DNA from: an uncultured Bacteroidaceae bacterium
GTDB lineage: Bacteria; Bacteroidota; Bacteroidia; Bacteroidales; Bacteroidaceae
DNA length: 64,000 nt
Assembly: GCA_905234125.1 (NCBI GenBank)
Contig: CAJOGQ010000001.1
Location: 1-64,000, forward strand
Direction of reading: 5' to 3'
Shown here one piece after another: positions 1 to 64,000 of the stretch. How positions within the stretch are numbered: the first letter of the stretch is position 1; the number at the start of each line of letters is the position of its first letter. The translations under genes and the position numbers were made by a program. The notes beneath the pieces are model-generated. The model worked only from the letters and a program-made list of their open reading frames with translations. It searched no databases and had not been told where the DNA came from.

Positions 1-190
1 CTCGCAGAAGGAGTTCCTGAAGAAGGCCAACTTCATCGACGTGGCCACCCTCGCCAAGAACTCCGAAGTGGAGACTGAGGAGACCGACACGGACAACGGC
101 AACGGCACCGTGGTGGACGACAACCAAGGTGGCAGCGACAACAACGGCAATGATGGTCCTCCACCAGAGGGAGGTGGCTTTGGAGGTTAA
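1..190 (+). CDS. C-terminus of a truncated CDS ending ...DNNGNDGPPPEGGGFGG*; probable DUF6261-type paralog of 52189..53169
   Basis: Open frame from window start to TAA at 188-190; last 11 residues identical to the C-terminus of the 52189..53169 product. Confidence 0.6.
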   Translation, partial: SQKEFLKKANFIDVATLAKNSEVETEETDTDNGNGTVVDDNQGGSDNNGNDGPPPEGGGFGG

Positions 191-251
191 CAAGTTGACA
201 GGTGACAGTTGACAAAGCTGACGCGATGCACGCAAGTAGGGCATCAAATGA

Positions 252-290
252 AAAGGAACCCGTGCAACCTTTGGGCTGTGCGGGTTCTTT
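252..290 (+). terminator. Probable intrinsic terminator hairpin
   Basis: AAAGGAACCCG ... CGGGTTCTTT inverted repeat ending in a T run, just after the stop at 190. Confidence 0.55.
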
Positions 291-492
291 AAGTGACACT
301 TGACAACAAAAAGGAAGAAACGAGAGATGAGAATTTCTCACTTTTTTGAGCCGATGGGATAGCGATGGGTCAGCAAGGGGGGGGATTAACTTAAAGCCAA
401 ATCGAAGGTACATCTGAGGAAGGCCGAGGGTAACAAAAAGTAACCTTTCTGAAAATCAAAAAAGATGTCAAACAAGTTGACATCTTTTTGGT

Positions 493-563
493 TGGGATAC
501 CCGGGCTCGAACCAGGAATAACAGGACCAGAATCTGTTGTGTTGCCAATTACACCATATCCCA
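493..563 (-). tRNA. tRNA-Gln (anticodon CTG)
   Basis: Reverse complement TGGGATATGGTGTAATTGGCAACACAACAGATTCTGGTCCTGTTATTCCTGGTTCGAGCCCGGGTATCCCA folds as a cloverleaf: acceptor TGGGATA/TATCCCA, T-arm CCTGG-TTCGAGC-CCGGG, anticodon loop TTCTGGT. Confidence 0.9.
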
Positions 564-615
564 ATTTTCTTTCAGCAACGTCCTACTCAAGTACCCCTCT
601 TTCGGAATTGCGGTG

Positions 616-646
616 CAAAGGTAGGGCTTTTTCGGAAACTGACAAA
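616..646 (-). promoter_or_regulatory. Bacteroidota-type promoter for the tRNA-Gln gene
   Basis: Minus strand TTTG-N19-TACCTTTG, matching the -33/-7 consensus. Confidence 0.6.
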
Positions 647-743
647 GGTTTTTTGCGTTTTTTTTCAAGGAAAGGCATTTTTTTCTGTTTTTAGACAAGA
701 AAGCCAAAGGAAAAGCGTACCTTTGCAACATGTTAGTTGAGAG

Positions 744-811
744 TTGAGGGTTTAGAGTTTAGGGTTGAGGGTTTAGAGTTTAGAGTTGAGGGTTTAGAGT
801 TTAGAGTTGAC
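744..811. repeat. 3 x 21 bp tandem repeat TTGAGGGTTTAGAGTTTAGAG in the spacer before surE
   Basis: Units at 744-764, 765-785 and 786-806, followed by TTGAC. Confidence 0.85.
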
Positions 812-829
812 AAGTAAATAATTTGGGAA

Positions 830-1606
830 ATGGATAAACTGATATTTATAAGTAATGATGATGGCTACGATGCTGAGGGCATCAAGCAGTTGGCGGAAAT
901 GGTTAGATCGTATGGCGATGTCTTCATCGTGGCTCCTGACGGTGGACGAAGTGGCGCGAGCATGAGCATCAGCAGCCACACACCTGTGCAGAACACATTT
1001 ATTAAATATGAGGAGGGTACGGAGACGAAGGGTAGTCTGACGGTGTGGGCTTGTACAGGCACACCCAACGACTGCACGAAGATGGCCTTTGAGAAGTTGT
1101 TGCCCCGACGCCCGGATTTGGTGTTAGGTGGCATCAATCATGGCGAGAATTGTGCTGTGAATGCGCACTATTCAGGCACGATGTCCGTGGCTTTGGAGGG
1201 GTGCATCAAACATGTCCCGTCGATTGCCTTCTCAAGTGGCAGAACTGCAGAGGATGCAGATTTCAGTTATATGAGAGAGTATGTGGAACGGATTGTGGAG
1301 ATGGTGCTGAAGGACGGACTGCCTCTGGAGGTGTGCCTGAATGTGAACATTCCTGACGTGATGCCGCTCAAGGGCATAAAGATTTGCAAGATGGGGCTGG
1401 GCGACTGGCATGAGGAGTGGCAGGAGAGAGACCATCCAAGGGGTGGAAAGTATTACTGGATTGCAGGCTATTACGCGCCCCACGACAAGGATGACGAGGA
1501 GAGTGACACGTGGGCTTACGAGCATGGGTATGTGGCTGTGACGCCTTTGCAGTTGGACATGACGGCATACGAGGTGATGAAGGATTTAGAGTTGAGAGTA
1601 TGTTAA
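830..1606 (+). CDS. surE: 5'/3'-nucleotidase SurE
   Basis: N-terminus LIFISNDDGYDAEGIKQLAEM and GGRSGASMSIS motif typical of SurE. Confidence 0.92.
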   Translation: MDKLIFISNDDGYDAEGIKQLAEMVRSYGDVFIVAPDGGRSGASMSISSHTPVQNTFIKYEEGTETKGSLTVWACTGTPNDCTKMAFEKLLPRRPDLVLGGINHGENCAVNAHYSGTMSVALEGCIKHVPSIAFSSGRTAEDADFSYMREYVERIVEMVLKDGLPLEVCLNVNIPDVMPLKGIKICKMGLGDWHEEWQERDHPRGGKYYWIAGYYAPHDKDDEESDTWAYEHGYVAVTPLQLDMTAYEVMKDLELRVC

Positions 1607-1633
1607 TGGTTAGTGGTTATGGGTTATTGGTTA

Positions 1634-1677
1634 TTGAGGGTTTAGGGTTTAGAGTTTAGAGTTTAGGGTTTAGAGTT
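1634..1677. repeat. GGGTTTAGAGTTTAG-type spacer repeat
   Basis: tgagggtttagggtttagagtttagagtttagggtttagagtt between surE and lpxB. Confidence 0.75.
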
Positions 1678-1681
1678 ACAT

Positions 1682-2785
1682 ATGAAGTATTATCTGATAG
1701 CGGGAGAGACTTCGGGCGACTTGCACGCCTCGAATCTGATGGCTGAGCTGAAGCAACAGGATGCGGCGGCTGAGTTCCGTTTCTATGGTGGCGACAAGAT
1801 GGCTTCTGTGGGAGGTACGATGGTGAAGCACTACAAAGAAATGGCTTATATGGGTTTCATCCCTGTGCTGGTGCATCTGCCCATCATCTTGAGAAACATG
1901 CGACAATGCAAGGCTGACATTGCCCAATGGAAGCCTGACGTGCTGATCTTGGTGGATTATCCAGGGTTCAACCTCGACATAGCCAAGTATGTGCATAGCC
2001 AAGGCATCTGCAAGGTGTTCTATTACATCAGTCCCAAGATTTGGGCTTGGAAAGAGTATCGCATCAAGAACATCAAGAGGGATGTGGATGAGGTGTTCTC
2101 CATACTGCCTTTCGAAGTGAAGTGGTTTGAAGAGAGAGGATACAAGGTGCATTATGTGGGCAATCCCTGTGTGGATGCCATTGGTCCCCTACCCCAATTG
2201 GAGGTGGGAAAAGAGGTTGGGAAGCAGATTGCCATTTTGGCTGGTAGCCGTAAACAGGAAATCAAGGACAATCTCAGGATGATGCTGGAATGTGCCTCCC
2301 AATTTGAAGGCTACAAACTGGTGATTGCTGGTGCGCCCAACTTTGATGAAGCTTATTACAGGAAATATATTCCCAAAGGCATTGAAGCGGAGATACGGTT
2401 TGGCCAGACGTATCAGCTATTGCGTGAATCTGTGGCAGCTTTGGTCACATCGGGCACCGCCACTCTGGAAACGGCCATCTTGCGAGTGCCCCAGGTGGTT
2501 TGCTACGGCACCACGTTCCCAAAGTTCTTCACATGGCTGAGAGGCGTACTGATCAAAGTGAAGTACGTTTCATTGGTCAATCTGATTGTGGATAGAGAAA
2601 TCGTGAAGGAATTGATAGCGAGCGACATGACGAAGGAAAGCGTCACCCGATGTCTGCGCGACATTCTGCCAGGAGGCTCCGCACGAGAGCAGATGCTGAA
2701 GGATTATGAGGAGATGAACCGCCTGTTGGGTGGAGCAGGTGCCAGCAAACGTGCCGCGACAGAGATGATTGAGGCGCTGCAATAA
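1682..2785 (+). CDS. lpxB: Lipid-A-disaccharide synthase
   Basis: MKYYLIAGETSGDLHASNLM..., YISPKIWAWKEYR, GNPCVDA: LpxB hallmarks. Confidence 0.93.
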   Translation: MKYYLIAGETSGDLHASNLMAELKQQDAAAEFRFYGGDKMASVGGTMVKHYKEMAYMGFIPVLVHLPIILRNMRQCKADIAQWKPDVLILVDYPGFNLDIAKYVHSQGICKVFYYISPKIWAWKEYRIKNIKRDVDEVFSILPFEVKWFEERGYKVHYVGNPCVDAIGPLPQLEVGKEVGKQIAILAGSRKQEIKDNLRMMLECASQFEGYKLVIAGAPNFDEAYYRKYIPKGIEAEIRFGQTYQLLRESVAALVTSGTATLETAILRVPQVVCYGTTFPKFFTWLRGVLIKVKYVSLVNLIVDREIVKELIASDMTKESVTRCLRDILPGGSAREQMLKDYEEMNRLLGGAGASKRAATEMIEALQ

Positions 2786-2806
2786 ATGAGAAATAATAAA
2801 TGATAA

Positions 2807-3055
2807 ATGATGGAATACAAGCCAACGTACACGAAAGAAGATGCGGATGAACTGGTGAAATGGTTCGAAACCCATACCTACGACACAGAATTGGATATGG
2901 GTGGCGGACTCTACATCGCCGATCTCCGAAACACTTTGCCCCAAATGCTTCATATTGTCAGGACGAAATATGATAATCGCACATTTTCGGGACAGATACA
3001 CCTGACGTTCAAAATCAGAGAAGAACTCATCAAACAGAACAAAGTGAGAAGTTGA
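2807..3055 (+). CDS. Small hypothetical protein (possibly DUF6965-like)
   Basis: 82-aa ORF closely following lpxB on the same strand; family guess is weak. Confidence 0.6.
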   Translation: MMEYKPTYTKEDADELVKWFETHTYDTELDMGGGLYIADLRNTLPQMLHIVRTKYDNRTFSGQIHLTFKIREELIKQNKVRS

Positions 3056-3057
3056 CA

Positions 3058-3099
3058 GTTGAGAGTTTAGGGTTGAGAGTTTAGGGTTGAGAGTTTAGG
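3058..3099. repeat. GTTGAGAGTTTAGG tandem spacer repeat
   Basis: Three near-identical ~14 bp units between the 2807..3055 ORF and rsmA. Confidence 0.75.
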
Positions 3100-3877
3100 G
3101 GAGTTCGGAGCTTACCCTATTGGTCAAATCTATATAGTCCTGCACAGACAGTTGTTCTGGACGTTGGGTGAAGATGGGGTCGGCCAACATGGGGGAGTCC
3201 TTGCCCAGAATCTGCTTCATACCATTGCGCATCATCTTGCGACGCATGGTGAAGACGGTCTTGACAATGCGACGGAACAGCTGTTCGTCACACCCCAACG
3301 TGCTCTTTCCATTGCGAGTGAGGCGAATGACGGCACTCTTCACTTTGGGAGGAGGATTGAACACATTCTCATTCACCGTGAAGAGATACTCCACATCGTA
3401 CCAAGACTGAATCAGCACACTCAGCACTCCGTATGTCTTGCTGCCAGGGGAGGCTGCCATGCGTTCTGCCACCTCCTTCTGAATCATGCCTGTGCAACAG
3501 GGAATGAGGTCTTTGTTCTCCACCATCTTGAAGAATATCTGTGAGGAGATATTATAGGGATAATTGCCCGTCAGGACAAAAGGACGTCCTCCAAACACTT
3601 CATGGAGGTTCATCTGCAAGAAGTCACCCTCGATGATGTTATCTCCCAACTGAGGGAAATGCTCATGGAGGTAAGGCACCGAATCAAAATCGATCTCGAC
3701 AACCTTGAACTCCCTACCCTTTGGGATGATGTATTGAGTGAGCACACCCATGCCTGGTCCCACTTCGAGAACAGGGATGTCAGGACAGGCGTCAATCGTG
3801 TCGGCAATGCGTTGCGCCACACTCAGATCGGTGAGGAAATGCTGTCCTAAGAATTTCTTTGGTTTTACTGTATTCAC
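3095..3877 (-). CDS. rsmA: 16S rRNA (adenine1518/1519-N6) dimethyltransferase
   Basis: KPKKFLGQHFLTD...VLEVGPGMGVLT...LTGNYPYNISSQI. Confidence 0.93.
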   Translation of the reverse strand: MNTVKPKKFLGQHFLTDLSVAQRIADTIDACPDIPVLEVGPGMGVLTQYIIPKGREFKVVEIDFDSVPYLHEHFPQLGDNIIEGDFLQMNLHEVFGGRPFVLTGNYPYNISSQIFFKMVENKDLIPCCTGMIQKEVAERMAASPGSKTYGVLSVLIQSWYDVEYLFTVNENVFNPPPKVKSAVIRLTRNGKSTLGCDEQLFRRIVKTVFTMRRKMMRNGMKQILGKDSPMLADPIFTQRPEQLSVQDYIDLTNRVSSELP

Positions 3878-3915
3878 AAAAATCCATGTTTTAAGACAAA
3901 AAACAAACGGTTTGT

Positions 3916-3946
3916 TTTGTTCTGTCTTCGGTTTTCACTAACTTTG
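3916..3946 (+). promoter_or_regulatory. Bacteroidota-type promoter
   Basis: TTTG-N19-TAACTTTG upstream of the CDS at 3984. Confidence 0.6.
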
Positions 3947-3983
3947 CACTCAAATTGCGCGTACAAAGGTACGACTTTTTTCG

Positions 3984-4991
3984 ATGAACACCAACAAAAC
4001 GCTAAAAAAGACAGTCAATATTGCCATTCCTTTCATTTTAGGTGGCGGCATTCTATGGTGGATGTACCGCGGCACCGACTTCAAGGCAATGGAAGATACG
4101 CTCCTTCACCAGATGGACTGGGGATGGATGCTCTTTTCGTTGGTGTTTGGTGTGACCGCCCAACTCTTTCGTGGCATCCGATGGAAACAGACCCTCGAAC
4201 CCTTGGGCGAACACCCGCGCATGATGGACTGCATCCATGCCGTGTTCATCTCCTACGCATCCAGCCTCATCATTCCGCGCAGTGGTGAAATCAGCCGATG
4301 TGGCATCTTGGCGAAATACGATGGCGTGTCGTTCATGAAGTCGTTGGGCACCGTCGTTACGGAACGTGTGATTGACTCCCTGCTCATCCTCTTCGTCACC
4401 ATTGTGGTCATTCTTTCGCAGGTGGCCGTGTTCCATTCGTTCTTCGACAGCACGGGCACGAATCTGGCAGACATTCTGCGTGGCTTCACCACCACAGGCT
4501 ATCTTGTTACAGCCCTCTGCTTAGTCATCACCATTGCCTTCCTTTGGTATGCCATGAAGCGGTTCACGTTCATGACCAAGCTCAAGGAGATGATGAACAA
4601 CGTGAAGGAGGGTGTGCTCTCGCTGAGAAACGTACAGAACAAAGGACTGTTCGCCTTCTACACGATAGCCATATGGGGTAGCTACTTCTTGCACTACTGG
4701 ATCACCTTCAGGTGCTTCGACTTCACGGAGAGCCTTGGCTTCACAGCCGCCATCGTCAGCTTCATCGTGGGAAGCATCTCTGTGATTGTGCCCACCCCCA
4801 ATGGCGCTGGTCCTTGGCATTTTGCCGTGAAGACCATCCTGATTCTCTATGGATTGGCAGACACCGATGCCATCACCTTCGTTCTCATCGTCCATACGGT
4901 TCAGACCGCTTTAGTACCTCTGTTGGGCATCTTTTCGATGGTGACCTTAGGCATGCGCTCTGCCCTATCTACGCAATCTACACATTATTAA
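3984..4991 (+). CDS. Flippase-like / lysylphosphatidylglycerol synthase TM-region (UPF0104) membrane protein
   Basis: Multi-TM protein with RGIRWKQTLEPLG, PRSGEISRCGIL and PTPNGAGPWHFAVK motifs of the family. Confidence 0.85.
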   Translation: MNTNKTLKKTVNIAIPFILGGGILWWMYRGTDFKAMEDTLLHQMDWGWMLFSLVFGVTAQLFRGIRWKQTLEPLGEHPRMMDCIHAVFISYASSLIIPRSGEISRCGILAKYDGVSFMKSLGTVVTERVIDSLLILFVTIVVILSQVAVFHSFFDSTGTNLADILRGFTTTGYLVTALCLVITIAFLWYAMKRFTFMTKLKEMMNNVKEGVLSLRNVQNKGLFAFYTIAIWGSYFLHYWITFRCFDFTESLGFTAAIVSFIVGSISVIVPTPNGAGPWHFAVKTILILYGLADTDAITFVLIVHTVQTALVPLLGIFSMVTLGMRSALSTQSTHY

Positions 4992-5019
4992 TAATAATAA
5001 CTCAAAAACATCAATCACT

Positions 5020-6486
5020 ATGAATCCAATTGAAGAACTAACCCCAAAAGGTGTGTGGAGAAATTTCTACGCACTCACACAAATTCCACATCCATCAGGA
5101 CACACAAAGCAAATAGCACAATTCCTGATTGACTTTGCCAAGAAGAACGGTGCTGAGGCATACCTCGACGAGGCAGGCAACGTCATCATGAAAAAGGGTG
5201 CCACCCCTGGCTATGAAGACCGTGAGACCACCGTATTGCAAGCCCACATGGACATGGTGCCTCAGAAGACGAAACACAGCCCACACAACTTCGAGACTGA
5301 CCCGTTAGAAGTGCGCATCGACGGTGAATGGGTGAAGGCAAACAACACAACCCTTGGTTCGGACGACGGTATGGGTGTGGCGGCTGCTATGGCCATTCTG
5401 GAAGATGACACGATAGAGCATGGGCCATTGGAGGTGCTGATCACTCGTGACGAGGAGACAGGCATGGAGGGTGCATTTGCATTGAAAGCGGGCGAACTGA
5501 CTGGCAAGTATCTGCTCAACATGGACTCTGAGACTGAAGGTGAAATCACCATCGGATGTGCTGGTGGCACAGACATTGTCTGCAAGATGGAGTATCAGGA
5601 AATCAACGTGGAGCCCAAAGACATGCTCTGCTACGCCGTTGCCATCAAGGCTCTGCAGGGTGGACACTCAGGCATCGAGATTCACAAGGGACGCCCCAAT
5701 GCCAACAAACTCATGTCACGCATCCTCTTCGCTATAGTCAACACCGATATGGCTCGGCTCGTCAGCTGGCACGGTGGCAACATGCGCAATGCCATTCCTC
5801 GCGAAAGTGAAGCCGTGGTACTGGTTCCCAAGGCTCAAGAGATCGAGTTTTTGGCCATGGTGGAGAAATGCAAGAAAACCTTCACAGAGGAGTACAAGGA
5901 TATTGAGACCAACGGCATCAAGGTGACTGTAACACCCAATGCAGACATACCCACCAAGGCTGTGCCCGAAGACATACAGAGGAATCTCATCAATGCCATT
6001 CTCACGGCTCATGATGGTGTGTTGCGCTACACACCTTCCATGCCCGACCTCGTGGAAACCTCATGCAATCTCGCCATCGTCAACATTGCCGACGGAAAGG
6101 CTGAGGTCATCACAATGGCACGTTCCTCATTGGACAGCATGAAGCAGTATCTGTGCAACCAATACATCGCCTGCTTCTCCATGGTTGGCATGGAGGTGAC
6201 ATTTGATGGCAGCTACAGCGGTTGGCAACCCAATCCCAAGAGTCCATTGGTGGAGATGATGTCTGACATCTATGAGAAGATGTATGGCAAGCGTCCCATC
6301 GTAGGTGCTTGCCACGCAGGACTGGAGTGTGGCATCATCGGCGTGAACTATCCTGAGATGGATATGGCCAGTTATGGTCCCACCCTTGTCAGCCCCCACA
6401 CACCTGTCGAGGCATGCCACATTCCGTCAGTGGAGAAGTTCTACAACTTCACCCTCGAAATCTTGAAGAACATTCCTAAAAAGTAA
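5020..6486 (+). CDS. pepD: Aminoacyl-histidine dipeptidase (Xaa-His dipeptidase)
   Basis: QAHMDMVPQK, TLGSDDGMGVAAAMA, TRDEETGMEGA and GGHSGIEIHKGRPNANK motifs. Confidence 0.92.
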   Translation: MNPIEELTPKGVWRNFYALTQIPHPSGHTKQIAQFLIDFAKKNGAEAYLDEAGNVIMKKGATPGYEDRETTVLQAHMDMVPQKTKHSPHNFETDPLEVRIDGEWVKANNTTLGSDDGMGVAAAMAILEDDTIEHGPLEVLITRDEETGMEGAFALKAGELTGKYLLNMDSETEGEITIGCAGGTDIVCKMEYQEINVEPKDMLCYAVAIKALQGGHSGIEIHKGRPNANKLMSRILFAIVNTDMARLVSWHGGNMRNAIPRESEAVVLVPKAQEIEFLAMVEKCKKTFTEEYKDIETNGIKVTVTPNADIPTKAVPEDIQRNLINAILTAHDGVLRYTPSMPDLVETSCNLAIVNIADGKAEVITMARSSLDSMKQYLCNQYIACFSMVGMEVTFDGSYSGWQPNPKSPLVEMMSDIYEKMYGKRPIVGACHAGLECGIIGVNYPEMDMASYGPTLVSPHTPVEACHIPSVEKFYNFTLEILKNIPKK

Positions 6487-6492
6487 GCGCTT

Positions 6493-6843
6493 ATGGCACT
6501 CAACAAAAACAAAGACCTGAAGTTGTACTACAGCATCAGCGAGGTGGCCCAGCTACTGAATGTATCGGAAACCCTTCTCCGCTTCTGGGAGAAGGAGTTT
6601 CCCAACATTCATCCAGAAAAGGCTGGACGTGGCATCCGCCAATACACCAAAGCCGACATTGAACAAGTACGCCTCGTCTATCACTTGGTGAAAGAACGAG
6701 GCATGACCCTGCAAGGTGCTCGCGACATGATCAAGCGAGACAAGGGTGGCACCGTCAATCGCAACATAGAAGTCATTGACCGGCTCAAAGCCATCCGTAC
6801 CGAATTGCAAAATATTGGAAAGGATTTGGGAGGGTTGGTGTGA
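6493..6843 (+). CDS. MerR family transcriptional regulator
   Basis: YYSISEVAQLLNVSETLLRFWEKEFP...Y HTH of MerR. Confidence 0.88.
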   Translation: MALNKNKDLKLYYSISEVAQLLNVSETLLRFWEKEFPNIHPEKAGRGIRQYTKADIEQVRLVYHLVKERGMTLQGARDMIKRDKGGTVNRNIEVIDRLKAIRTELQNIGKDLGGLV

Positions 6844-6884
6844 TAAACAACTCTCCCCCAACTCTAAACTCTGAACTCTAAACC

Positions 6885-7493
6885 CTAAACCTTGATTCCT
6901 TCTTCTGTCACCTGTGCCCTCACACGGCTGAGGGTTTCAGGGGTCATTTGGAGGAAGGAAGCAACGTTGTGCAAGGGGGCACGACGTATGATTTCAGGAT
7001 TCTCCCTCATCGTGCGGATGTAGCGTTCCTTGGCTGTCTCGAAACGCAAGACATCCGCTTTTTTTTGTGAGATGATAAGTGAACGCTGATAGAACTTGAA
7101 GATGAGTTTACAAATCTCATAAGAATGGTGGGCGAGGCCATCCAGCGCATCATGAGGAATGCCATACACCACCCCAGGCTCTATCATCGATGCCACAATC
7201 TTGGAAGGTTCGCGCAAGAAGAAACTCTCGATGCAAATCACCATGTCGCCTTCATGGCTGATGTGTTCTGTCACCGTCACATTATTCTTCTTATAATATT
7301 GCAACACCATGCCTCGCTCCACATAGAACATGTGGTTGCAGACATCACCTTCATTCACCAATTTATGTCCTCTCAACACCTTCTGCGGTTCGAGGATATT
7401 GGCAAAAGCATGCATGGCCTCCACACTCAATGTGACACCATATATGTGACAGATTTCTCTGGCCACATCTCGTCTCTTATCGTTTAGATTCAT
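6885..7493 (-). CDS. Crp/Fnr family transcriptional regulator
   Basis: cNMP-binding-like fold plus C-terminal HTH HNVASFLQMTPETLSRVRAQ. Confidence 0.85.
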   Translation of the reverse strand: MNLNDKRRDVAREICHIYGVTLSVEAMHAFANILEPQKVLRGHKLVNEGDVCNHMFYVERGMVLQYYKKNNVTVTEHISHEGDMVICIESFFLREPSKIVASMIEPGVVYGIPHDALDGLAHHSYEICKLIFKFYQRSLIISQKKADVLRFETAKERYIRTMRENPEIIRRAPLHNVASFLQMTPETLSRVRAQVTEEGIKV

Positions 7494-8158
7494 AGATAGA
7501 CCCTTTCTCCAAATATCAGGCTCCCTACCCTCACCATTGTACTACCATGCTCTTGGGCAATGAGATAATCGCCACTCATGCCCATCGAGAGTTCCTTAAA
7601 TGAGGGCTCTGAGGCAAAGACGCTGGTCTTCAAGTCCTGAAAAAGTTGCCGAACCGTCTCAAACTCCTGCGCAATCTGTTCCTTATTATCGGTGTTGGTG
7701 GCCATAGCCATCAGACCCACGATGCGCACATGCCGACAGTCCTTCCATGTTCCATCGGCCAACAGTTCCTTCACTTCTTCTGGTGAGAAGCCAAACTTCG
7801 TTTCCTCTTTCGCCACATGAATCTGCAAAAGCACATCAATTGTGCGTTCACACTTTTGTGCCTGCTTGTCAATTTCCTTCAGCAGTTTCAGCGAATCGAC
7901 GGCATGGATGAGACTGACGAACGGCGCCATATACTTCACCTTGTTCGTCTGCAAGTGTCCGATGAAGTGCCACTCAATATCCTTGGGCAGCACTTCCTCC
8001 TTCGCCATCAATTCCTGCACATGGCTCTCGCCAAACACGCGTTGACCTGCATCGTAAGCCTCCTGCAGAGCCTCCACAGGATGGAACTTCGACACAGCCA
8101 CCAACTGCACATTGGGTTTCAAGGTGGCCTTCAACTGCTGTAAATTCTCTGAAATCAT
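7490..8158 (-). CDS. YggS family pyridoxal phosphate-dependent enzyme
   Basis: LVAVSKFHP, FGESHVQEL, IEWHFIGHLQTNKVK, LSMGMSGDYLIAQEHGSTMVRVGSLIFGER. Confidence 0.92.
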   Translation of the reverse strand: MISENLQQLKATLKPNVQLVAVSKFHPVEALQEAYDAGQRVFGESHVQELMAKEEVLPKDIEWHFIGHLQTNKVKYMAPFVSLIHAVDSLKLLKEIDKQAQKCERTIDVLLQIHVAKEETKFGFSPEEVKELLADGTWKDCRHVRIVGLMAMATNTDNKEQIAQEFETVRQLFQDLKTSVFASEPSFKELSMGMSGDYLIAQEHGSTMVRVGSLIFGERVYL

Positions 8159-8189
8159 CTTTATACTCTATACCCTCAACTCTAAACTT

Positions 8190-8642
8190 TTAATTCTTCT
8201 CCTTTGCCACAAAGCGGAACACATCCATGATTTTCGTTTCCTGCACTGAGGCAATACGATAGTCCATCAGCGAACCCTTCATGCCCTTGTCGAAGTTCTC
8301 CACAGCGTCGTGGAAGGTGCCAGCCTGCACCAGCATGTTGTTGGCAATTTCCTTCTCCGTCTGCGTCTTCTCGTCGATGGTGATGAAGAGGCAACGCACC
8401 TTGTACCACTTGTCAGCCACATCGCTGTCGCTGGTGAAGATCTCGGCATACTTCACACGCTTGATGTCCGTCACGTCCAGATTGCCGTGAGCAAAAGGTT
8501 TCACTTCTTCAATGATGCGCGACTCAGCTTCCGTGAAGTTCAGGGCATCCACCAAATAGGTGAACGACTGTGGCTTGGTGGTGCCATCGTCCTGCATCAC
8601 GTCCATCTTCACCTTACATTCAAACCAACTATTGATTTCCAT
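8190..8642 (-). CDS. DUF4494 domain-containing protein
   Basis: WFECKVKMDVMQDDGTTKPQSFTYLVDALNFTEAE resembles DUF4494. Confidence 0.8.
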   Translation of the reverse strand: MEINSWFECKVKMDVMQDDGTTKPQSFTYLVDALNFTEAESRIIEEVKPFAHGNLDVTDIKRVKYAEIFTSDSDVADKWYKVRCLFITIDEKTQTEKEIANNMLVQAGTFHDAVENFDKGMKGSLMDYRIASVQETKIMDVFRFVAKEKN

Positions 8643-8658
8643 TGTATATTATATGTAT

Positions 8659-9627
8659 TTATTTCTTTGTACGCACGTCGTTCAGGAAGTTCACCATCTT
8701 CTGAAGGTTCTCCTCCGAATACATACCCATGCCGTGACCACCTTCTGGAACAAATGTAGCCTCAGTCTTCACGCCAGCAGCCTTCAGCAGTTCATAGAAC
8801 TTCTTGCCCTGACAACATGGCACCACATTGTCCTTCTCTCCGTGGAAGATGATGATAGGCACATCTGTCTTGTCCACATAGTTTGTGGCGCTCAGACCCA
8901 GATACTTGTCTGGTTCCTCCGACAACTTTGTGCCACCCAAGAGCACATCTTCTGGGCTCGAAGCACCCATCTGCATGTGGTCGCCACAATCCATTGCCGT
9001 CAAATCCACAGGACCAGACCAGTCGCATGCAGCATTCACCAGACTGCTCTCCTTCGTATAAGGACCAACAGCACCCTCGATGTCCACACTTTCCTTGCCC
9101 ACCGTTGCCACTTTCACGCCATTGGTTGTGCCACATACAGAAGACAGATGACCGCCAGACGAGAAGCCAGATGTAGCAATGAAAGAGGGGTCAAACTGGT
9201 AGGTCTTGGCCTCGCCACGAATGAAACGAACCACAGCCTTGATGTCATTGATCTGAGCAGGCCACTGAGCGTCACCACTCGAACGGTGGTTAGGACACAC
9301 CACTGCATAACCTGCATCGAGGAGCGCCTTCACGATGGTACCCAAATCTGCGGCCCCCTTGCTATTATTCGAGAACCAAGCACTGCCATAGATGTGCACC
9401 ACCACAGGATAGGAAGCCTTTTCCTGCTTGGGCAGATAGATGTCGCAAGTGTGGTATGCCTTGTCGTCGCCAGCATAGTTCACATCCTTCCACTCTTTCG
9501 ATGTTTCCAATTTCGTCTGCTGTTGAAAACCACCGAAACTACCAAAACCGCCACCTGGCTGAGCCATCATGGCCGTAGTACCCATCAGTGTTGCACCCAG
9601 TGCCAACACCTTCAAATAACTCTTCAT
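8659..9627 (-). CDS. Secreted alpha/beta hydrolase (esterase/acetylesterase-like)
   Basis: Signal peptide; SGFSSGGHLSSVCG nucleophile elbow; HGEKDNVVP; GGHGMGMY. Confidence 0.85.
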   Translation of the reverse strand: MKSYLKVLALGATLMGTTAMMAQPGGGFGSFGGFQQQTKLETSKEWKDVNYAGDDKAYHTCDIYLPKQEKASYPVVVHIYGSAWFSNNSKGAADLGTIVKALLDAGYAVVCPNHRSSGDAQWPAQINDIKAVVRFIRGEAKTYQFDPSFIATSGFSSGGHLSSVCGTTNGVKVATVGKESVDIEGAVGPYTKESSLVNAACDWSGPVDLTAMDCGDHMQMGASSPEDVLLGGTKLSEEPDKYLGLSATNYVDKTDVPIIIFHGEKDNVVPCCQGKKFYELLKAAGVKTEATFVPEGGHGMGMYSEENLQKMVNFLNDVRTKK

Positions 9628-9710
9628 AATTTAGTTTGATTAGGTTTGTTAAATGATTAATAAAAAGTATTTACATTGATAAGAATGACTCAGCTCCCCA
9701 AAAGTTTAAA

Positions 9711-10127
9711 TCAATCTTGCTTCTCCGTCTTCTTGCTGACGGGCACATCGGTCATGTCACCCTGAATGAAGATGCGGGTCATGTCCTCCTTGCAATTGGA
9801 GAAGACCTGGATGTTCTTCTTGAAACGGCCAGGCATCTTGTTGGAGCCATCGTAGGTGACCGTGATTTCGCCAGATGCGCCAGGGGCGATGAAGTCCTTG
9901 GGATAGTCAGCCACCGTACATCCACAAGAAGCATGGACGGCTGTGATGACGAGTTTAGCATCGCCAACGTTCTTGAACTTGAAGGTGCATTTCTGCACAG
10001 GGTTGTCCATCGAGAAGGTACCAAAATCGATGGTGGTCTTCTCAAATTTGATTTGCGGAAATTTCTTTGCCTGCATACCAATCGCCATGGTGAACATGGT
10101 GATGAGCAATAAGAGTTTTGTCTTCAT
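9711..10127 (-). CDS. DUF1573 domain-containing protein
   Basis: FEKTTIDFGTF...FKFKNVGDAKLVITAVHASCGCTVADYPK. Confidence 0.88.
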   Translation of the reverse strand: MKTKLLLLITMFTMAIGMQAKKFPQIKFEKTTIDFGTFSMDNPVQKCTFKFKNVGDAKLVITAVHASCGCTVADYPKDFIAPGASGEITVTYDGSNKMPGRFKKNIQVFSNCKEDMTRIFIQGDMTDVPVSKKTEKQD

Positions 10128-10255
10128 ATTTCGTGTCTTTTATTAAATTATGCCGCAAAGTTAGTGATTTCTTCTGTATTCGTCCGTTTCATTTGCAAAA
10201 ATTTCACTAACTTTGCACGATTTTTGTATTTAAAACTCATAAACTAAGATAAGAA

Positions 10256-12145
10256 ATGAATAAAAACACGCTTACAGCGTTTGTGCTGATGGCATTGGTG
10301 GTTTTCGGCTTCATGGCCTACGAAAACTATGCACAGCGCAATCGGATGGCAGAGCAAATGGTTTTGGATTCCATTGCCCGTGTTGAGGCACAGAAGGAAG
10401 CCCAAGTGAAACAAAAGGAATTGGAGAAGAAGGTCGCAGAGATGGCCGACACCCTCAATCCACTCTTCGAGGCACGCCAAGGAAAGGTGGCCACAACAGT
10501 GATTGAGAATGAATTGCTTCGCATCACGCTCACCAATAAGGGCGGTCAGATGCAGAAGGTGGAACTGAAAGACAGCACGTACAAGAGCCGCGAAGGTGGC
10601 AATGTGGTACTGTTCGACAGCAATGACCAGAACATGCGCCTGATGCTGGACGGAAAGACGGCCAACATCGTGACAGACGAATTGTTCTTCACGCCTACTG
10701 ATGTGAAGAAAGATGGACTGACCATGCATCTGCCTGTGGGAGGTGGTTCGCTCGACATCATCTACTCGCTCAAACCCAACTCTTACATTCTCGACATGGA
10801 TGTGAAGGCTACAGGCCTGGAGGGTTTCTTCCCATCGAAAACCAACTCCATGCAGATTGAGTGGATGGAGAACATGAAACAGCAGGAGAAGGGTTATGAC
10901 TTCGAGAATCGTTATTCGACCGTGACCTATCGCGATGTGGACGGCGACACGCATGAACTCTCCGTGAGTGGTGGTGATGAAGAGGAGGATGAATTTGAAG
11001 AGAAACTCAAATGGATTACCTATAAAACGCAGTTTTTCAGTCAGGTACTGATTGCTGATCAGCCTATGACTGCAAGTCTGATGTCTTCTGAATATCTTGA
11101 AAAAGGCTCTGGTTATCTGAAGACTTACAAGACCTCTTTGGGGGCTGATTTCGACACGAAAGGCGTGAAGCCCTCTTCGTTCCATTTCTATTTAGGTCCC
11201 AACAAGTTCTCCACTTTGAAAGAGAATGAGCAGTTGCTGGCATCGGGCAATGACCTCGACCTGCAATCATTGGTATATATGGGTTGGCCTGTCATCAAGT
11301 GGATCAACCGTTTCTTCTTCCTCTATGCGTTCGACTTCCTGACCAGCTTAGGTCTGAACATGGGCATCGTGCTTGTGTTGCTCACGCTCATCGTGAAGTT
11401 CCTCGTGTTCCCGCTGATGAAGAAGTCCTACATCTCATCAGCCAACATGCGTGTGCTTCGTCCGAAGATGGATGAAATCAATGCGAAATACCCCAGAAAG
11501 GAAGACGCCATGCTGAAACAGCAGGAAGTCATGAAACTCTACAGCGAATATGGGGTGAGTCCTGTGGGTGGCTGTCTGCCCATGCTGATACAGATGCCTA
11601 TCTGGATTGCGCTCTTCAACTTCATCCCCAACTACATCGAGATGCGTGGTGAGTCATTCCTTTGGGCTGATGACCTCTCCACCTACGACGACATCATCAA
11701 TTGGGGCTTCAACATTTGGGGCATTGGCGACCACCTCTCCCTCTTCTGCATCCTGTGGTGTGTATCTACAGTATTCAACTCCGTCATCACACAGCGTCAG
11801 CAATCATACGCCATGACTGACGAGCAACAGCAACAGATGAAGATGATGAAGTGGATGACCTATCTGATGCCCGTGATTTTCTTCTTCTCCTTCAACAGCT
11901 ACAGCGCTGGTCTCAACTGGTACTATTTCATCTCTGGCCTCGTGAGCATCGTGATGATGTGGTTCCTCCGCAAGACCACCGACGATGCCGAACTCCTGAG
12001 CAAATTGGAGAAGCGCCATGCTGAACGCAAGGCGAACATGGGCGACAAGAAAAAGACCTCCAGCATCATGGAGCGTCTTCAAGCCATGCAGGAGAAGCAA
12101 TTAGAGATTCTCAAGCAACAGCAAGAACGAAACACCAAACATTAA
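10256..12145 (+). CDS. yidC: Membrane protein insertase YidC
   Basis: N-terminal TM, periplasmic domain, MGIVLVLLTLIVKFLVFPL and SPVGGCLPMLIQMPIWIALF motifs. Confidence 0.95.
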   Translation: MNKNTLTAFVLMALVVFGFMAYENYAQRNRMAEQMVLDSIARVEAQKEAQVKQKELEKKVAEMADTLNPLFEARQGKVATTVIENELLRITLTNKGGQMQKVELKDSTYKSREGGNVVLFDSNDQNMRLMLDGKTANIVTDELFFTPTDVKKDGLTMHLPVGGGSLDIIYSLKPNSYILDMDVKATGLEGFFPSKTNSMQIEWMENMKQQEKGYDFENRYSTVTYRDVDGDTHELSVSGGDEEEDEFEEKLKWITYKTQFFSQVLIADQPMTASLMSSEYLEKGSGYLKTYKTSLGADFDTKGVKPSSFHFYLGPNKFSTLKENEQLLASGNDLDLQSLVYMGWPVIKWINRFFFLYAFDFLTSLGLNMGIVLVLLTLIVKFLVFPLMKKSYISSANMRVLRPKMDEINAKYPRKEDAMLKQQEVMKLYSEYGVSPVGGCLPMLIQMPIWIALFNFIPNYIEMRGESFLWADDLSTYDDIINWGFNIWGIGDHLSLFCILWCVSTVFNSVITQRQQSYAMTDEQQQQMKMMKWMTYLMPVIFFFSFNSYSAGLNWYYFISGLVSIVMMWFLRKTTDDAELLSKLEKRHAERKANMGDKKKTSSIMERLQAMQEKQLEILKQQQERNTKH

Positions 12146-12201
12146 CTCTCAACTCTAAACCCTAAACACTTCACTCTAAACTCTTAATCATACACCAAGA
12201 T

Positions 12202-13548
12202 ATGTCAGAAGCAATTCAGAAGAAACTCAGCGATTCCGCCGCCATGCGATGGATTGCGTTGCTCATTGTCTCTGTGACAATGATGTTCGCCTACTTCTTC
12301 ACCGATGTGATGTCACCCCTCGAACCCCTGCTCACCATATCCAAGGCAGATGGCGGACTGGGCTGGTCGAGCGATGAATACGGCTTTTTCTCCGGTTCAT
12401 ACGGATTCTTTAATGTGTTCCTCCTCCTGCTCTTCTTCGGAGGCATCATCCTCGACAAGTTCGGCATCCGTTTCACAGGCATACTCTCCACAGCGCTGAT
12501 GTTTGTGGGTGCAGGCATCAAGTGGTGGGCGTTGGACAACACGTTCGAAGGTGAACTCTTCGGCTATCAGATGCAGGTCATCTACGCTTGCTTAGGCTTT
12601 GCCACATACGGCGTGGGATGCGAGATAGCCGGCATCACCGTGAGCAAGGTGATTGTCAAGTGGTTCACAGGTCACGAACTGGCATTGGCGATGGGTGTGC
12701 AAGTGGGTCTGGCACGTCTTGGTACAGCCGCCGCACTTAGTTTTGCCCTGCCTTTTGCCAAGTCGATGGGAAGCGTCGCAGCCAGTGTGGGTCTGGGTGC
12801 CGCACTCTTGTGCGCAGGCATGCTCGCGTTCTTTGTATATAATGTGCTCGACAAGAAAGAGGACAAGGCATCGCAAGCTGTTGCCACAGAACCAGAGCCT
12901 GGTTTCAAGTTCTCCGACCTCAAGATGCTCTTCACCAACAAGGGCTTCTGGTACATCACCATCCTCTGCCTCATGTTCTATGCAGGCGTGTTCCCCTTCC
13001 TGAAGTTCGCCACCAAACTGATGGTGATGAAATACGGAGTGGAGGAAAACCTCGCAGGTTCCATCCCCTCCATGCTCCCTTACGGCACCATCGTGCTCAC
13101 ACCTGTCTTTGGCCTCATCTACGACAAAATCGGTAGGGGTGCCACGCTGATGATTATCGGTTCCATCCTCCTCACTGTGGTGCATGTTGTCTTCGCATTG
13201 CCCATCACGTCGGTAGGTGTGGCCATCACGATGATGCTCATCCTCGGAGTGGCCTTCGGACTCGTGCCATCAGCCATGTGGCCTTCTGTGCCGAAGATTA
13301 TCCCCATGCAACTCTTGGGAACGGCCTACGCACTCATCTTCTACATCCAGAACATCGGACTCTCCCTCGTGCCCATCCTCATCGGCAAGGTGAACCAAGC
13401 CAACACCGATGCCAATGGCATGATTGACTACACACACACGATGACTATCTTCGCCATCTGCGGAGCCATCGCCATCGTCATCGCTTTCCTTCTCCTCCTC
13501 GAGGACAAGAAGAAGGGTTACGGTCTGGAGAAATCAAATATCAAATAA
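12202..13548 (+). CDS. MFS transporter
   Basis: 12-TM MFS-like protein; LALAMGVQVGLARLGTA and IYDKIGRGATLMIIGS motifs. Confidence 0.85.
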   Translation: MSEAIQKKLSDSAAMRWIALLIVSVTMMFAYFFTDVMSPLEPLLTISKADGGLGWSSDEYGFFSGSYGFFNVFLLLLFFGGIILDKFGIRFTGILSTALMFVGAGIKWWALDNTFEGELFGYQMQVIYACLGFATYGVGCEIAGITVSKVIVKWFTGHELALAMGVQVGLARLGTAAALSFALPFAKSMGSVAASVGLGAALLCAGMLAFFVYNVLDKKEDKASQAVATEPEPGFKFSDLKMLFTNKGFWYITILCLMFYAGVFPFLKFATKLMVMKYGVEENLAGSIPSMLPYGTIVLTPVFGLIYDKIGRGATLMIIGSILLTVVHVVFALPITSVGVAITMMLILGVAFGLVPSAMWPSVPKIIPMQLLGTAYALIFYIQNIGLSLVPILIGKVNQANTDANGMIDYTHTMTIFAICGAIAIVIAFLLLLEDKKKGYGLEKSNIK

Positions 13549-13575
13549 TCACTAACCAATAATCAACTAACAAAC

Positions 13576-15099
13576 ATGTTCGAAGGACAACCTAAAGGTC
13601 TGTGGACCTTAGCATTAGCCAACACAGGCGAGCGATTTGGCTACTACACCATGCTGGCCGTGTTCACCCTCTTCCTCCAAGCCAACTTCGGCTTCGACGA
13701 GAAACTCACATCCACCATCTTCTCCTCATTCCTCATGCTGGTCTATTTCTTGCCACTCTTCGGAGGCATGCTGGCCGACAAATTCGGCTACTCCAAGATG
13801 GTGACCATCGGCATTTTCATCATGTTCATCGGCTACGTGCTGCTTTCCATCCCATTGGGCAAGGAAGCTGTGGCGATGATTGCGATGGCTGGTGCCTTGC
13901 TCTTGGTCAGCTTCGGAACAGGCCTCTTCAAGGGCAACCTGCAAGTGATGGTGGGCGACCTCTACAACGATCCCCTGTTTGCCGCCAAGCGTGACGCTGG
14001 TTTCCAGCTCTTCTACATGGCCATCAACGTGGGTGCGCTCTTTGCTCCCACAGCTGCCATCAAGATGATGAATTGGGCACAATCCTCCATGGGCATGAGT
14101 GAAGCCGATTCCTACCACTTCGCCTTTGCTGTGGCTTGCGCATCGCTCATCGTCAGCATCGCCATCTACTATTTTGGCAAGAGCACCTTCGCACAGGTCA
14201 TCACCACGAAGAAAAGCACCAAGAGCGCAGCTGCCGACACCAACGTGGAAACCCTCTCCAAGAGCGAAACCACCGAGCGCATCATCTGCCTGATTCTTGT
14301 GTTCACCGTCGTACTCTTCTTCTGGATGGCCTTCCACCAGAACGGCCTCACCCTCACTTTCTTCGCCCGTGACTACACAGCCACATCTGCCACAGGTCTG
14401 ACAGCAATGGAGTTCGATGTGATGAACCTCGTTTGGTGCATTCTCATCATCTATGGACTCTTCGGATTCTTCCAGAGCAACACAGCCAAAGGCAAAGGCG
14501 TCAGCGCTGCGTTGGTCATCATCCCTGCAGCCATCCTTGGCTACACCTACTATCAGAACGCTGATGCTGTGGTGGCTGTCGATGCTCCTATCTTCCAACA
14601 GTTCAACCCTGCCTTCGTCGTGGCACTCACCCCTGTCAGCATCGCCCTCTTCGGATGGCTCGCCAAGAAAGGCAAGGAACCCAAGGCACCCGTCAAGATT
14701 GGTCTTGGCATGCTCGTGGCCGCTGGTGCCTACATCATGATGACCTTAGCCTGTATCGGCTTACCACTTCCTGCCTACGATGCAGAAGGCACCAACCTCC
14801 ACATGGCAGATGTGACCCCTAATCTGCTCGTCAGCACCTACCTCGTGCTCACCTTCGCAGAGTTGCTCCTCTCCCCTATCGGCATCTCCTTTGTCACCAA
14901 GGTGGCACCTCCCAAATATCGAGGCATGATGATGGGTGGTTGGTTCGTTTCCACCGCCCTCGGCAACTTCCTCGTTCAGATTCCAGGTCATCTCTGGGGC
15001 AAGGACTTGACCATCGTCTGGGGCGTCCTCGCAGGCATCTGCCTCCTCGCAGCTCTCTTCATCTTCTCCATCATCAAGAAGCTGAACAAGGTGGCATAA
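13576..15099 (+). CDS. POT-family peptide MFS transporter
   Basis: NTGERFGYYTMLAVFTLFLQ; GLFKGNLQVMVGDLY; LLSPIGISFVTKVAPPKYRGMMMGGWF. Confidence 0.9.
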   Translation: MFEGQPKGLWTLALANTGERFGYYTMLAVFTLFLQANFGFDEKLTSTIFSSFLMLVYFLPLFGGMLADKFGYSKMVTIGIFIMFIGYVLLSIPLGKEAVAMIAMAGALLLVSFGTGLFKGNLQVMVGDLYNDPLFAAKRDAGFQLFYMAINVGALFAPTAAIKMMNWAQSSMGMSEADSYHFAFAVACASLIVSIAIYYFGKSTFAQVITTKKSTKSAAADTNVETLSKSETTERIICLILVFTVVLFFWMAFHQNGLTLTFFARDYTATSATGLTAMEFDVMNLVWCILIIYGLFGFFQSNTAKGKGVSAALVIIPAAILGYTYYQNADAVVAVDAPIFQQFNPAFVVALTPVSIALFGWLAKKGKEPKAPVKIGLGMLVAAGAYIMMTLACIGLPLPAYDAEGTNLHMADVTPNLLVSTYLVLTFAELLLSPIGISFVTKVAPPKYRGMMMGGWFVSTALGNFLVQIPGHLWGKDLTIVWGVLAGICLLAALFIFSIIKKLNKVA

Positions 15100-15125
15100 A
15101 AGCCTCCCACATCACATAAACATAA

Positions 15126-15163
15126 AAAGCACCCGTGTAGCGATGACGTTCCACGGGTGCTTT
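15126..15163. terminator. Bidirectional terminator between convergent genes
   Basis: 12-bp stem AAAGCACCCGTG / CACGGGTGCTTT between the POT transporter (+) and the DnaJ-like gene (-). Confidence 0.75.
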
Positions 15164-15212
15164 GCTTTATGATGATTACTAATACAAAAACGAACGATAT
15201 GAACCAAGAATG

Positions 15213-15869
15213 TCAGGAGCGACGTGCCTGCTCGATGAGGGATTTCTGATGGTCGGACAGATTGGCAGGGATAGTGACATCGAAGACGATGATGAGGTCT
15301 TTGAGTGTGCCGTCGCTCTTGACGCCTCCCTTGCCCTTCAGACGCACTTTCTTGCCGGGCTGAGTGCCTGGGGCAACTTTGAGTTTGAACTTGCCGTAGG
15401 TGGTGCTGACGATGAGTTCGCCGCCAAGCAGGGCTGTCCACACGTCGATGGACACGTGGGCTTCCACCTCGGAGGGTTCAGCTGGCTGGCGACGGGTGCG
15501 TGTGCGACGAGTGCCACCCATGCCCATGTTGCCAAAGATGGATTGGAAGAAGTCGCTCATGCCACCTTCGCCTCCCATATTGAAGGAGAAGCCTTCGAAG
15601 GGATTGCCTCCACCACCTGTGCCGAAGCCACCGAATTGCTCAGCCTGCTTCCAGTTCTCGCCATATTGGTCGTACTTGGCTCGCTTGTCAGGGTCGTTGA
15701 GCACTTCGTATGCCTCGTTCAGCATCTGGAACTTCGCCTTGGCTTTGGGATCGTCGGGGTGAAGGTCGGGATGGAACTGCTTGGAGCGCTTGCGGTATGC
15801 CGCTCTGATATCTTTCTGTGGGGTGTCCTTGGGGATGCCCATCACTTTGTAGTAATCGATGAATGCCAT
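15213..15869 (-). CDS. DnaJ/CbpA-like J-domain protein
   Basis: [36 protein letters not shown]-domain plus C-terminal domain; internal ATG at 15869 preferred over the ORF-track start. Confidence 0.9.
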
Positions 15870-16075
15870 ATTGAGTTGATAATTGTCAGTTGATTGTTGA
15901 GTTATTTCAACAAAAAGACCTAACAAAAAAGATGCCAATGAGGGGGAGATTGTGCGAAAAGTAATGGATGAAGAACGAAAAACCTGTATTTCTTGCCATC
16001 CGAATGGGGGGTAACAGAGTTTTTTTCCGTTTCATGCTTCATTTTCCACTTAAAATCACTACCTTTGCAAACTGA

Positions 16076-17758
16076 ATGAGCACTACGACCAAACATCTGA
16101 AGATTGTATTCACGACGGACGTGCATGGGAACTACTTCCCCTACGATTTCCGTCACGGCCACTGGGGGAAAGGAAGTCTCCAGCGTGTGCATGCGTTTGT
16201 GGCACAGATGGTGAAGGAGAATCCTGGCAACATGATCCTGATTGACGGGGGCGACATGTTGCAGGGTGAGCCTACCGCCTATTATTTCAACAACCATTGC
16301 GAGAACTCGCGCCATAGGGTGGCTGACATCTGCAACTACATCGGTTATGATGTGGCTGTGATTGGCAACCACGACATCGAAATGGGACGCCACATCTTCG
16401 ACAAGTATGTGAAGGAATGCAATTTCCCCATCTTAGGCGCCAACGTAAGGGACTTGGCGACAGGCGAGCCGTATTTCCAGCCATACGAGGTGTTCTTCCG
16501 TCAAGGACTGAAGATTGCGGTCATCGGCTTCATCACACCAGCCATCCCCCATTGGATTCCGAAAGAGATATGGCATGGCCTGCATTTCGACGACATCCGC
16601 GAGAGTGCTGAATACTGGGTGAAGACGGTGCGTGAGGAGGAGAATCCCGACTTCGTGATTGGTCTGCTCCATTCGGGCATGGACGAGGGCATCATCACAC
16701 CTGAATATAAGGAGAATGCCACACGCGAGACGGCTGAGAACGTGGAGGGCTTCGACCTGATCCTCTACGGACACGACCATTCGAGCAACATGGAGGAGGT
16801 GACAACACGGGGCGGGAGGAATGTGCCCTGTGTGAATCCTGGCTGTTATGCCTACAGTGTGGCGGTGGTGGATGTGGACTTCCGCATCAACGAGCTGGGC
16901 AAGGTTTCGAGCCACGAGACACAATGCACGCTCAACTACATCGGCACGCTCCACAACCAGCATGCAGCCTCGTTCAAACGCCACTTCGCCTACCCTTTCC
17001 ATGAGGTGAAACGTTTCGCGGCACAGAAGATAGGCACGTTCCTCAACCGTGTGGACGTGACAGACGCCTATTTCGGTTCGTCGGCCTACATCGACCTGAT
17101 TCAGTCCTTGCAGCTGAAGGTGAGCGGAGCCGACCTCTCGCTGAGCGCCCCACTCTTCTTCAACGCTTCCATCGAAGCTGGTGAAGTGCGGGTGAGCCAC
17201 CTCTTCGACCTCTACCGATTTGAGGATCACCTCTACACCCTTCGGCTGAGTGGACAGGAAATCAAGAACTACTTAGAGATGAGCTATGCCGCATGGACAC
17301 AGCAGATGCATGCGCCCACCGACCCGATGTTGCTCATCAGCCCCATGAAGAGCAACCCTGAGCGCATGGGCTTCACCAACTTCATCTTCAATTTCGATTC
17401 AGCGGCAGGCATCATCTACGAGGTGGATGTGACGAAGCCTGAGGGAGAGAAGGTGCACATCATCTCGATGGAGAACGGACAACCCTTCCAGATGGATCAC
17501 ACCTACACGGTGGCGATGACAGCCTATCGTGCCAACGGTGGGGGCGAGTTGCTCACGAAGGGCGCTGGCCTGACGAAGGAAGAGATAGACAAGCGCATCA
17601 TCCAAGTGAGCGAACACGACATCCGCTACTATCTGATGGAATATGTGAAGGAGCTGGGCACCATCGACCCCCAACCCAAAAACCATTGGAAGTTTGTGCC
17701 CGAAGAATGGGTGGCACAAGCCGTGGAAAGAGAACGGAAAATCCTGTTCAATGTATAG
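16076..17758 (+). CDS. Bifunctional metallophosphatase/5'-nucleotidase
   Basis: VFTTDVHGNYFPYD, DGGDMLQGEP, VIGNHDIEMG, YGHDHSSN and the C-terminal nucleotidase domain. Confidence 0.92.
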   Translation: MSTTTKHLKIVFTTDVHGNYFPYDFRHGHWGKGSLQRVHAFVAQMVKENPGNMILIDGGDMLQGEPTAYYFNNHCENSRHRVADICNYIGYDVAVIGNHDIEMGRHIFDKYVKECNFPILGANVRDLATGEPYFQPYEVFFRQGLKIAVIGFITPAIPHWIPKEIWHGLHFDDIRESAEYWVKTVREEENPDFVIGLLHSGMDEGIITPEYKENATRETAENVEGFDLILYGHDHSSNMEEVTTRGGRNVPCVNPGCYAYSVAVVDVDFRINELGKVSSHETQCTLNYIGTLHNQHAASFKRHFAYPFHEVKRFAAQKIGTFLNRVDVTDAYFGSSAYIDLIQSLQLKVSGADLSLSAPLFFNASIEAGEVRVSHLFDLYRFEDHLYTLRLSGQEIKNYLEMSYAAWTQQMHAPTDPMLLISPMKSNPERMGFTNFIFNFDSAAGIIYEVDVTKPEGEKVHIISMENGQPFQMDHTYTVAMTAYRANGGGELLTKGAGLTKEEIDKRIIQVSEHDIRYYLMEYVKELGTIDPQPKNHWKFVPEEWVAQAVERERKILFNV

Positions 17759-17769
17759 TTGAAAAGGAG

Positions 17770-18168
17770 TTATATATTCATGATGTTCCTCACCACTCCC
17801 CACACAAAGAACAGAACAATATAAGTGCGTGCCAAGAGCGGATGCTCCACGACACGCACATATTTTTCACTCTTTTCGAGATATTTCAAGCCAGACGAGA
17901 TGATCAGCGCAAGGGCGTAGGGAATGCTGAAGACGAAGAAATAGTTGTAGGCCAAAGCCTCGGCAAAACGGCCATGCAACAAGGCATGAAAAGCTCGCTG
18001 GAGACCACATGCAGGACAACTCCACCCTGTGAGCACACGGAACGGACATTGAGGCATCCATGCATAGCGGGTGGGGTCGAACAGCGTATAGACCACTACA
18101 GCCCCCACCATCAGCACGAGCATCAGTACCAGCCAAATGAAGGCATTTTTAGACTTCGTCGAACCCAC
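17770..18168 (-). CDS. DUF2752 domain-containing membrane protein
   Basis: CPFRVLTGWSCPACGLQRAFHALLHGRF motif. Confidence 0.85.
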   Translation of the reverse strand: MGSTKSKNAFIWLVLMLVLMVGAVVVYTLFDPTRYAWMPQCPFRVLTGWSCPACGLQRAFHALLHGRFAEALAYNYFFVFSIPYALALIISSGLKYLEKSEKYVRVVEHPLLARTYIVLFFVWGVVRNIMNI

Positions 18169-18199
18169 AAATCATGGAGTTGGTCAAAACCAGCCCCGT

Positions 18200-18700
18200 T
18201 TAGCTCATGTTCACACCAGCAAACGAGGTGACGCCGACAACAATCAGGTAGATGACCGAAACGATGAAACCACCGACGATGCCAATGAGGCACCACTTCT
18301 TGGCGTTCTTGGAAGCCTCCACAGCGCCATTATAGTCGCCAGAAGAATAAAGGCTATCCACCTTCGACGCATACATGATGCCCACGATACCCAGAGGCAG
18401 ACAACAGAACAGCGTGGTCAAGATGGCCATCAGCATGTTGTTGCCAGGCTTAGCCATGGAAGGTTGTGTGTTGCCAACAGCAGGCTGCACATAAGCCGGC
18501 TGAGGTGTAGTAACTGGTGGCACCGACGAAGCGGGCTGCATGTAAGGCACAAGTTCTGACACCGTGCTGGCAGGAGCCCATTGAGCCATGCCTTGTGTCC
18601 ACACCATCGTGTTGGCATTCACGCCATAAGCCGCCAACTGACTGCCATCCACAGGACCCTTTTGTTCATTCTGTGGGGTAAGATAATAATATTGTTTCAT
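18200..18700 (-). CDS. DUF4339 (GYF_2) + CD225/dispanin family membrane protein
   Basis: YYLTPQNEQKGPVDGSQL...VWTQGMAQWAPAS (GYF_2) followed by NNMLMAILTTLFCCLPLGIVGIMYASKVDSLYSSGDYNGA (CD225). Confidence 0.88.
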   Translation of the reverse strand: MKQYYYLTPQNEQKGPVDGSQLAAYGVNANTMVWTQGMAQWAPASTVSELVPYMQPASSVPPVTTPQPAYVQPAVGNTQPSMAKPGNNMLMAILTTLFCCLPLGIVGIMYASKVDSLYSSGDYNGAVEASKNAKKWCLIGIVGGFIVSVIYLIVVGVTSFAGVNMS

Positions 18701-18848
18701 GATTACAAGTGTTTATGAGTTTGTCGTAACGGTTGCAAAGATACGAATTATCCATGAAAACAAAAAAGAGATTGGCACGAAAAATGAAAAATAAATGTCA
18801 TATTTGCCCATTTTCCATGCCAAATCCTCCATTTTCCTATGTTCTTTA

Positions 18849-20246
18849 TCACTTCAGCCGTCCGGAGGCTTTCAGCAGTTTCACTTGCGCCAGCTGGCAT
18901 TGGCAACGGGCATTGACGAGGTTGGCATTGCATTGTTGCCAGAGGGTCTGGGCTTCGAGATAGTCGGAAAGGGTTTCGAAGCCCACTTCGTATTGCTGTT
19001 TGGAGAGGCGCATGTTCTCAGTGGCCTGTTCGAGGGCAACCTGACATAGTTTAAGTTCGGTCTGCGCCTCGTCGAGGAGATTCTGGCATTGGGCATGCTC
19101 GAGCGTCATCTGCTCGTTGAGGTCTTGCTCGTCGAGCTGGGCGAGCTGGTATGCCACTTTGGCTGAACGGATTTTGTTGGTGGCTCCTCCGAAGAGGTCG
19201 AGGGGCACTTTCAGCACCATGCCCACGGAGGCGGAGGCGTTGTCGACGAGCTTCTTTTCGGCGAGCTTTCCGCCTGTGGCATAGCCATAGCTGGCTCCGA
19301 CAGCCAGGTTGGGCAGATAGTCGCTCTTGGTGAGCTTGACCTGAAGACGAGCCATCTCGGTCTTGTTTTCGAGGATGACGTGCTCAGGACGTTCGCCCAT
19401 CTCGACATGCTGTGGAGCTTCGTCTGCCACGTCGGTGGGCACGACGGCGATGGCGCTGGTGAGTGGCATTCCGACGATGTGGCAGAGGTTCATGCAGGCG
19501 AGACTGTAGGCGTTGTCGGCCTTCTGGATGTTGAGTTCTGCCTCGTTGAGCTTCACCTGCACTTTCATGATGTCGTTTCGGGTACTCATTCCATGACGGA
19601 AGGCGCCTTCCACATTCTTTTTCAGCTCGTCGAGGAGCGTCTTGTAGCTGCGAGCCACGTCACCCAACTCCTTGGCCTTGACGGCGAGGTAGTAGGCCTC
19701 ATGGGTCTTGACGATGACTTCGGACTCGGTGAGACGGATGTTCTGGTTGGCCATGTTGACGCCTAACTTGGACATGTGGTAGGCGGTGGAGATTTTGCCT
19801 CCCGAATAGATGGGTTCGAGCACGGAGACTCCGCCCATGAAGAGGTTATTGAGTTTCCACTTGATTGTCTGGGTTGGAAAATCAGCATACTGGTTGAGCG
19901 TGTAGGTGCCGTCGGCGTTGACGGTGACGTTGGGGACGTACTCGCCTGTGGCATCCACATAATTATATATAGGGAGATGACCACCCTCGATGGAGAACTG
20001 CCCCTTGGCGGTGGTGTAGAGGTCGATGGCCATGATGTTGATTTGAGGGAAGTAGTTGGCCTTGTAGGACTTCATGTCGTAAGTGGTCTTCTCCAGTTGC
20101 AGCTTGGCGTTGGAGAGGGACTTGTTGTAGTCGAGGGCTTTGAGGAGGCAGTCGTCGAGGGTGAGGGTCTGAGGGGACTGGGCGAGGGATTCAGCGGGAA
20201 AACCGCTGAAGGCTAACACCAGAAGGATAGGAAGTATTTTTTTCAT
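18849..20246 (-). CDS. TolC family outer membrane efflux protein
   Basis: Signal peptide; LTLDDCLLKALDYNKSLSNAKLQLEK; third gene of an RND operon. Confidence 0.9.
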   Translation of the reverse strand: MKKILPILLVLAFSGFPAESLAQSPQTLTLDDCLLKALDYNKSLSNAKLQLEKTTYDMKSYKANYFPQINIMAIDLYTTAKGQFSIEGGHLPIYNYVDATGEYVPNVTVNADGTYTLNQYADFPTQTIKWKLNNLFMGGVSVLEPIYSGGKISTAYHMSKLGVNMANQNIRLTESEVIVKTHEAYYLAVKAKELGDVARSYKTLLDELKKNVEGAFRHGMSTRNDIMKVQVKLNEAELNIQKADNAYSLACMNLCHIVGMPLTSAIAVVPTDVADEAPQHVEMGERPEHVILENKTEMARLQVKLTKSDYLPNLAVGASYGYATGGKLAEKKLVDNASASVGMVLKVPLDLFGGATNKIRSAKVAYQLAQLDEQDLNEQMTLEHAQCQNLLDEAQTELKLCQVALEQATENMRLSKQQYEVGFETLSDYLEAQTLWQQCNANLVNARCQCQLAQVKLLKASGRLK

Positions 20247-20285
20247 TTTGATGTCTTGTTTATAATGGGACTAATCCGTTGAAGG

Positions 20286-23200
20286 TCATTTCACTCGGAA
20301 GAAGATGGCATAGAGCACGGGGATGATGATGAGGGTGATGAGGGTGCCCATGAAGAGACCTCCCATGATGGTGACGGCGAGGGAGCCGAACATGGAGTCG
20401 GGCACGAGGGGTATCATACCCAGAATGGTAGTGAGGCTCGCCATCATGACGGGACGCAGACGCGACTTGGAGCTCTGGATGAGGGCGATGCGTGGTTCGA
20501 TGCCCTGCGAGATTTCGAGGGTGATTTCGTCCATCAGCACTATGCCGTTCTTAATCATCATGCCTATCAGACCCAACACGCCCACGATGGCCACGAATCC
20601 GAAGGGCTTGCCTGTGAGCATCACCACAGGAATGACGCCGATGATGACCAACGGGATGCAACAGAAGATGATGGCGGGCTTCTTGTAGTCCTTGAAGAGC
20701 ATCACGAGGATGAGAATCATGATGACGATGCAGATGGGGAAGCCGTTGAAAAGATACTTCATCGACTGGTCTGAAGCCTTCTTCTCGCCCTCCCATGAGA
20801 AGGAGTAGCCCTCTGGCAGAGGTATCTTCTCTATCTTCTCAGCGATGGCCTTGCGAGCCTCTTCTGTGCCTACACCTGGACGGGGAGAGCATTGCAGACG
20901 CTGGGTGCGCTGTCCATTGTAGCGTACCACCACTGGCTCTTCCCACTTGATGTCGATGCCATGAGACACCTGCTTGAGCGGGGTAGTCTGGATGAGGTTC
21001 TCGATGACTTGCTCACGCGACACCGTACCCGTCATCAACTTCTGCATTGTCGAGCGGTTCAGGAACTGACCCACATTGGGGATGGAACCAAACACACGGG
21101 CATTCTCCAGATTCTCCACATTGTTGCCATCCTCGTCAGTACACTTCACATAGATGTTCTCAGGATTGATGCCGTCGTAGAAAGTTCCGATGGGCACGCC
21201 ACCCGTGTAGGTCATCATCGAGAGCGCCACATCACTACGGGAGAGTCCGCTATTGCGAGCCGATGCCTGGTCATAGTCGATGCTGAGGACTGGCACTTTG
21301 GGTTCCCAGTCGGAAGTGGCGAGATAGACCTTGTCGGAAGCATTGACGATAGCAAGCGCTGAATCGGTCAGTCGATGCAAGACAGCAGGGTCGGCTCCAT
21401 GGAAGCATGCCTCGATAGGATATTTCTTGTACATCAGATTGTAGCGTTTGAACTTGACATAGGCATCGGGATAGAGGTCGTTGATTTCCTCCTGCAACTC
21501 ATCGATATGCTTTACCAATTCCTTAGGCGACGTGAAGTCGATGATGAGTTCGCCGTATGCCAACGAGGGCGTGGCGATGGAACGCACAAGATTGTAGCGA
21601 GAAGGAGTGCCACCCACCGATGCGGTGATGTGGGTGATATAATCGCGCTTCATCAGCCGTTGACGAATCTCTTCCAAGTCTTTGGCTGTCTGCGTGGAGT
21701 TGTAACCTTCAGGCAATTTGTACTCCATGTAGAGCTGGTCGTACTCCATGTCAGGGAAGAAAGCCTGATCAACGAACTTATAGCAGAAAGCACTAAGCGC
21801 CAACAAGACAACGGCACAGACAATGGTTGTCTTCCGATGCTTCATTCCGAAAGCGAGCACCTTCTCCAGCACATCGTAGGCCTTTCCTTTGTAGAGTTCC
21901 GTATCCGACTCATCCTTCGATGCCTCCACTTCCTTAAACATGCGGTTGCTCATCACCGGCACATGAATCAAGGCCAAAATCCAACTGAGCAAAAGGCTGA
22001 CAGCAATGACGATGAACAGGTCACGCACATACACTCCAGCCGTGTCGGGACTCATAAAGATGGGCAAGAATGCCAAGATGGCAATCAGCGTCGCACCCAG
22101 CAATGGCATGGCCGTCTTCTGCCCAATGGACGTCAGCGCCTCCATGCGTGGTTTCCCCTGTTTCATATCGACCAAAATGCCATCGACAATCACAATGGCA
22201 TTGTCCACCAGCATGCCCATCGCCAAGATGAAACTGGCCAAGGACACACGTTGCAATGTGCCATCGAAACCCTTCAGCACCAAAAACGAGCCAAACACGA
22301 TGACCACCAGACTGGTACCGATGATGTAACCACTTCTCCACCCCATGAAGAAGATGAGCAACAGCACCACGATGGCCACCGACTCAAGCAGATTGATGAG
22401 GAAGGTGTAGAGGGCATTGCTCACACGCTCTGGCTGGAAGAAGACCTTCTGACATTCGATGCCGGCAGGGAAACCTTGTTCAATCTTCTTCACGGCGTCC
22501 TCCACCTTGGCTCCCACTTTCAAAATATCATAATCGGGGGAACAAGCTATGCTGATGCCCAAGGCCTGAGCACCATCGCAAGTCATCTGGTTGCGAGTCG
22601 TCGCCTCGTATGTTTTCACCACGGTGGCGATGTCCTTGATGCGCAACTGGTCGTCATCATGTCCCTGTATGAGCATATTGGCAATGTCTTCCACCTTAGT
22701 GAACCGGTCATCCACCGTCACACGGACACGACGTTCACCATTATCATAGTAGCCGACATAGTTCGTCTTGTTCTGATTGTTCAGCGTCATAATCACCTCT
22801 GTCGGAAACACGCCCAAATTCGCCATCTTGTCCTCACGTAATTCGATGTTGATGCACTGGTTGCGCTTGCCATAGATGTCCACACGGCTCACACCATCAA
22901 TCTCCATGACCGTCCGCTTGATCATCTCCGCATAGTCATTCAGCTCTTTATCGCTCTGCCCGTCACCTTTCAGCGCATAAAACATTCCATAAACATCGCC
23001 AAAATCATCCTTCACCTGTGAGGGCGATACACCCAACGGGAATTTGCTCTGCGTATTGTCCACCTTTCGTCTCAGTAAGTCCCATTGCTGTTCCACTTCA
23101 TCATCGGGCACAGTGGAGTGGAGTTCCACGTTGATGAGACTCAAGTCAGCATAACTCGACGACTGGATATTGTTGATGGAAGCCATCTCACGGATGCTCT

Positions 23201-23405
23201 TCTCCAAGGGGTCGGTCACTTCCAGTTCCACCTGATGAGCCGAAGCACCTGGATAGGTAGTGATGACCATCGCCTGCTTCACCTTGATGGCAGGGTCTTC
23301 AAATTTCGACATCGAGTTGTAAGACAGCAATCCACCCACCACCAATATCACCACCAGGAAATTGATGAGTTTGCTGTTATGTAATGCCCATTTACTGTAG
23401 TTCAT
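20286..23405 (-). CDS. RND efflux transporter permease (AcrB/D/F family)
   Basis: 1039 aa; MLVDNAIVIVDGI; GVLGLIGMMIKNGIVLMDEI; RLRPVMMASLTTILGMIPL. Confidence 0.93.
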   Translation of the reverse strand: MNYSKWALHNSKLINFLVVILVVGGLLSYNSMSKFEDPAIKVKQAMVITTYPGASAHQVELEVTDPLEKSIREMASINNIQSSSYADLSLINVELHSTVPDDEVEQQWDLLRRKVDNTQSKFPLGVSPSQVKDDFGDVYGMFYALKGDGQSDKELNDYAEMIKRTVMEIDGVSRVDIYGKRNQCINIELREDKMANLGVFPTEVIMTLNNQNKTNYVGYYDNGERRVRVTVDDRFTKVEDIANMLIQGHDDDQLRIKDIATVVKTYEATTRNQMTCDGAQALGISIACSPDYDILKVGAKVEDAVKKIEQGFPAGIECQKVFFQPERVSNALYTFLINLLESVAIVVLLLIFFMGWRSGYIIGTSLVVIVFGSFLVLKGFDGTLQRVSLASFILAMGMLVDNAIVIVDGILVDMKQGKPRMEALTSIGQKTAMPLLGATLIAILAFLPIFMSPDTAGVYVRDLFIVIAVSLLLSWILALIHVPVMSNRMFKEVEASKDESDTELYKGKAYDVLEKVLAFGMKHRKTTIVCAVVLLALSAFCYKFVDQAFFPDMEYDQLYMEYKLPEGYNSTQTAKDLEEIRQRLMKRDYITHITASVGGTPSRYNLVRSIATPSLAYGELIIDFTSPKELVKHIDELQEEINDLYPDAYVKFKRYNLMYKKYPIEACFHGADPAVLHRLTDSALAIVNASDKVYLATSDWEPKVPVLSIDYDQASARNSGLSRSDVALSMMTYTGGVPIGTFYDGINPENIYVKCTDEDGNNVENLENARVFGSIPNVGQFLNRSTMQKLMTGTVSREQVIENLIQTTPLKQVSHGIDIKWEEPVVVRYNGQRTQRLQCSPRPGVGTEEARKAIAEKIEKIPLPEGYSFSWEGEKKASDQSMKYLFNGFPICIVIMILILVMLFKDYKKPAIIFCCIPLVIIGVIPVVMLTGKPFGFVAIVGVLGLIGMMIKNGIVLMDEITLEISQGIEPRIALIQSSKSRLRPVMMASLTTILGMIPLVPDSMFGSLAVTIMGGLFMGTLITLIIIPVLYAIFFRVK

Positions 23406-23455
23406 AATCTTTCAATTCTAATGTCCTTCTCAATTCTATTGTCCTTCAACTCAAC

Positions 23456-24529
23456 TCACAATAATCCTCCCACATTCGACGCTGACGGTTTCTGCAAGAG
23501 GCGCACCTTCTCTCCATCTTCAATATGATGTACACCCGATGAAATCACTTTCTCGCCAGCTTTCAGGCCATTGTCCACCAGCATTGTCCCATCACGGTTC
23601 ACCTTCGACACATTGACGGCACGGCTCTTAACCGTTCCAGACTTCTCATCATAGATAAACACTTGCGTCTTGTCGCCAACTTGCAACACGGCAGATGACG
23701 GCACATAAACAATGCCCGAAGCCTCGCTGTTGGCCACCTCAGCATATACCATCGTGGTCATGCCTGGAGTGATCTTCTTGTGGTCGATGGCACCCGAAAA
23801 CTTCAGACGAACCGTATATAGTTGAGAAGAATTGGCCTCCTGGCTCACACGCACAATTGTCAGAGGGAAGGATTCATTTCCTGTCACATCGAAACGGCAA
23901 CTGAAACTCGTGAACTTCTCGATGTGGGCAAAGTCGGAGGTGCTAATCTTGATTTCAACCTCAGTGTCGCCACTGCCAAACACGCTCAACACCGGCATGC
24001 CTGCGCCCACCGTTTCGCCAGCCTCATGATACTTCGTCTGCACATACCCATTGATGGTACTGCGCAACTGCGTGTCAGCCAACTGATTCTTATGGTTCGC
24101 CAACTTCTGTGTGATTTGTTCCAGACCATAGCGCGCCTTGTCGTTGTTGCTCGCTGTGGTATTGCCCTCAGCATACAAAGCCATCACACGCTCAGCATTT
24201 GCCTTCACCTGCTCATATTCGGCTTGTGTGGCCGCCAACTGGACTTGATAGTCACGGCTATCCATCACCGCCACCACCTGTCCCTTGCTCACATAGTCGC
24301 CTTCCTTTACCAGCATGCGTGTTATAGGCCCAGCCACTCGGAAAGCCAGATTCACTTCTGAAGCCGATTTGGTTTTGCCCGTGAAGGTGGTGGCCGCCAC
24401 CTCATTGATGTCTTTCACCACAGTCACATCGACAGTCTGCTCATCGTTCTGCACCTTGTTCTTTTGCTGACATGAAATTACAGCCAGCATCCCAAGATAC
24501 GTCAAAGTTAGGAATATGCACTTTTTCAT
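23456..24529 (-). CDS. RND efflux periplasmic adaptor subunit
   Basis: Lipoprotein signal; VAGPITRMLVKEGDYVSKGQVVAVMDSRDYQVQL biotinyl-lipoyl motif. Confidence 0.92.
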   Translation of the reverse strand: MKKCIFLTLTYLGMLAVISCQQKNKVQNDEQTVDVTVVKDINEVAATTFTGKTKSASEVNLAFRVAGPITRMLVKEGDYVSKGQVVAVMDSRDYQVQLAATQAEYEQVKANAERVMALYAEGNTTASNNDKARYGLEQITQKLANHKNQLADTQLRSTINGYVQTKYHEAGETVGAGMPVLSVFGSGDTEVEIKISTSDFAHIEKFTSFSCRFDVTGNESFPLTIVRVSQEANSSQLYTVRLKFSGAIDHKKITPGMTTMVYAEVANSEASGIVYVPSSAVLQVGDKTQVFIYDEKSGTVKSRAVNVSKVNRDGTMLVDNGLKAGEKVISSGVHHIEDGEKVRLLQKPSASNVGGLL

Positions 24530-24709
24530 TTCTTCATCTTTTGATTTTAATATTCATAATTTGCGGGCAAAGTTACGGGTTATATTTGAAACTCAAACCA
24601 TATAAAATACGATATTTTTGTCCCAAATGTACGTTTCTTACACAAAAAGTTGCCAGAATGTTTGGCCATATGATAAAAATGTCGTTATTTTGTATCAAAT
24701 TTCAGAAAA

Positions 24710-25660
24710 ATGAAAGAAGAAAGAGTTACCATTTTAGAATTAGAAGGCGGAGAAGTTAATATTTTGAATGCCGAAAAGAGCCCCGTTAAATTGACAAAAA
24801 CGGGATTGTTCTTGTGTAAGGAAGGAGAAGTGACCCTTGCCATCGACGACAAGGAATTCATTCTTCATCCGGGTTCCATCATCGTCTATTTTTCCTATAG
24901 CACACTCCATATCATCAGCCACTCCCCCAACCTGCGTGGCACACTAATCGGAGCCAATTTGGAAATCATCCAGCCGATGCTGTACAACGTGACCAACTTC
25001 AATGCCCTGTTCGTCATCAAGCAGGTGCCTCATCAGGAGATCTCTCAAGAGCAATACACGGCGCTGACACAATACATCGCCCTACTAAAAGAGGTCACGC
25101 TGAAAGAGAAAAAAGAGGCGAACGAAACAGCACCAACGGGCAAGCCTGTCATCACGCCAGTGGGCGAAATGGCTCGCAAGCAGGCGGAACTGCTCAGCTA
25201 TGCGTTGATGCTGGAAGTATTACAATGCTATGCCAACGTGGCCGATGACAATGCGGCCTTCTCACGCAAGGACGAGGTGTTGCAGAAGTTCGTCACCATG
25301 CTCTATCGCAAATACCGTGTGGAACACGAAGTCAGCTACTATGCCGAGCAGCAGTTCCTCACTACGCGCTACTTCAGCACCATCGTCAAGGAGCGTTCGG
25401 GCAAGTCTCCCAGCCAATGGATTGCCACAGCCTTATTGGTCGATGCACGGAATCTGATCAAGCACACCAATATGAACGTCAAGGAAATCTCCGATACGCT
25501 CAACTTCCCCAACCAAAGTTACTTCGGCAAGTGGTTCAAAAACCTCACTGGCCTCAGTCCCCTCGAATTTCGAAAAGGAAAAGTTGGAAAGTCTGAGGAA
25601 GACCCCACTTTCTCCGACATCGTCAAGCGAGGCCTCACCCATGCCGAAGAAGAATATTAA
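24710..25660 (+). CDS. AraC family transcriptional regulator
   Basis: C-terminal HTH: QFLTTRYFSTIVKERSGKSPSQWI...VKEISDTLNFPNQSYFGKWFKNLTGLSPLEFRK; divergent from the RND operon. Confidence 0.93.
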   Translation: MKEERVTILELEGGEVNILNAEKSPVKLTKTGLFLCKEGEVTLAIDDKEFILHPGSIIVYFSYSTLHIISHSPNLRGTLIGANLEIIQPMLYNVTNFNALFVIKQVPHQEISQEQYTALTQYIALLKEVTLKEKKEANETAPTGKPVITPVGEMARKQAELLSYALMLEVLQCYANVADDNAAFSRKDEVLQKFVTMLYRKYRVEHEVSYYAEQQFLTTRYFSTIVKERSGKSPSQWIATALLVDARNLIKHTNMNVKEISDTLNFPNQSYFGKWFKNLTGLSPLEFRKGKVGKSEEDPTFSDIVKRGLTHAEEEY

Positions 25661-25722
25661 GGTATTGTCCAATTTTACTCCCAATTCAATTTCCTATTAA
25701 ACATCCAATTCAACAACAAAAT

Positions 25723-26196
25723 ATGAAGAATATTATTGCATTTCTCTCAGCCGTGGCTCTTCTCGCCACCATCATCTCATCCTGTTCCGACAGCAAGTCC
25801 GAAGCCACCTGCACTTATCTGGTAGCGGGTGACAGCATCTCCTACACCAACCCCATCGATGCACGCTACGACAGCATCATAGGCCTCTATTTTGTCGCCA
25901 ACAAATATGCATCCTACACCTTCACCGAATCGGCCAAGACCAACGAAGGACTGATGAGTTATGCTATCGACCAGTGCGATGGAATGGCTGTGACAGAGTT
26001 CCAACAGAAATCACCCCAGACCCTCGATCTGAATACCGTCCAGGGTGCACTCTTTAGTGCTAACCAGTCCTATTTCAACAATCTGGGCATCACCTCAGCC
26101 GACGACATCGACCTCCATCCATTTACCGTCTATCTGACCCTTTGGAACTACACCTACAACGGTGTGCTTCTCAACAGCAAGATTGAAGTGAACTGA
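25723..26196 (+). CDS. Hypothetical lipoprotein
   Basis: Lipobox-like ...LATIISSCSDSKSEA; 157 aa. Confidence 0.75.
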   Translation: MKNIIAFLSAVALLATIISSCSDSKSEATCTYLVAGDSISYTNPIDARYDSIIGLYFVANKYASYTFTESAKTNEGLMSYAIDQCDGMAVTEFQQKSPQTLDLNTVQGALFSANQSYFNNLGITSADDIDLHPFTVYLTLWNYTYNGVLLNSKIEVN

Positions 26197-26227
26197 CCCC
26201 CTACCTTTTAACACCAAACACAAAATC

Positions 26228-28105
26228 ATGCCCCGTATCCTCTCCTCCTTTCTCATCTTTCTGACCACCTATGTGTTGGCTCAACCCAACTATGCCCCCG
26301 ACATTCAAAAAGAGTGTCTGGGACGGGGCATCATCACTCTTATCGATGGGGACAGCCTTGTCATTTCTTGGCGACAACTGGAAGATGAAGAGAAAGCCAT
26401 ATATAGCGTTTACAAAGATGGTAAACGGTTGTTCGATAAGAAATTAACATCTTCAACCTTTATAAAGACACCAACACCAAAAGAGCACACCGAATTCGTC
26501 CTCTCCGTCATCAAAAATGACCATGAGACCATTTATCCATTCTCCTACACGCCTGGCCTATTGAAACCAGATTTGACCATTCCCCTCGACAAGCCAGCCG
26601 ACGGAACCACACCCGATGGCCGACGCTATACCTACTCGGCAAATGATGCCAGCGTAGGGGATGTGGATGGCGATGGAGAGTACGAAATCATCCTCAAATG
26701 GGAACCATCCAACGCCCACGACAATAGTCACGAAGGCTTCACTGGACACGTCCTCATCGATTGTTACAAAATTCCCTCGACCATCAACTCCCAATTGCCA
26801 ACTGCCAACTCCCCTCTTTGGCGTATCGACCTCGGTTCCAACATCCGCGCTGGAGCCCATTACACCCAGTTTCTCGTCTATGACTTCGATGGCAATGGAC
26901 GAGCAGAACTCATCTGCAAAACTGCCGATGGCACCACCGACGGACAAGGGAACGTGATTGGCGATCCCAATGCCAACTGGGTCATGAATGGCACTATCGA
27001 CAAAGCCATCCAAGGTAAAGGGGCAGGACAACCTGCGCGTGTCGTCGGACGAATCCTTGATGGCCCAGAGTTTCTCACCGTATTCGATGGACAGACTGGC
27101 CGAGCCCTCCGAACCGTCGATTATCAGCCTCCACGAGGCTATCCTGCCGACTGGGGAGACAACTACGGCAACCGTTGCGACCGCTTCCTCGCTTGCGTCG
27201 CCTACCTCGACGGCCACCACCCCAGCGCCGTCTTCTGCCGAGGCTACTACACCCAGACGTACCTCGCCGCCTACGATTGGAATGGCAAGGACTTGACCCT
27301 CCGCTGGCTCTTCGACTCCAACCAACATCCCGGCTATTCTGGCCAGGGCAACCACAACCTCCGTGTGGGCGACGTCGATGCTGACGGATGCGACGAAATC
27401 ACTTACGGTTCCATGGCTGTTGACCACGACGGAACCCCACTCTACACGACCCACATGGGGCACGGCGATGCCATCCATCAGTACGCTTTCTATCCCGACA
27501 GCACCCAGCTTCAGATTTGGGATGTACATGAGAACCGACACGATGGATCTGACTTCCGCGATGCACGCACTGGACGCGTCATCTTCCAGATACCCTCCAC
27601 CGAGGACGTAGGGCGAGGCATGGCTGCAGACATTGACCCCACCCTTGACGGTCTCGAAATGTGGTCTGCCTCCCAGCGAGGCTATTACGACGTGCATGGC
27701 AACCATCACCACCCCAACGTTGCCATTCCCCAGAACAGCGCCGTGTGGTGGGACGGTGACCTGCTCCGCGAACTCCTTGACCGCAACGCCATCCTCAAGT
27801 ATGATTGGAAAAATCATAAAGTTGAGCCCCTACTTGACTTCCGTGCCGAAGGATGTAGCTTCAACAACGGTACCAAGCAAAATCCTTGCCTCTCTGCCGA
27901 CATCCTCGGCGACTGGCGCGAAGAAGTCGTAGTGCGCAACAACGAGAGCACCGAGCTCCGCATCTACTCCACCCTCATCTCCACCAACCACCGCATGCCC
28001 AGCCTTATGTTCGACATTCCCTACCGTCTCAGCGTCGCCACCGAGAACGTCGGCTACAACCAACCTCCCGAACCCGGCTTCTACTTAGGCACTAAACAGC
28101 AATGA
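26228..28105 (+). CDS. Rhamnogalacturonan lyase (PL11-like), secreted
   Basis: RGIITLIDGDSLVISWRQL, VGDVDGDGEYEIILKWEPSN, YDFDGNGRAELICKTADGT, GDWREEVVVR. Confidence 0.9.
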   Translation: MPRILSSFLIFLTTYVLAQPNYAPDIQKECLGRGIITLIDGDSLVISWRQLEDEEKAIYSVYKDGKRLFDKKLTSSTFIKTPTPKEHTEFVLSVIKNDHETIYPFSYTPGLLKPDLTIPLDKPADGTTPDGRRYTYSANDASVGDVDGDGEYEIILKWEPSNAHDNSHEGFTGHVLIDCYKIPSTINSQLPTANSPLWRIDLGSNIRAGAHYTQFLVYDFDGNGRAELICKTADGTTDGQGNVIGDPNANWVMNGTIDKAIQGKGAGQPARVVGRILDGPEFLTVFDGQTGRALRTVDYQPPRGYPADWGDNYGNRCDRFLACVAYLDGHHPSAVFCRGYYTQTYLAAYDWNGKDLTLRWLFDSNQHPGYSGQGNHNLRVGDVDADGCDEITYGSMAVDHDGTPLYTTHMGHGDAIHQYAFYPDSTQLQIWDVHENRHDGSDFRDARTGRVIFQIPSTEDVGRGMAADIDPTLDGLEMWSASQRGYYDVHGNHHHPNVAIPQNSAVWWDGDLLRELLDRNAILKYDWKNHKVEPLLDFRAEGCSFNNGTKQNPCLSADILGDWREEVVVRNNESTELRIYSTLISTNHRMPSLMFDIPYRLSVATENVGYNQPPEPGFYLGTKQQ

Positions 28106-28226
28106 TTGATTGGTAGAACCTATCGTTAGCAATGGAAAATCGACCGCGTTTGGGGATAGAAATGAGAGTATTATGTTAATTATTCCAATTTCTTTCCCTC
28201 AAAAGCCGTCTTCCTATCCGTTTTAC

Positions 28227-28257
28227 TTTGTATTGTGCTCACTTATTCGTACCTTTG
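28227..28257 (+). promoter_or_regulatory. Bacteroidota-type promoter
   Basis: TTTG-N19-TACCTTTG just upstream of the lptD start. Confidence 0.6.
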
Positions 28258-28267
28258 CACCGTTTTT

Positions 28268-31225
28268 ATGAGAAGTCAAAGGTACATAGCGCTTTTTTTC
28301 GTACTAATCACAGTACTATCCATGACGGCTCTCAACCATCCGCTGGTCGGCAAATCGTATAGAATTGTCGGCCATTATGCTGTGGATGTTATAGAAGCAA
28401 AGGGCGAGGAGCAAGGGGCAAGAGAAGATACTGTAGAGGTAAGGAACGAGGAGCAAGGAGCAAGAGATGCGAACGAATTAGAGGTGAGAGACAGTGTGGA
28501 GCCAATGAGCGAGAATGATTCTTTGCTTCTCAATTTGGATTCTCTAAAGGCTCGCTTCGACCGCGAGCATGGCATCAACACGTCAAAGGCGACGCAGTGG
28601 AACGACTCAGTGGCGGCTGCGGAGGACTCCATCAAGAAATCGCAGAAAAAGAGCGCCCTGGAGGCTCCGGTGGTGTATGAGGCCAAGGACTCAGTGACGT
28701 TCTTCATGGACACAAAGAATGCTTATCTGTATGGCAACGCCGACGTAAAATATCAGAAGATTGACCTGAAATCGGAGAACATCAGGATGAACATGGATAG
28801 TTCGACGGTGCATGCCGTAGGTGCGGTGGACACGTTGGGAAAAAAGTATGGTGAGCCAGTGTTCAAAGACGGTAGCGACGAGTATGAGATGGAGGCGCTG
28901 TCGTACAACTTCAACACGAAGAAGGCTTATATCAATAATCTCTACACCTCGCAGGAAGAGGGTTTCATCACATCGGAGCAGGCCAAGAAAGGTAATGATG
29001 GCGCCTACTATGCCAAGGGCGGCACTTACACCACCTGCGACGAGGAACATCCGCACTTCTACATCCGCATGTCGAGAATGAAGGTTCGTCCCGGCAAGAG
29101 TGTCTTCTCCGGCCCCGCATGGCTGGTGGTGGAGGATGTTCCCCTACCCTTCGCCCTACCCTTCGCCTACTTTCCATTGACGAGCACGTACTCGAGCGGA
29201 TTTATTATGCCGACCTATGGCGACGAATCCTCACGTGGTTTCTATCTGAGAGATGGTGGCTACTATTTTGCCATCAGCGACTACATGGACCTGAAGCTGA
29301 CGGGTGAGATCTTCACTAAAGGTTCATGGGGTCTCGGCGGACAGACCACCTATAAACGCCGCTACAAGTACAGCGGAAACTTCTATTTCAATTATCAGGT
29401 GACAAAAGAAGGCGAGAAGAACATGCCCGACTATGAGGTGGCGAAGAACTTCAAGGTGCAATGGAGCCACCGCACCGACCCGAAGGCATCGCCCAATAGT
29501 TCGTTCTCGGCCAGTGTGAACTTTGCCACACAGTCATACGAGAAGAACAACCTCACCTCGCTCTACAATCCGACATCCTACTCGCAGAGCACCCGAACCT
29601 CATCGGTCAGCTACTCGCACTCGTTCCCAAAGATGGGTTTGTCGATGTCAAGCTCGTTTAACATCTCGCAGAACATGCGCGACTCCACCATCGCCCTGAC
29701 CCTGCCATCGCTCACCCTGTCGCTCTCAAGGTTCTACCCCTTCAAGCGGAAGCATGCTGCGGGCAAAGAACGATGGTATGAAAAGATTAGCATGAACTAC
29801 ACGGGAACGCTCTCTAACTCCATCACCACGAAGGAGGACAAACTGTTGAAGTCGTCGCTGATAAAGGACTGGAAGAACGGCATGAGGCACAGCATCCCCG
29901 TGTCGGCATCGTTCAACATCTTCAACTACATCAATGTTACCCCCACGCTGAACTATAATGAGCGCTGGTACACCAACAAGATTATGCAGAGTTGGGATGC
30001 GGCGAACAACCGCGTGGAGCGCGACACTGTCTACGGGTTCAACCGCGTGTATGACTTCAACTTCTCTCTGAGTGCCAATACGAAACTGTATGGTATGTAC
30101 ACGCCCAATCCGAAGGTGTTCGGCAAGAAACTGAAGTTCGTGCGCCACGTGCTTACTCCTGGTGTCAGCTTCACTTATGCTCCTGACTTCGGAGAGAACC
30201 GATGGGGCTACTGGAAAACCTATCCGAAGACGGATGAGGACGGCAACGTGACGCTGGTCAGCTATTCGCCCTACACGGGTTCGCTCTATGGCGTGCCTGG
30301 CGTCGGGAAGACGGGATCGGTGGGTTTCGACCTGTCAAACAATATCGAGGCAAAGATTCTCGGCAAGAACGACAGCATCAAGAAGATTAGCATCATCGAC
30401 GAACTCGGTGCTTCCCTCTCCTACAACATGGCCGCCAAGACCCAACCGTGGTCGAACCTCTCCACCCGATTGCGCCTGAAGTGGGGCAAGACCACGTTCA
30501 ACATGAATGCCGTCTTCCAGACCTACGCCTACGAGTTCGACAAGAACGGAAATGTCATTGTGGGCAACAGAACGGAATGGTCGTATGGCCGATGGGGACG
30601 GTTCCAAGGTATGTCGAAAAACCTCTCCTACACGTTCAACAACCAGAGCTTCAAGAAGATTGTGAAAAGCATCAGGCGACTCTTCGGACATGACGACGAG
30701 GAGGACGATGAGAAGACGGGCGACACGGAGGATGAGGACGAGGATGATGAGGGGAGAGACCCCAACGACCTGGAGACAAACATCGACGATCCTCTCAAAA
30801 AGCAAGGCAAGAAGACCTCGTCGGACGGACTGGACGAAGATGGCTACATGAAGTTCCAGATGCCGTGGTCGTTCTCCATCTCCTACGGCATCACGATGGC
30901 CGAAGACCGAACGAGGGAAATCAACGTGAAGTCGATGCGCTACCCCTATTCGTTCACGCAGAACCTGAACTTCTCAGGCAATCTGAGGCTCTCCACCGGC
31001 TGGAACTGCAATTTCTCGTCGGGTTGGGACTTCACCGCCAAGAAGATTTCGATGACCACGGTCAACATCAGCCGAGACATGCACTGCTTCAATATCTCTT
31101 GTGGACTTGTGTTCGGCACTTTCACCAGCTATCACATCTCACTTCGAGCCAATGCCGCAACATTGACCGACGCGCTCAAATACGACAAGAAATCAAGCTA
31201 CTCTAGCAACATACAATGGTATTAA
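28268..31225 (+). CDS. lptD: Putative LPS assembly outer membrane protein LptD
   Basis: AYLYGNADVKYQKIDLKSENIRMN...LPFALPFAYFPLTSTYSSGFIMPTYGDESSRGFYLRDGGYYFAISDYMDLKLTGEIFTKGSWGL; ATG at 28268 precedes a signal peptide. Confidence 0.88.
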   Translation: MRSQRYIALFFVLITVLSMTALNHPLVGKSYRIVGHYAVDVIEAKGEEQGAREDTVEVRNEEQGARDANELEVRDSVEPMSENDSLLLNLDSLKARFDREHGINTSKATQWNDSVAAAEDSIKKSQKKSALEAPVVYEAKDSVTFFMDTKNAYLYGNADVKYQKIDLKSENIRMNMDSSTVHAVGAVDTLGKKYGEPVFKDGSDEYEMEALSYNFNTKKAYINNLYTSQEEGFITSEQAKKGNDGAYYAKGGTYTTCDEEHPHFYIRMSRMKVRPGKSVFSGPAWLVVEDVPLPFALPFAYFPLTSTYSSGFIMPTYGDESSRGFYLRDGGYYFAISDYMDLKLTGEIFTKGSWGLGGQTTYKRRYKYSGNFYFNYQVTKEGEKNMPDYEVAKNFKVQWSHRTDPKASPNSSFSASVNFATQSYEKNNLTSLYNPTSYSQSTRTSSVSYSHSFPKMGLSMSSSFNISQNMRDSTIALTLPSLTLSLSRFYPFKRKHAAGKERWYEKISMNYTGTLSNSITTKEDKLLKSSLIKDWKNGMRHSIPVSASFNIFNYINVTPTLNYNERWYTNKIMQSWDAANNRVERDTVYGFNRVYDFNFSLSANTKLYGMYTPNPKVFGKKLKFVRHVLTPGVSFTYAPDFGENRWGYWKTYPKTDEDGNVTLVSYSPYTGSLYGVPGVGKTGSVGFDLSNNIEAKILGKNDSIKKISIIDELGASLSYNMAAKTQPWSNLSTRLRLKWGKTTFNMNAVFQTYAYEFDKNGNVIVGNRTEWSYGRWGRFQGMSKNLSYTFNNQSFKKIVKSIRRLFGHDDEEDDEKTGDTEDEDEDDEGRDPNDLETNIDDPLKKQGKKTSSDGLDEDGYMKFQMPWSFSISYGITMAEDRTREINVKSMRYPYSFTQNLNFSGNLRLSTGWNCNFSSGWDFTAKKISMTTVNISRDMHCFNISCGLVFGTFTSYHISLRANAATLTDALKYDKKSSYSSNIQWY

Positions 31226-31226
31226 T

Positions 31227-31658
31227 ATGTCAAGAATACTCGCCATAGACTACGGACAGAAACGCACAGGCATCGCAGTGACCGACACGCTCCAGATGAT
31301 TGCCAACGGACTTGCCACCATTGAGACCAAGGAACTCGAGGGGTTCATCGTGGACTATGTGGCCAAGGAGGATGTATCGGTCATCGTGGTGGGCAAACCG
31401 ACGCAGATGAATGGTGAGAACAGCGAGAACATGAAGCGCATCGAACCCTTCTTCAACCGGCTGAAGAAGCTTTTCCCCGACAAGGAAATCACCTACTACG
31501 ATGAGCGTTTCACCTCCGTGCTCGCCCACCAGACCATGCTCCAAAGTGGCATCGGGAAAAAAGCCAGACAAGACAAGGGGCTCGTCGACAAAATCAGCGC
31601 CACCATCATCTTGGAAGACTATCTCCAAAGCAGAACAAAAACCCCTACCTCGGTTTAG
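31227..31658 (+). CDS. ruvX: Holliday junction resolvase RuvX / YqgF
   Basis: RILAIDYGQKRTGIAVTD...VGKPTQMNGENSE...YYDERFTSVLAHQTM. Confidence 0.93.
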   Translation: MSRILAIDYGQKRTGIAVTDTLQMIANGLATIETKELEGFIVDYVAKEDVSVIVVGKPTQMNGENSENMKRIEPFFNRLKKLFPDKEITYYDERFTSVLAHQTMLQSGIGKKARQDKGLVDKISATIILEDYLQSRTKTPTSV

Positions 31659-31661
31659 GTT

Positions 31662-31730
31662 CCAACCCGAACCTCGTTCGGGGTAACAACCAAAACCTCG
31701 TCGGGGTTACCAACCCGAACCTCGTAAGAG
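31662..31730. repeat. Imperfect tandem repeat CCAACCCGAACCTCGTTCGGGGTAAC
   Basis: Three imperfect copies at 31662, 31688 and 31711; the first carries the palindrome CCGAA-CCTCG-TTCGG. Confidence 0.75.
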
Positions 31731-31784
31731 ATTTCACACAATCAAAACAATAAAAAAATCGCAAACCGTCAAACAGTAAATAAA

Positions 31785-32342
31785 ATGATATTACCCATGT
31801 ACATATTCGGTCAGCCCGTGCTCCGCAAGACTGCCGAAGAAATAGACTTCGAGTCCTATCCCAATCTGAAGGAACTCATAGCAAACATGTTTGAAACCCT
31901 CCAGCGTTCGGAGGGCGTCGGTCTGGCCGCACCCCAAGTGGGTCTGCCCATCCGTCTCTTCATCATCGACCTCGATGTCATCTCCGACGACGAACCTCAG
32001 TACAAAGGCTATCTCCGCACGTTCATCAATCCGGAGATTCTGGATGAAAGCGACGAGCAGGTCTCCATGTCCGAGGGCTGTCTCTCCATCCCTGGCATCA
32101 ACGAGAGCGTGAAGCGTCCAGCCCGCGTGCTGGTCAACTACCTCGATGAGAACGGCGAAGAGCAGGAGCGTTGGCTCGACGGATTCGAGGCCCGCGTGTT
32201 CCAGCACGAGTACGACCATCTCGAAGGCAAGATGTTCGTCGACCGTCTTTCCCCCTTCCGCAAGCAGATGATCAAGTCGAAACTCCTTGCCATGACCAAG
32301 GGCAAGTTCTCCGCCCACTACAAGTGCAAGCCCAATCGATAG
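31785..32342 (+). CDS. def: Peptide deformylase
   Basis: GVGLAAPQVGLPIRLFIID, EGCLSIPGI, QHEYDHLEGKMFVDRL. Confidence 0.95.
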   Translation: MILPMYIFGQPVLRKTAEEIDFESYPNLKELIANMFETLQRSEGVGLAAPQVGLPIRLFIIDLDVISDDEPQYKGYLRTFINPEILDESDEQVSMSEGCLSIPGINESVKRPARVLVNYLDENGEEQERWLDGFEARVFQHEYDHLEGKMFVDRLSPFRKQMIKSKLLAMTKGKFSAHYKCKPNR

Positions 32343-32406
32343 TTGAGAGTTTAGGGTTTAGAGTCCCGTATTGTGCGACTCCGTCGCGCCCCAATTCAGA
32401 GCACGC

Positions 32407-33966
32407 ATGAAAAGGATACTATCATTTATCATTTTCACTTTTTCTTTTTTCGTTTGTCATGCCCAGATCAACACCGACCGCATGATGAACATCGCTCGTA
32501 ATGCCCTTTCCTACGACGACTACGTGCTCTCCATCAGCTACTTCAACATCGTCATCAACTACAAGCCCCACCTCTACGAACCCTACTTCTTCCGAGGCGT
32601 GGCCAAGTTCTACCTCGAAGACTATTCCGGCACCATCCTCGACTGCACCGAGGCCATCCGACGCAATCCCTACTTCCCCAACAGCTACGAACTCCGTGGA
32701 CTCGCCTACATCAACCAAGGCCAATTCGCCTATGCCGTCCACGACTACCAGACCGCCACCGAGATGTCGCCCGAAAACCGTTCCCTCTGGCACAATCTCG
32801 CCCTCTGCTATGCCGAACTCGACAGCCTCGACCAGGCCGACAGCATCACAGACATCATCATCAAGAAATGGGCACGCTATGCCGACGGCTACAACATCAA
32901 GGCGCAAATCCTCCTCGAGAAGAAAGACACCACCGCCGCCGAAGCCATCATCGACAAAGCCCTCGAAGTGAACAAGTACAACGTCAACGCCCTCAATGCC
33001 AAGGCCAACATCCTCATGATGCACGAGCAGTACGCTGAGGCCATCGACCACTACACCGAGTCCCTCCGACTCAATCCCAAGCACGCCGGCAACCTCATCA
33101 ACCGAGCCCTCTGCCACTACCACCTTGACCACTATCGCGATGCTATGGCCGACTACGACCGTGCCCTCGACTTCGAGCCTAACAACTTCGTCGGGCACTA
33201 CAACCGAGGCCTCCTCCGAGCCAATGTGGGCGAAGACAACCTTGCCATCGAGGACTTCGACTTCATTCTCGCCATCGACCCCGACGACATGATGGCTACC
33301 TTCAACCGCGGCACCTTGCTCGAGAACATCGGCGACCTACGAGGTGCCATCCGCGACTACACCACCGTCATCAACGAGTACCCCAAGTTCCTCTATGGCT
33401 ACGAACGCCGTGCCGCCGCCCGTCGCAAGATAGGCGACATCGCCGGAGCCACCCGCGACGAAGATCACATTCTCAAGGAGCAGATTGCCCAACGCTACGG
33501 CTACTCCACCCCCACCTCACGTCAGCAGAACAAAACCCGAAAGAAATCGCAAGTCAACCTCGAAGACTACCAGAAACTCATCGAGGAGGATGACAGCATC
33601 CAACAGAAAGAATACGAAAGCGAATACCGTGGCAAGGTGCAGAACCGCGAATCCGAAGCCAAACTCATGCTTCCCAACGAGAATACATATTATATATATA
33701 GGACAGCAGGCCAGACTGCCATCCTCACCCTATTCGAGCAAGCCTTCCAGCAGGCGCAGGCCGGCAACATCAACGAAGCCATCGATGGTTTCACTCAAGT
33801 GCTCGAGCAGAACGACACCTTCGCCGAGGCCTACTTTAACCGTGGTCTCCTCCATCTTCTGCTCGACGACACCACCCTTGCCATCCCCGACCTCTCCAAA
33901 GCCGGCGAACTCGGCATCTATCAAGCATACAACATCATTAAGAAGAATCAAAGCAAGAAGAAATAG
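32407..33966 (+). CDS. Tetratricopeptide repeat protein, secreted
   Basis: Signal peptide from ATG 32407 and repeated TPR units (e.g. YNRGLLRANVGEDNLAIEDFDFILAIDPDD). Confidence 0.9.
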   Translation: MKRILSFIIFTFSFFVCHAQINTDRMMNIARNALSYDDYVLSISYFNIVINYKPHLYEPYFFRGVAKFYLEDYSGTILDCTEAIRRNPYFPNSYELRGLAYINQGQFAYAVHDYQTATEMSPENRSLWHNLALCYAELDSLDQADSITDIIIKKWARYADGYNIKAQILLEKKDTTAAEAIIDKALEVNKYNVNALNAKANILMMHEQYAEAIDHYTESLRLNPKHAGNLINRALCHYHLDHYRDAMADYDRALDFEPNNFVGHYNRGLLRANVGEDNLAIEDFDFILAIDPDDMMATFNRGTLLENIGDLRGAIRDYTTVINEYPKFLYGYERRAAARRKIGDIAGATRDEDHILKEQIAQRYGYSTPTSRQQNKTRKKSQVNLEDYQKLIEEDDSIQQKEYESEYRGKVQNRESEAKLMLPNENTYYIYRTAGQTAILTLFEQAFQQAQAGNINEAIDGFTQVLEQNDTFAEAYFNRGLLHLLLDDTTLAIPDLSKAGELGIYQAYNIIKKNQSKKK

Positions 33967-33972
33967 TCAATA

Positions 33973-36273
33973 GTGAGAATCCAGCATTTACACATATATA
34001 TATTATTAGTGGCGTGGCTGAGCATGATGATGGTGTCGTGCTCAGTGGATCGGTACATCCCCGAGGGGGTGCACATGCTGACGGGCGTAGCGGTGACGTG
34101 CGACGATGAGGAAATTCAGAAGACGTATCTGCTGGGCGACTATGTGGTGCAGAGCACGAACACAAAATGGTTCGGGGCACGGATTCCGCTGAAGATTTAC
34201 ATGCTGTCGGGCACGGACACAACGAAGCGCTCGTGCCGGTTCTGGCGGAAGTTAGGCGAGGCGCCAGTGCTCTACGACAGCGTGCAGTCGGAGCACACAA
34301 TGAGCGACATCCGCAAGGTGCTGAACAACGCAGGCTACATGAAGGCCGAGGTGGAAGAGTTCCAGATGGTGAAGGGCAAGAAGGTGAACGTGCTCTACAA
34401 CGTGCATCCGCGGCAGCGCTACACCATCCGCGAGATTGACCGCGTGGTGGACGACAATGGGCTGAGGCATTTCCTCACGGTGGAGGACACGTCGAAGTCG
34501 TTGCTGAAGCCAGGACTGCCGTTCGAAGTGACGGCGCTGAACGGCGAGCGCAACCGAATAGCGACGATGTTGAGAAACAACGGATACTATAAGTTCACGA
34601 AGGAGGACGTGCGTTTCACCGCCGACACAGCGCGCAACTCGACCGAGGTGGACGTGATGATGCGCGTGAAGCTCCATCAGGACAACGGGCGCACCGAGGC
34701 GACCGAGCATCATCAGTACACGATTGGCTCCGTCAATTTCCTGGCCGACATCACCAGTCCCTCCAGACCGACCGACAGCATCCAATTCCGAGGCTACAAC
34801 TTCCGCTATCAGGATCAGCTCCACTTCCGCAAGCGCCTCCTCATCAGCCACTCGATGGTTCGTCCCGGCGACCTCTACAACGACAGCTATTTCCGCCGCA
34901 CCTACACGAACTACACCCGCCTCGGCGCCGTCGGATTCTCTAACATCCAACTCACCGAGCGTCCCGGCAGCGACACGCTCGACTGCAACATCATCGTCAA
35001 CCATGCCAAGCCCCATTCCTTCGGATTCGACGTCGAGGCCACCAACTCTGCCGGCGATTTGGGCGCCGCCCTCTCCACGTCCTATCAGAACAAGAACCTC
35101 TTCCGCGGCTCCGAATCCTTCCTATTCAAAATACGCGGAGCCTACGAAGCCATCACCGGTCTGGAGGGATATGAAGGCAACAACTACTTCGAGTTCGGCG
35201 CCGAAACCACCCTGGGCTTCCCCGCCTTCCTCCTTCCCTACGTCAAGCGCGAATGGGGCACAGAGCACAACGCCACCTCCGAAATCGGCCTGCAATACAA
35301 CATGCAGAACCGTCCCGAGTTCCAGCGACACGTGCTGACCGCAGCCTGGCGATACAAGTGGAGCAACCGCAACCAGCACGTGCAGCACCGCTACGACCTC
35401 GTCGAAATCAACTACGTCTACATGCCCTGGATCTCCCGCACCTTCCGCGAGCAATACCTCGACTCCCTCGGCAAGACCAACGCCATCCTCAAGTACAACT
35501 ACGAAAACCTGCTCATCACCAAGATGGGCTACACCTACACCTACAACTCCCTCGGCGCCCGCGAGCAGACCTACGGCAAGAACGCCTACACCTTCCGCTT
35601 CAACATCGAGACCTCCGGCAATGTCCTCAACGCCCTATCCCACCTCACCGGCGAACACAAGAACAACCAAGGCCAGTTCACCTTCGCCGGAATCGCCTAC
35701 GCCCAGTACGTCCGCACCGACCTCGACATCGCCAAGAGCATCCGCATCGACAAGAACAACTCCCTCGCCCTCCACGGAGCCCTCGGCATCGCCTACCCCT
35801 ACGGCAACTCCAACCAGCTCCCCTTCGAGAAGCGCTACTTCGCCGGCGGAGCCAACAGCGTGCGCGGATGGTCCGTCCGCTCCCTCGGCCCCGGCACCTA
35901 CAACGGCAAAGACCGAGGCATCAACTTCCTCAACCAGTCCGGCGACATCAAGCTCGACTTCAGCCTCGAATACCGCGCCCAGCTCTTCTGGAAATTCAGC
36001 GGAGCCGCCTTCATCGATGCCGGCAACATCTGGACCATCCGTCAATACGACGACCAGCCCGGCGGCGATTTCCGCATCGGACGCTTCTGGAAAGAGATCG
36101 CCTTCAGCTATGGCATCGGACTGCGCATGGACGCAAACTTCTTCATCGTCCGCTTCGACGCTGGCATGAAAGCCATCGACCCCGCCTACACCGGCCGCGA
36201 CCACTACCCTATCCTACACCACAACCTCAGCCGCGACTTCGCCTTCCACTTCGCCGTCGGCCTACCCTTCTGA
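33973..36273 (+). CDS. BamA/TamA-like outer membrane lipoprotein (TamL-like)
   Basis: GTG start; lipobox MMVSCSVDRYIPEGVHML; POTRA-like region; C-terminal barrel with KRYFAGGANSVRGWSVRSLGPG and terminal F. Confidence 0.88.
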   Translation: MRIQHLHIYILLVAWLSMMMVSCSVDRYIPEGVHMLTGVAVTCDDEEIQKTYLLGDYVVQSTNTKWFGARIPLKIYMLSGTDTTKRSCRFWRKLGEAPVLYDSVQSEHTMSDIRKVLNNAGYMKAEVEEFQMVKGKKVNVLYNVHPRQRYTIREIDRVVDDNGLRHFLTVEDTSKSLLKPGLPFEVTALNGERNRIATMLRNNGYYKFTKEDVRFTADTARNSTEVDVMMRVKLHQDNGRTEATEHHQYTIGSVNFLADITSPSRPTDSIQFRGYNFRYQDQLHFRKRLLISHSMVRPGDLYNDSYFRRTYTNYTRLGAVGFSNIQLTERPGSDTLDCNIIVNHAKPHSFGFDVEATNSAGDLGAALSTSYQNKNLFRGSESFLFKIRGAYEAITGLEGYEGNNYFEFGAETTLGFPAFLLPYVKREWGTEHNATSEIGLQYNMQNRPEFQRHVLTAAWRYKWSNRNQHVQHRYDLVEINYVYMPWISRTFREQYLDSLGKTNAILKYNYENLLITKMGYTYTYNSLGAREQTYGKNAYTFRFNIETSGNVLNALSHLTGEHKNNQGQFTFAGIAYAQYVRTDLDIAKSIRIDKNNSLALHGALGIAYPYGNSNQLPFEKRYFAGGANSVRGWSVRSLGPGTYNGKDRGINFLNQSGDIKLDFSLEYRAQLFWKFSGAAFIDAGNIWTIRQYDDQPGGDFRIGRFWKEIAFSYGIGLRMDANFFIVRFDAGMKAIDPAYTGRDHYPILHHNLSRDFAFHFAVGLPF

Positions 36274-36419
36274 TGGACATAGATTATTCCCAAAGATTTT
36301 CCCCAGCATCTTGCCGATTCCTTTGCCACGAAGGCCACGGGCGAGGATGGTGCTGTCGGGGGCGAAGAGGATGGTTTTTCCCATTTTTCTTGCCAATAGG
36401 GAAGAAAAAGCCGAAAACT

Positions 36420-36451
36420 TTTGCTGATGTCCCAAGAAAGCACTACCTTTG
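36420..36451 (+). promoter_or_regulatory. Bacteroidota-type promoter for aspS
   Basis: TTTG-N20-TACCTTTG, 63 nt before the aspS start. Confidence 0.6.
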
Positions 36452-36513
36452 CAAAAAACAATGAGAGTGATTGAAATCAACCAACGAAATAACTTAATAC
36501 ACATATATATAAA

Positions 36514-38274
36514 ATGTATAGAACGCATACGAATGGGGAGCTGAGACTCTCCGATGCCGGACGGCAGGTGACGCTGGCCGGATGGGTGCAGCGCACGAGA
36601 AAGATGGGTGCGCTGACTTTTGTTGATTTGCGCGACCGATATGGCATCACGCAGCTGGTGTTTAACGAGGAGACGAACGCTCCGCTCTGTGAGCGTGCCA
36701 ACAAGCTGGGACGCGAGTTTGTGATTCAGGTGACGGGTACGGTGGCTGAGCGCTACAGCAAGAACAAGAATCTGCCGACTGGCGACATCGAGATTGAGGT
36801 GGCGGAGCTGAAAGTGCTGAACGAGTCGGTGACCCCACCTTTCACCATCGAGGATCAGTCTGACGGCGGAGATGACCTGCGCATGAAGTACCGCTATCTG
36901 GACTTGCGCCGCACGGCTGTCAGGAAGAATTTGGAACTGCGCCACCGTTTCTGCATCGCGGTGAGAAATTATCTCTCCAATCTCGGTTTCTTAGAGGTGG
37001 AAACGCCGATGCTGATCGGCTCGACGCCGGAGGGTGCACGCGACTTCATCGTTCCGTCTCGCATGAATCCGGGTCAGTTCTACGCTCTGCCTCAGTCGCC
37101 TCAGACGCTGAAGCAACTGCTGATGGTGGCGGGTTTTGACCGCTACTTCCAGATTGTGAAGTGCTTCCGCGACGAAGACCTGCGTGCCGACCGTCAGCCT
37201 GAGTTCACGCAAATTGACTGCGAGATGTCGTTCGTCACGCAGGAGGACATCATCCAGACGTTTGAGGGCATGGCCAAGCATCTCTTCAAGGAGCTGAGGG
37301 GCGTGGAGATCGAGGGCGATTTCCTCCGTCTGCCTTGGATTGAGTGCATGAAGCGTTTCGGATCGGACAAGCCCGACATGCGTTTCGGCATGGAGTTTGT
37401 GGAACTGGACGACGTGCTGAAGAAGGGCACGTTCGCCGTGTTCGACGACGCTGCCTACATCGGCGGCATCTGCGCCACTGGGTGTGCTTCGTACACGAGA
37501 AAGGACATCGACAAGCTGACGGAATGGGTGAAACGTCCGCAGATTGGCGCCAAGGGTCTGGTCTATGCCCGTGTACAGGAGGACGGCAGCGTGAAATCGT
37601 CAGTGGATAAGTTCTACACGCAGGAAGATCTTCAGGCGCTGAAGGAGAAAATGGATGCCAAGCCTGGCGACCTTATCCTCATCCTCAGTGGCGCCGATGC
37701 CATGAAGACGAGAAAGCAACTCTGCGAACTGCGTCTGGAGATGGGCGAAAGACTTGGCCTGCGTGACAAGAACAAGTTCGCCTTGCTATGGGTGACAGAG
37801 TTCCCGATGTTCGAGTGGAGTGACGAGGAACAGCGTCTGATGGCCATGCACCATCCGTTCACACACCCGATGGACGAGGACATTCACTTGCTCGACACTG
37901 ATCCGGCCGCTGTGCGTGCCGATGCCTACGACATGGTGTGCAACGGCATCGAGGTGGGTGGCGGTTCTATCCGTATCCACGACCCGAAACTTCAGGCCAA
38001 GATGTTCGAGATTTTGGGCTTCACGCCAGAGAAGGCAGAGGAACAGTTTGGCTTCCTGATGAATGCCTTCAAGTATGGCGCACCTCCTCATGGCGGTCTG
38101 GCTTATGGTCTAGACCGCTGGGTGAGCATCTTTGCCGGCCTCGACTCCATCCGCGACTGCATCGCCTTCCCGAAGAACAACAGCGGGCGAGATGTGATGC
38201 TCGATGCCCCATCATTTGTGGATCAGAAACAACTGGACGAAGACTTCATAGCACTTAATTTGCCACAAGAATAA
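36514..38274 (+). CDS. aspS: Aspartyl-tRNA synthetase
   Basis: [78 protein letters not shown]. Confidence 0.96.
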
Positions 38275-38277
38275 CAA

Positions 38278-39123
38278 ATGCCACTAACTTTTTTCAGCCT
38301 CGGAAGCGGCAGTTGTGGTAATTGTTACTATCTGGCGACAGAGACGGATGCCATCATCATCGATTGTGGCATCAGTCTCCGTCGCTTCAAGAAGTGCATG
38401 CAGGAATATGGCATGAAGTTGGGCAAGGTGAAAGCCATCCTCATCACTCATGACCATGCTGACCACATCAAGGCCGCCGGCAAAATCAGTAAGGAATATC
38501 ACCTGCCCGTCTATGCCACCCGACTGGTTCACGAGGGAATGGACAAGAATTGGCAGGCGACGGCGAAGGTTCCCATCAAGGAGCGTCACAATGTGGAACT
38601 GCACGAGACCTTCCAGTTGGGCTCGTTCAGCATCACAGCCTTCCCGATTCCTCATGACGCATCGGAGAACGTGGGCTACCACATCGAAGTGGGTGACTAC
38701 CGTTTCTCCGTCATGACCGATGTAGGCGACGCAACTGACTATGTGAAGGAATACATCGGCAAGAGCACCCACCTCATCTTCGAATCGAACTACGATGACG
38801 AGATGTTGCAACATGGACGCTATCCAGAAATCTTGAAGGAAAGAATTGCCAGCGGACACGGACATCTGTCGAACAAGAAATGTGCCACCGCACTGGCCGA
38901 AAACTTCCATGAGGAACTCAAGAACGTGTGGCTGTGCCATCTGAGCGAGGAGAACAATCACCCGGAATTGGCACGCAAAACCGTCGAGACCATCCTGCGC
39001 AGTTACGGCATCATTGCGGGTGTTGACTTCACGCTCGACGTGCTAAGACGCAAGATTCCAACGGGGCCTTTCGAACTCGGAGAAGTGACAAACCCCCAGC
39101 TCTGCCTTTCTTTTGAGCCCTAA
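38278..39123 (+). CDS. MBL-fold metallo-hydrolase (YycJ/WalJ-like)
   Basis: FFSLGSGSCGNCYYLATETDAIIIDCG; ILITHDHADHIKAAG; LIFESNYDDEML. Confidence 0.92.
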   Translation: MPLTFFSLGSGSCGNCYYLATETDAIIIDCGISLRRFKKCMQEYGMKLGKVKAILITHDHADHIKAAGKISKEYHLPVYATRLVHEGMDKNWQATAKVPIKERHNVELHETFQLGSFSITAFPIPHDASENVGYHIEVGDYRFSVMTDVGDATDYVKEYIGKSTHLIFESNYDDEMLQHGRYPEILKERIASGHGHLSNKKCATALAENFHEELKNVWLCHLSEENNHPELARKTVETILRSYGIIAGVDFTLDVLRRKIPTGPFELGEVTNPQLCLSFEP

Positions 39124-39215
39124 TTTTCTTAATTAAACAAAAAAAAGTCGGTTTTCTCAAAAAAAATGCATACCTTTGCATCACTTTTCGTATACTATAG
39201 GAAGAAAAGCAAGGA

Positions 39216-40022
39216 ATGAAAGCAAAGAAAGTATTATTTATCACAACAGAACTCGAGCCCTTCGTAGCGGAGAATGAACATTCTCTGAAAGGGCGTCTTC
39301 TGCCACAAACAATCCAGGAATTAGGACACGAAATCAGATCATTCTCTCCCAAATGGGGAAGCATCAACGAACGTCGCAATCAGTTGCATGAGGTCATCCG
39401 TCTGTCGGGCATGAACCTCATCATCGACGAGACCGACCACCCGCTCATCATCAAGGTGGCATCGTTGCCGTCTGCCAAGATGCAGGTTTACTTCATCGAC
39501 AACGACGACTACTTCATGAAGCGTGGCATGCTGACCGACAAGGATGGAAAGGAGTACGCCGACAATGGCGAACGTGCCATCTTCTATGCTCGTGGCGTGC
39601 TCGAGACCCTGAAGAAGCTCGGCTGGAACCCTGACGTGATTCATTGCTACGGATGGGCTGCCGCGTTGGCTCCGTTCTACATCAAGCAGGCGTACTACGA
39701 TGAGCCATCGTTCCGCAATGTGAAAGTTGTGATGGAAGTGTCTCCCAAAGAATTCGAGAGCGATTTTGGTTCCGTCAACGCCAAGAAGGTGGAATACAAG
39801 GATGCACACTATGCTGACATTCAGGACATCGTCGAAAACGCATACACCCACACCGAGCTGGAGAAGATTGGCGTGAAGTTTGCTGATGGTGTCATCGTCG
39901 AGAACAAAGACGTTGACCCCGCCATCATCGAATACGCCAAGTCGTTAGGTCGCCCGGTGCTCGATCCTGTTGAGGGTGATTTCAACAAGGCCTACAGCGA
40001 TTTCTACGAAACCCTATTCTAA
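39216..40022 (+). CDS. Glycogen/starch synthase, N-terminal GT5 domain only
   Basis: KKVLFITTELEPFV...LPQTIQELGHEIRSFSPKWGSINERRNQLHEV; FYARGVLETLKKLGWNPDVIHCYGW; only 268 aa. Confidence 0.85.
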   Translation: MKAKKVLFITTELEPFVAENEHSLKGRLLPQTIQELGHEIRSFSPKWGSINERRNQLHEVIRLSGMNLIIDETDHPLIIKVASLPSAKMQVYFIDNDDYFMKRGMLTDKDGKEYADNGERAIFYARGVLETLKKLGWNPDVIHCYGWAAALAPFYIKQAYYDEPSFRNVKVVMEVSPKEFESDFGSVNAKKVEYKDAHYADIQDIVENAYTHTELEKIGVKFADGVIVENKDVDPAIIEYAKSLGRPVLDPVEGDFNKAYSDFYETLF

Positions 40023-40047
40023 AGATTCATTATTTCCAACGACGGTC

Positions 40048-41415
40048 ATGAAGCTCACAATGAAGCTCACACATCTTTTCGCATGGGTTGTAGCCGTGCT
40101 GGCGTTCGCTTCATGCGATGATAATACAGGAACGTTAGGAGTGGACATGATGCCCGCTTCTGACATCGTCACAAAAACATATCAGGTGTATGACGTCTCC
40201 ACCGAGTCCTATGCGGTGGGAGACTCCGTGTTGGCTCGCACCAGCAAGTCTTATTTCGGACGGTTCACCGATCCAGAGACAGGCACCACCATCAAGAGCG
40301 ACTTCATGGCTCAGTTCCATTGCGATGAAGGTTTCAAATTCCCCGACAAAATAGAAAACGATTCATGCATACAGTTCGACCTGCGTCTCTACATCGATGA
40401 TTTTGTAGGCGACTCGCTCACCTCGTTCAAGCTCAGCGTCTATGAACTGAGCGAACAACTCGACCCTAATGCCGACTATTACACCAACATCAATCCCGAG
40501 AAATTTTACGACACCACGTCGGAACCCATCGCCACCAAATGGTTCACCATCAGTGACCGCACCATCAGCGACACGGCACGATGGTCATCGAAATACAACA
40601 ACAACATCCGTGTGAGCTTGCCCGACAGTCTCGGCACGAAGATCATCCGCGACTACCGACAGAATCCAGAGCATTTCACCAACACCTCCACGTGGCTCAA
40701 TAGTGGCAACCCATGTAGCAAGGGGCTCTATTTCAAGCTGGAGAGCGGTGATGGCGCAATGGCCTACATCGAGATTGTTCAATTGAACCTTTCTTTCCGC
40801 TACTACGACGACGAATTTGAGAAGGACACCGTCGGCATTGCATCTTTTGCAGCCACCGACGCTGTGGTCGAGGCTACACGTTTCGAGAACTCCAATCTGC
40901 AGAAACTCCTCGACGACAAAGATGCCACCTACCTGAAGAGCCCAGCAGGCATCTTCACTTTGGCAACGATTCCTGCCGACCAGATCAACGTGCAGGACAC
41001 CATTAACTCGGCCAAGCTCACCCTGACCCGCTACAACGACCTCGTGCAGGGTTCCTTCCATTTGAACATTCCCAAGACCGTCCTGCTCGTTCGTCTTGAC
41101 GATTACCTCAACGGCTTCTTCGAGAATTATAAAGTGACCGACAACAAGGCGTCCTATCTCACCACCTTCAACAGCGGTTCAAACTCCTATGAGTTCAGCA
41201 ACATCTCACGCCTCATCTCTCTCATGGCCAAGGAGAAGAAGGAGGGTAAGAATTCCAAAAACTGGAACAAGATACTGCTGATTCCAGTGGAAATCACCAA
41301 AGACTCTAACGGAAACACCGTGAAGATCAACCATGACTTCAGCATGAGCAGTGCGAAGTTGGTCGGAGGCCAAAGCGACAAGCTCCAGCTCGAAGTCATT
41401 TACTCAAGCTTCTGA
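40048..41415 (+). CDS. DUF4270 domain-containing lipoprotein
   Basis: Lipobox AFASCDDNTGTLGVDMMPASDIV; YSVGDSVLARTSKSYFGRFTDPETGTTIKSDFMAQF-like DUF4270 start; follows a GT5 domain gene. Confidence 0.88.
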   Translation: MKLTMKLTHLFAWVVAVLAFASCDDNTGTLGVDMMPASDIVTKTYQVYDVSTESYAVGDSVLARTSKSYFGRFTDPETGTTIKSDFMAQFHCDEGFKFPDKIENDSCIQFDLRLYIDDFVGDSLTSFKLSVYELSEQLDPNADYYTNINPEKFYDTTSEPIATKWFTISDRTISDTARWSSKYNNNIRVSLPDSLGTKIIRDYRQNPEHFTNTSTWLNSGNPCSKGLYFKLESGDGAMAYIEIVQLNLSFRYYDDEFEKDTVGIASFAATDAVVEATRFENSNLQKLLDDKDATYLKSPAGIFTLATIPADQINVQDTINSAKLTLTRYNDLVQGSFHLNIPKTVLLVRLDDYLNGFFENYKVTDNKASYLTTFNSGSNSYEFSNISRLISLMAKEKKEGKNSKNWNKILLIPVEITKDSNGNTVKINHDFSMSSAKLVGGQSDKLQLEVIYSSF

Positions 41416-41420
41416 AAAAG

Positions 41421-41459
41421 AATTGAAGAACCTTATGGCTAAAGGTTCTTCAATTTTTT
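41421..41459. terminator. Terminator hairpin between convergent genes
   Basis: 14-bp perfect stem AATTGAAGAACCTT / AAGGTTCTTCAATT followed by TTTTTT. Confidence 0.85.
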
Positions 41460-42039
41460 AATTCTTCAATTTTTCAATTAACGGTATCAGCACTTTCTTG
41501 ATGACCTTGTCATTCAGCTGATGCTCGCCGTCGAAACGGATGACGTGATCCGCCAGATAGTTCTTCTTGAAGAGCGACTCGGCGTTCGTCACCGACGTGT
41601 CGTGCAGGCCAATCAGACACCAGCACGTTTCCTTCTGTTCGGGCGTGATGTCCTTGAACTGCTGACGCTCCATCTGGTTGTGGTGCTGGATGATATCTTT
41701 CGTAATCTTGAACGTCTTCGCCCCATCATGCCGACCGTTGAAGAAGTGGTACTCGCCCGTCTTCAGCACTTTCGAGTTCGTCGACATTGTGAAGGCCGGG
41801 TTCACCAGAATGCGTTTGAAACCGCGCATCTGCTGGGCATACATTCCACCCATGCTCGTCCCGATGATGAGGTCGGGCTGTTCCCGTTCACACAACTCTT
41901 TCAGGAAGGGCAATGCCTCCACAGGATCCACTGGGATGTCCGGCGCAATCACCTCATCCTCCGTCAATTCTCTTTGTAATATCTGCACGGTTCCGCTGGC
42001 ATGCGACGAACCGAATCCATGGAAATAAATAATCTTCAT
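41458..42039 (-). CDS. YqiA/YcfP-family alpha/beta hydrolase
   Basis: KIIYFHGFGSSHASGTVQIL...IIGTSMGGMYAQQM...GEHQLNDKVI. Confidence 0.88.
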   Translation of the reverse strand: MKIIYFHGFGSSHASGTVQILQRELTEDEVIAPDIPVDPVEALPFLKELCEREQPDLIIGTSMGGMYAQQMRGFKRILVNPAFTMSTNSKVLKTGEYHFFNGRHDGAKTFKITKDIIQHHNQMERQQFKDITPEQKETCWCLIGLHDTSVTNAESLFKKNYLADHVIRFDGEHQLNDKVIKKVLIPLIEKLKN

Positions 42040-42074
42040 AACTTCAATTCTTTTTCAATTTCCCTCAAATAACT

Positions 42075-43661
42075 TCAATTTTTCTTCAGATATATCTCGT
42101 GGTCAATATTCTTTGGATACTCCTCCCGATAGTGCGTCACCATCAGCAGGGTCTTGTGCGGACGTTGGCAGAACACCTCGATGATGTCCTTCACCAAGCG
42201 TCTGTTCTTCAGATCGAGGCCATGCAGAGGTTCGTCCAAAATCAGCAGTGAAGGGTCTTTCACAAACGCCCTCGCCAGCAACACGAGCCGTTGCTCGCCA
42301 CTGCTCAGTTTCAGGAACGTCGTGTCGACATATTTCTTGACACCGAAGATATCCATCCAGAACTCACACACCGCCCGTTGCTCCGCCTTCGCCTTGCGAT
42401 ACAGTCCCGACACATCGCTCAGACCGCTTGCCACAATGTCGATGGCCGGCACATCTCTCATGTAGGCACGGTGCATTTCCGGCGAGATGTAGCCGATGTG
42501 CCGTTTGATGTCCCAGATGCTTTCGCCCTTGCCCCGCTGATGGCCAAAGAGCACGATATCGTTCGCATAGCTCTGAGGATTGTCAGCACACACGATGGAG
42601 AGGAGCGTCGATTTGCCCGCCCCGTTCTCACCGTTCAGCGCCCAATGCTCCCCTTCCTTCACCGTAAACGACAAATCCTTCAGAATCGTCCGCTCGCCAT
42701 AGCGGATGTTCACGTTCCGGAAGTCGATGACGGTGGGGGAAACCGCAGGTATCAAAGCATCTGCAGAAGCCAAATCTAGAATGGCCCGCTCCTTCTCCTC
42801 GCTCAGCATCCTGGCCGGCACCGGCTCCCGACTCTCCTTAAATTCTCGGAGTGTCATCTTCTCCCCAACTTTCAGGTCTTTCACCTCCACCACATGTGTG
42901 ATGAAGTCTGGCACATCGTCCGTCTTCGACAGCACCAGCACCACCGACACGTTCGTCTCCCGCGTCAGCAGAGTCAGGAATTCCGCCAGCTGACCCCTTG
43001 CCGTCACGTCCAGGCCGATGAACGGATTGTCCATGATCAGCACCCTCGGATTCGTCAGCAACGTCTTCGTCAGCTGAAACTTCCTCAGCTCCCCACTGCT
43101 CAAGAGGATGATATGCTTGTCCAGCAGTTGCTCCAGATGGAAAACCTCATACAGATGCCCCCTCACTTTCTCCAGCTCCCTGTGCATCGCCTCCCGATCT
43201 GCCGCCTCCTGAGCCAAACGTTCCCGTTCCTGCTCCGGCGCCTCGTCCCTCACCCAAAACTTATCGAACACCGTCTTCCTCGTCAGTCCCTCCTCAGCAA
43301 TGCGGAACGACTCCGCCAGCAAGTCCCTCACCAGCGGCGTCTCCTCAATGTCGTTCTGGTTCCAGCGCTGCTGATAGTAATACACGCCCTCGTTCGTCCC
43401 ATACGAATCCCTGAACGACAGATACTTCACATTGTCGCTCACCAGCTTTGCCTTGCTCGGCGCGAAGTCGTAGCGGACTCCATTCATCGGCATCAGCGCG
43501 CATTTTCCTGTCAGCACATCCACCAGCCTCGTCTTCCCGCTGCCGTTGTCGCCCACGATGGCCAACTGCTCTCCCGCCAGCAACTCAAAGTCAATCGGTG
43601 CCGACATCCTCAACTCCGGATGCCTCACCATTCCGCCCTTTATTTCAATGATTTTCTGCAT
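42075..43661 (-). CDS. Tandem-ABC ATPase (ModF/PhrA-like), no permease domain
   Basis: Two Walker A motifs (GDNGSGKTRL, GENGAGKSTL) and two signature/Walker B pairs. Confidence 0.88.
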   Translation of the reverse strand: MQKIIEIKGGMVRHPELRMSAPIDFELLAGEQLAIVGDNGSGKTRLVDVLTGKCALMPMNGVRYDFAPSKAKLVSDNVKYLSFRDSYGTNEGVYYYQQRWNQNDIEETPLVRDLLAESFRIAEEGLTRKTVFDKFWVRDEAPEQERERLAQEAADREAMHRELEKVRGHLYEVFHLEQLLDKHIILLSSGELRKFQLTKTLLTNPRVLIMDNPFIGLDVTARGQLAEFLTLLTRETNVSVVLVLSKTDDVPDFITHVVEVKDLKVGEKMTLREFKESREPVPARMLSEEKERAILDLASADALIPAVSPTVIDFRNVNIRYGERTILKDLSFTVKEGEHWALNGENGAGKSTLLSIVCADNPQSYANDIVLFGHQRGKGESIWDIKRHIGYISPEMHRAYMRDVPAIDIVASGLSDVSGLYRKAKAEQRAVCEFWMDIFGVKKYVDTTFLKLSSGEQRLVLLARAFVKDPSLLILDEPLHGLDLKNRRLVKDIIEVFCQRPHKTLLMVTHYREEYPKNIDHEIYLKKN

Positions 43662-43912
43662 AACACTTCAGATTTCGTTTGCAAAGGTACGGATAAGTGA
43701 GAGAAAAGCCAAATATATTTAAGTTTTTCCGAGTACAATATAGGTAATGATGGTGCGTATGCACCTTCGACGCAGTCAAAGGTACGAAAAAAAATCCGCG
43801 GTGCGTGTGATTGGGGATATTTGGAAGATTTTTGTGATTCTGTAATCTTTGTTCGGAGAATTTGTCGTATCTTTGCAAGCGAATCGGTGAAATCATAAAA
43901 ATAACCAACGAT

Positions 43913-46105
43913 ATGAAGAAGAACTTTATCCTCAGCGTGCTGATGGTCGTCGGAGGCATGACCGCGTCTGCACAAACGTATCTGAACCCGAACGCTCCCG
44001 TGGAGGAGCGAGTGAAGGACGCGCTCGGTCGCATGACGACTCACGAGAAAATCAAGTTGCTCCATGCGCAGAGCAAGTTCACGAGTGCCGGTGTGCCAAG
44101 GCTCGGCATCCGTCAGCTGAACATGGACGACGGGCCTCACGGGGTGCGTGAGGAGCTGGAGTGGAACACGTGGAGCCCAGCGAGGTGGACAAACGACTCG
44201 ATTGTGGCGTTCCCGTCACTGACGTGTCTGGCATCGACGTGGAACAGGGATTTGTCGCAGGCTTATGGCAATGCGGTGAGTGAGGAGTTCGCCTTCAGGG
44301 GCAAGGACATCATGCTGGGTCCTGGCGTGAACATCCAGCGAACTCCGCTGAACGGACGCGCCTTTGAGTATATGGGCGAGGACCCCTTCCTTGCGGGCGA
44401 GATGGTGGTGCCTTATATCCAGTCGGCGCAGAAGAATGGCGTGGCTTGTTGTCTGAAGCATTTCGTGCTGAATGACCAGGAGACAGATCGTTTCGGCGTG
44501 AACGTGAACATCTCGGAGCGGGCAATGAATGAGATTTATTTAGCTCCGTTCAAGCGGGCTGTGGAGAAGGCGAATGTGTGGACGATCATGGGCTCGTACA
44601 ACATGTGGAAGGGTGTTCACTGCTGTCACAATGACGAACTTCTGAACGGCATCCTGAAGAAGGACTGGGGCTGGGACGGCGCGCTGGTGAGTGACTGGGG
44701 TGGCACGACAAACACGATGGAGGCTGCGATGGGCGGTCTGGACATCGAGATGGGCACCTACACCGACGGCAAGACGAAGGAGAGCGACTTTGGCTACGAC
44801 GACTACTATCTGGGCAATGCGTTCGAGAAGCTCATCAAGGAGGGGAAGGTGCCGATGTCGGTGCTGGACGAGAAGGCGAGCCGTGTGCTGAGAACAATTT
44901 TCCGTACGGCGATGAATCCGCAGAAGGTGATCGGCAACCAATGTTCGGAGGCTCACTACGACGTATGCCGACAGATTGGCGAGGAAGGAATCGTATTATT
45001 AAAGAATGAGAAGAACATCCTGCCGTTGGACATTGCGAAATATAAAAAGTACAGCAACATCCTGGTGGTGGGCGAGAATGCCACGCGTTCGCTGACTCAG
45101 GGTGGAGGTTCGTCGGAACTGAAGACCCTGCACGATGACAGTCCGTTGGATGCGCTGAAACGACGCTATGAGACGATGATCGACTACGCCCAGGGCTACT
45201 ACTCGGGACGTGCGATGTATGACCATGTGGATAAGCTCGACCCTGTGAAGCAGGCTGAACTGAAGGCCGAAGCGCTGGAGAAGGCGAAATCGTGCGACCT
45301 CATCATCTTCATCGGAGGCCTGAACAAGAACACGCGCCAGGACTGCGAGAACGGCGACCGCGAGAGCTATGACCTGCCCTACGGACAGAACGAACTCATC
45401 GCGGAGCTGGCGAAAATTCAGAAGAACATTGTGGTGGTGACGTTCGGCGGAAATCCCTACGCGATGCCTTGGTTAAAGGACGTGGCAGGAGTGGTTCATT
45501 GCTGGTATCTGGGCAGTGAGGCTGGAAAGTCTCTGGTGAATGTGCTGAGTGGTGTGGTCAATCCGAGCGGAAAACTGCCTGTGACATTCGCTCAGAAGTA
45601 TGAGGACTATCCGTATGTGAAGTTCGGCGCCGAGGCCTATCCGGGCGTGAACAAGCAGGTATATTATAAAGAGGACATCTTCGTGGGCTACCGTCACTTC
45701 GCCACGAACAATGTGAAGCCTTTGTTCCCCTTCGGCTATGGACTGAGCTACACGACATTCGCCTACGGCAAGCCCACGGTGGAGAAGACTGGCGATGCCG
45801 TGACGGTGAGCGTGACTGTGACCAACACGGGCAAGGTGGCCGGAAAGGAAGTGGCACAGGTCTATGTCACTTATCCACAGATGGAGCAGGCACGTCCCGT
45901 CAAGGAACTGAAAGCCTTTGCCAAGACTCCCCTACTCGACCCCGGTGAGAGCGAGACTCTCCGCATGACCATCCCGATGGACGACCTCGCCGTGTATGAC
46001 GAAGAAGGACGTGGATGGGACATCGCCGAAGGCATGTACACGTTCAGCGTAGGCACTAACGTGAACGACATCAAGGGGAAAGCGGACGTGCAAATCGATA
46101 TGTAA
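43913..46105 (+). CDS. Glycoside hydrolase family 3 (beta-glucosidase-like), secreted
   Basis: MKKNFILSVLMVVGGMTASAQT signal; GALVSDWGGT nucleophile region; KHFVLNDQETDRFGVNVNISERAMNEIYL. Confidence 0.93.
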   Translation: MKKNFILSVLMVVGGMTASAQTYLNPNAPVEERVKDALGRMTTHEKIKLLHAQSKFTSAGVPRLGIRQLNMDDGPHGVREELEWNTWSPARWTNDSIVAFPSLTCLASTWNRDLSQAYGNAVSEEFAFRGKDIMLGPGVNIQRTPLNGRAFEYMGEDPFLAGEMVVPYIQSAQKNGVACCLKHFVLNDQETDRFGVNVNISERAMNEIYLAPFKRAVEKANVWTIMGSYNMWKGVHCCHNDELLNGILKKDWGWDGALVSDWGGTTNTMEAAMGGLDIEMGTYTDGKTKESDFGYDDYYLGNAFEKLIKEGKVPMSVLDEKASRVLRTIFRTAMNPQKVIGNQCSEAHYDVCRQIGEEGIVLLKNEKNILPLDIAKYKKYSNILVVGENATRSLTQGGGSSELKTLHDDSPLDALKRRYETMIDYAQGYYSGRAMYDHVDKLDPVKQAELKAEALEKAKSCDLIIFIGGLNKNTRQDCENGDRESYDLPYGQNELIAELAKIQKNIVVVTFGGNPYAMPWLKDVAGVVHCWYLGSEAGKSLVNVLSGVVNPSGKLPVTFAQKYEDYPYVKFGAEAYPGVNKQVYYKEDIFVGYRHFATNNVKPLFPFGYGLSYTTFAYGKPTVEKTGDAVTVSVTVTNTGKVAGKEVAQVYVTYPQMEQARPVKELKAFAKTPLLDPGESETLRMTIPMDDLAVYDEEGRGWDIAEGMYTFSVGTNVNDIKGKADVQIDM

Positions 46106-46182
46106 GAAGAAGGGAATTAACGGAATAACGTTATAACGAAATAACTTCATAACGATATAACGAAATCACGGAAACAACGAAA

Positions 46183-47427
46183 ATGAAACTCATCCGATTT
46201 CTCATCGTGTCAGCCCTACTCTTCTGTTGGTTGGGGGGCTTTGCTCAGGAGAACATCTGCTTCTCGCAACGCATCAAGACGTTGCAGGTGAAGCCGAATG
46301 GTGAATGGGGCGAGGCTCCCGTGACGCTGTTAGGCCGAGGGCACTGGATGGAAATCAGCTTTGACGACCTGCAGGCGAACTATCAGCGCTACACCTACAC
46401 CGTCACCCATTGCAACGCCAATTGGGAACAGAGCGATTTGCTTCAGAACGAGTACATGACGGGCTTCAACAATCAGCGCATCGACGATTACGAGCCTGCC
46501 ATCGGCGTCGAGATGAATTATTGCCACTACACGCTTCGACTCCCCAATGCCGAGAACCAGCTGTTGGTGTCGGGCAACTACATCGTTCACATCTACGAGG
46601 ACGGGGAGGATGAGCCGATTGCCCAGGCATGTTTCTCCCTGCTCGAACCTCGTGTGGGCGTGTCCATTGACGTCAGCTCCAACACCGACATCGACACCTA
46701 CGAGCGTCATCAGCAAGTGAATTTCGCCGTGAACTACAGTGGCTATCCCATCAGCAATGTGGTCAGCGACCTGAAGTATGTCGTGACTCAGAACAGGCGT
46801 TGGGACAATCATGTGGAAGACCTCCGCCCCACGACGATGCAGGTCAACAAGCTCATCTTCACCCACAACCGTCAACTCATCTTCAACGCTGGCAACGAAT
46901 ACCGACGCTTTGAGATGTTGGACGAATACGTGCCCACGATGCATGTGGATCGCATGGAGTACGACGGCGACTACTACAATGCCTTCCTCTACGTCGATGA
47001 GCAGAGAACCTCATATCTCTACGACAAGGATCAGGATGGGCGCTATGTGGTCAGAACTCGCGACAACGTGAACAACGACACGGAGAGCGACTATTTCCTC
47101 ACCCATTTCTCCCTCGAGATGCCCAAAGTGCCCGACGGAGAGGTATATCTCTTCGGCGACCTGACCAACAACCGCTATGAGGAGGCCTACCGGATGGAGT
47201 ACGACCTCATCGACCATCGGTACAATCTGGTGACGCCCCTGAAGCAAGGCTCCTATAATTATATGTATATGTACGTGAGGGACGGCGAGACCGTCGGGCA
47301 GACCCTGCCTTGCGAAGGCGACTTCCATCAGACGGAGAACGAATACTATGTGTATGTCTATCACCGACCCTTCGGATTGCGATATGACAAACTGGTCGGA
47401 TTTCAGAAAACGAATTATCAAGAATGA
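46183..47427 (+). CDS. DUF5103 (type IX secretion plug domain) protein
   Basis: IKTLQVKPNGEWGEAPVTLLGRGHWMEISFDDLQANYQRYTYTVTHCNANWEQSDLLQNEYMTGFN typical of DUF5103. Confidence 0.88.
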   Translation: MKLIRFLIVSALLFCWLGGFAQENICFSQRIKTLQVKPNGEWGEAPVTLLGRGHWMEISFDDLQANYQRYTYTVTHCNANWEQSDLLQNEYMTGFNNQRIDDYEPAIGVEMNYCHYTLRLPNAENQLLVSGNYIVHIYEDGEDEPIAQACFSLLEPRVGVSIDVSSNTDIDTYERHQQVNFAVNYSGYPISNVVSDLKYVVTQNRRWDNHVEDLRPTTMQVNKLIFTHNRQLIFNAGNEYRRFEMLDEYVPTMHVDRMEYDGDYYNAFLYVDEQRTSYLYDKDQDGRYVVRTRDNVNNDTESDYFLTHFSLEMPKVPDGEVYLFGDLTNNRYEEAYRMEYDLIDHRYNLVTPLKQGSYNYMYMYVRDGETVGQTLPCEGDFHQTENEYYVYVYHRPFGLRYDKLVGFQKTNYQE

Positions 47428-50267
47428 GAGCGTTACTTGTCATCCTATTGCTAAGCATCCCCAGCTTCGGGTTTTCGCAGAGTCTGCAAAGCCAACTGAA
47501 GGACTGGGCTGAGAATTACACCCGCACTGACGCGAACATCAAACCCTCCACTGTGGTCTCGTGCGACATTGATGACGACGAGAAGGACATCCGCATCGTT
47601 TTCGGCGGAGGTTTTCCTGAACAGCACTTCACGCCCGAGGTTGTGGAGAGGATTTATCGGGACATCCGTTCCCTCATGCCGTCTTCACTCCGGAATTATG
47701 ATGTCGTCGTGGAGACAGACGGGCGTCCCATTGAAGACCTTGTCCCAAACTTCTTCCGGAAGGGAAAGAAAGACCACACGCGACTTCTGTCCGAGACCTA
47801 CAAGGGGGAGCCGTGGGTGAAGAATCTTTCGCGCCCCTACACGGCAGAGAAGGGTCTTGAAGGCAATCACATCGCCTTGTGGCAGAGTCACGGACGCTAC
47901 TACCGAGCCGAACGGAGCGACTGGTACTGGCAACGTCCTCGCCTGTTCTGCACCACCGAGGATCTCTTCTCGCAGACTTTCGTCATCCCATTCATCATCC
48001 CCATGCTTCAGAACGCAGGCGCCGTCGTCTTCACTCCTCGTGAACGCGACTACCAGACCCACGAAGTCATCGTGGACAACGACCAGCCCCACAAGAACGG
48101 CACTTATGTCGAGGCGTTCCGTCGGAAGCAGAAGCACACGAAATGGAAAACGACCGAGCAAAATGGATTTGCGCAGTACAAGACCACTTATACCTCTGCT
48201 GATTCTCCTTTCACCGACGGCAGTGCACGCTATGTGGCCACGACAACCTCTACCAAGGACGAGGGCATGGCGCAGTGGGTGCCTGACATTCCCGAAGAGG
48301 GGAAATACGCAGTGTACGTGACCTACCAATCCTACGAGAACTCAGTGGATGATGCCCTCTACACCGTCCACCACAAAGGCGGAACGACCGAATTCCACGT
48401 CAATCAGCAAATCGGAGGAGGCACATGGGTCTATCTCGGCACATTTGAGTTCGACGAGGGTCAGCACAACTACGGCATGGTCTCTCTGTCCAACATGAGC
48501 AAGCGAAAGGGCATCATCACCGCCGATGCTGTCCGATTCGGAGGAGGCATGGGCAACATCGTGCCCGAGGCGCATCCGAACATTCAGCCGTCGGGTTTGC
48601 CGAGATGGGCTGAGTGTGCCAAGTACAGCGTGCAGTGGTTCGGTTTCCCCTACAAGATTCACACGGAACCTTTCGGCGACAACGATTATAACAATGACAT
48701 CAACTCCCGATCGGCAGCCGTCAACTATCTGTCGGGCCATTCCATCTACAACCCCAACCGCGAGGACGGGCTGAAGGTTCCGCTCGACATCTCTGTCGCC
48801 TTCCACACCGATGCTGGCGTGAAGACCGACGATGCTTTTGTCGGTTCGTTGGGAGTCTATATGACCGACTTCAACGATGGCAAGACCGGCGCAGGCATGG
48901 ACAGATATGTGTCGCGCGACCTCATCAGCATGTTCCTGACGAACTTCACCACCGACCTGCGGAAATACCGTTGGCAGGTTCGTCAGCTCTGGAACCGCAA
49001 CTACGGCGAGGCCCGTGCCCCGATGCCTCCCGCCTGCATTCTGGAGATGCTCTCCCATCAGAACTTCGCCGACATGCGGTTGGCTTACGACCCGCACTTC
49101 AAGTTCGACCTCTCGCGCTCCGTCTATAAGACCATCGTGAAGTACATCGCCACGCTCTACAAGCGCGATTACGTCATCCAGCCACTGCCCGTCGAGAACT
49201 TCGCCATCACGCTGAATGAGCAGAAGCAGACCGCCACCCTTTCGTGGTCGCCTGTCGATGATCCCCTCGAACCGACGGCGCGTCCTAAGGAATATGTGCT
49301 CTACACCCGCCGAGGCCACCAAGGTTTCGACAACGGTATCATCGTCAAAGGGACGAGCCACACCGTCGAGCTGAATCCCGACGAAGTCTATTCCTTCAAG
49401 GTCACGGCTCTGAACGACGGTGGCGAGAGCTTTCCTTCTGAGGTCTTGGCTTGTGGCATCGCTTCGCAGAACAAAGGCACGGTGCTCATCGTCAACGGCT
49501 TCACCCGTCTTGAAGGTCCCAAGGTGATTGACACACAGACCGAGTGCGGTTTCGACCTCGATGCCGACCCCGGCGTTCCCTACGGAGCCTACACGGGTTT
49601 CTGTGGCCGCCAGCGCTCTTTCGACCGTTCGAAGGCAGGCAGTGAGGCCTCCGACGGACTGGGCATGAGTGGCATGGAGTTGGAGGGGCAGCTGATGATG
49701 GGCAACACGTTCGATTATCCCGTCATCCATGGTCGCGCCATCCTTCTCAGCCGCACCCATTCCTTCACCTCGTGCAGTGAGCAGTCACTCGCCGAGGGCA
49801 AGATTTCCCTCTCCGACTACCCCATCATCGACCTCATCTACGGCACCCAGAAGCAGTTCAACAGCCGCACCAACACGCTCGTCGAGCAATACTACAATCA
49901 GGGCGGCAAGGTGCTGATGAGCGCAGCCAATGCCGGATGTCCCACCATCGGCGGAACCATCGCAGGCCAACTCTCACCCATCAACTCTCAACTGTCAACT
50001 GTCAACTATCAACTGTCAACCATCACCGGTTGTGGCCTCACCTTCGACATCCATCGCGAAATGAATCCTGAGAGTTACTGCGTTCCCTCGCCGAGCGTGC
50101 TGGTTCCAGCGGGCAGTGCCATCCCCATCCTCACCTACGCCAACGGCAACTGCGCCGCCATCGCCGAGGAGCATCGCTTCGTCCGTCTCGGTTTCCCGCT
50201 CGAAAGCATCACCGACCACAAGACCATCAACGCCCTCACCCGTGCATTCCTCACCTTCCTTGAATAA
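47424..50267 (+). CDS. Secreted golvesin C-terminal-like / xanthan-lyase-like protein with Fn3-like segment
   Basis: Signal peptide; GKYAVYVTYQSYENSVDDALYTVHHKGGTTEFHVNQQIGGGTWVYLGTFEF golvesin-like segment; AAVNYLSGHSIYNPNREDGLKVPLDISVAFHTDAG. Confidence 0.82.
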   Translation: MRALLVILLLSIPSFGFSQSLQSQLKDWAENYTRTDANIKPSTVVSCDIDDDEKDIRIVFGGGFPEQHFTPEVVERIYRDIRSLMPSSLRNYDVVVETDGRPIEDLVPNFFRKGKKDHTRLLSETYKGEPWVKNLSRPYTAEKGLEGNHIALWQSHGRYYRAERSDWYWQRPRLFCTTEDLFSQTFVIPFIIPMLQNAGAVVFTPRERDYQTHEVIVDNDQPHKNGTYVEAFRRKQKHTKWKTTEQNGFAQYKTTYTSADSPFTDGSARYVATTTSTKDEGMAQWVPDIPEEGKYAVYVTYQSYENSVDDALYTVHHKGGTTEFHVNQQIGGGTWVYLGTFEFDEGQHNYGMVSLSNMSKRKGIITADAVRFGGGMGNIVPEAHPNIQPSGLPRWAECAKYSVQWFGFPYKIHTEPFGDNDYNNDINSRSAAVNYLSGHSIYNPNREDGLKVPLDISVAFHTDAGVKTDDAFVGSLGVYMTDFNDGKTGAGMDRYVSRDLISMFLTNFTTDLRKYRWQVRQLWNRNYGEARAPMPPACILEMLSHQNFADMRLAYDPHFKFDLSRSVYKTIVKYIATLYKRDYVIQPLPVENFAITLNEQKQTATLSWSPVDDPLEPTARPKEYVLYTRRGHQGFDNGIIVKGTSHTVELNPDEVYSFKVTALNDGGESFPSEVLACGIASQNKGTVLIVNGFTRLEGPKVIDTQTECGFDLDADPGVPYGAYTGFCGRQRSFDRSKAGSEASDGLGMSGMELEGQLMMGNTFDYPVIHGRAILLSRTHSFTSCSEQSLAEGKISLSDYPIIDLIYGTQKQFNSRTNTLVEQYYNQGGKVLMSAANAGCPTIGGTIAGQLSPINSQLSTVNYQLSTITGCGLTFDIHREMNPESYCVPSPSVLVPAGSAIPILTYANGNCAAIAEEHRFVRLGFPLESITDHKTINALTRAFLTFLE

Positions 50268-50273
50268 TATATA

Positions 50274-52106
50274 ATGTCCTTCCTCCCCACCACCAAGAAA
50301 GAAGTCGAGCGGCTCGGCTGGGATGCCCTCGATGTCATCATCTTCTCCGGCGACGCATACGTTGACCACCCATCCTTCGCGGCGGCGGTCATCGGACGCA
50401 TACTTGAGGCGGAAGGCTTGCGGGTGGCCATCGTTCCCCAGCCCGACTGGCATGGCGACTACCGCGACTTCAAGAAGCTGGGGCGTCCGCGCCTCTTCTT
50501 CGCCGTTGCGCCCGGGGCGATGGACTCGATGGTGAACAAATACACGGCCAACAAGCGTCTGCGCTCGGAGGATGCCTACTCGCCCGACGGCCGCCACGAC
50601 CTCCGTCCCGAATACCCCACCATCGTCTATACCCGCATCCTCAAGGAGCTCTTCCCCGATGTGCCCGTCGTCATCGGAGGCATCGAGGCCAGTCTGCGCC
50701 GACTCACCCACTACGACTACTGGCAAGACCGTCTCCTCCCGTCCATCCTCGTTCCCTCGGGCGCCGACCTGCTGATCTACGGTATGGGTGAGAAGCCGAT
50801 GGTGTCGCTGGCACAGCTCTTGGCAGAGCAGGACTGCGAGATAGACGTGAAGAGGTTCCGCAACCTCATGGCCCGTTTCCCGCAGCGACAGACCGTCTCC
50901 CTATTATATAAAAATGAGATTCCCGGCGGCATCCGTCCCGACGACATCGTGCTCCACAGCCACGAGGAATGTCTCCGCAACAAGCGTGCCCAGGCCGAGA
51001 ACTTCCGCCACATCGAGGAGGAATCGAACAAATATGAGGCGAAGCGCATCATACAGGAGACCGAGCCCCTTTTCGCCGTGGTCAATCCCCCCTACCAGCC
51101 ACTCACTCAGGACGAGCTCGACCGCTCCTTCGACCTGCCCTACACGCGTCTGCCCCACCCCAAGTACAAGGGCAAGCGCATCCCAGCCTACGAGATGATC
51201 AAGTTCTCCGTGTGCCTCCACCGCGGATGCTTCGGCGGATGCGCCTTCTGCACCATCTCCGCCCACCAGGGCAAGTTCATCACCTCCCGAAGCAAAGAGA
51301 GCATCCTGCGCGAGGTGAAGGCCATCACCCAGATGCCCGACTTCAAAGGCTACCTGAGCGACCTCGGCGGCCCATCCGCCAACATGTACGCCATGCACGG
51401 CAAGAACCTCGACCTCTGCCACCAGTGCAAGCGACCCTCGTGCATCCATCCCAAGATCTGCCCCAATCTCAACACCGACCACTCCGCCCTGCTCGACATC
51501 TACCGAGCCGTCGACCGAGTGCCCGGCATCAAGAAGAGCTTCATCGGCTCCGGCGTGCGCTACGACCTCCTCATGCACGACACCGGCGACGAGCGCTCCA
51601 ACCGCATCAACCGCCAGTACACCGAGGAGCTCATCACCCGCCACGTCAGCGGCCGTCTGAAAGTGGCGCCCGAACACACCTCCGACCGCGTGCTCTCCCT
51701 CATGCGCAAGCCCTCCTTCCAGCTCTTCTACGACTTCAAGCGCATCTTCGACGACATCAACCGCCGCCACAACCTGCGCCAGCAGATCATCCCCTACTTC
51801 ATCAGCTCCCATCCCGGCTGCACCGCCGAAGACATGGCCGAGCTCGCCTGTCTGACCAAAGACCTCAACTTCCAGCTCGAGCAGGTGCAGGACTTCACCC
51901 CCACGCCCATGACCGTCTCCACCGAGGCCTGGTACACCGGCCTCCACCCCTACACCCTCCAGCCCGTCTTCTCCGCCAAGACACAAAAAGAAAAACTGGC
52001 CCAACGCCAGTTCTTCTTCTGGTACAAGCCCGCCGAACGCCAAAACATCATCCGGCTGCTCCGTCAGATGGGCCGCGAAGACCTCATCCGCAAACTCTTC
52101 AAATAA
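50274..52106 (+). CDS. YgiQ family radical SAM protein
   Basis: MSFLPTTKKEVERLGWDALDVIIFSGDAYVDHPSFAAAVIGR; CLHRGCFGGCAFCTISAHQGKF Fe-S motif. Confidence 0.95.
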   Translation: MSFLPTTKKEVERLGWDALDVIIFSGDAYVDHPSFAAAVIGRILEAEGLRVAIVPQPDWHGDYRDFKKLGRPRLFFAVAPGAMDSMVNKYTANKRLRSEDAYSPDGRHDLRPEYPTIVYTRILKELFPDVPVVIGGIEASLRRLTHYDYWQDRLLPSILVPSGADLLIYGMGEKPMVSLAQLLAEQDCEIDVKRFRNLMARFPQRQTVSLLYKNEIPGGIRPDDIVLHSHEECLRNKRAQAENFRHIEEESNKYEAKRIIQETEPLFAVVNPPYQPLTQDELDRSFDLPYTRLPHPKYKGKRIPAYEMIKFSVCLHRGCFGGCAFCTISAHQGKFITSRSKESILREVKAITQMPDFKGYLSDLGGPSANMYAMHGKNLDLCHQCKRPSCIHPKICPNLNTDHSALLDIYRAVDRVPGIKKSFIGSGVRYDLLMHDTGDERSNRINRQYTEELITRHVSGRLKVAPEHTSDRVLSLMRKPSFQLFYDFKRIFDDINRRHNLRQQIIPYFISSHPGCTAEDMAELACLTKDLNFQLEQVQDFTPTPMTVSTEAWYTGLHPYTLQPVFSAKTQKEKLAQRQFFFWYKPAERQNIIRLLRQMGREDLIRKLFK

Positions 52107-52188
52107 GCGACGACATCGCGTCAGCCTTTCTGTGATTTCTGTGATTTCTGTGTGACCTTAAAAAAAAGTCCGTGTGCTTTCCGTGTGG

Positions 52189-53169
52189 CTATCCGCCGAA
52201 TCCCCCGCCTTCTGGTGGAGGCCCGCTGTTCTCGTCATCATTCGACCCGCCATTCTGATCAGACCCGCCATTCTGCTGGTTCTGCTGATCCACCTGATCA
52301 GAGCCCGGGAATCCTCCTCCCTCAGGTGGAGGGCCGCTGTTCTCATCGTCATTCGAGCTGCCACCCTGTTCGGAGCCGCCTCCATTGTTCTCATCACTCC
52401 CATTGCCCCCATTGTTCACATCAGAACCACCCTGCTGAGAGCCAGAGCCGTGAGCCATGGCGTGCTGGCGCACATAGTCGATGTTCTTGTTCAGACGATT
52501 GATGAGCTGGGCATAAGCCTGCGTGTCGTCGTTCACCACGGCGAACGAGTTGAGCAGAAGGACAAGCGCGCGGTACTCGGGATAGAGCGCCTCCCTGGCC
52601 TTCTTCACCGCCTGAACCTCGGGCGCAGCGTCGTTGCGCGACGTCATCAGCTGACGGAGTTCGCGCTCGATGGCGGCCAGACGCGTCATGGCGCCGGTCA
52701 GGCCCAAGGTCGCCGCATCGGTCTGGAGCGACGGGGTGGCATTCCACTCGCCCGTGAACTGCTCAATCTTCGACCACTCCGAAATCATGTTCTCCGTGGG
52801 GTCGATGCGGTGCTTGCGCACGAACTCATAAAACCTCGTGGCGGCCTGCTTCTTGTCCGAATCGAAGTCCATCCTCCAGAAGGCATCCACCAGCCCCTTC
52901 ACGCCATAGACGAGCTGGTCGCCCTCTGTGTCGAGCTTCGAAATGTCTGCCGTCTCCTCAGCCTTCAGTTGCTGGGCATAGACAACGTCCAGCGCCGTGT
53001 AGGCCGTGCGCGTGCTCTCTAACTGACGACCGAGCTTGGTGGGGATGGGGTTCTCCACCGTGAAGAACTCGTCGAACTGGTCGAGCGCATACTTCACCAC
53101 GCTGATGCACACGGCGTTCGTCGTGTTTCGCAGGTTCAATTCCTGCACTAAAACCGGAATATTTTCCAT
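52189..53169 (-). CDS. DUF6261-type protein with Gly/Asn/Ser-rich tail containing two SNDDENSGPPPEGGGF units
   Basis: MENIPVLVQELNLRNTTNAVCISVVKYALDQFDEFFTVENP...; alpha-helical-looking body and low-complexity tail. Confidence 0.8.
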   Translation of the reverse strand: MENIPVLVQELNLRNTTNAVCISVVKYALDQFDEFFTVENPIPTKLGRQLESTRTAYTALDVVYAQQLKAEETADISKLDTEGDQLVYGVKGLVDAFWRMDFDSDKKQAATRFYEFVRKHRIDPTENMISEWSKIEQFTGEWNATPSLQTDAATLGLTGAMTRLAAIERELRQLMTSRNDAAPEVQAVKKAREALYPEYRALVLLLNSFAVVNDDTQAYAQLINRLNKNIDYVRQHAMAHGSGSQQGGSDVNNGGNGSDENNGGGSEQGGSSNDDENSGPPPEGGGFPGSDQVDQQNQQNGGSDQNGGSNDDENSGPPPEGGGFGG

Positions 53170-53232
53170 AAGCGTTTTGGTTTAAGTTAAAGAAATAGTT
53201 TAGTTATTCTCAAGGCGCCGAAACGCCGAAAT

Positions 53233-53442
53233 GTTAAAATCCGAATGGCATACATGGGGTATGTCGAGCCTCTTTTCATCGTCGGGAACCTTTCCATGGG
53301 GTGTGGAATCCTTCTCGTCATCGCTGAGAACCTCTCCATAGGGTGTGAAATCCTTCTCGTCATCGCTGAGAACCTCTCCACGGGGTGTGAAATCCTTCTC
53401 AACATCGTCGGGAGCTTCTACATGGGGTGTGACGCCCCTCAT
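53233..53442. repeat. Five-unit 42-bp tandem repeat array in the leader of the DUF6261-type gene
   Basis: Units at 53233 (degenerate), 53275, 53317, 53359 and 53401; units 53317 and 53359 differ at only 2 positions. Confidence 0.9.
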
Positions 53443-53563
53443 CGCTCTACACTTCATCATGCACTTCTGCCACTTCCACAGGCGGAGGCCGTCCGCTATC
53501 TTTATGGTTTGACTTGTTTATATTCTTTCGGACTTATCTATTCTGAGGATTCAATCTCGCCCG

Positions 53564-53594
53564 CAAAGCTACGAAGTTGAATTTCCATTTCCAA
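53564..53594 (-). promoter_or_regulatory. Promoter reading through the 42-bp array toward the DUF6261-type gene
   Basis: Minus strand TTG-N20-TAGCTTTG (box at 53564-53571). Confidence 0.5.
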
Positions 53595-53663
53595 GCCTTT
53601 CCCCCATCTTTTCCCCATTTTCAACAAAGTTTAACATAAAACCTAATTTTTTTCCTCTTTTTC

Positions 53664-53695
53664 TTGTTCCGTATGACATTTTTTGCTTATCTTTG
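53664..53695 (+). promoter_or_regulatory. Divergent promoter upstream of the structured leader and lipoprotein genes
   Basis: TTG-N21-TATCTTTG; expected start near 53702. Confidence 0.5.
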
Positions 53696-53779
53696 CCCCG
53701 TGTTTCGAATGAGGCATGACATTTTATTTGCTCAAACCGCTTCTCAAACTTCCACATCAGACAAGCAAAAGAGCATCAA

Positions 53780-53907
53780 CTAACTACCTGTTGGAGTTCG
53801 CACCATGAAGTGCGGATTTCCTCATAAGGTAGTTAGGCTGTGGAAGGCCCGAGAAGCGTATGACGGAGGTCTGCACTTTCTTTGTGCCTGCAAGTTTGTG
53901 CAACCTC
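53780..53907 (+). ncRNA. Candidate structured leader RNA or sRNA, two hairpins, family unknown
   Basis: Hairpin 1: CTAACTACCT/AGGTAGTTAG (53780-53789/53827-53836) enclosing GGAGTTCGCAC/GTGCGGATTTC (53793-53803/53810-53820, with G-U pairs). Hairpin 2: GAGGT(c)TGCAC / GTGCAACCTC (53866-53876/53898-53907). Confidence 0.45.
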
Positions 53908-53954
53908 AACGAGAATGAATCTTTTATTATTCACTAACTTAATTATATAATATT

Positions 53955-54383
53955 ATGAGATGTAAAAAAATTTTTTGGAGTTTGCTGACCATCATAATGG
54001 TCGCAATGCTGAGTGTTGTTTTTGTTTCATGTAGCAGTGACGATGGCGATGGCGATGATAATGCAGGAGGATCTTCATCGGTATCAGGACTTTACTATTA
54101 TGAAACTGGCGGTGGCGGTAGAACCGCTTATAATTTTGTGAACAGCAATACTGTAGATGTGTATGGTTCAATGACACAGGATGGGAATGCCACTTGGTTG
54201 GGGGAAAAGGGAGAATCGTTTCCGCTACGTAGCGGCTGGTACTATTGGAAAGGCAACAAGCACACCTACAGCTATTACATTGTAGGGGATTTGGTCGTTA
54301 TTGGCTCGGACAGGTTGATGACAATCAGTGGAAATACGCTTATCTATGATGATTTGGGTGTCGTACTTTATAAATGGAATTAA
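53955..54383 (+). CDS. Small lipoprotein
   Basis: MRCKKIFWSLLTIIMVAMLSVVFVSCSSDDGDGDD lipobox; 142 aa. Confidence 0.8.
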   Translation: MRCKKIFWSLLTIIMVAMLSVVFVSCSSDDGDGDDNAGGSSSVSGLYYYETGGGGRTAYNFVNSNTVDVYGSMTQDGNATWLGEKGESFPLRSGWYYWKGNKHTYSYYIVGDLVVIGSDRLMTISGNTLIYDDLGVVLYKWN

Positions 54384-54391
54384 AAAAATGA

Positions 54392-55468
54392 TTGATTATG
54401 AAAAAGAATTTTTTAAGCTTAATGGCCATTCTGATGGTCGCAATCGTGAGTGCATGCTTTGTTTCTTGTAGCAAAGATGACAGCAACAACAATGAAGAAT
54501 CGAACAACGAAACCTCTATTGTCGGAACATGGAGAAGGGATTTCAGTTGGGGATATATTCTTTTGACTCTGAATCCTGATGGGACAGGACTATTGAGCGA
54601 ATATGAAAAGGGAAAACTTGAATATTCCGATCCAATATCCTATTACTTCGACAAAGAAAAGGATAAATATATGATTATTGAGCAAGATGGGGAATATACA
54701 TACATCACTCCAGTTCAATATTACGATAAAACTACATTGGTAGTGATGGAGGACGGGGAAACCAAAACATGGACACGGGTGACAAGCGACAATGGCAACA
54801 ACAATGAAGAGTCGAACAATTCTGGCTCAATCATAGGGACGTGGCTTGACCAGTGGGGTGAAGGCCCAAGATCTTACACTGCCTACACCTTCTTCGAGAA
54901 GGGCAAGGGATTGTATTTTGACAAGGGGAATGGTGCAGAGGCATTCACCTACACATACAATCCCCAATCTCAATCAGTTATCATTGTTTACAGCGAATAT
55001 GACAAAGATGAGTTGTCAATATCTAAGTCGACATCCAATGGTCTGACCATAGAGGGCGATGAATATAAAAAGACTGAGTTGACGTATGACATGTTGATTC
55101 TTGGCGAATGGAATCTGCATGTCGGTGGTATCAATACTGATGGTGAATCCGGCAAAAGCACAAGAGTTGTGTTCACCGCAGACTGGAAAGTTGAAGGAAC
55201 TGGAACCTATGAAGCAAAAGACTACTACAACTCTGATGCGAGCGATGAATGGTATTATTCATTCTCTGGCCTAAGCGGAAAAGTCAGCGGAACATGGTCT
55301 ATTACCGATAACCGCCTATCCATCAAAGGTCAGTCACAGATAGCTGGTGAATACATCATTGAAGGACTTGTAGTGAATGGGTGCCGTCTCGTAAGAGCAA
55401 GTAATCCCGATGAATATCCTTATCTGACGGGAGGTTGGTGGCATCAGAGAATACCTTCGGGGTGGTAA
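54392..55468 (+). CDS. Lipoprotein with repeated lipocalin-like (IxGTW) domains
   Basis: Signal peptide resembles that of 53955..54383; repeated SIVGTW / SIIGTW / LILGEW segments separated by NNNEESNN linkers. Confidence 0.8.
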   Translation: MIMKKNFLSLMAILMVAIVSACFVSCSKDDSNNNEESNNETSIVGTWRRDFSWGYILLTLNPDGTGLLSEYEKGKLEYSDPISYYFDKEKDKYMIIEQDGEYTYITPVQYYDKTTLVVMEDGETKTWTRVTSDNGNNNEESNNSGSIIGTWLDQWGEGPRSYTAYTFFEKGKGLYFDKGNGAEAFTYTYNPQSQSVIIVYSEYDKDELSISKSTSNGLTIEGDEYKKTELTYDMLILGEWNLHVGGINTDGESGKSTRVVFTADWKVEGTGTYEAKDYYNSDASDEWYYSFSGLSGKVSGTWSITDNRLSIKGQSQIAGEYIIEGLVVNGCRLVRASNPDEYPYLTGGWWHQRIPSGW

Positions 55469-55512
55469 ATACCAAGGCTGCCCCCTTAAAAGGGTGGACT
55501 TATGTTTGATGA

Positions 55513-55578
55513 CAGAAAAAAATCACTTCGGGAAGATGCCACTGAATTAGTCAGTGCGTCCTCCCGAAGTTTTTTCTG
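55513..55578. terminator. Long near-perfect hairpin terminator
   Basis: CAGAAAAAAATCACTTCGGGA...TCCCGAAGTTTTTTCTG with inner CACTGA/TCAGTG stem. Confidence 0.8.
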
Positions 55579-55739
55579 TATAGAATATTACTCGATTGCT
55601 TCATCATTTCATACAGATACGCGGGGCTTTGCACATAGAGTTAGTTCACCTCGTCCTATTTGATGGTGTATAAGTTTGCGGGGGTTATTCAGGTTTGTTG
55701 GTCAAGATGCTAATGGTTTCATCGAACTCGGCAAGGATT

Positions 55740-55880
55740 TTATAATCTCTTGCGTTCTTCGCGGATTCTTTTATGCTCTTCGTCTGCCTGCTCCTGCCAC
55801 TCGCGCTTCTTGCGGATGGACTCTCGGACTGCGGCGATGATTTCGTCGCGTGTGCGGTTTTTGTAAGCTACTGATACCAT
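55740..55880 (-). CDS. 46-aa charged small protein MVSVAYKNRTRDEIIAAVRESIRKKREWQEQADEEHKRIREERKRL (not in ORF track)
   Basis: Manual translation of the minus strand; coherent amphipathic/charged helix; below the 60-aa track cutoff. Confidence 0.5.
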   Translation of the reverse strand: MVSVAYKNRTRDEIIAAVRESIRKKREWQEQADEEHKRIREERKRL

Positions 55881-55977
55881 AACAATCTATTTTAAATTAC
55901 TTTTCGCTTGCAAAGGTAAGTATTTCTTCTCAATGAAAAAAGAAATCGGGAAGTTTTTTTGAAAGAAATGGTTGATA

Positions 55978-56925
55978 TCATTTCCTCACCCTCCACAACT
56001 GCCAGGAGTTGACGAGGTTGTGCCACAAGGAATAGAATCCGCCGGCTAAGGCCGTGACGGGATTGAGGAAGGTGTAGCCCATCCAGATGGCGAAGACCGT
56101 GTTCTTCTGTCCGAGGCTCTGCGTGCCTGCCACCGGTTCCCCATGCTTGCGTCCGATGAGCCGACCCAGCACGAACTGGAGCAGGCAGCAGAGGAAGGAG
56201 GCGATGGCGATGCCGACCATGTTCCAGAGGCTCTCCTCGCTGTGCACCAGCGCCTTAACCGACACGCCGATGGCCAACGAAAGGGACACCGCCCAGAGAT
56301 TGAAAGCTAAGTTGGGCTGGCGCAGGATGAAGGCGTGGAACCGCGGGAACAGATGCCTCACCAGCCATGCCACCACCAAGGGCATGATGAGCAGAGGGAA
56401 GACTTTCGCCAGAATGAGCAGGAAGGAAATCTCGAATGTCATGCCAGGCGTCGCACTCTCGTGGAGAAACGGCACCATCGCCGGCACGACCAGCGACACG
56501 GCCAGATTGATGAGACATGTGTAGCTGACCACCACGTTGGCATTGCCATGGAGTCGGGTCGTCACCACTGCCGCAGCTGTCGCCGTCGGACAAATCATGC
56601 AGATCATCGCGCTCTCCACCACCACCCGGCTCGGCATCTCTGGCATCCACACCACCAGCAAACCCATCGCCACGAAACTCACCACCTGAATGGCGAGCAA
56701 CTTCAGCATCCATGCCCGGGGCTTCAGCTCGCGAATGCCCATGCGGCAGAAACTGACGAACAGCATGCAGAAGAGGAGGGTCGGCTGCACATAGCTGATA
56801 GCCTTGAGCACGACCTCGTGCGTCGCGTCCAACGCCGGAATGCTTACATATATATAATAGGAGGCCGCGCCGACCGCCATCGCTATCGGCAACATCCAGT
56901 TTTTTATGAATGTGATGATTTTCAT
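55978..56925 (-). CDS. Bile acid:sodium symporter-like membrane transporter
   Basis: About 10 TM; CMICPTATAAAVVTTRLHGNANVVVSYTCLINLAVSLVVPAMVPF typical of the BASS fold; start ATG 56925 preferred. Confidence 0.75.
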   Translation of the reverse strand: MKIITFIKNWMLPIAMAVGAASYYIYVSIPALDATHEVVLKAISYVQPTLLFCMLFVSFCRMGIRELKPRAWMLKLLAIQVVSFVAMGLLVVWMPEMPSRVVVESAMICMICPTATAAAVVTTRLHGNANVVVSYTCLINLAVSLVVPAMVPFLHESATPGMTFEISFLLILAKVFPLLIMPLVVAWLVRHLFPRFHAFILRQPNLAFNLWAVSLSLAIGVSVKALVHSEESLWNMVGIAIASFLCCLLQFVLGRLIGRKHGEPVAGTQSLGQKNTVFAIWMGYTFLNPVTALAGGFYSLWHNLVNSWQLWRVRK

Positions 56926-57043
56926 TTCGACGGCAAAGTTACGATTAAGTGAGCACATAATAAAGGAAAAAACAAAGGTTTTTGCTTTTCACTTTCCACT
57001 TTTCACCGAAATATGCTACCTTTGCCCCACAAAAAGTCCGCAC

Positions 57044-57646
57044 ATGAAGAAAAAGAACGACATCATCATTCCGGAAGGCCTCCACGAAGTCCTGCTCCAT
57101 GCCTGTTGCGCTCCCTGCTCCTCCGCCATCGTCGAGTGGATGCTCGGGCACGACATCCGTCCGACCATCTTCTACTTCAACCCCAACATCTTCCCCCGCG
57201 AGGAGTACGACATCCGCAAGAACGAGAGCAAGCGTCACGCCGACAGCCTCGGCATCCGCTGGATAGACGGCGACTACGACCACGAGGCATGGCTGGAGCA
57301 AGTCCGAGGCCTCGAACACGAACCCGAACGCGGTTCCCGATGCCTCCAGTGCTTCCGCGTCCGTCTCACCGCCACCGCTCTCCAAGCCCAGCAACTCGGT
57401 CTACCCTACTTCGCCACCACCCTCGCCTCCTCCAGATGGAAAAGCCTCGAGCAAATCAACCAGGCCGGGATGGAAGCGGAAAAGAGCGTGGGAGTTTATT
57501 TCTGGCCACAAAATTGGCGCAAAGGAGGATTACAAGACCGTCGTAACCAGCTCCTTCGCGCCTATAACTTCTACAACCAGCAATACTGCGGTTGCGAATT
57601 CAGTTTCCGTTCATCACTTTGTTCCTCCGCCGAGGGCGATGTATAA
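57044..57646 (+). CDS. queH: Epoxyqueuosine reductase QueH
   Basis: LLHACCAPCSSAIVEWM...FYFNPNIFPREEYDIRKNE...RCLQCFRVRLTATA...YCGCEFS. Confidence 0.93.
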   Translation: MKKKNDIIIPEGLHEVLLHACCAPCSSAIVEWMLGHDIRPTIFYFNPNIFPREEYDIRKNESKRHADSLGIRWIDGDYDHEAWLEQVRGLEHEPERGSRCLQCFRVRLTATALQAQQLGLPYFATTLASSRWKSLEQINQAGMEAEKSVGVYFWPQNWRKGGLQDRRNQLLRAYNFYNQQYCGCEFSFRSSLCSSAEGDV

Positions 57647-59002
57647 AGCTATGAAGGCTTGCGCACCTTCGTAGAGGTTCATCGCCTGGCTGAGCTGAGC
57701 ACTCAGCAGACTCTCTTGGGCGGTGAGCACTTCGAGGTAACTTGCCTTTCCGTTGTCCATCAACTCGTGGGTGCCGGTGTATGCCTCATGAAGCACTTCA
57801 ACCTGACGCGTGTAGTAAACGTGCTTGTCGCGCGCAACCTCACAGTCAGCAATGGCCTCATTCACCTCATTGCCAGCGTTGATGACAGTCTGCATGAACT
57901 GGTTACGTACATTCTCCTGAGTCAATTTGCTGGTCTTCAGGTTGGCGGTCAACTTGCCGCGTGCGAAGATGGGCTGGGTGAGCGAAGCAACGGCACTCCA
58001 CAGAAGGCTTCCGGGATCTGCCACCACGCCGGCGCTATTCGTCCATCCTATCGAACCCGAGAGATTCAAGGATGGGTAGAAAGCCGATTTGGCCTCTTGC
58101 ACGTTGTAGAAAGCTTCCTCCATCGCATGCTCCGCCATACGAACATCAGGACGGCGTGTGAGCAGTTGGGCTGGAACACCAATGCTGAACTTCAGCGGCA
58201 GTTCATAGTCACCCCATTTCCTTCGCTGGATGTGCTGGGGCGTGATGCACAGCAGTTTGCAAAGGCTATTCTCTGCCTCACGGATGCTGCGACGGGTGTC
58301 GATAAGCTGGGTCTTCACGTTCAGATAGGAGGACTCCATCTGATTGACCGCCGTCGAGTATTCCTTACCGTTCTCCCAGAGAGCCTTTTCCGTGTCCAAA
58401 GAGGCCTTCCAGAGGCTGTCGGTGGAGATGAGGATTTCCATCTGTCGGTCGAGCACCAAAAGCAGGAGGTAGTGTTGCGCCACACTGCTGATGAGGTTCG
58501 CACGGACAGCTTCTTCTTGCGCCTGAGCCTGGAGAAGATAGGCCTTCGCCGCACGTTTCTTGCTCGTGATGGAGCCAAACACATCCAAATCCATGCTCAT
58601 CTGCAATGGCAGATCGTAAGCCTTCGAAGCCGTAGCGTAGTCGAAGCTTGACAACGTGCCGCTCGGTGAGAAGGACAGCGAAGGCAAGTAAGCCAGCTTG
58701 GCTGCACGTAAAGAGACCTGGGATTTCTCCACCGCGATGCGGGCGGACTTCAGGTCGGTGTTGCGCACCAGAGCCGAGTCGATAAGTTCCTGAAGCACGG
58801 GGTCGGTGAAGAACTCGCGCCATGAGATGTCTGGCAAAACAAGGGCTTCATTGGCTGACACCGTGCTGAGATCACGACCTTCAGCGTCTGTGCCGAACAC
58901 TCCGGCTGGCACATCGGCTGTCGACTGATATTTGTTGTAGAGGCCACAGCCCGTCAGCGCAAAGCAGGCGACTGTGGCAATGATATAGGCTATTCTTTTC
59001 AT
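57614..59002 (-). CDS. RND efflux outer membrane lipoprotein (NodT/OprM family)
   Basis: Lipobox FALTGCGLYNKY; LLTRRPDVRMAEHAMEEAFYNVQEAKSAFYPSLNLSGSIGW. Confidence 0.92.
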   Translation of the reverse strand: MKRIAYIIATVACFALTGCGLYNKYQSTADVPAGVFGTDAEGRDLSTVSANEALVLPDISWREFFTDPVLQELIDSALVRNTDLKSARIAVEKSQVSLRAAKLAYLPSLSFSPSGTLSSFDYATASKAYDLPLQMSMDLDVFGSITSKKRAAKAYLLQAQAQEEAVRANLISSVAQHYLLLLVLDRQMEILISTDSLWKASLDTEKALWENGKEYSTAVNQMESSYLNVKTQLIDTRRSIREAENSLCKLLCITPQHIQRRKWGDYELPLKFSIGVPAQLLTRRPDVRMAEHAMEEAFYNVQEAKSAFYPSLNLSGSIGWTNSAGVVADPGSLLWSAVASLTQPIFARGKLTANLKTSKLTQENVRNQFMQTVINAGNEVNEAIADCEVARDKHVYYTRQVEVLHEAYTGTHELMDNGKASYLEVLTAQESLLSAQLSQAMNLYEGAQAFIALYIALGGGTK

Positions 59003-59005
59003 GAT

Positions 59006-62000
59006 TTATTCTTTTTCTTTATTCTGAACACTCCCTTGGAACTTCTCATGCAACGTCTGGAACACAATGAAGAAGGCAGGCACGACGAACAACAGGGCGA
59101 TGGTGCCGACTGTCATACCGCCGACGACGCCCATGGCGAGGGCACGGTTACCATTGGCACCGGCGCCACCCTCGATGATGAGCGGAATCATACCTGCAAT
59201 CATCGTGACAACCGTCATCAGAATCGGGCGCAGACGTTCCTGGCAGGCCTCAAAAGCGGCATCGACAATGCTCAAGCCTTGGGCACGGCGCTCGGAGGCG
59301 AACTCTGTGATGAGGATGGCCGTCTTCGCCAACAGACCGATAAGCATGATCACACCTGTCTGAAGATAGATGTTGTTGTCCGAGCCAGGCAGGTTAAACT
59401 TCGAGCAGACGTAGGCCATGATGAAGGCACCCATCAGTCCGAATGGCACACTGAGCAGCACAGCCATTGGCGTGAACCATGAGTTGTACAAAGAGGCAAG
59501 AATCAGGTAGATGAGTATCGCGCAGATGCAATAGATGAGCGTGGTGGTGTTGGAGTTGGCTGACTCCTCGACTTCGCGCGACATACCGCTATACTCATAC
59601 GTCGCAGTGGCGGGCATCTCCTGACGGAACACCTCTTCGATGGCCTTGTGAGCCTCACCCTCACTATAGCCGCTGGCGGTCGTGATGCTGGTCGTAATAC
59701 TCTGGAAGAGATTGAAGTGCTGGATGTTCGACGGACCCACAATCTCCTTGAGCGAGACGAACTGCGAGAGCGGCGACATCTTACCGTCCTTCACCTTCAC
59801 GAAGATGTTATTGAGCGACGAGGGGTCAAGACGGCTCTCTGGCGTAGCAGCAATCATAATGTAATAGACCTTACCGAACTGGTTGAAGTTGCCAATGTAC
59901 GAACCGCTACAATAAGTACCCAGCGTGTTGAGCACGGCCTTGGGCGACACACCAGAGCGGTCACACTGCGCAGCGTCAACATCAACCTGATATTTCGGGA
60001 AACGCTCTGAGTAGGTGGACATCGCCGAACTGATTTCGGGACGCTCCTCCAGTTTGGCCAGGAAGCGGTCGGTGCGCTTGGCGAACTCCGAAAGGTCGCC
60101 GTCGGTGGGGTCTTGTACCACGAGGCTCACGCCATTGCTCGTTCCGTAGCCCGGAATCTGAGGCATCTGGAACGGAATAATCGTCGCATTCTTGATGCTC
60201 TTACAAGCCATATAGAAACGATACATGACAAGCTCGACATTGTGGTTCATGCCCTCTCGATCGTCCCAGTTCTTCAGGCGTACACAAAGGAAGGCGTAGC
60301 TGGAGCCGTGGCCGGAAATCAAGCCATAACCGCTGGCGAATGCATAGCTCTCCATCTCCGGAATCTCCTTCACCTTTTCCTCCACCTGCTTCACCAATTC
60401 TTCGGTCTGCTCCAGGGTATAGCCCTCGGGAGCGCAAATCTCAGCCAAGAAGCAACCCTGGTCTTCCTGTGGAACGAGACCCGACGGCAAGTTCTTCATG
60501 AAGAAGACCAAAAGGGCACCGGCCAGCACGAGCAGAATCCATGCCATTGCGGGACGCTTGATGAACTTCTTCACGGCCTTCGAATATTTGTCCAAAATGG
60601 CGTTGTAGCTCAGGTCGTAGGCCATCTTCGTGTAGTATGTCAGCGACTTGCGGTTGGGCTTCGCGTCTGATGCCCTCAGCATGAAGGCGCAGAGAGCTGG
60701 ACAGAGCGTCAGAGCCGACACGCATGAGAGGCCGACCGACGAGGCGATGGTGACACCGAACTGCGTGAAGAACGTGCCCGATGTTCCACCCATGAACGTC
60801 ACGGGGATAAATACGGCCATAAATACCAAGGTACACGAGACAACTGCCACCGACACCTCGCTCATAGCCTGACGAGTGGCCTCGCGGGCATCGCTCATGC
60901 CTCCCTCGACCTTCGCCATGACGGCCTCAACCACCACGATGGCGTCGTCCACCACTGTACCAATGGCCAGCACGAGCGCGAAGAGCGTCAAGATGTTCAA
61001 CGAGAAGCCCGCCAACGACACGACGGCAAACGTGCCCATCAACGACACGACAATCGAGATGGATGGGATGATAGTGGCCTTGAAGTTCTGCAAGAAGAAG
61101 AACACCACGAGAATCACGAGGATGATGGCGATGATGAGCGTCTCCACCACGTTGTGGATGGCTGCGAAGAGGAAGTCGTCCGATGTCTGCATCGTGACGA
61201 ACTCCAGACCAGCGGGCATCGTCGGTTTCAAGTCGTCCAACATCTTCGTAATGCGGGCGTTCACTTCCGTAGCGTTGGCACCCGGTGACTGGAAAATCAT
61301 CATCAATGCGCCCGGTGCGCCGTTGATGTTGGAGCTATAGCTGTAGCTCTGTGCACCGATTTCCACGTCGGCCACGTCGCTCAGACGCAACAAGTGGCCG
61401 CCATCGGTGGTCTTCAGCACGATGTCGTTGAATTCTTCCACCGACTTCAGCGTGCCCTTATACTCCATCGAGTACTTGTACGTGTTCTTCGACTGCTCGC
61501 CAAAAGAACCCGTGGAGGACACAAAGCTCTGAGCATCGATGGCATTCGCGATGTCATTCGGATCCAGGCCGTACTGCGCCATCACGTCGGGCTTCATCCA
61601 CACGCGCAGGGCGAAAGTGTTACCCAGCGCCATCACCTCGCCGACACCAGTGATGCGTTGCACGCGGGGCTTGAGGTTGATGTCCACCCAGTTCGAGATG
61701 AAGTCGTCACTATATTTGCCGTCAGCGCTTCTCACGGCGATGATGCGCAGGATACTGCTCTGCTGTTTCGACACCGAAATACCCACCTTCGTCACGTCGG
61801 AAGGCAACTGCGACTCTGCTTTCGCCACACGGTTCTGCACGTTCACCGTCGCCATGTCGGGATCGGTGCCCGCCTCAAAATACACGTCGATGCTCACGTT
61901 GCCCGTTGTTGTGGCTTTCGAACTCATGTACATCATGCCTTCCACACCGTTGATGCTCTCCTCCAGAGGCTGGATGACCGACTTCATGATGGTGTTCGGG

Positions 62001-62161
62001 TCGGCGCCCGTGTAGGTGGTCGTCACACTCACCTGTGGAGGCGCGATGTTCGGGTATTGCTCCACGGGCAACGTCTCCATGCAGATGTAGCCCACCAGCG
62101 CAATCACGATACTGATGGCACACGCCATCACATATCTATTAATAAATATATTGTTTTTCAT
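59006..62161 (-). CDS. RND efflux permease (HAE1 family)
   Basis: NIFINRYVMACAISIVIALVGYICMETLPVEQYPNIAPPQVSVTTTYTGADP; AIGTVVDDAIVVVEAV; ATG at 62161 preferred over the upstream TTG at 62170. Confidence 0.95.
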   Translation of the reverse strand: MKNNIFINRYVMACAISIVIALVGYICMETLPVEQYPNIAPPQVSVTTTYTGADPNTIMKSVIQPLEESINGVEGMMYMSSKATTTGNVSIDVYFEAGTDPDMATVNVQNRVAKAESQLPSDVTKVGISVSKQQSSILRIIAVRSADGKYSDDFISNWVDINLKPRVQRITGVGEVMALGNTFALRVWMKPDVMAQYGLDPNDIANAIDAQSFVSSTGSFGEQSKNTYKYSMEYKGTLKSVEEFNDIVLKTTDGGHLLRLSDVADVEIGAQSYSYSSNINGAPGALMMIFQSPGANATEVNARITKMLDDLKPTMPAGLEFVTMQTSDDFLFAAIHNVVETLIIAIILVILVVFFFLQNFKATIIPSISIVVSLMGTFAVVSLAGFSLNILTLFALVLAIGTVVDDAIVVVEAVMAKVEGGMSDAREATRQAMSEVSVAVVSCTLVFMAVFIPVTFMGGTSGTFFTQFGVTIASSVGLSCVSALTLCPALCAFMLRASDAKPNRKSLTYYTKMAYDLSYNAILDKYSKAVKKFIKRPAMAWILLVLAGALLVFFMKNLPSGLVPQEDQGCFLAEICAPEGYTLEQTEELVKQVEEKVKEIPEMESYAFASGYGLISGHGSSYAFLCVRLKNWDDREGMNHNVELVMYRFYMACKSIKNATIIPFQMPQIPGYGTSNGVSLVVQDPTDGDLSEFAKRTDRFLAKLEERPEISSAMSTYSERFPKYQVDVDAAQCDRSGVSPKAVLNTLGTYCSGSYIGNFNQFGKVYYIMIAATPESRLDPSSLNNIFVKVKDGKMSPLSQFVSLKEIVGPSNIQHFNLFQSITTSITTASGYSEGEAHKAIEEVFRQEMPATATYEYSGMSREVEESANSNTTTLIYCICAILIYLILASLYNSWFTPMAVLLSVPFGLMGAFIMAYVCSKFNLPGSDNNIYLQTGVIMLIGLLAKTAILITEFASERRAQGLSIVDAAFEACQERLRPILMTVVTMIAGMIPLIIEGGAGANGNRALAMGVVGGMTVGTIALLFVVPAFFIVFQTLHEKFQGSVQNKEKE

Positions 62162-62184
62162 AACTGTCAACTATCAACTGTCAA

Positions 62185-63288
62185 CTAAAAAATCACCTTC
62201 TCTCCTTCCTGCACATTGTTCGCTCCAACGGTCACAATCTTGTCGCCAACTTTCAAACCACTCGTCACGATGAAGTCCAGGCCATTGCCAGCGTCCGTCG
62301 TCGTCACATCCACAGCCGTAGCCGTGCTGTCGGGTTGAACTTTATACACCTGCTGCTTGTCCAGCAGTTTCACCACCGCCAGCTGCGGAATCACCATCAC
62401 GTCCTTCTCGTCGAAAGGAAGAACTACCGTACCCTGGATACCCGAGAAGAGCTGTCCATCAGGATTGGGGAACGTAGCCTTGAGAGCGATGGTACCCGTC
62501 GTAGCGTTCACAACACCTGTAGCACTGCTGACGCGACCCTTGTGCGGATACTCCGTGCCATTCTTCATCACAAACGTCACATCGGGGAATCCCTTCAATG
62601 CCTCTTCAATATTCACACTAAATCCCTCAGCTACAGCCCGTTCGACGATAGACTCCGTCACAGAGAACTCAGCCTCCATCTGCAAGTTGCCGCTCACTGT
62701 CGTCAGATACGTCGCCGACGAAACCTGGTCGCCCGTCCTCACCGGAATTTCACCAATGCGGCCCGTTACTGGCGACTTGATCGTGCAGAAGCCCAGATTC
62801 ACCTTTGCGTTGTTCACCGCCGCCCTGGCCTGAGCCACCGCCGCCTGCGCCTGCTTGTAGGAGTTCTCAGAGTTGTCGAGCATGTACTTGCTCACAATCT
62901 TCTTCTCATACAGGTTCTTGTTCGACTCATACTCCAGCTTCGCGCTGTTCTCCGAAGCGATGGCCGCCTGCAGGTTCGCCTCTGCAGACTCCAGATCCAG
63001 CTGCGCATTGCGCTGGTCGATGATAAACAGCGTCGTGCCAACCGACACCTGGTCACCCTCCGTCACACAGATGCGCATCAGCTGACCACTCACCTGTGGC
63101 GTGATGGTCACATCCTCCTTACCCTTCAGCCTGGCGCTGAACTTGACAGGCACTACAATGTCTGATTTTTTCACTGTCAGCGTCTCGTAAGACGTCTGCT
63201 CTTCCTTGGGCATGTCGAGGTTGCACGATGCCAATCCCGCAACCAAACTAAGTCCACACACCCATTTCATGTAAGCTGTTTTTGTCAT
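62185..63288 (-). CDS. RND efflux periplasmic adaptor subunit
   Basis: Lipobox LVAGLASCNLD; VTITPQVSGQLMRICVTEGDQVSVGTTLFIID. Confidence 0.93.
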   Translation of the reverse strand: MTKTAYMKWVCGLSLVAGLASCNLDMPKEEQTSYETLTVKKSDIVVPVKFSARLKGKEDVTITPQVSGQLMRICVTEGDQVSVGTTLFIIDQRNAQLDLESAEANLQAAIASENSAKLEYESNKNLYEKKIVSKYMLDNSENSYKQAQAAVAQARAAVNNAKVNLGFCTIKSPVTGRIGEIPVRTGDQVSSATYLTTVSGNLQMEAEFSVTESIVERAVAEGFSVNIEEALKGFPDVTFVMKNGTEYPHKGRVSSATGVVNATTGTIALKATFPNPDGQLFSGIQGTVVLPFDEKDVMVIPQLAVVKLLDKQQVYKVQPDSTATAVDVTTTDAGNGLDFIVTSGLKVGDKIVTVGANNVQEGEKVIF

Positions 63289-63487
63289 CTTGTTTTTTAT
63301 TTGTTAGTTAATTTTCACATTTCGGCGACAAAGATAAACATTTTTCTCCGAATAAATACTAAAAAAACAAAAAAAATTCCCCCACTACCCCCAAAAAGAC
63401 AGGACACCAAGCATTCCCTGCCCGATGTCCCATCAATTTATACCAACAAAACGATTCGTTTCATATATGGAGCCGAACTATAAGAAG

Positions 63488-64000
63488 CTATGCGAGCGCT
63501 CTTTCGAGCCGCACAATCTCTTGCTTGTATTCCTCGGCCTTGAGGAATTCCATGCGCTTGGCAGCATCCTTCATCATCTTTCGATTGCGCTCGATGGCTC
63601 GGCGAATTTCGTCGGACGTCATGGAGTTGTAGATGGTATCAACCTCGGACTCAGCCACTAAGGAAGCATTCTCCTCAATATAGGCAGTTCCAAGATAATC
63701 GACAGGCTTGTGCTGGAGAATGGCGATTTGCGCTTTCTGAACCTGAGTGGGCGTGATGCCGTGCTCCTCGTTGTATGCCATCTGCTTCTGGCGACGTCGG
63801 TTGGTTTCGTCAATGGTCTGTTGCATAGTCTCGGTGATGGTCTCGGCATACATGATGGCGAGGCCATGCACATTGCGAGCCGCACGGCCAATAATCTGCA
63901 CAAGCGAACGGTGGTCGCGAAGAAAACCCTGATAATCCGCATCAAGAATGGCGACGAGGGAAACCTCCGGGATGTCAAGACCCTCGCGAAGGAGGTTGAT
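63488..64000 (-). CDS. uvrB: Excinuclease ABC subunit UvrB, C-terminal part (truncated by window)
   Basis: [43 protein letters not shown]...C-terminal UVR motif; frame open to the window edge. Confidence 0.95.

Follow-up and report, generated by a model that had tools for sequence, protein, structure and literature searches.

Tandem arrays of 41/42-bp period and changing sequence precede DUF6261 genes across the Bacteroidota

Nearly all genes of the DUF6261 family are preceded, across the phylum Bacteroidota, by tandem arrays that keep a period of 41 or 42 bp while their unit sequences change, and one such array lies in the 64,000-nucleotide stretch analyzed here (the window; contig CAJOGQ010000001.1 of an uncultured Bacteroidaceae bacterium). 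The arrays are helically phased, and in four genomes DUF6261 and HU-HIG proteins have genome-specific C-terminal tails in common. We see about an even chance that these are private, iteron-like DNA-binding arrays of a HU-HIG/DUF6261 nucleoid system, with the DUF6261 product or a partner sharing its tail probably autoregulating.

DUF6261 loci were drawn from the genus, the family, named public genomes, and the phylum. A TRF survey of up to 800 bp upstream (periods 38 to 45 admitted) covered the 95 assessable loci from the genus, family, and named genomes, and found a 40- to 43-bp array in 71 of them, with periods of 40 (2 arrays), 41 (37), 42 (30), and 43 (2) and with 2 to 14 copies across loci and species. 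In a threshold-free lag test (lags 24 to 69; 111 DUF6261 loci), the best upstream lag was 41/42 in 98 loci, compared to 45 of 673 random windows and 9 of 103 regions downstream of DUF6261 genes, and most loci without a TRF array displayed a degenerate 41/42 periodicity. The phylum-wide sample, loci of another class included, gave a best lag of 41/42 in 18 of 19 loci. Away from DUF6261, five arrays of 38 to 45 bp were found in DUF6261-positive genomes (763 kb) and zero in DUF6261-negative ones (375 kb), background rates that come from small sampled stretches of mostly draft genomes. Common descent makes the locus counts non-independent, a concern reduced by the distribution of the loci over many genera and at least two classes. 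A sequence-only reading of the window had set absence of the array before other DUF6261 genes as the main refuting condition for its proposal; when this was run, the best lag was 40 to 43 in 104 of the 111 loci, so the link between array and DUF6261 is correct and far broader than that reading had proposed.

DUF6261 genes were also seen on Treponema-binned contigs (L085, L092, L093, L119, and L126), where the proteins were 46 to 60% identical to a Phocaeicola one and three of the loci had clear 41/42-bp arrays; these reflect either gene transfer or a binning error. Further genes lay on two short, unverified "bacteriophage" contigs from feces (L314, MT839608.1; L315, MT837725.1) and on the 568-kb second replicon of Prevotella nigrescens (L313, NZ_CP082843.1).

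Unit sequences were alike only between DUF6261 proteins more than about 60 to 70% identical, the orientation then being the same, and arrays of paralogues within one genome had nothing in common (13 pairs). Some nearly identical proteins had unrelated arrays, e.g., L040 (genome G023) and L027 (G033), at 96% identity; both of these arrays were of 42 bp, the protein differences fell within the first 70 residues, and the start of the gene may have been swapped with the array as one piece. Units diverged from their consensus by 11% on average, and the step from unit to unit equaled the period in 250 of 263 cases, being off by one base in the other 13. Four helical turns span 41 to 42 bp. Within the units, purine content oscillated at a quarter of the unit (peak 10.4 bp, z 10.3), which was the largest signal among 60 indicator-by-harmonic tests. 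In a held-out replication, the quarter-unit harmonic was dominant in 13 of 34 loci versus 2 of 33 controls. Only about one third of the arrays had the 10.4-bp signal as the dominant one, and that of the window had a slightly stronger half-unit harmonic. With a 41/42-bp period and a 10.4-bp oscillation, the arrays are direct repeats at whole helical turns, as in iteron and operator arrays. Many units also contained short inverted repeats (16 of 71 arrays at p < 0.05 versus shuffles), with no strand preference.

The features of the window are collected in Table 1. TRF called its top-scoring array of the window here (period 42, 53276-53432, score 209), and 42-bp stepping along the minus strand extended this to five contiguous units. 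The lag-42 identity was calculated over 84 bp, and the arrays before the orthologous genes in G023 and G018 were 79% and 77% identical to that of the window; given this identity and these related arrays in other species, the array is not a product of chance. The five spacer-free units of the sequence-only reading were thereby reproduced, and the unit listing bore out its exactly two differences between the central units and its degenerate outer units, while the inverted repeat GAGA-ACC-TCTC that it had placed in each unit is complete in the two central units only. The array is single-copy, no second one being found in its own draft genome, and its folding displayed no excess (z +0.74). The units are contiguous, whereas CRISPR arrays have unique spacers between identical repeats, and Rfam 15, run over 50000-56000, returned two sub-threshold matches only, none at the array. 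TRF also detected tandem repeats of another kind (GTTTAGAGTTGA-like; period 7, 14, or 21 bp) at 735-810, 1640-1677, 3045-3100, and 49968-50025. Among 29 relatives, at least 14 have the radical SAM gene directly before the transporter gene (window 55978-56958), so the segment between them was either inserted here or lost there. Relatives of the window gene in other genomes of the genus have differing neighbor genes, and gene and array thus appear to move together.

Table 1. Features at the DUF6261 locus of the window
Feature	Coordinates	Strand	Basis
Tandem array, about five 42-bp units	53233..53442	minus	TRF; 42-bp stepping; lag-42 identity 0.89
Bacteroidota-type promoter-like motif TTG-N20-TAGCTTTG	53564..53594	minus	consensus match, upstream of array; candidate only
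DUF6261 gene: all-helical domain (about residues 1-235) and acidic low-complexity Gly/Asn/Ser tail	52189..53169	minus	PF19775, AlphaFold
C-terminal tag GPPPEGGGFGG, genome-specific, common to HU-HIG proteins of the same genome	52189..52225	minus	recurrence of last ~37 nt
Segment with DUF6261, array, and two lipoprotein-like genes, between radical SAM and transporter genes	52107..55977		missing in relatives

The promoter-like motif that the sequence-only reading had noted on the minus strand of the window was confirmed in sequence, and its position matches a putative leader of about 390 nt holding the array. Full motifs of this type were scored up to 200 bp upstream of the array and between the array and the ATG. 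They occurred upstream at 7 loci, the window included (0.6 expected), and between array and ATG at 5 loci, each about tenfold over shuffles. Nineteen of the 71 arrays reach to within 50 bp of the ATG, which leaves no space for a promoter. The arrays as tandem promoters were rejected, as TAnnTTTG occurred once in 15 kb of array versus 13 times in 10.5 kb before the arrays. The gene preceding the array often encodes, in the same direction, a surface protein with an end like a type 9 secretion signal (GIYI..GKKV.VK; L021, L022, L023, L033, L041, L045, L050, L070, L109, L111, and L122).

Related arrays also exist apart from the gene. The array at the DUF6261 locus of Prevotella sp. oral taxon 376 matched its own genome 7 times, and further matches were in Segatella baroniae (28), Prevotella illustrans (24), Hoylesella pleuritidis (3), and Segatella buccae (1); in these counts, neighboring parts of one array may be scored separately. 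Stand-alone arrays related to DUF6261 arrays lay between unrelated genes, in every orientation and without DUF6261. Another dispersed repeat, about 65 bp long (GGTTCGGAATAAG...TTTAATG...GATTGCCAA; L188, L189, L195, L197, and L109), possibly the end of a MITE, adjoins some stand-alone arrays of P. illustrans and occurs at many array-free sites too, in both orientations.

The window gene belongs to PF19775 (E 7.7e-22; 78.3 bits against a cut-off of 27). AlphaFold, run with 39 sequences, gave a confident all-alpha model with nine helices and no strands (pLDDT 92.6, pTM 0.67), for which Foldseek found no match in the PDB or among viral proteins at E ≤ 0.001; no sequence relative was found in the PDB either. 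Searches of Pfam, NCBIfam, PADLOC, PHROGs, Rfam, and PDB sequences and folds returned DUF6261 or insignificant matches only, and PF18291, the HU-HIG family, gave no match in the protein, i.e., no HU domain was detected. The DUF6261 domain is acidic, carries no known DNA-binding domain, and is unlike any solved structure, and the protein itself is therefore perhaps not the binder.

A connection to HU-HIG proteins (PF18291, a family of the HU/IHF superfamily, reportedly defined by Burroughs et al. in 2017) came from the end of the gene. The last 37 nt of the window DUF6261 gene recur at eight further loci of its own genome, and the five with enough sequence encode HU-HIG proteins. Among DUF6261 paralogues, 8.1 of the last 12 residues were identical within a genome, compared to 1.8 between genomes. 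In a five-genome sample, tails were also shared between DUF6261 and HU-HIG in G018 and G004 and, in a variant form, in G023, while none were in G020 (loci of the tail observations: L318-L325, L335, L340, L343, L350, and L354). HU-HIG genes of the same genus without the Gly tail had a best upstream lag of 21/22 in 13 of 15 cases; in control windows this lag was best in 115 of 936, and at an identity of ≥0.6 in only 5 of 936. These repeats were often palindromic (e.g., TGGAATATATATTCCA or GTTCATAAGTTATGAAC) and gene-specific (L332, L336, L342, L347, L348, L352, L333, L328, and others), and their purine phase differs from that of the DUF6261 arrays. The Gly-tailed, tail-sharing HU-HIG genes were mostly without clear upstream arrays. 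A HU-HIG search in the sampled stretches yielded only seven ORFs, with controls contaminated by DUF6261 arrays, and was left out of the array statistics. Among the papers searched, none described the DUF6261 array system, and the only one to name DUF6261 did so in a table of mutations; the HU-HIG upstream repeats may already have been noted in the paper that defined HU-HIG.

The sequence-only reading had offered a repeat RNA leader, in which the array would be transcribed and DUF6261 would recognize the RNA of each 41/42-nt unit, as in type III toxin-antitoxin systems. We regard this as unlikely. Short direct repeats right before the gene, in a kept orientation, would fit it, as would the promoter-like motif upstream of the array at the window and six other loci and the arrays that end too close to the ATG for a promoter, and one well-sampled repeat family has an excess of G.U among its stem changes (55:25, largely due to a single position). 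Over the 71 arrays, however, sense stem changes to G.U and A.C were balanced (53:52), and the folding excess was equal on the two strands (mean z -1.11 and -0.96, paired p 0.12). The missing strand preference, together with promoter-like motifs both before and after arrays (between array and gene at five loci), tells against a transcribed leader, as do the stand-alone arrays in all intergenic contexts, the helically phased purines, the lack of an Rfam match in or near the array, and the predicted all-helical fold of DUF6261, which is not the beta-barrel toxin fold. The same reading had also suggested that the array could be translated as a repeat peptide, an explanation to which we give next to no credence: several frames are indeed open through the window array, because 42 is a multiple of 3, but 41-bp arrays, as common as the 42-bp ones, rotate the frame, which rejects a leader peptide family-wide. 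No sense frame was open in 24 of the 33 arrays with a period that is not a multiple of 3, and the predicted peptides had no family match.

Functionless minisatellites, i.e., intergenic repeats that grow by slippage and owe their period to the mutation process, would be consistent with the rapid replacement of unit sequences, with the dispersed copies in some genomes (some having a second dispersed repeat alongside), and with the precedent of BrickBuilt in the same order (PMC4596501). Nevertheless, the arrays occur at more than 90% of the loci of one gene family phylum-wide while such periods are rare elsewhere, other periods have no comparable peak, and the purines are phased, so that neutral repeats seem distinctly improbable to us. 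The spread of 2 to 14 units among loci and species could also point to a phase-variable switch, the third proposal of the sequence-only reading, in which a strain-variable unit number would tune the expression of the gene; many arrays seem to turn over slowly, as their units have diverged by about 11%, and we consider such a switch very unlikely.

The reading that we prefer, arrays of DNA-binding sites, draws on the four-turn period, the 10.4-bp purine oscillation, and the nearly indel-free unit spacing, which argue for a DNA element, on inverted repeats that have no strand preference, and on a period that is kept though unit sequences are unrelated, in arrays found on either side of promoter-like motifs. 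That DUF6261 and HU-HIG form one system is suggested by the tail common to both in four genomes and by the 21/22-bp repeats before HU-HIG genes. From these observations we infer binding, cooperativity, and autoregulation. The nucleoid-protein system would consist of DUF6261 proteins and HU-HIG proteins, the latter combining an HU domain with an Ig-like or Gly-rich part. Each gene would have a private array just before it, with 41/42-bp units for DUF6261 and 21/22-bp units for HU-HIG. An array would line up protein-binding sites at intervals of four helical turns, all facing the same way, and the DUF6261 product, or a HU-HIG partner with the same tail, would assemble on it cooperatively. The likeliest use of this assembly would be to set the expression of its own gene, autoregulation being the simplest use as the array lies upstream of the gene in each case, and repeat copies at further intergenic sites in some genomes may be additional assembly sites. 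Against the DNA-array reading stand the acidic nature of DUF6261 and its lack of a known DNA-binding domain, the G.U lean in one repeat family, a purine signal that is dominant in only about a third of the arrays, the differing purine phase of HU-HIG arrays, and the scarcity of arrays at Gly-tailed HU-HIG genes.

The broader proposal, a phylum-wide and undescribed chromosome system of the Bacteroidota in which tagged HU-like and DUF6261 families have private arrays of conserved spacing and free sequence, we make tentatively and with somewhat less than even confidence. If it is true, every paralogue would be provided with a separate platform for assembly, e.g., for chromosome organization or for marking self versus foreign DNA. 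It is unusual for a repeat length to be kept across a phylum while the sequence is not, and the array offers a way into DUF6261 and HU-HIG, two large families of the Bacteroidota that are so far unexplained. The DNA-array model predicts binding spaced by four turns, a sensitivity to insertions of 5 bp, and co-assembly via the common tail, and a 41/42-bp or 21/22-bp array upstream could serve as a search rule for new members.

Among known systems, plasmid iterons and parC-type centromere repeats are iteron and operator arrays, and the DUF6261 arrays resemble them as direct repeats at whole helical turns beside the gene of the presumed binder, possibly autoregulatory. They differ in their 41/42-bp unit, in a sequence that is wholly different between paralogues and genera, and in being chromosomal and phylum-wide, with a putative binder; we know of no array in which the period is kept while the sequence changes completely. 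In type III toxin-antitoxin systems (ToxIN, CptIN, and TenpIN), a repeat RNA encoded upstream of the toxin gene restrains the toxin, and there too short direct repeats of tens of bp stand immediately before a gene. However, the DUF6261 fold is unlike ToxN, with no sign of the ToxN/CptN/TenpN fold (Pfam gave DUF6261 only and PADLOC nothing, and the all-alpha model had no significant PDB match), RNA-level selection was not seen, the period is fixed at 41/42, and related stand-alone arrays exist. REP/RAYT elements, in which a gene lies beside its own repeat type, are similar in this adjacency and in the extra repeat copies elsewhere in some genomes, but DUF6261 is not a transposase and its arrays are head-to-tail with a fixed period. 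BrickBuilt of Porphyromonas gingivalis, a minisatellite of 23-nt repeats in a MITE with leader and tail segments, likewise consists of head-to-tail intergenic repeats scattered through a genome from the same order, but has one 23-bp sequence in one species and no linked gene family (PMC4596501), whereas the window unit is 42 bp. Finally, HU-HIG proteins differ from DUF6261 in having the HU domain and in their 21/22-bp instead of 41/42-bp repeats, but both families have the genome-specific tail, expansion in the Bacteroidota, and upstream tandem repeats in common.
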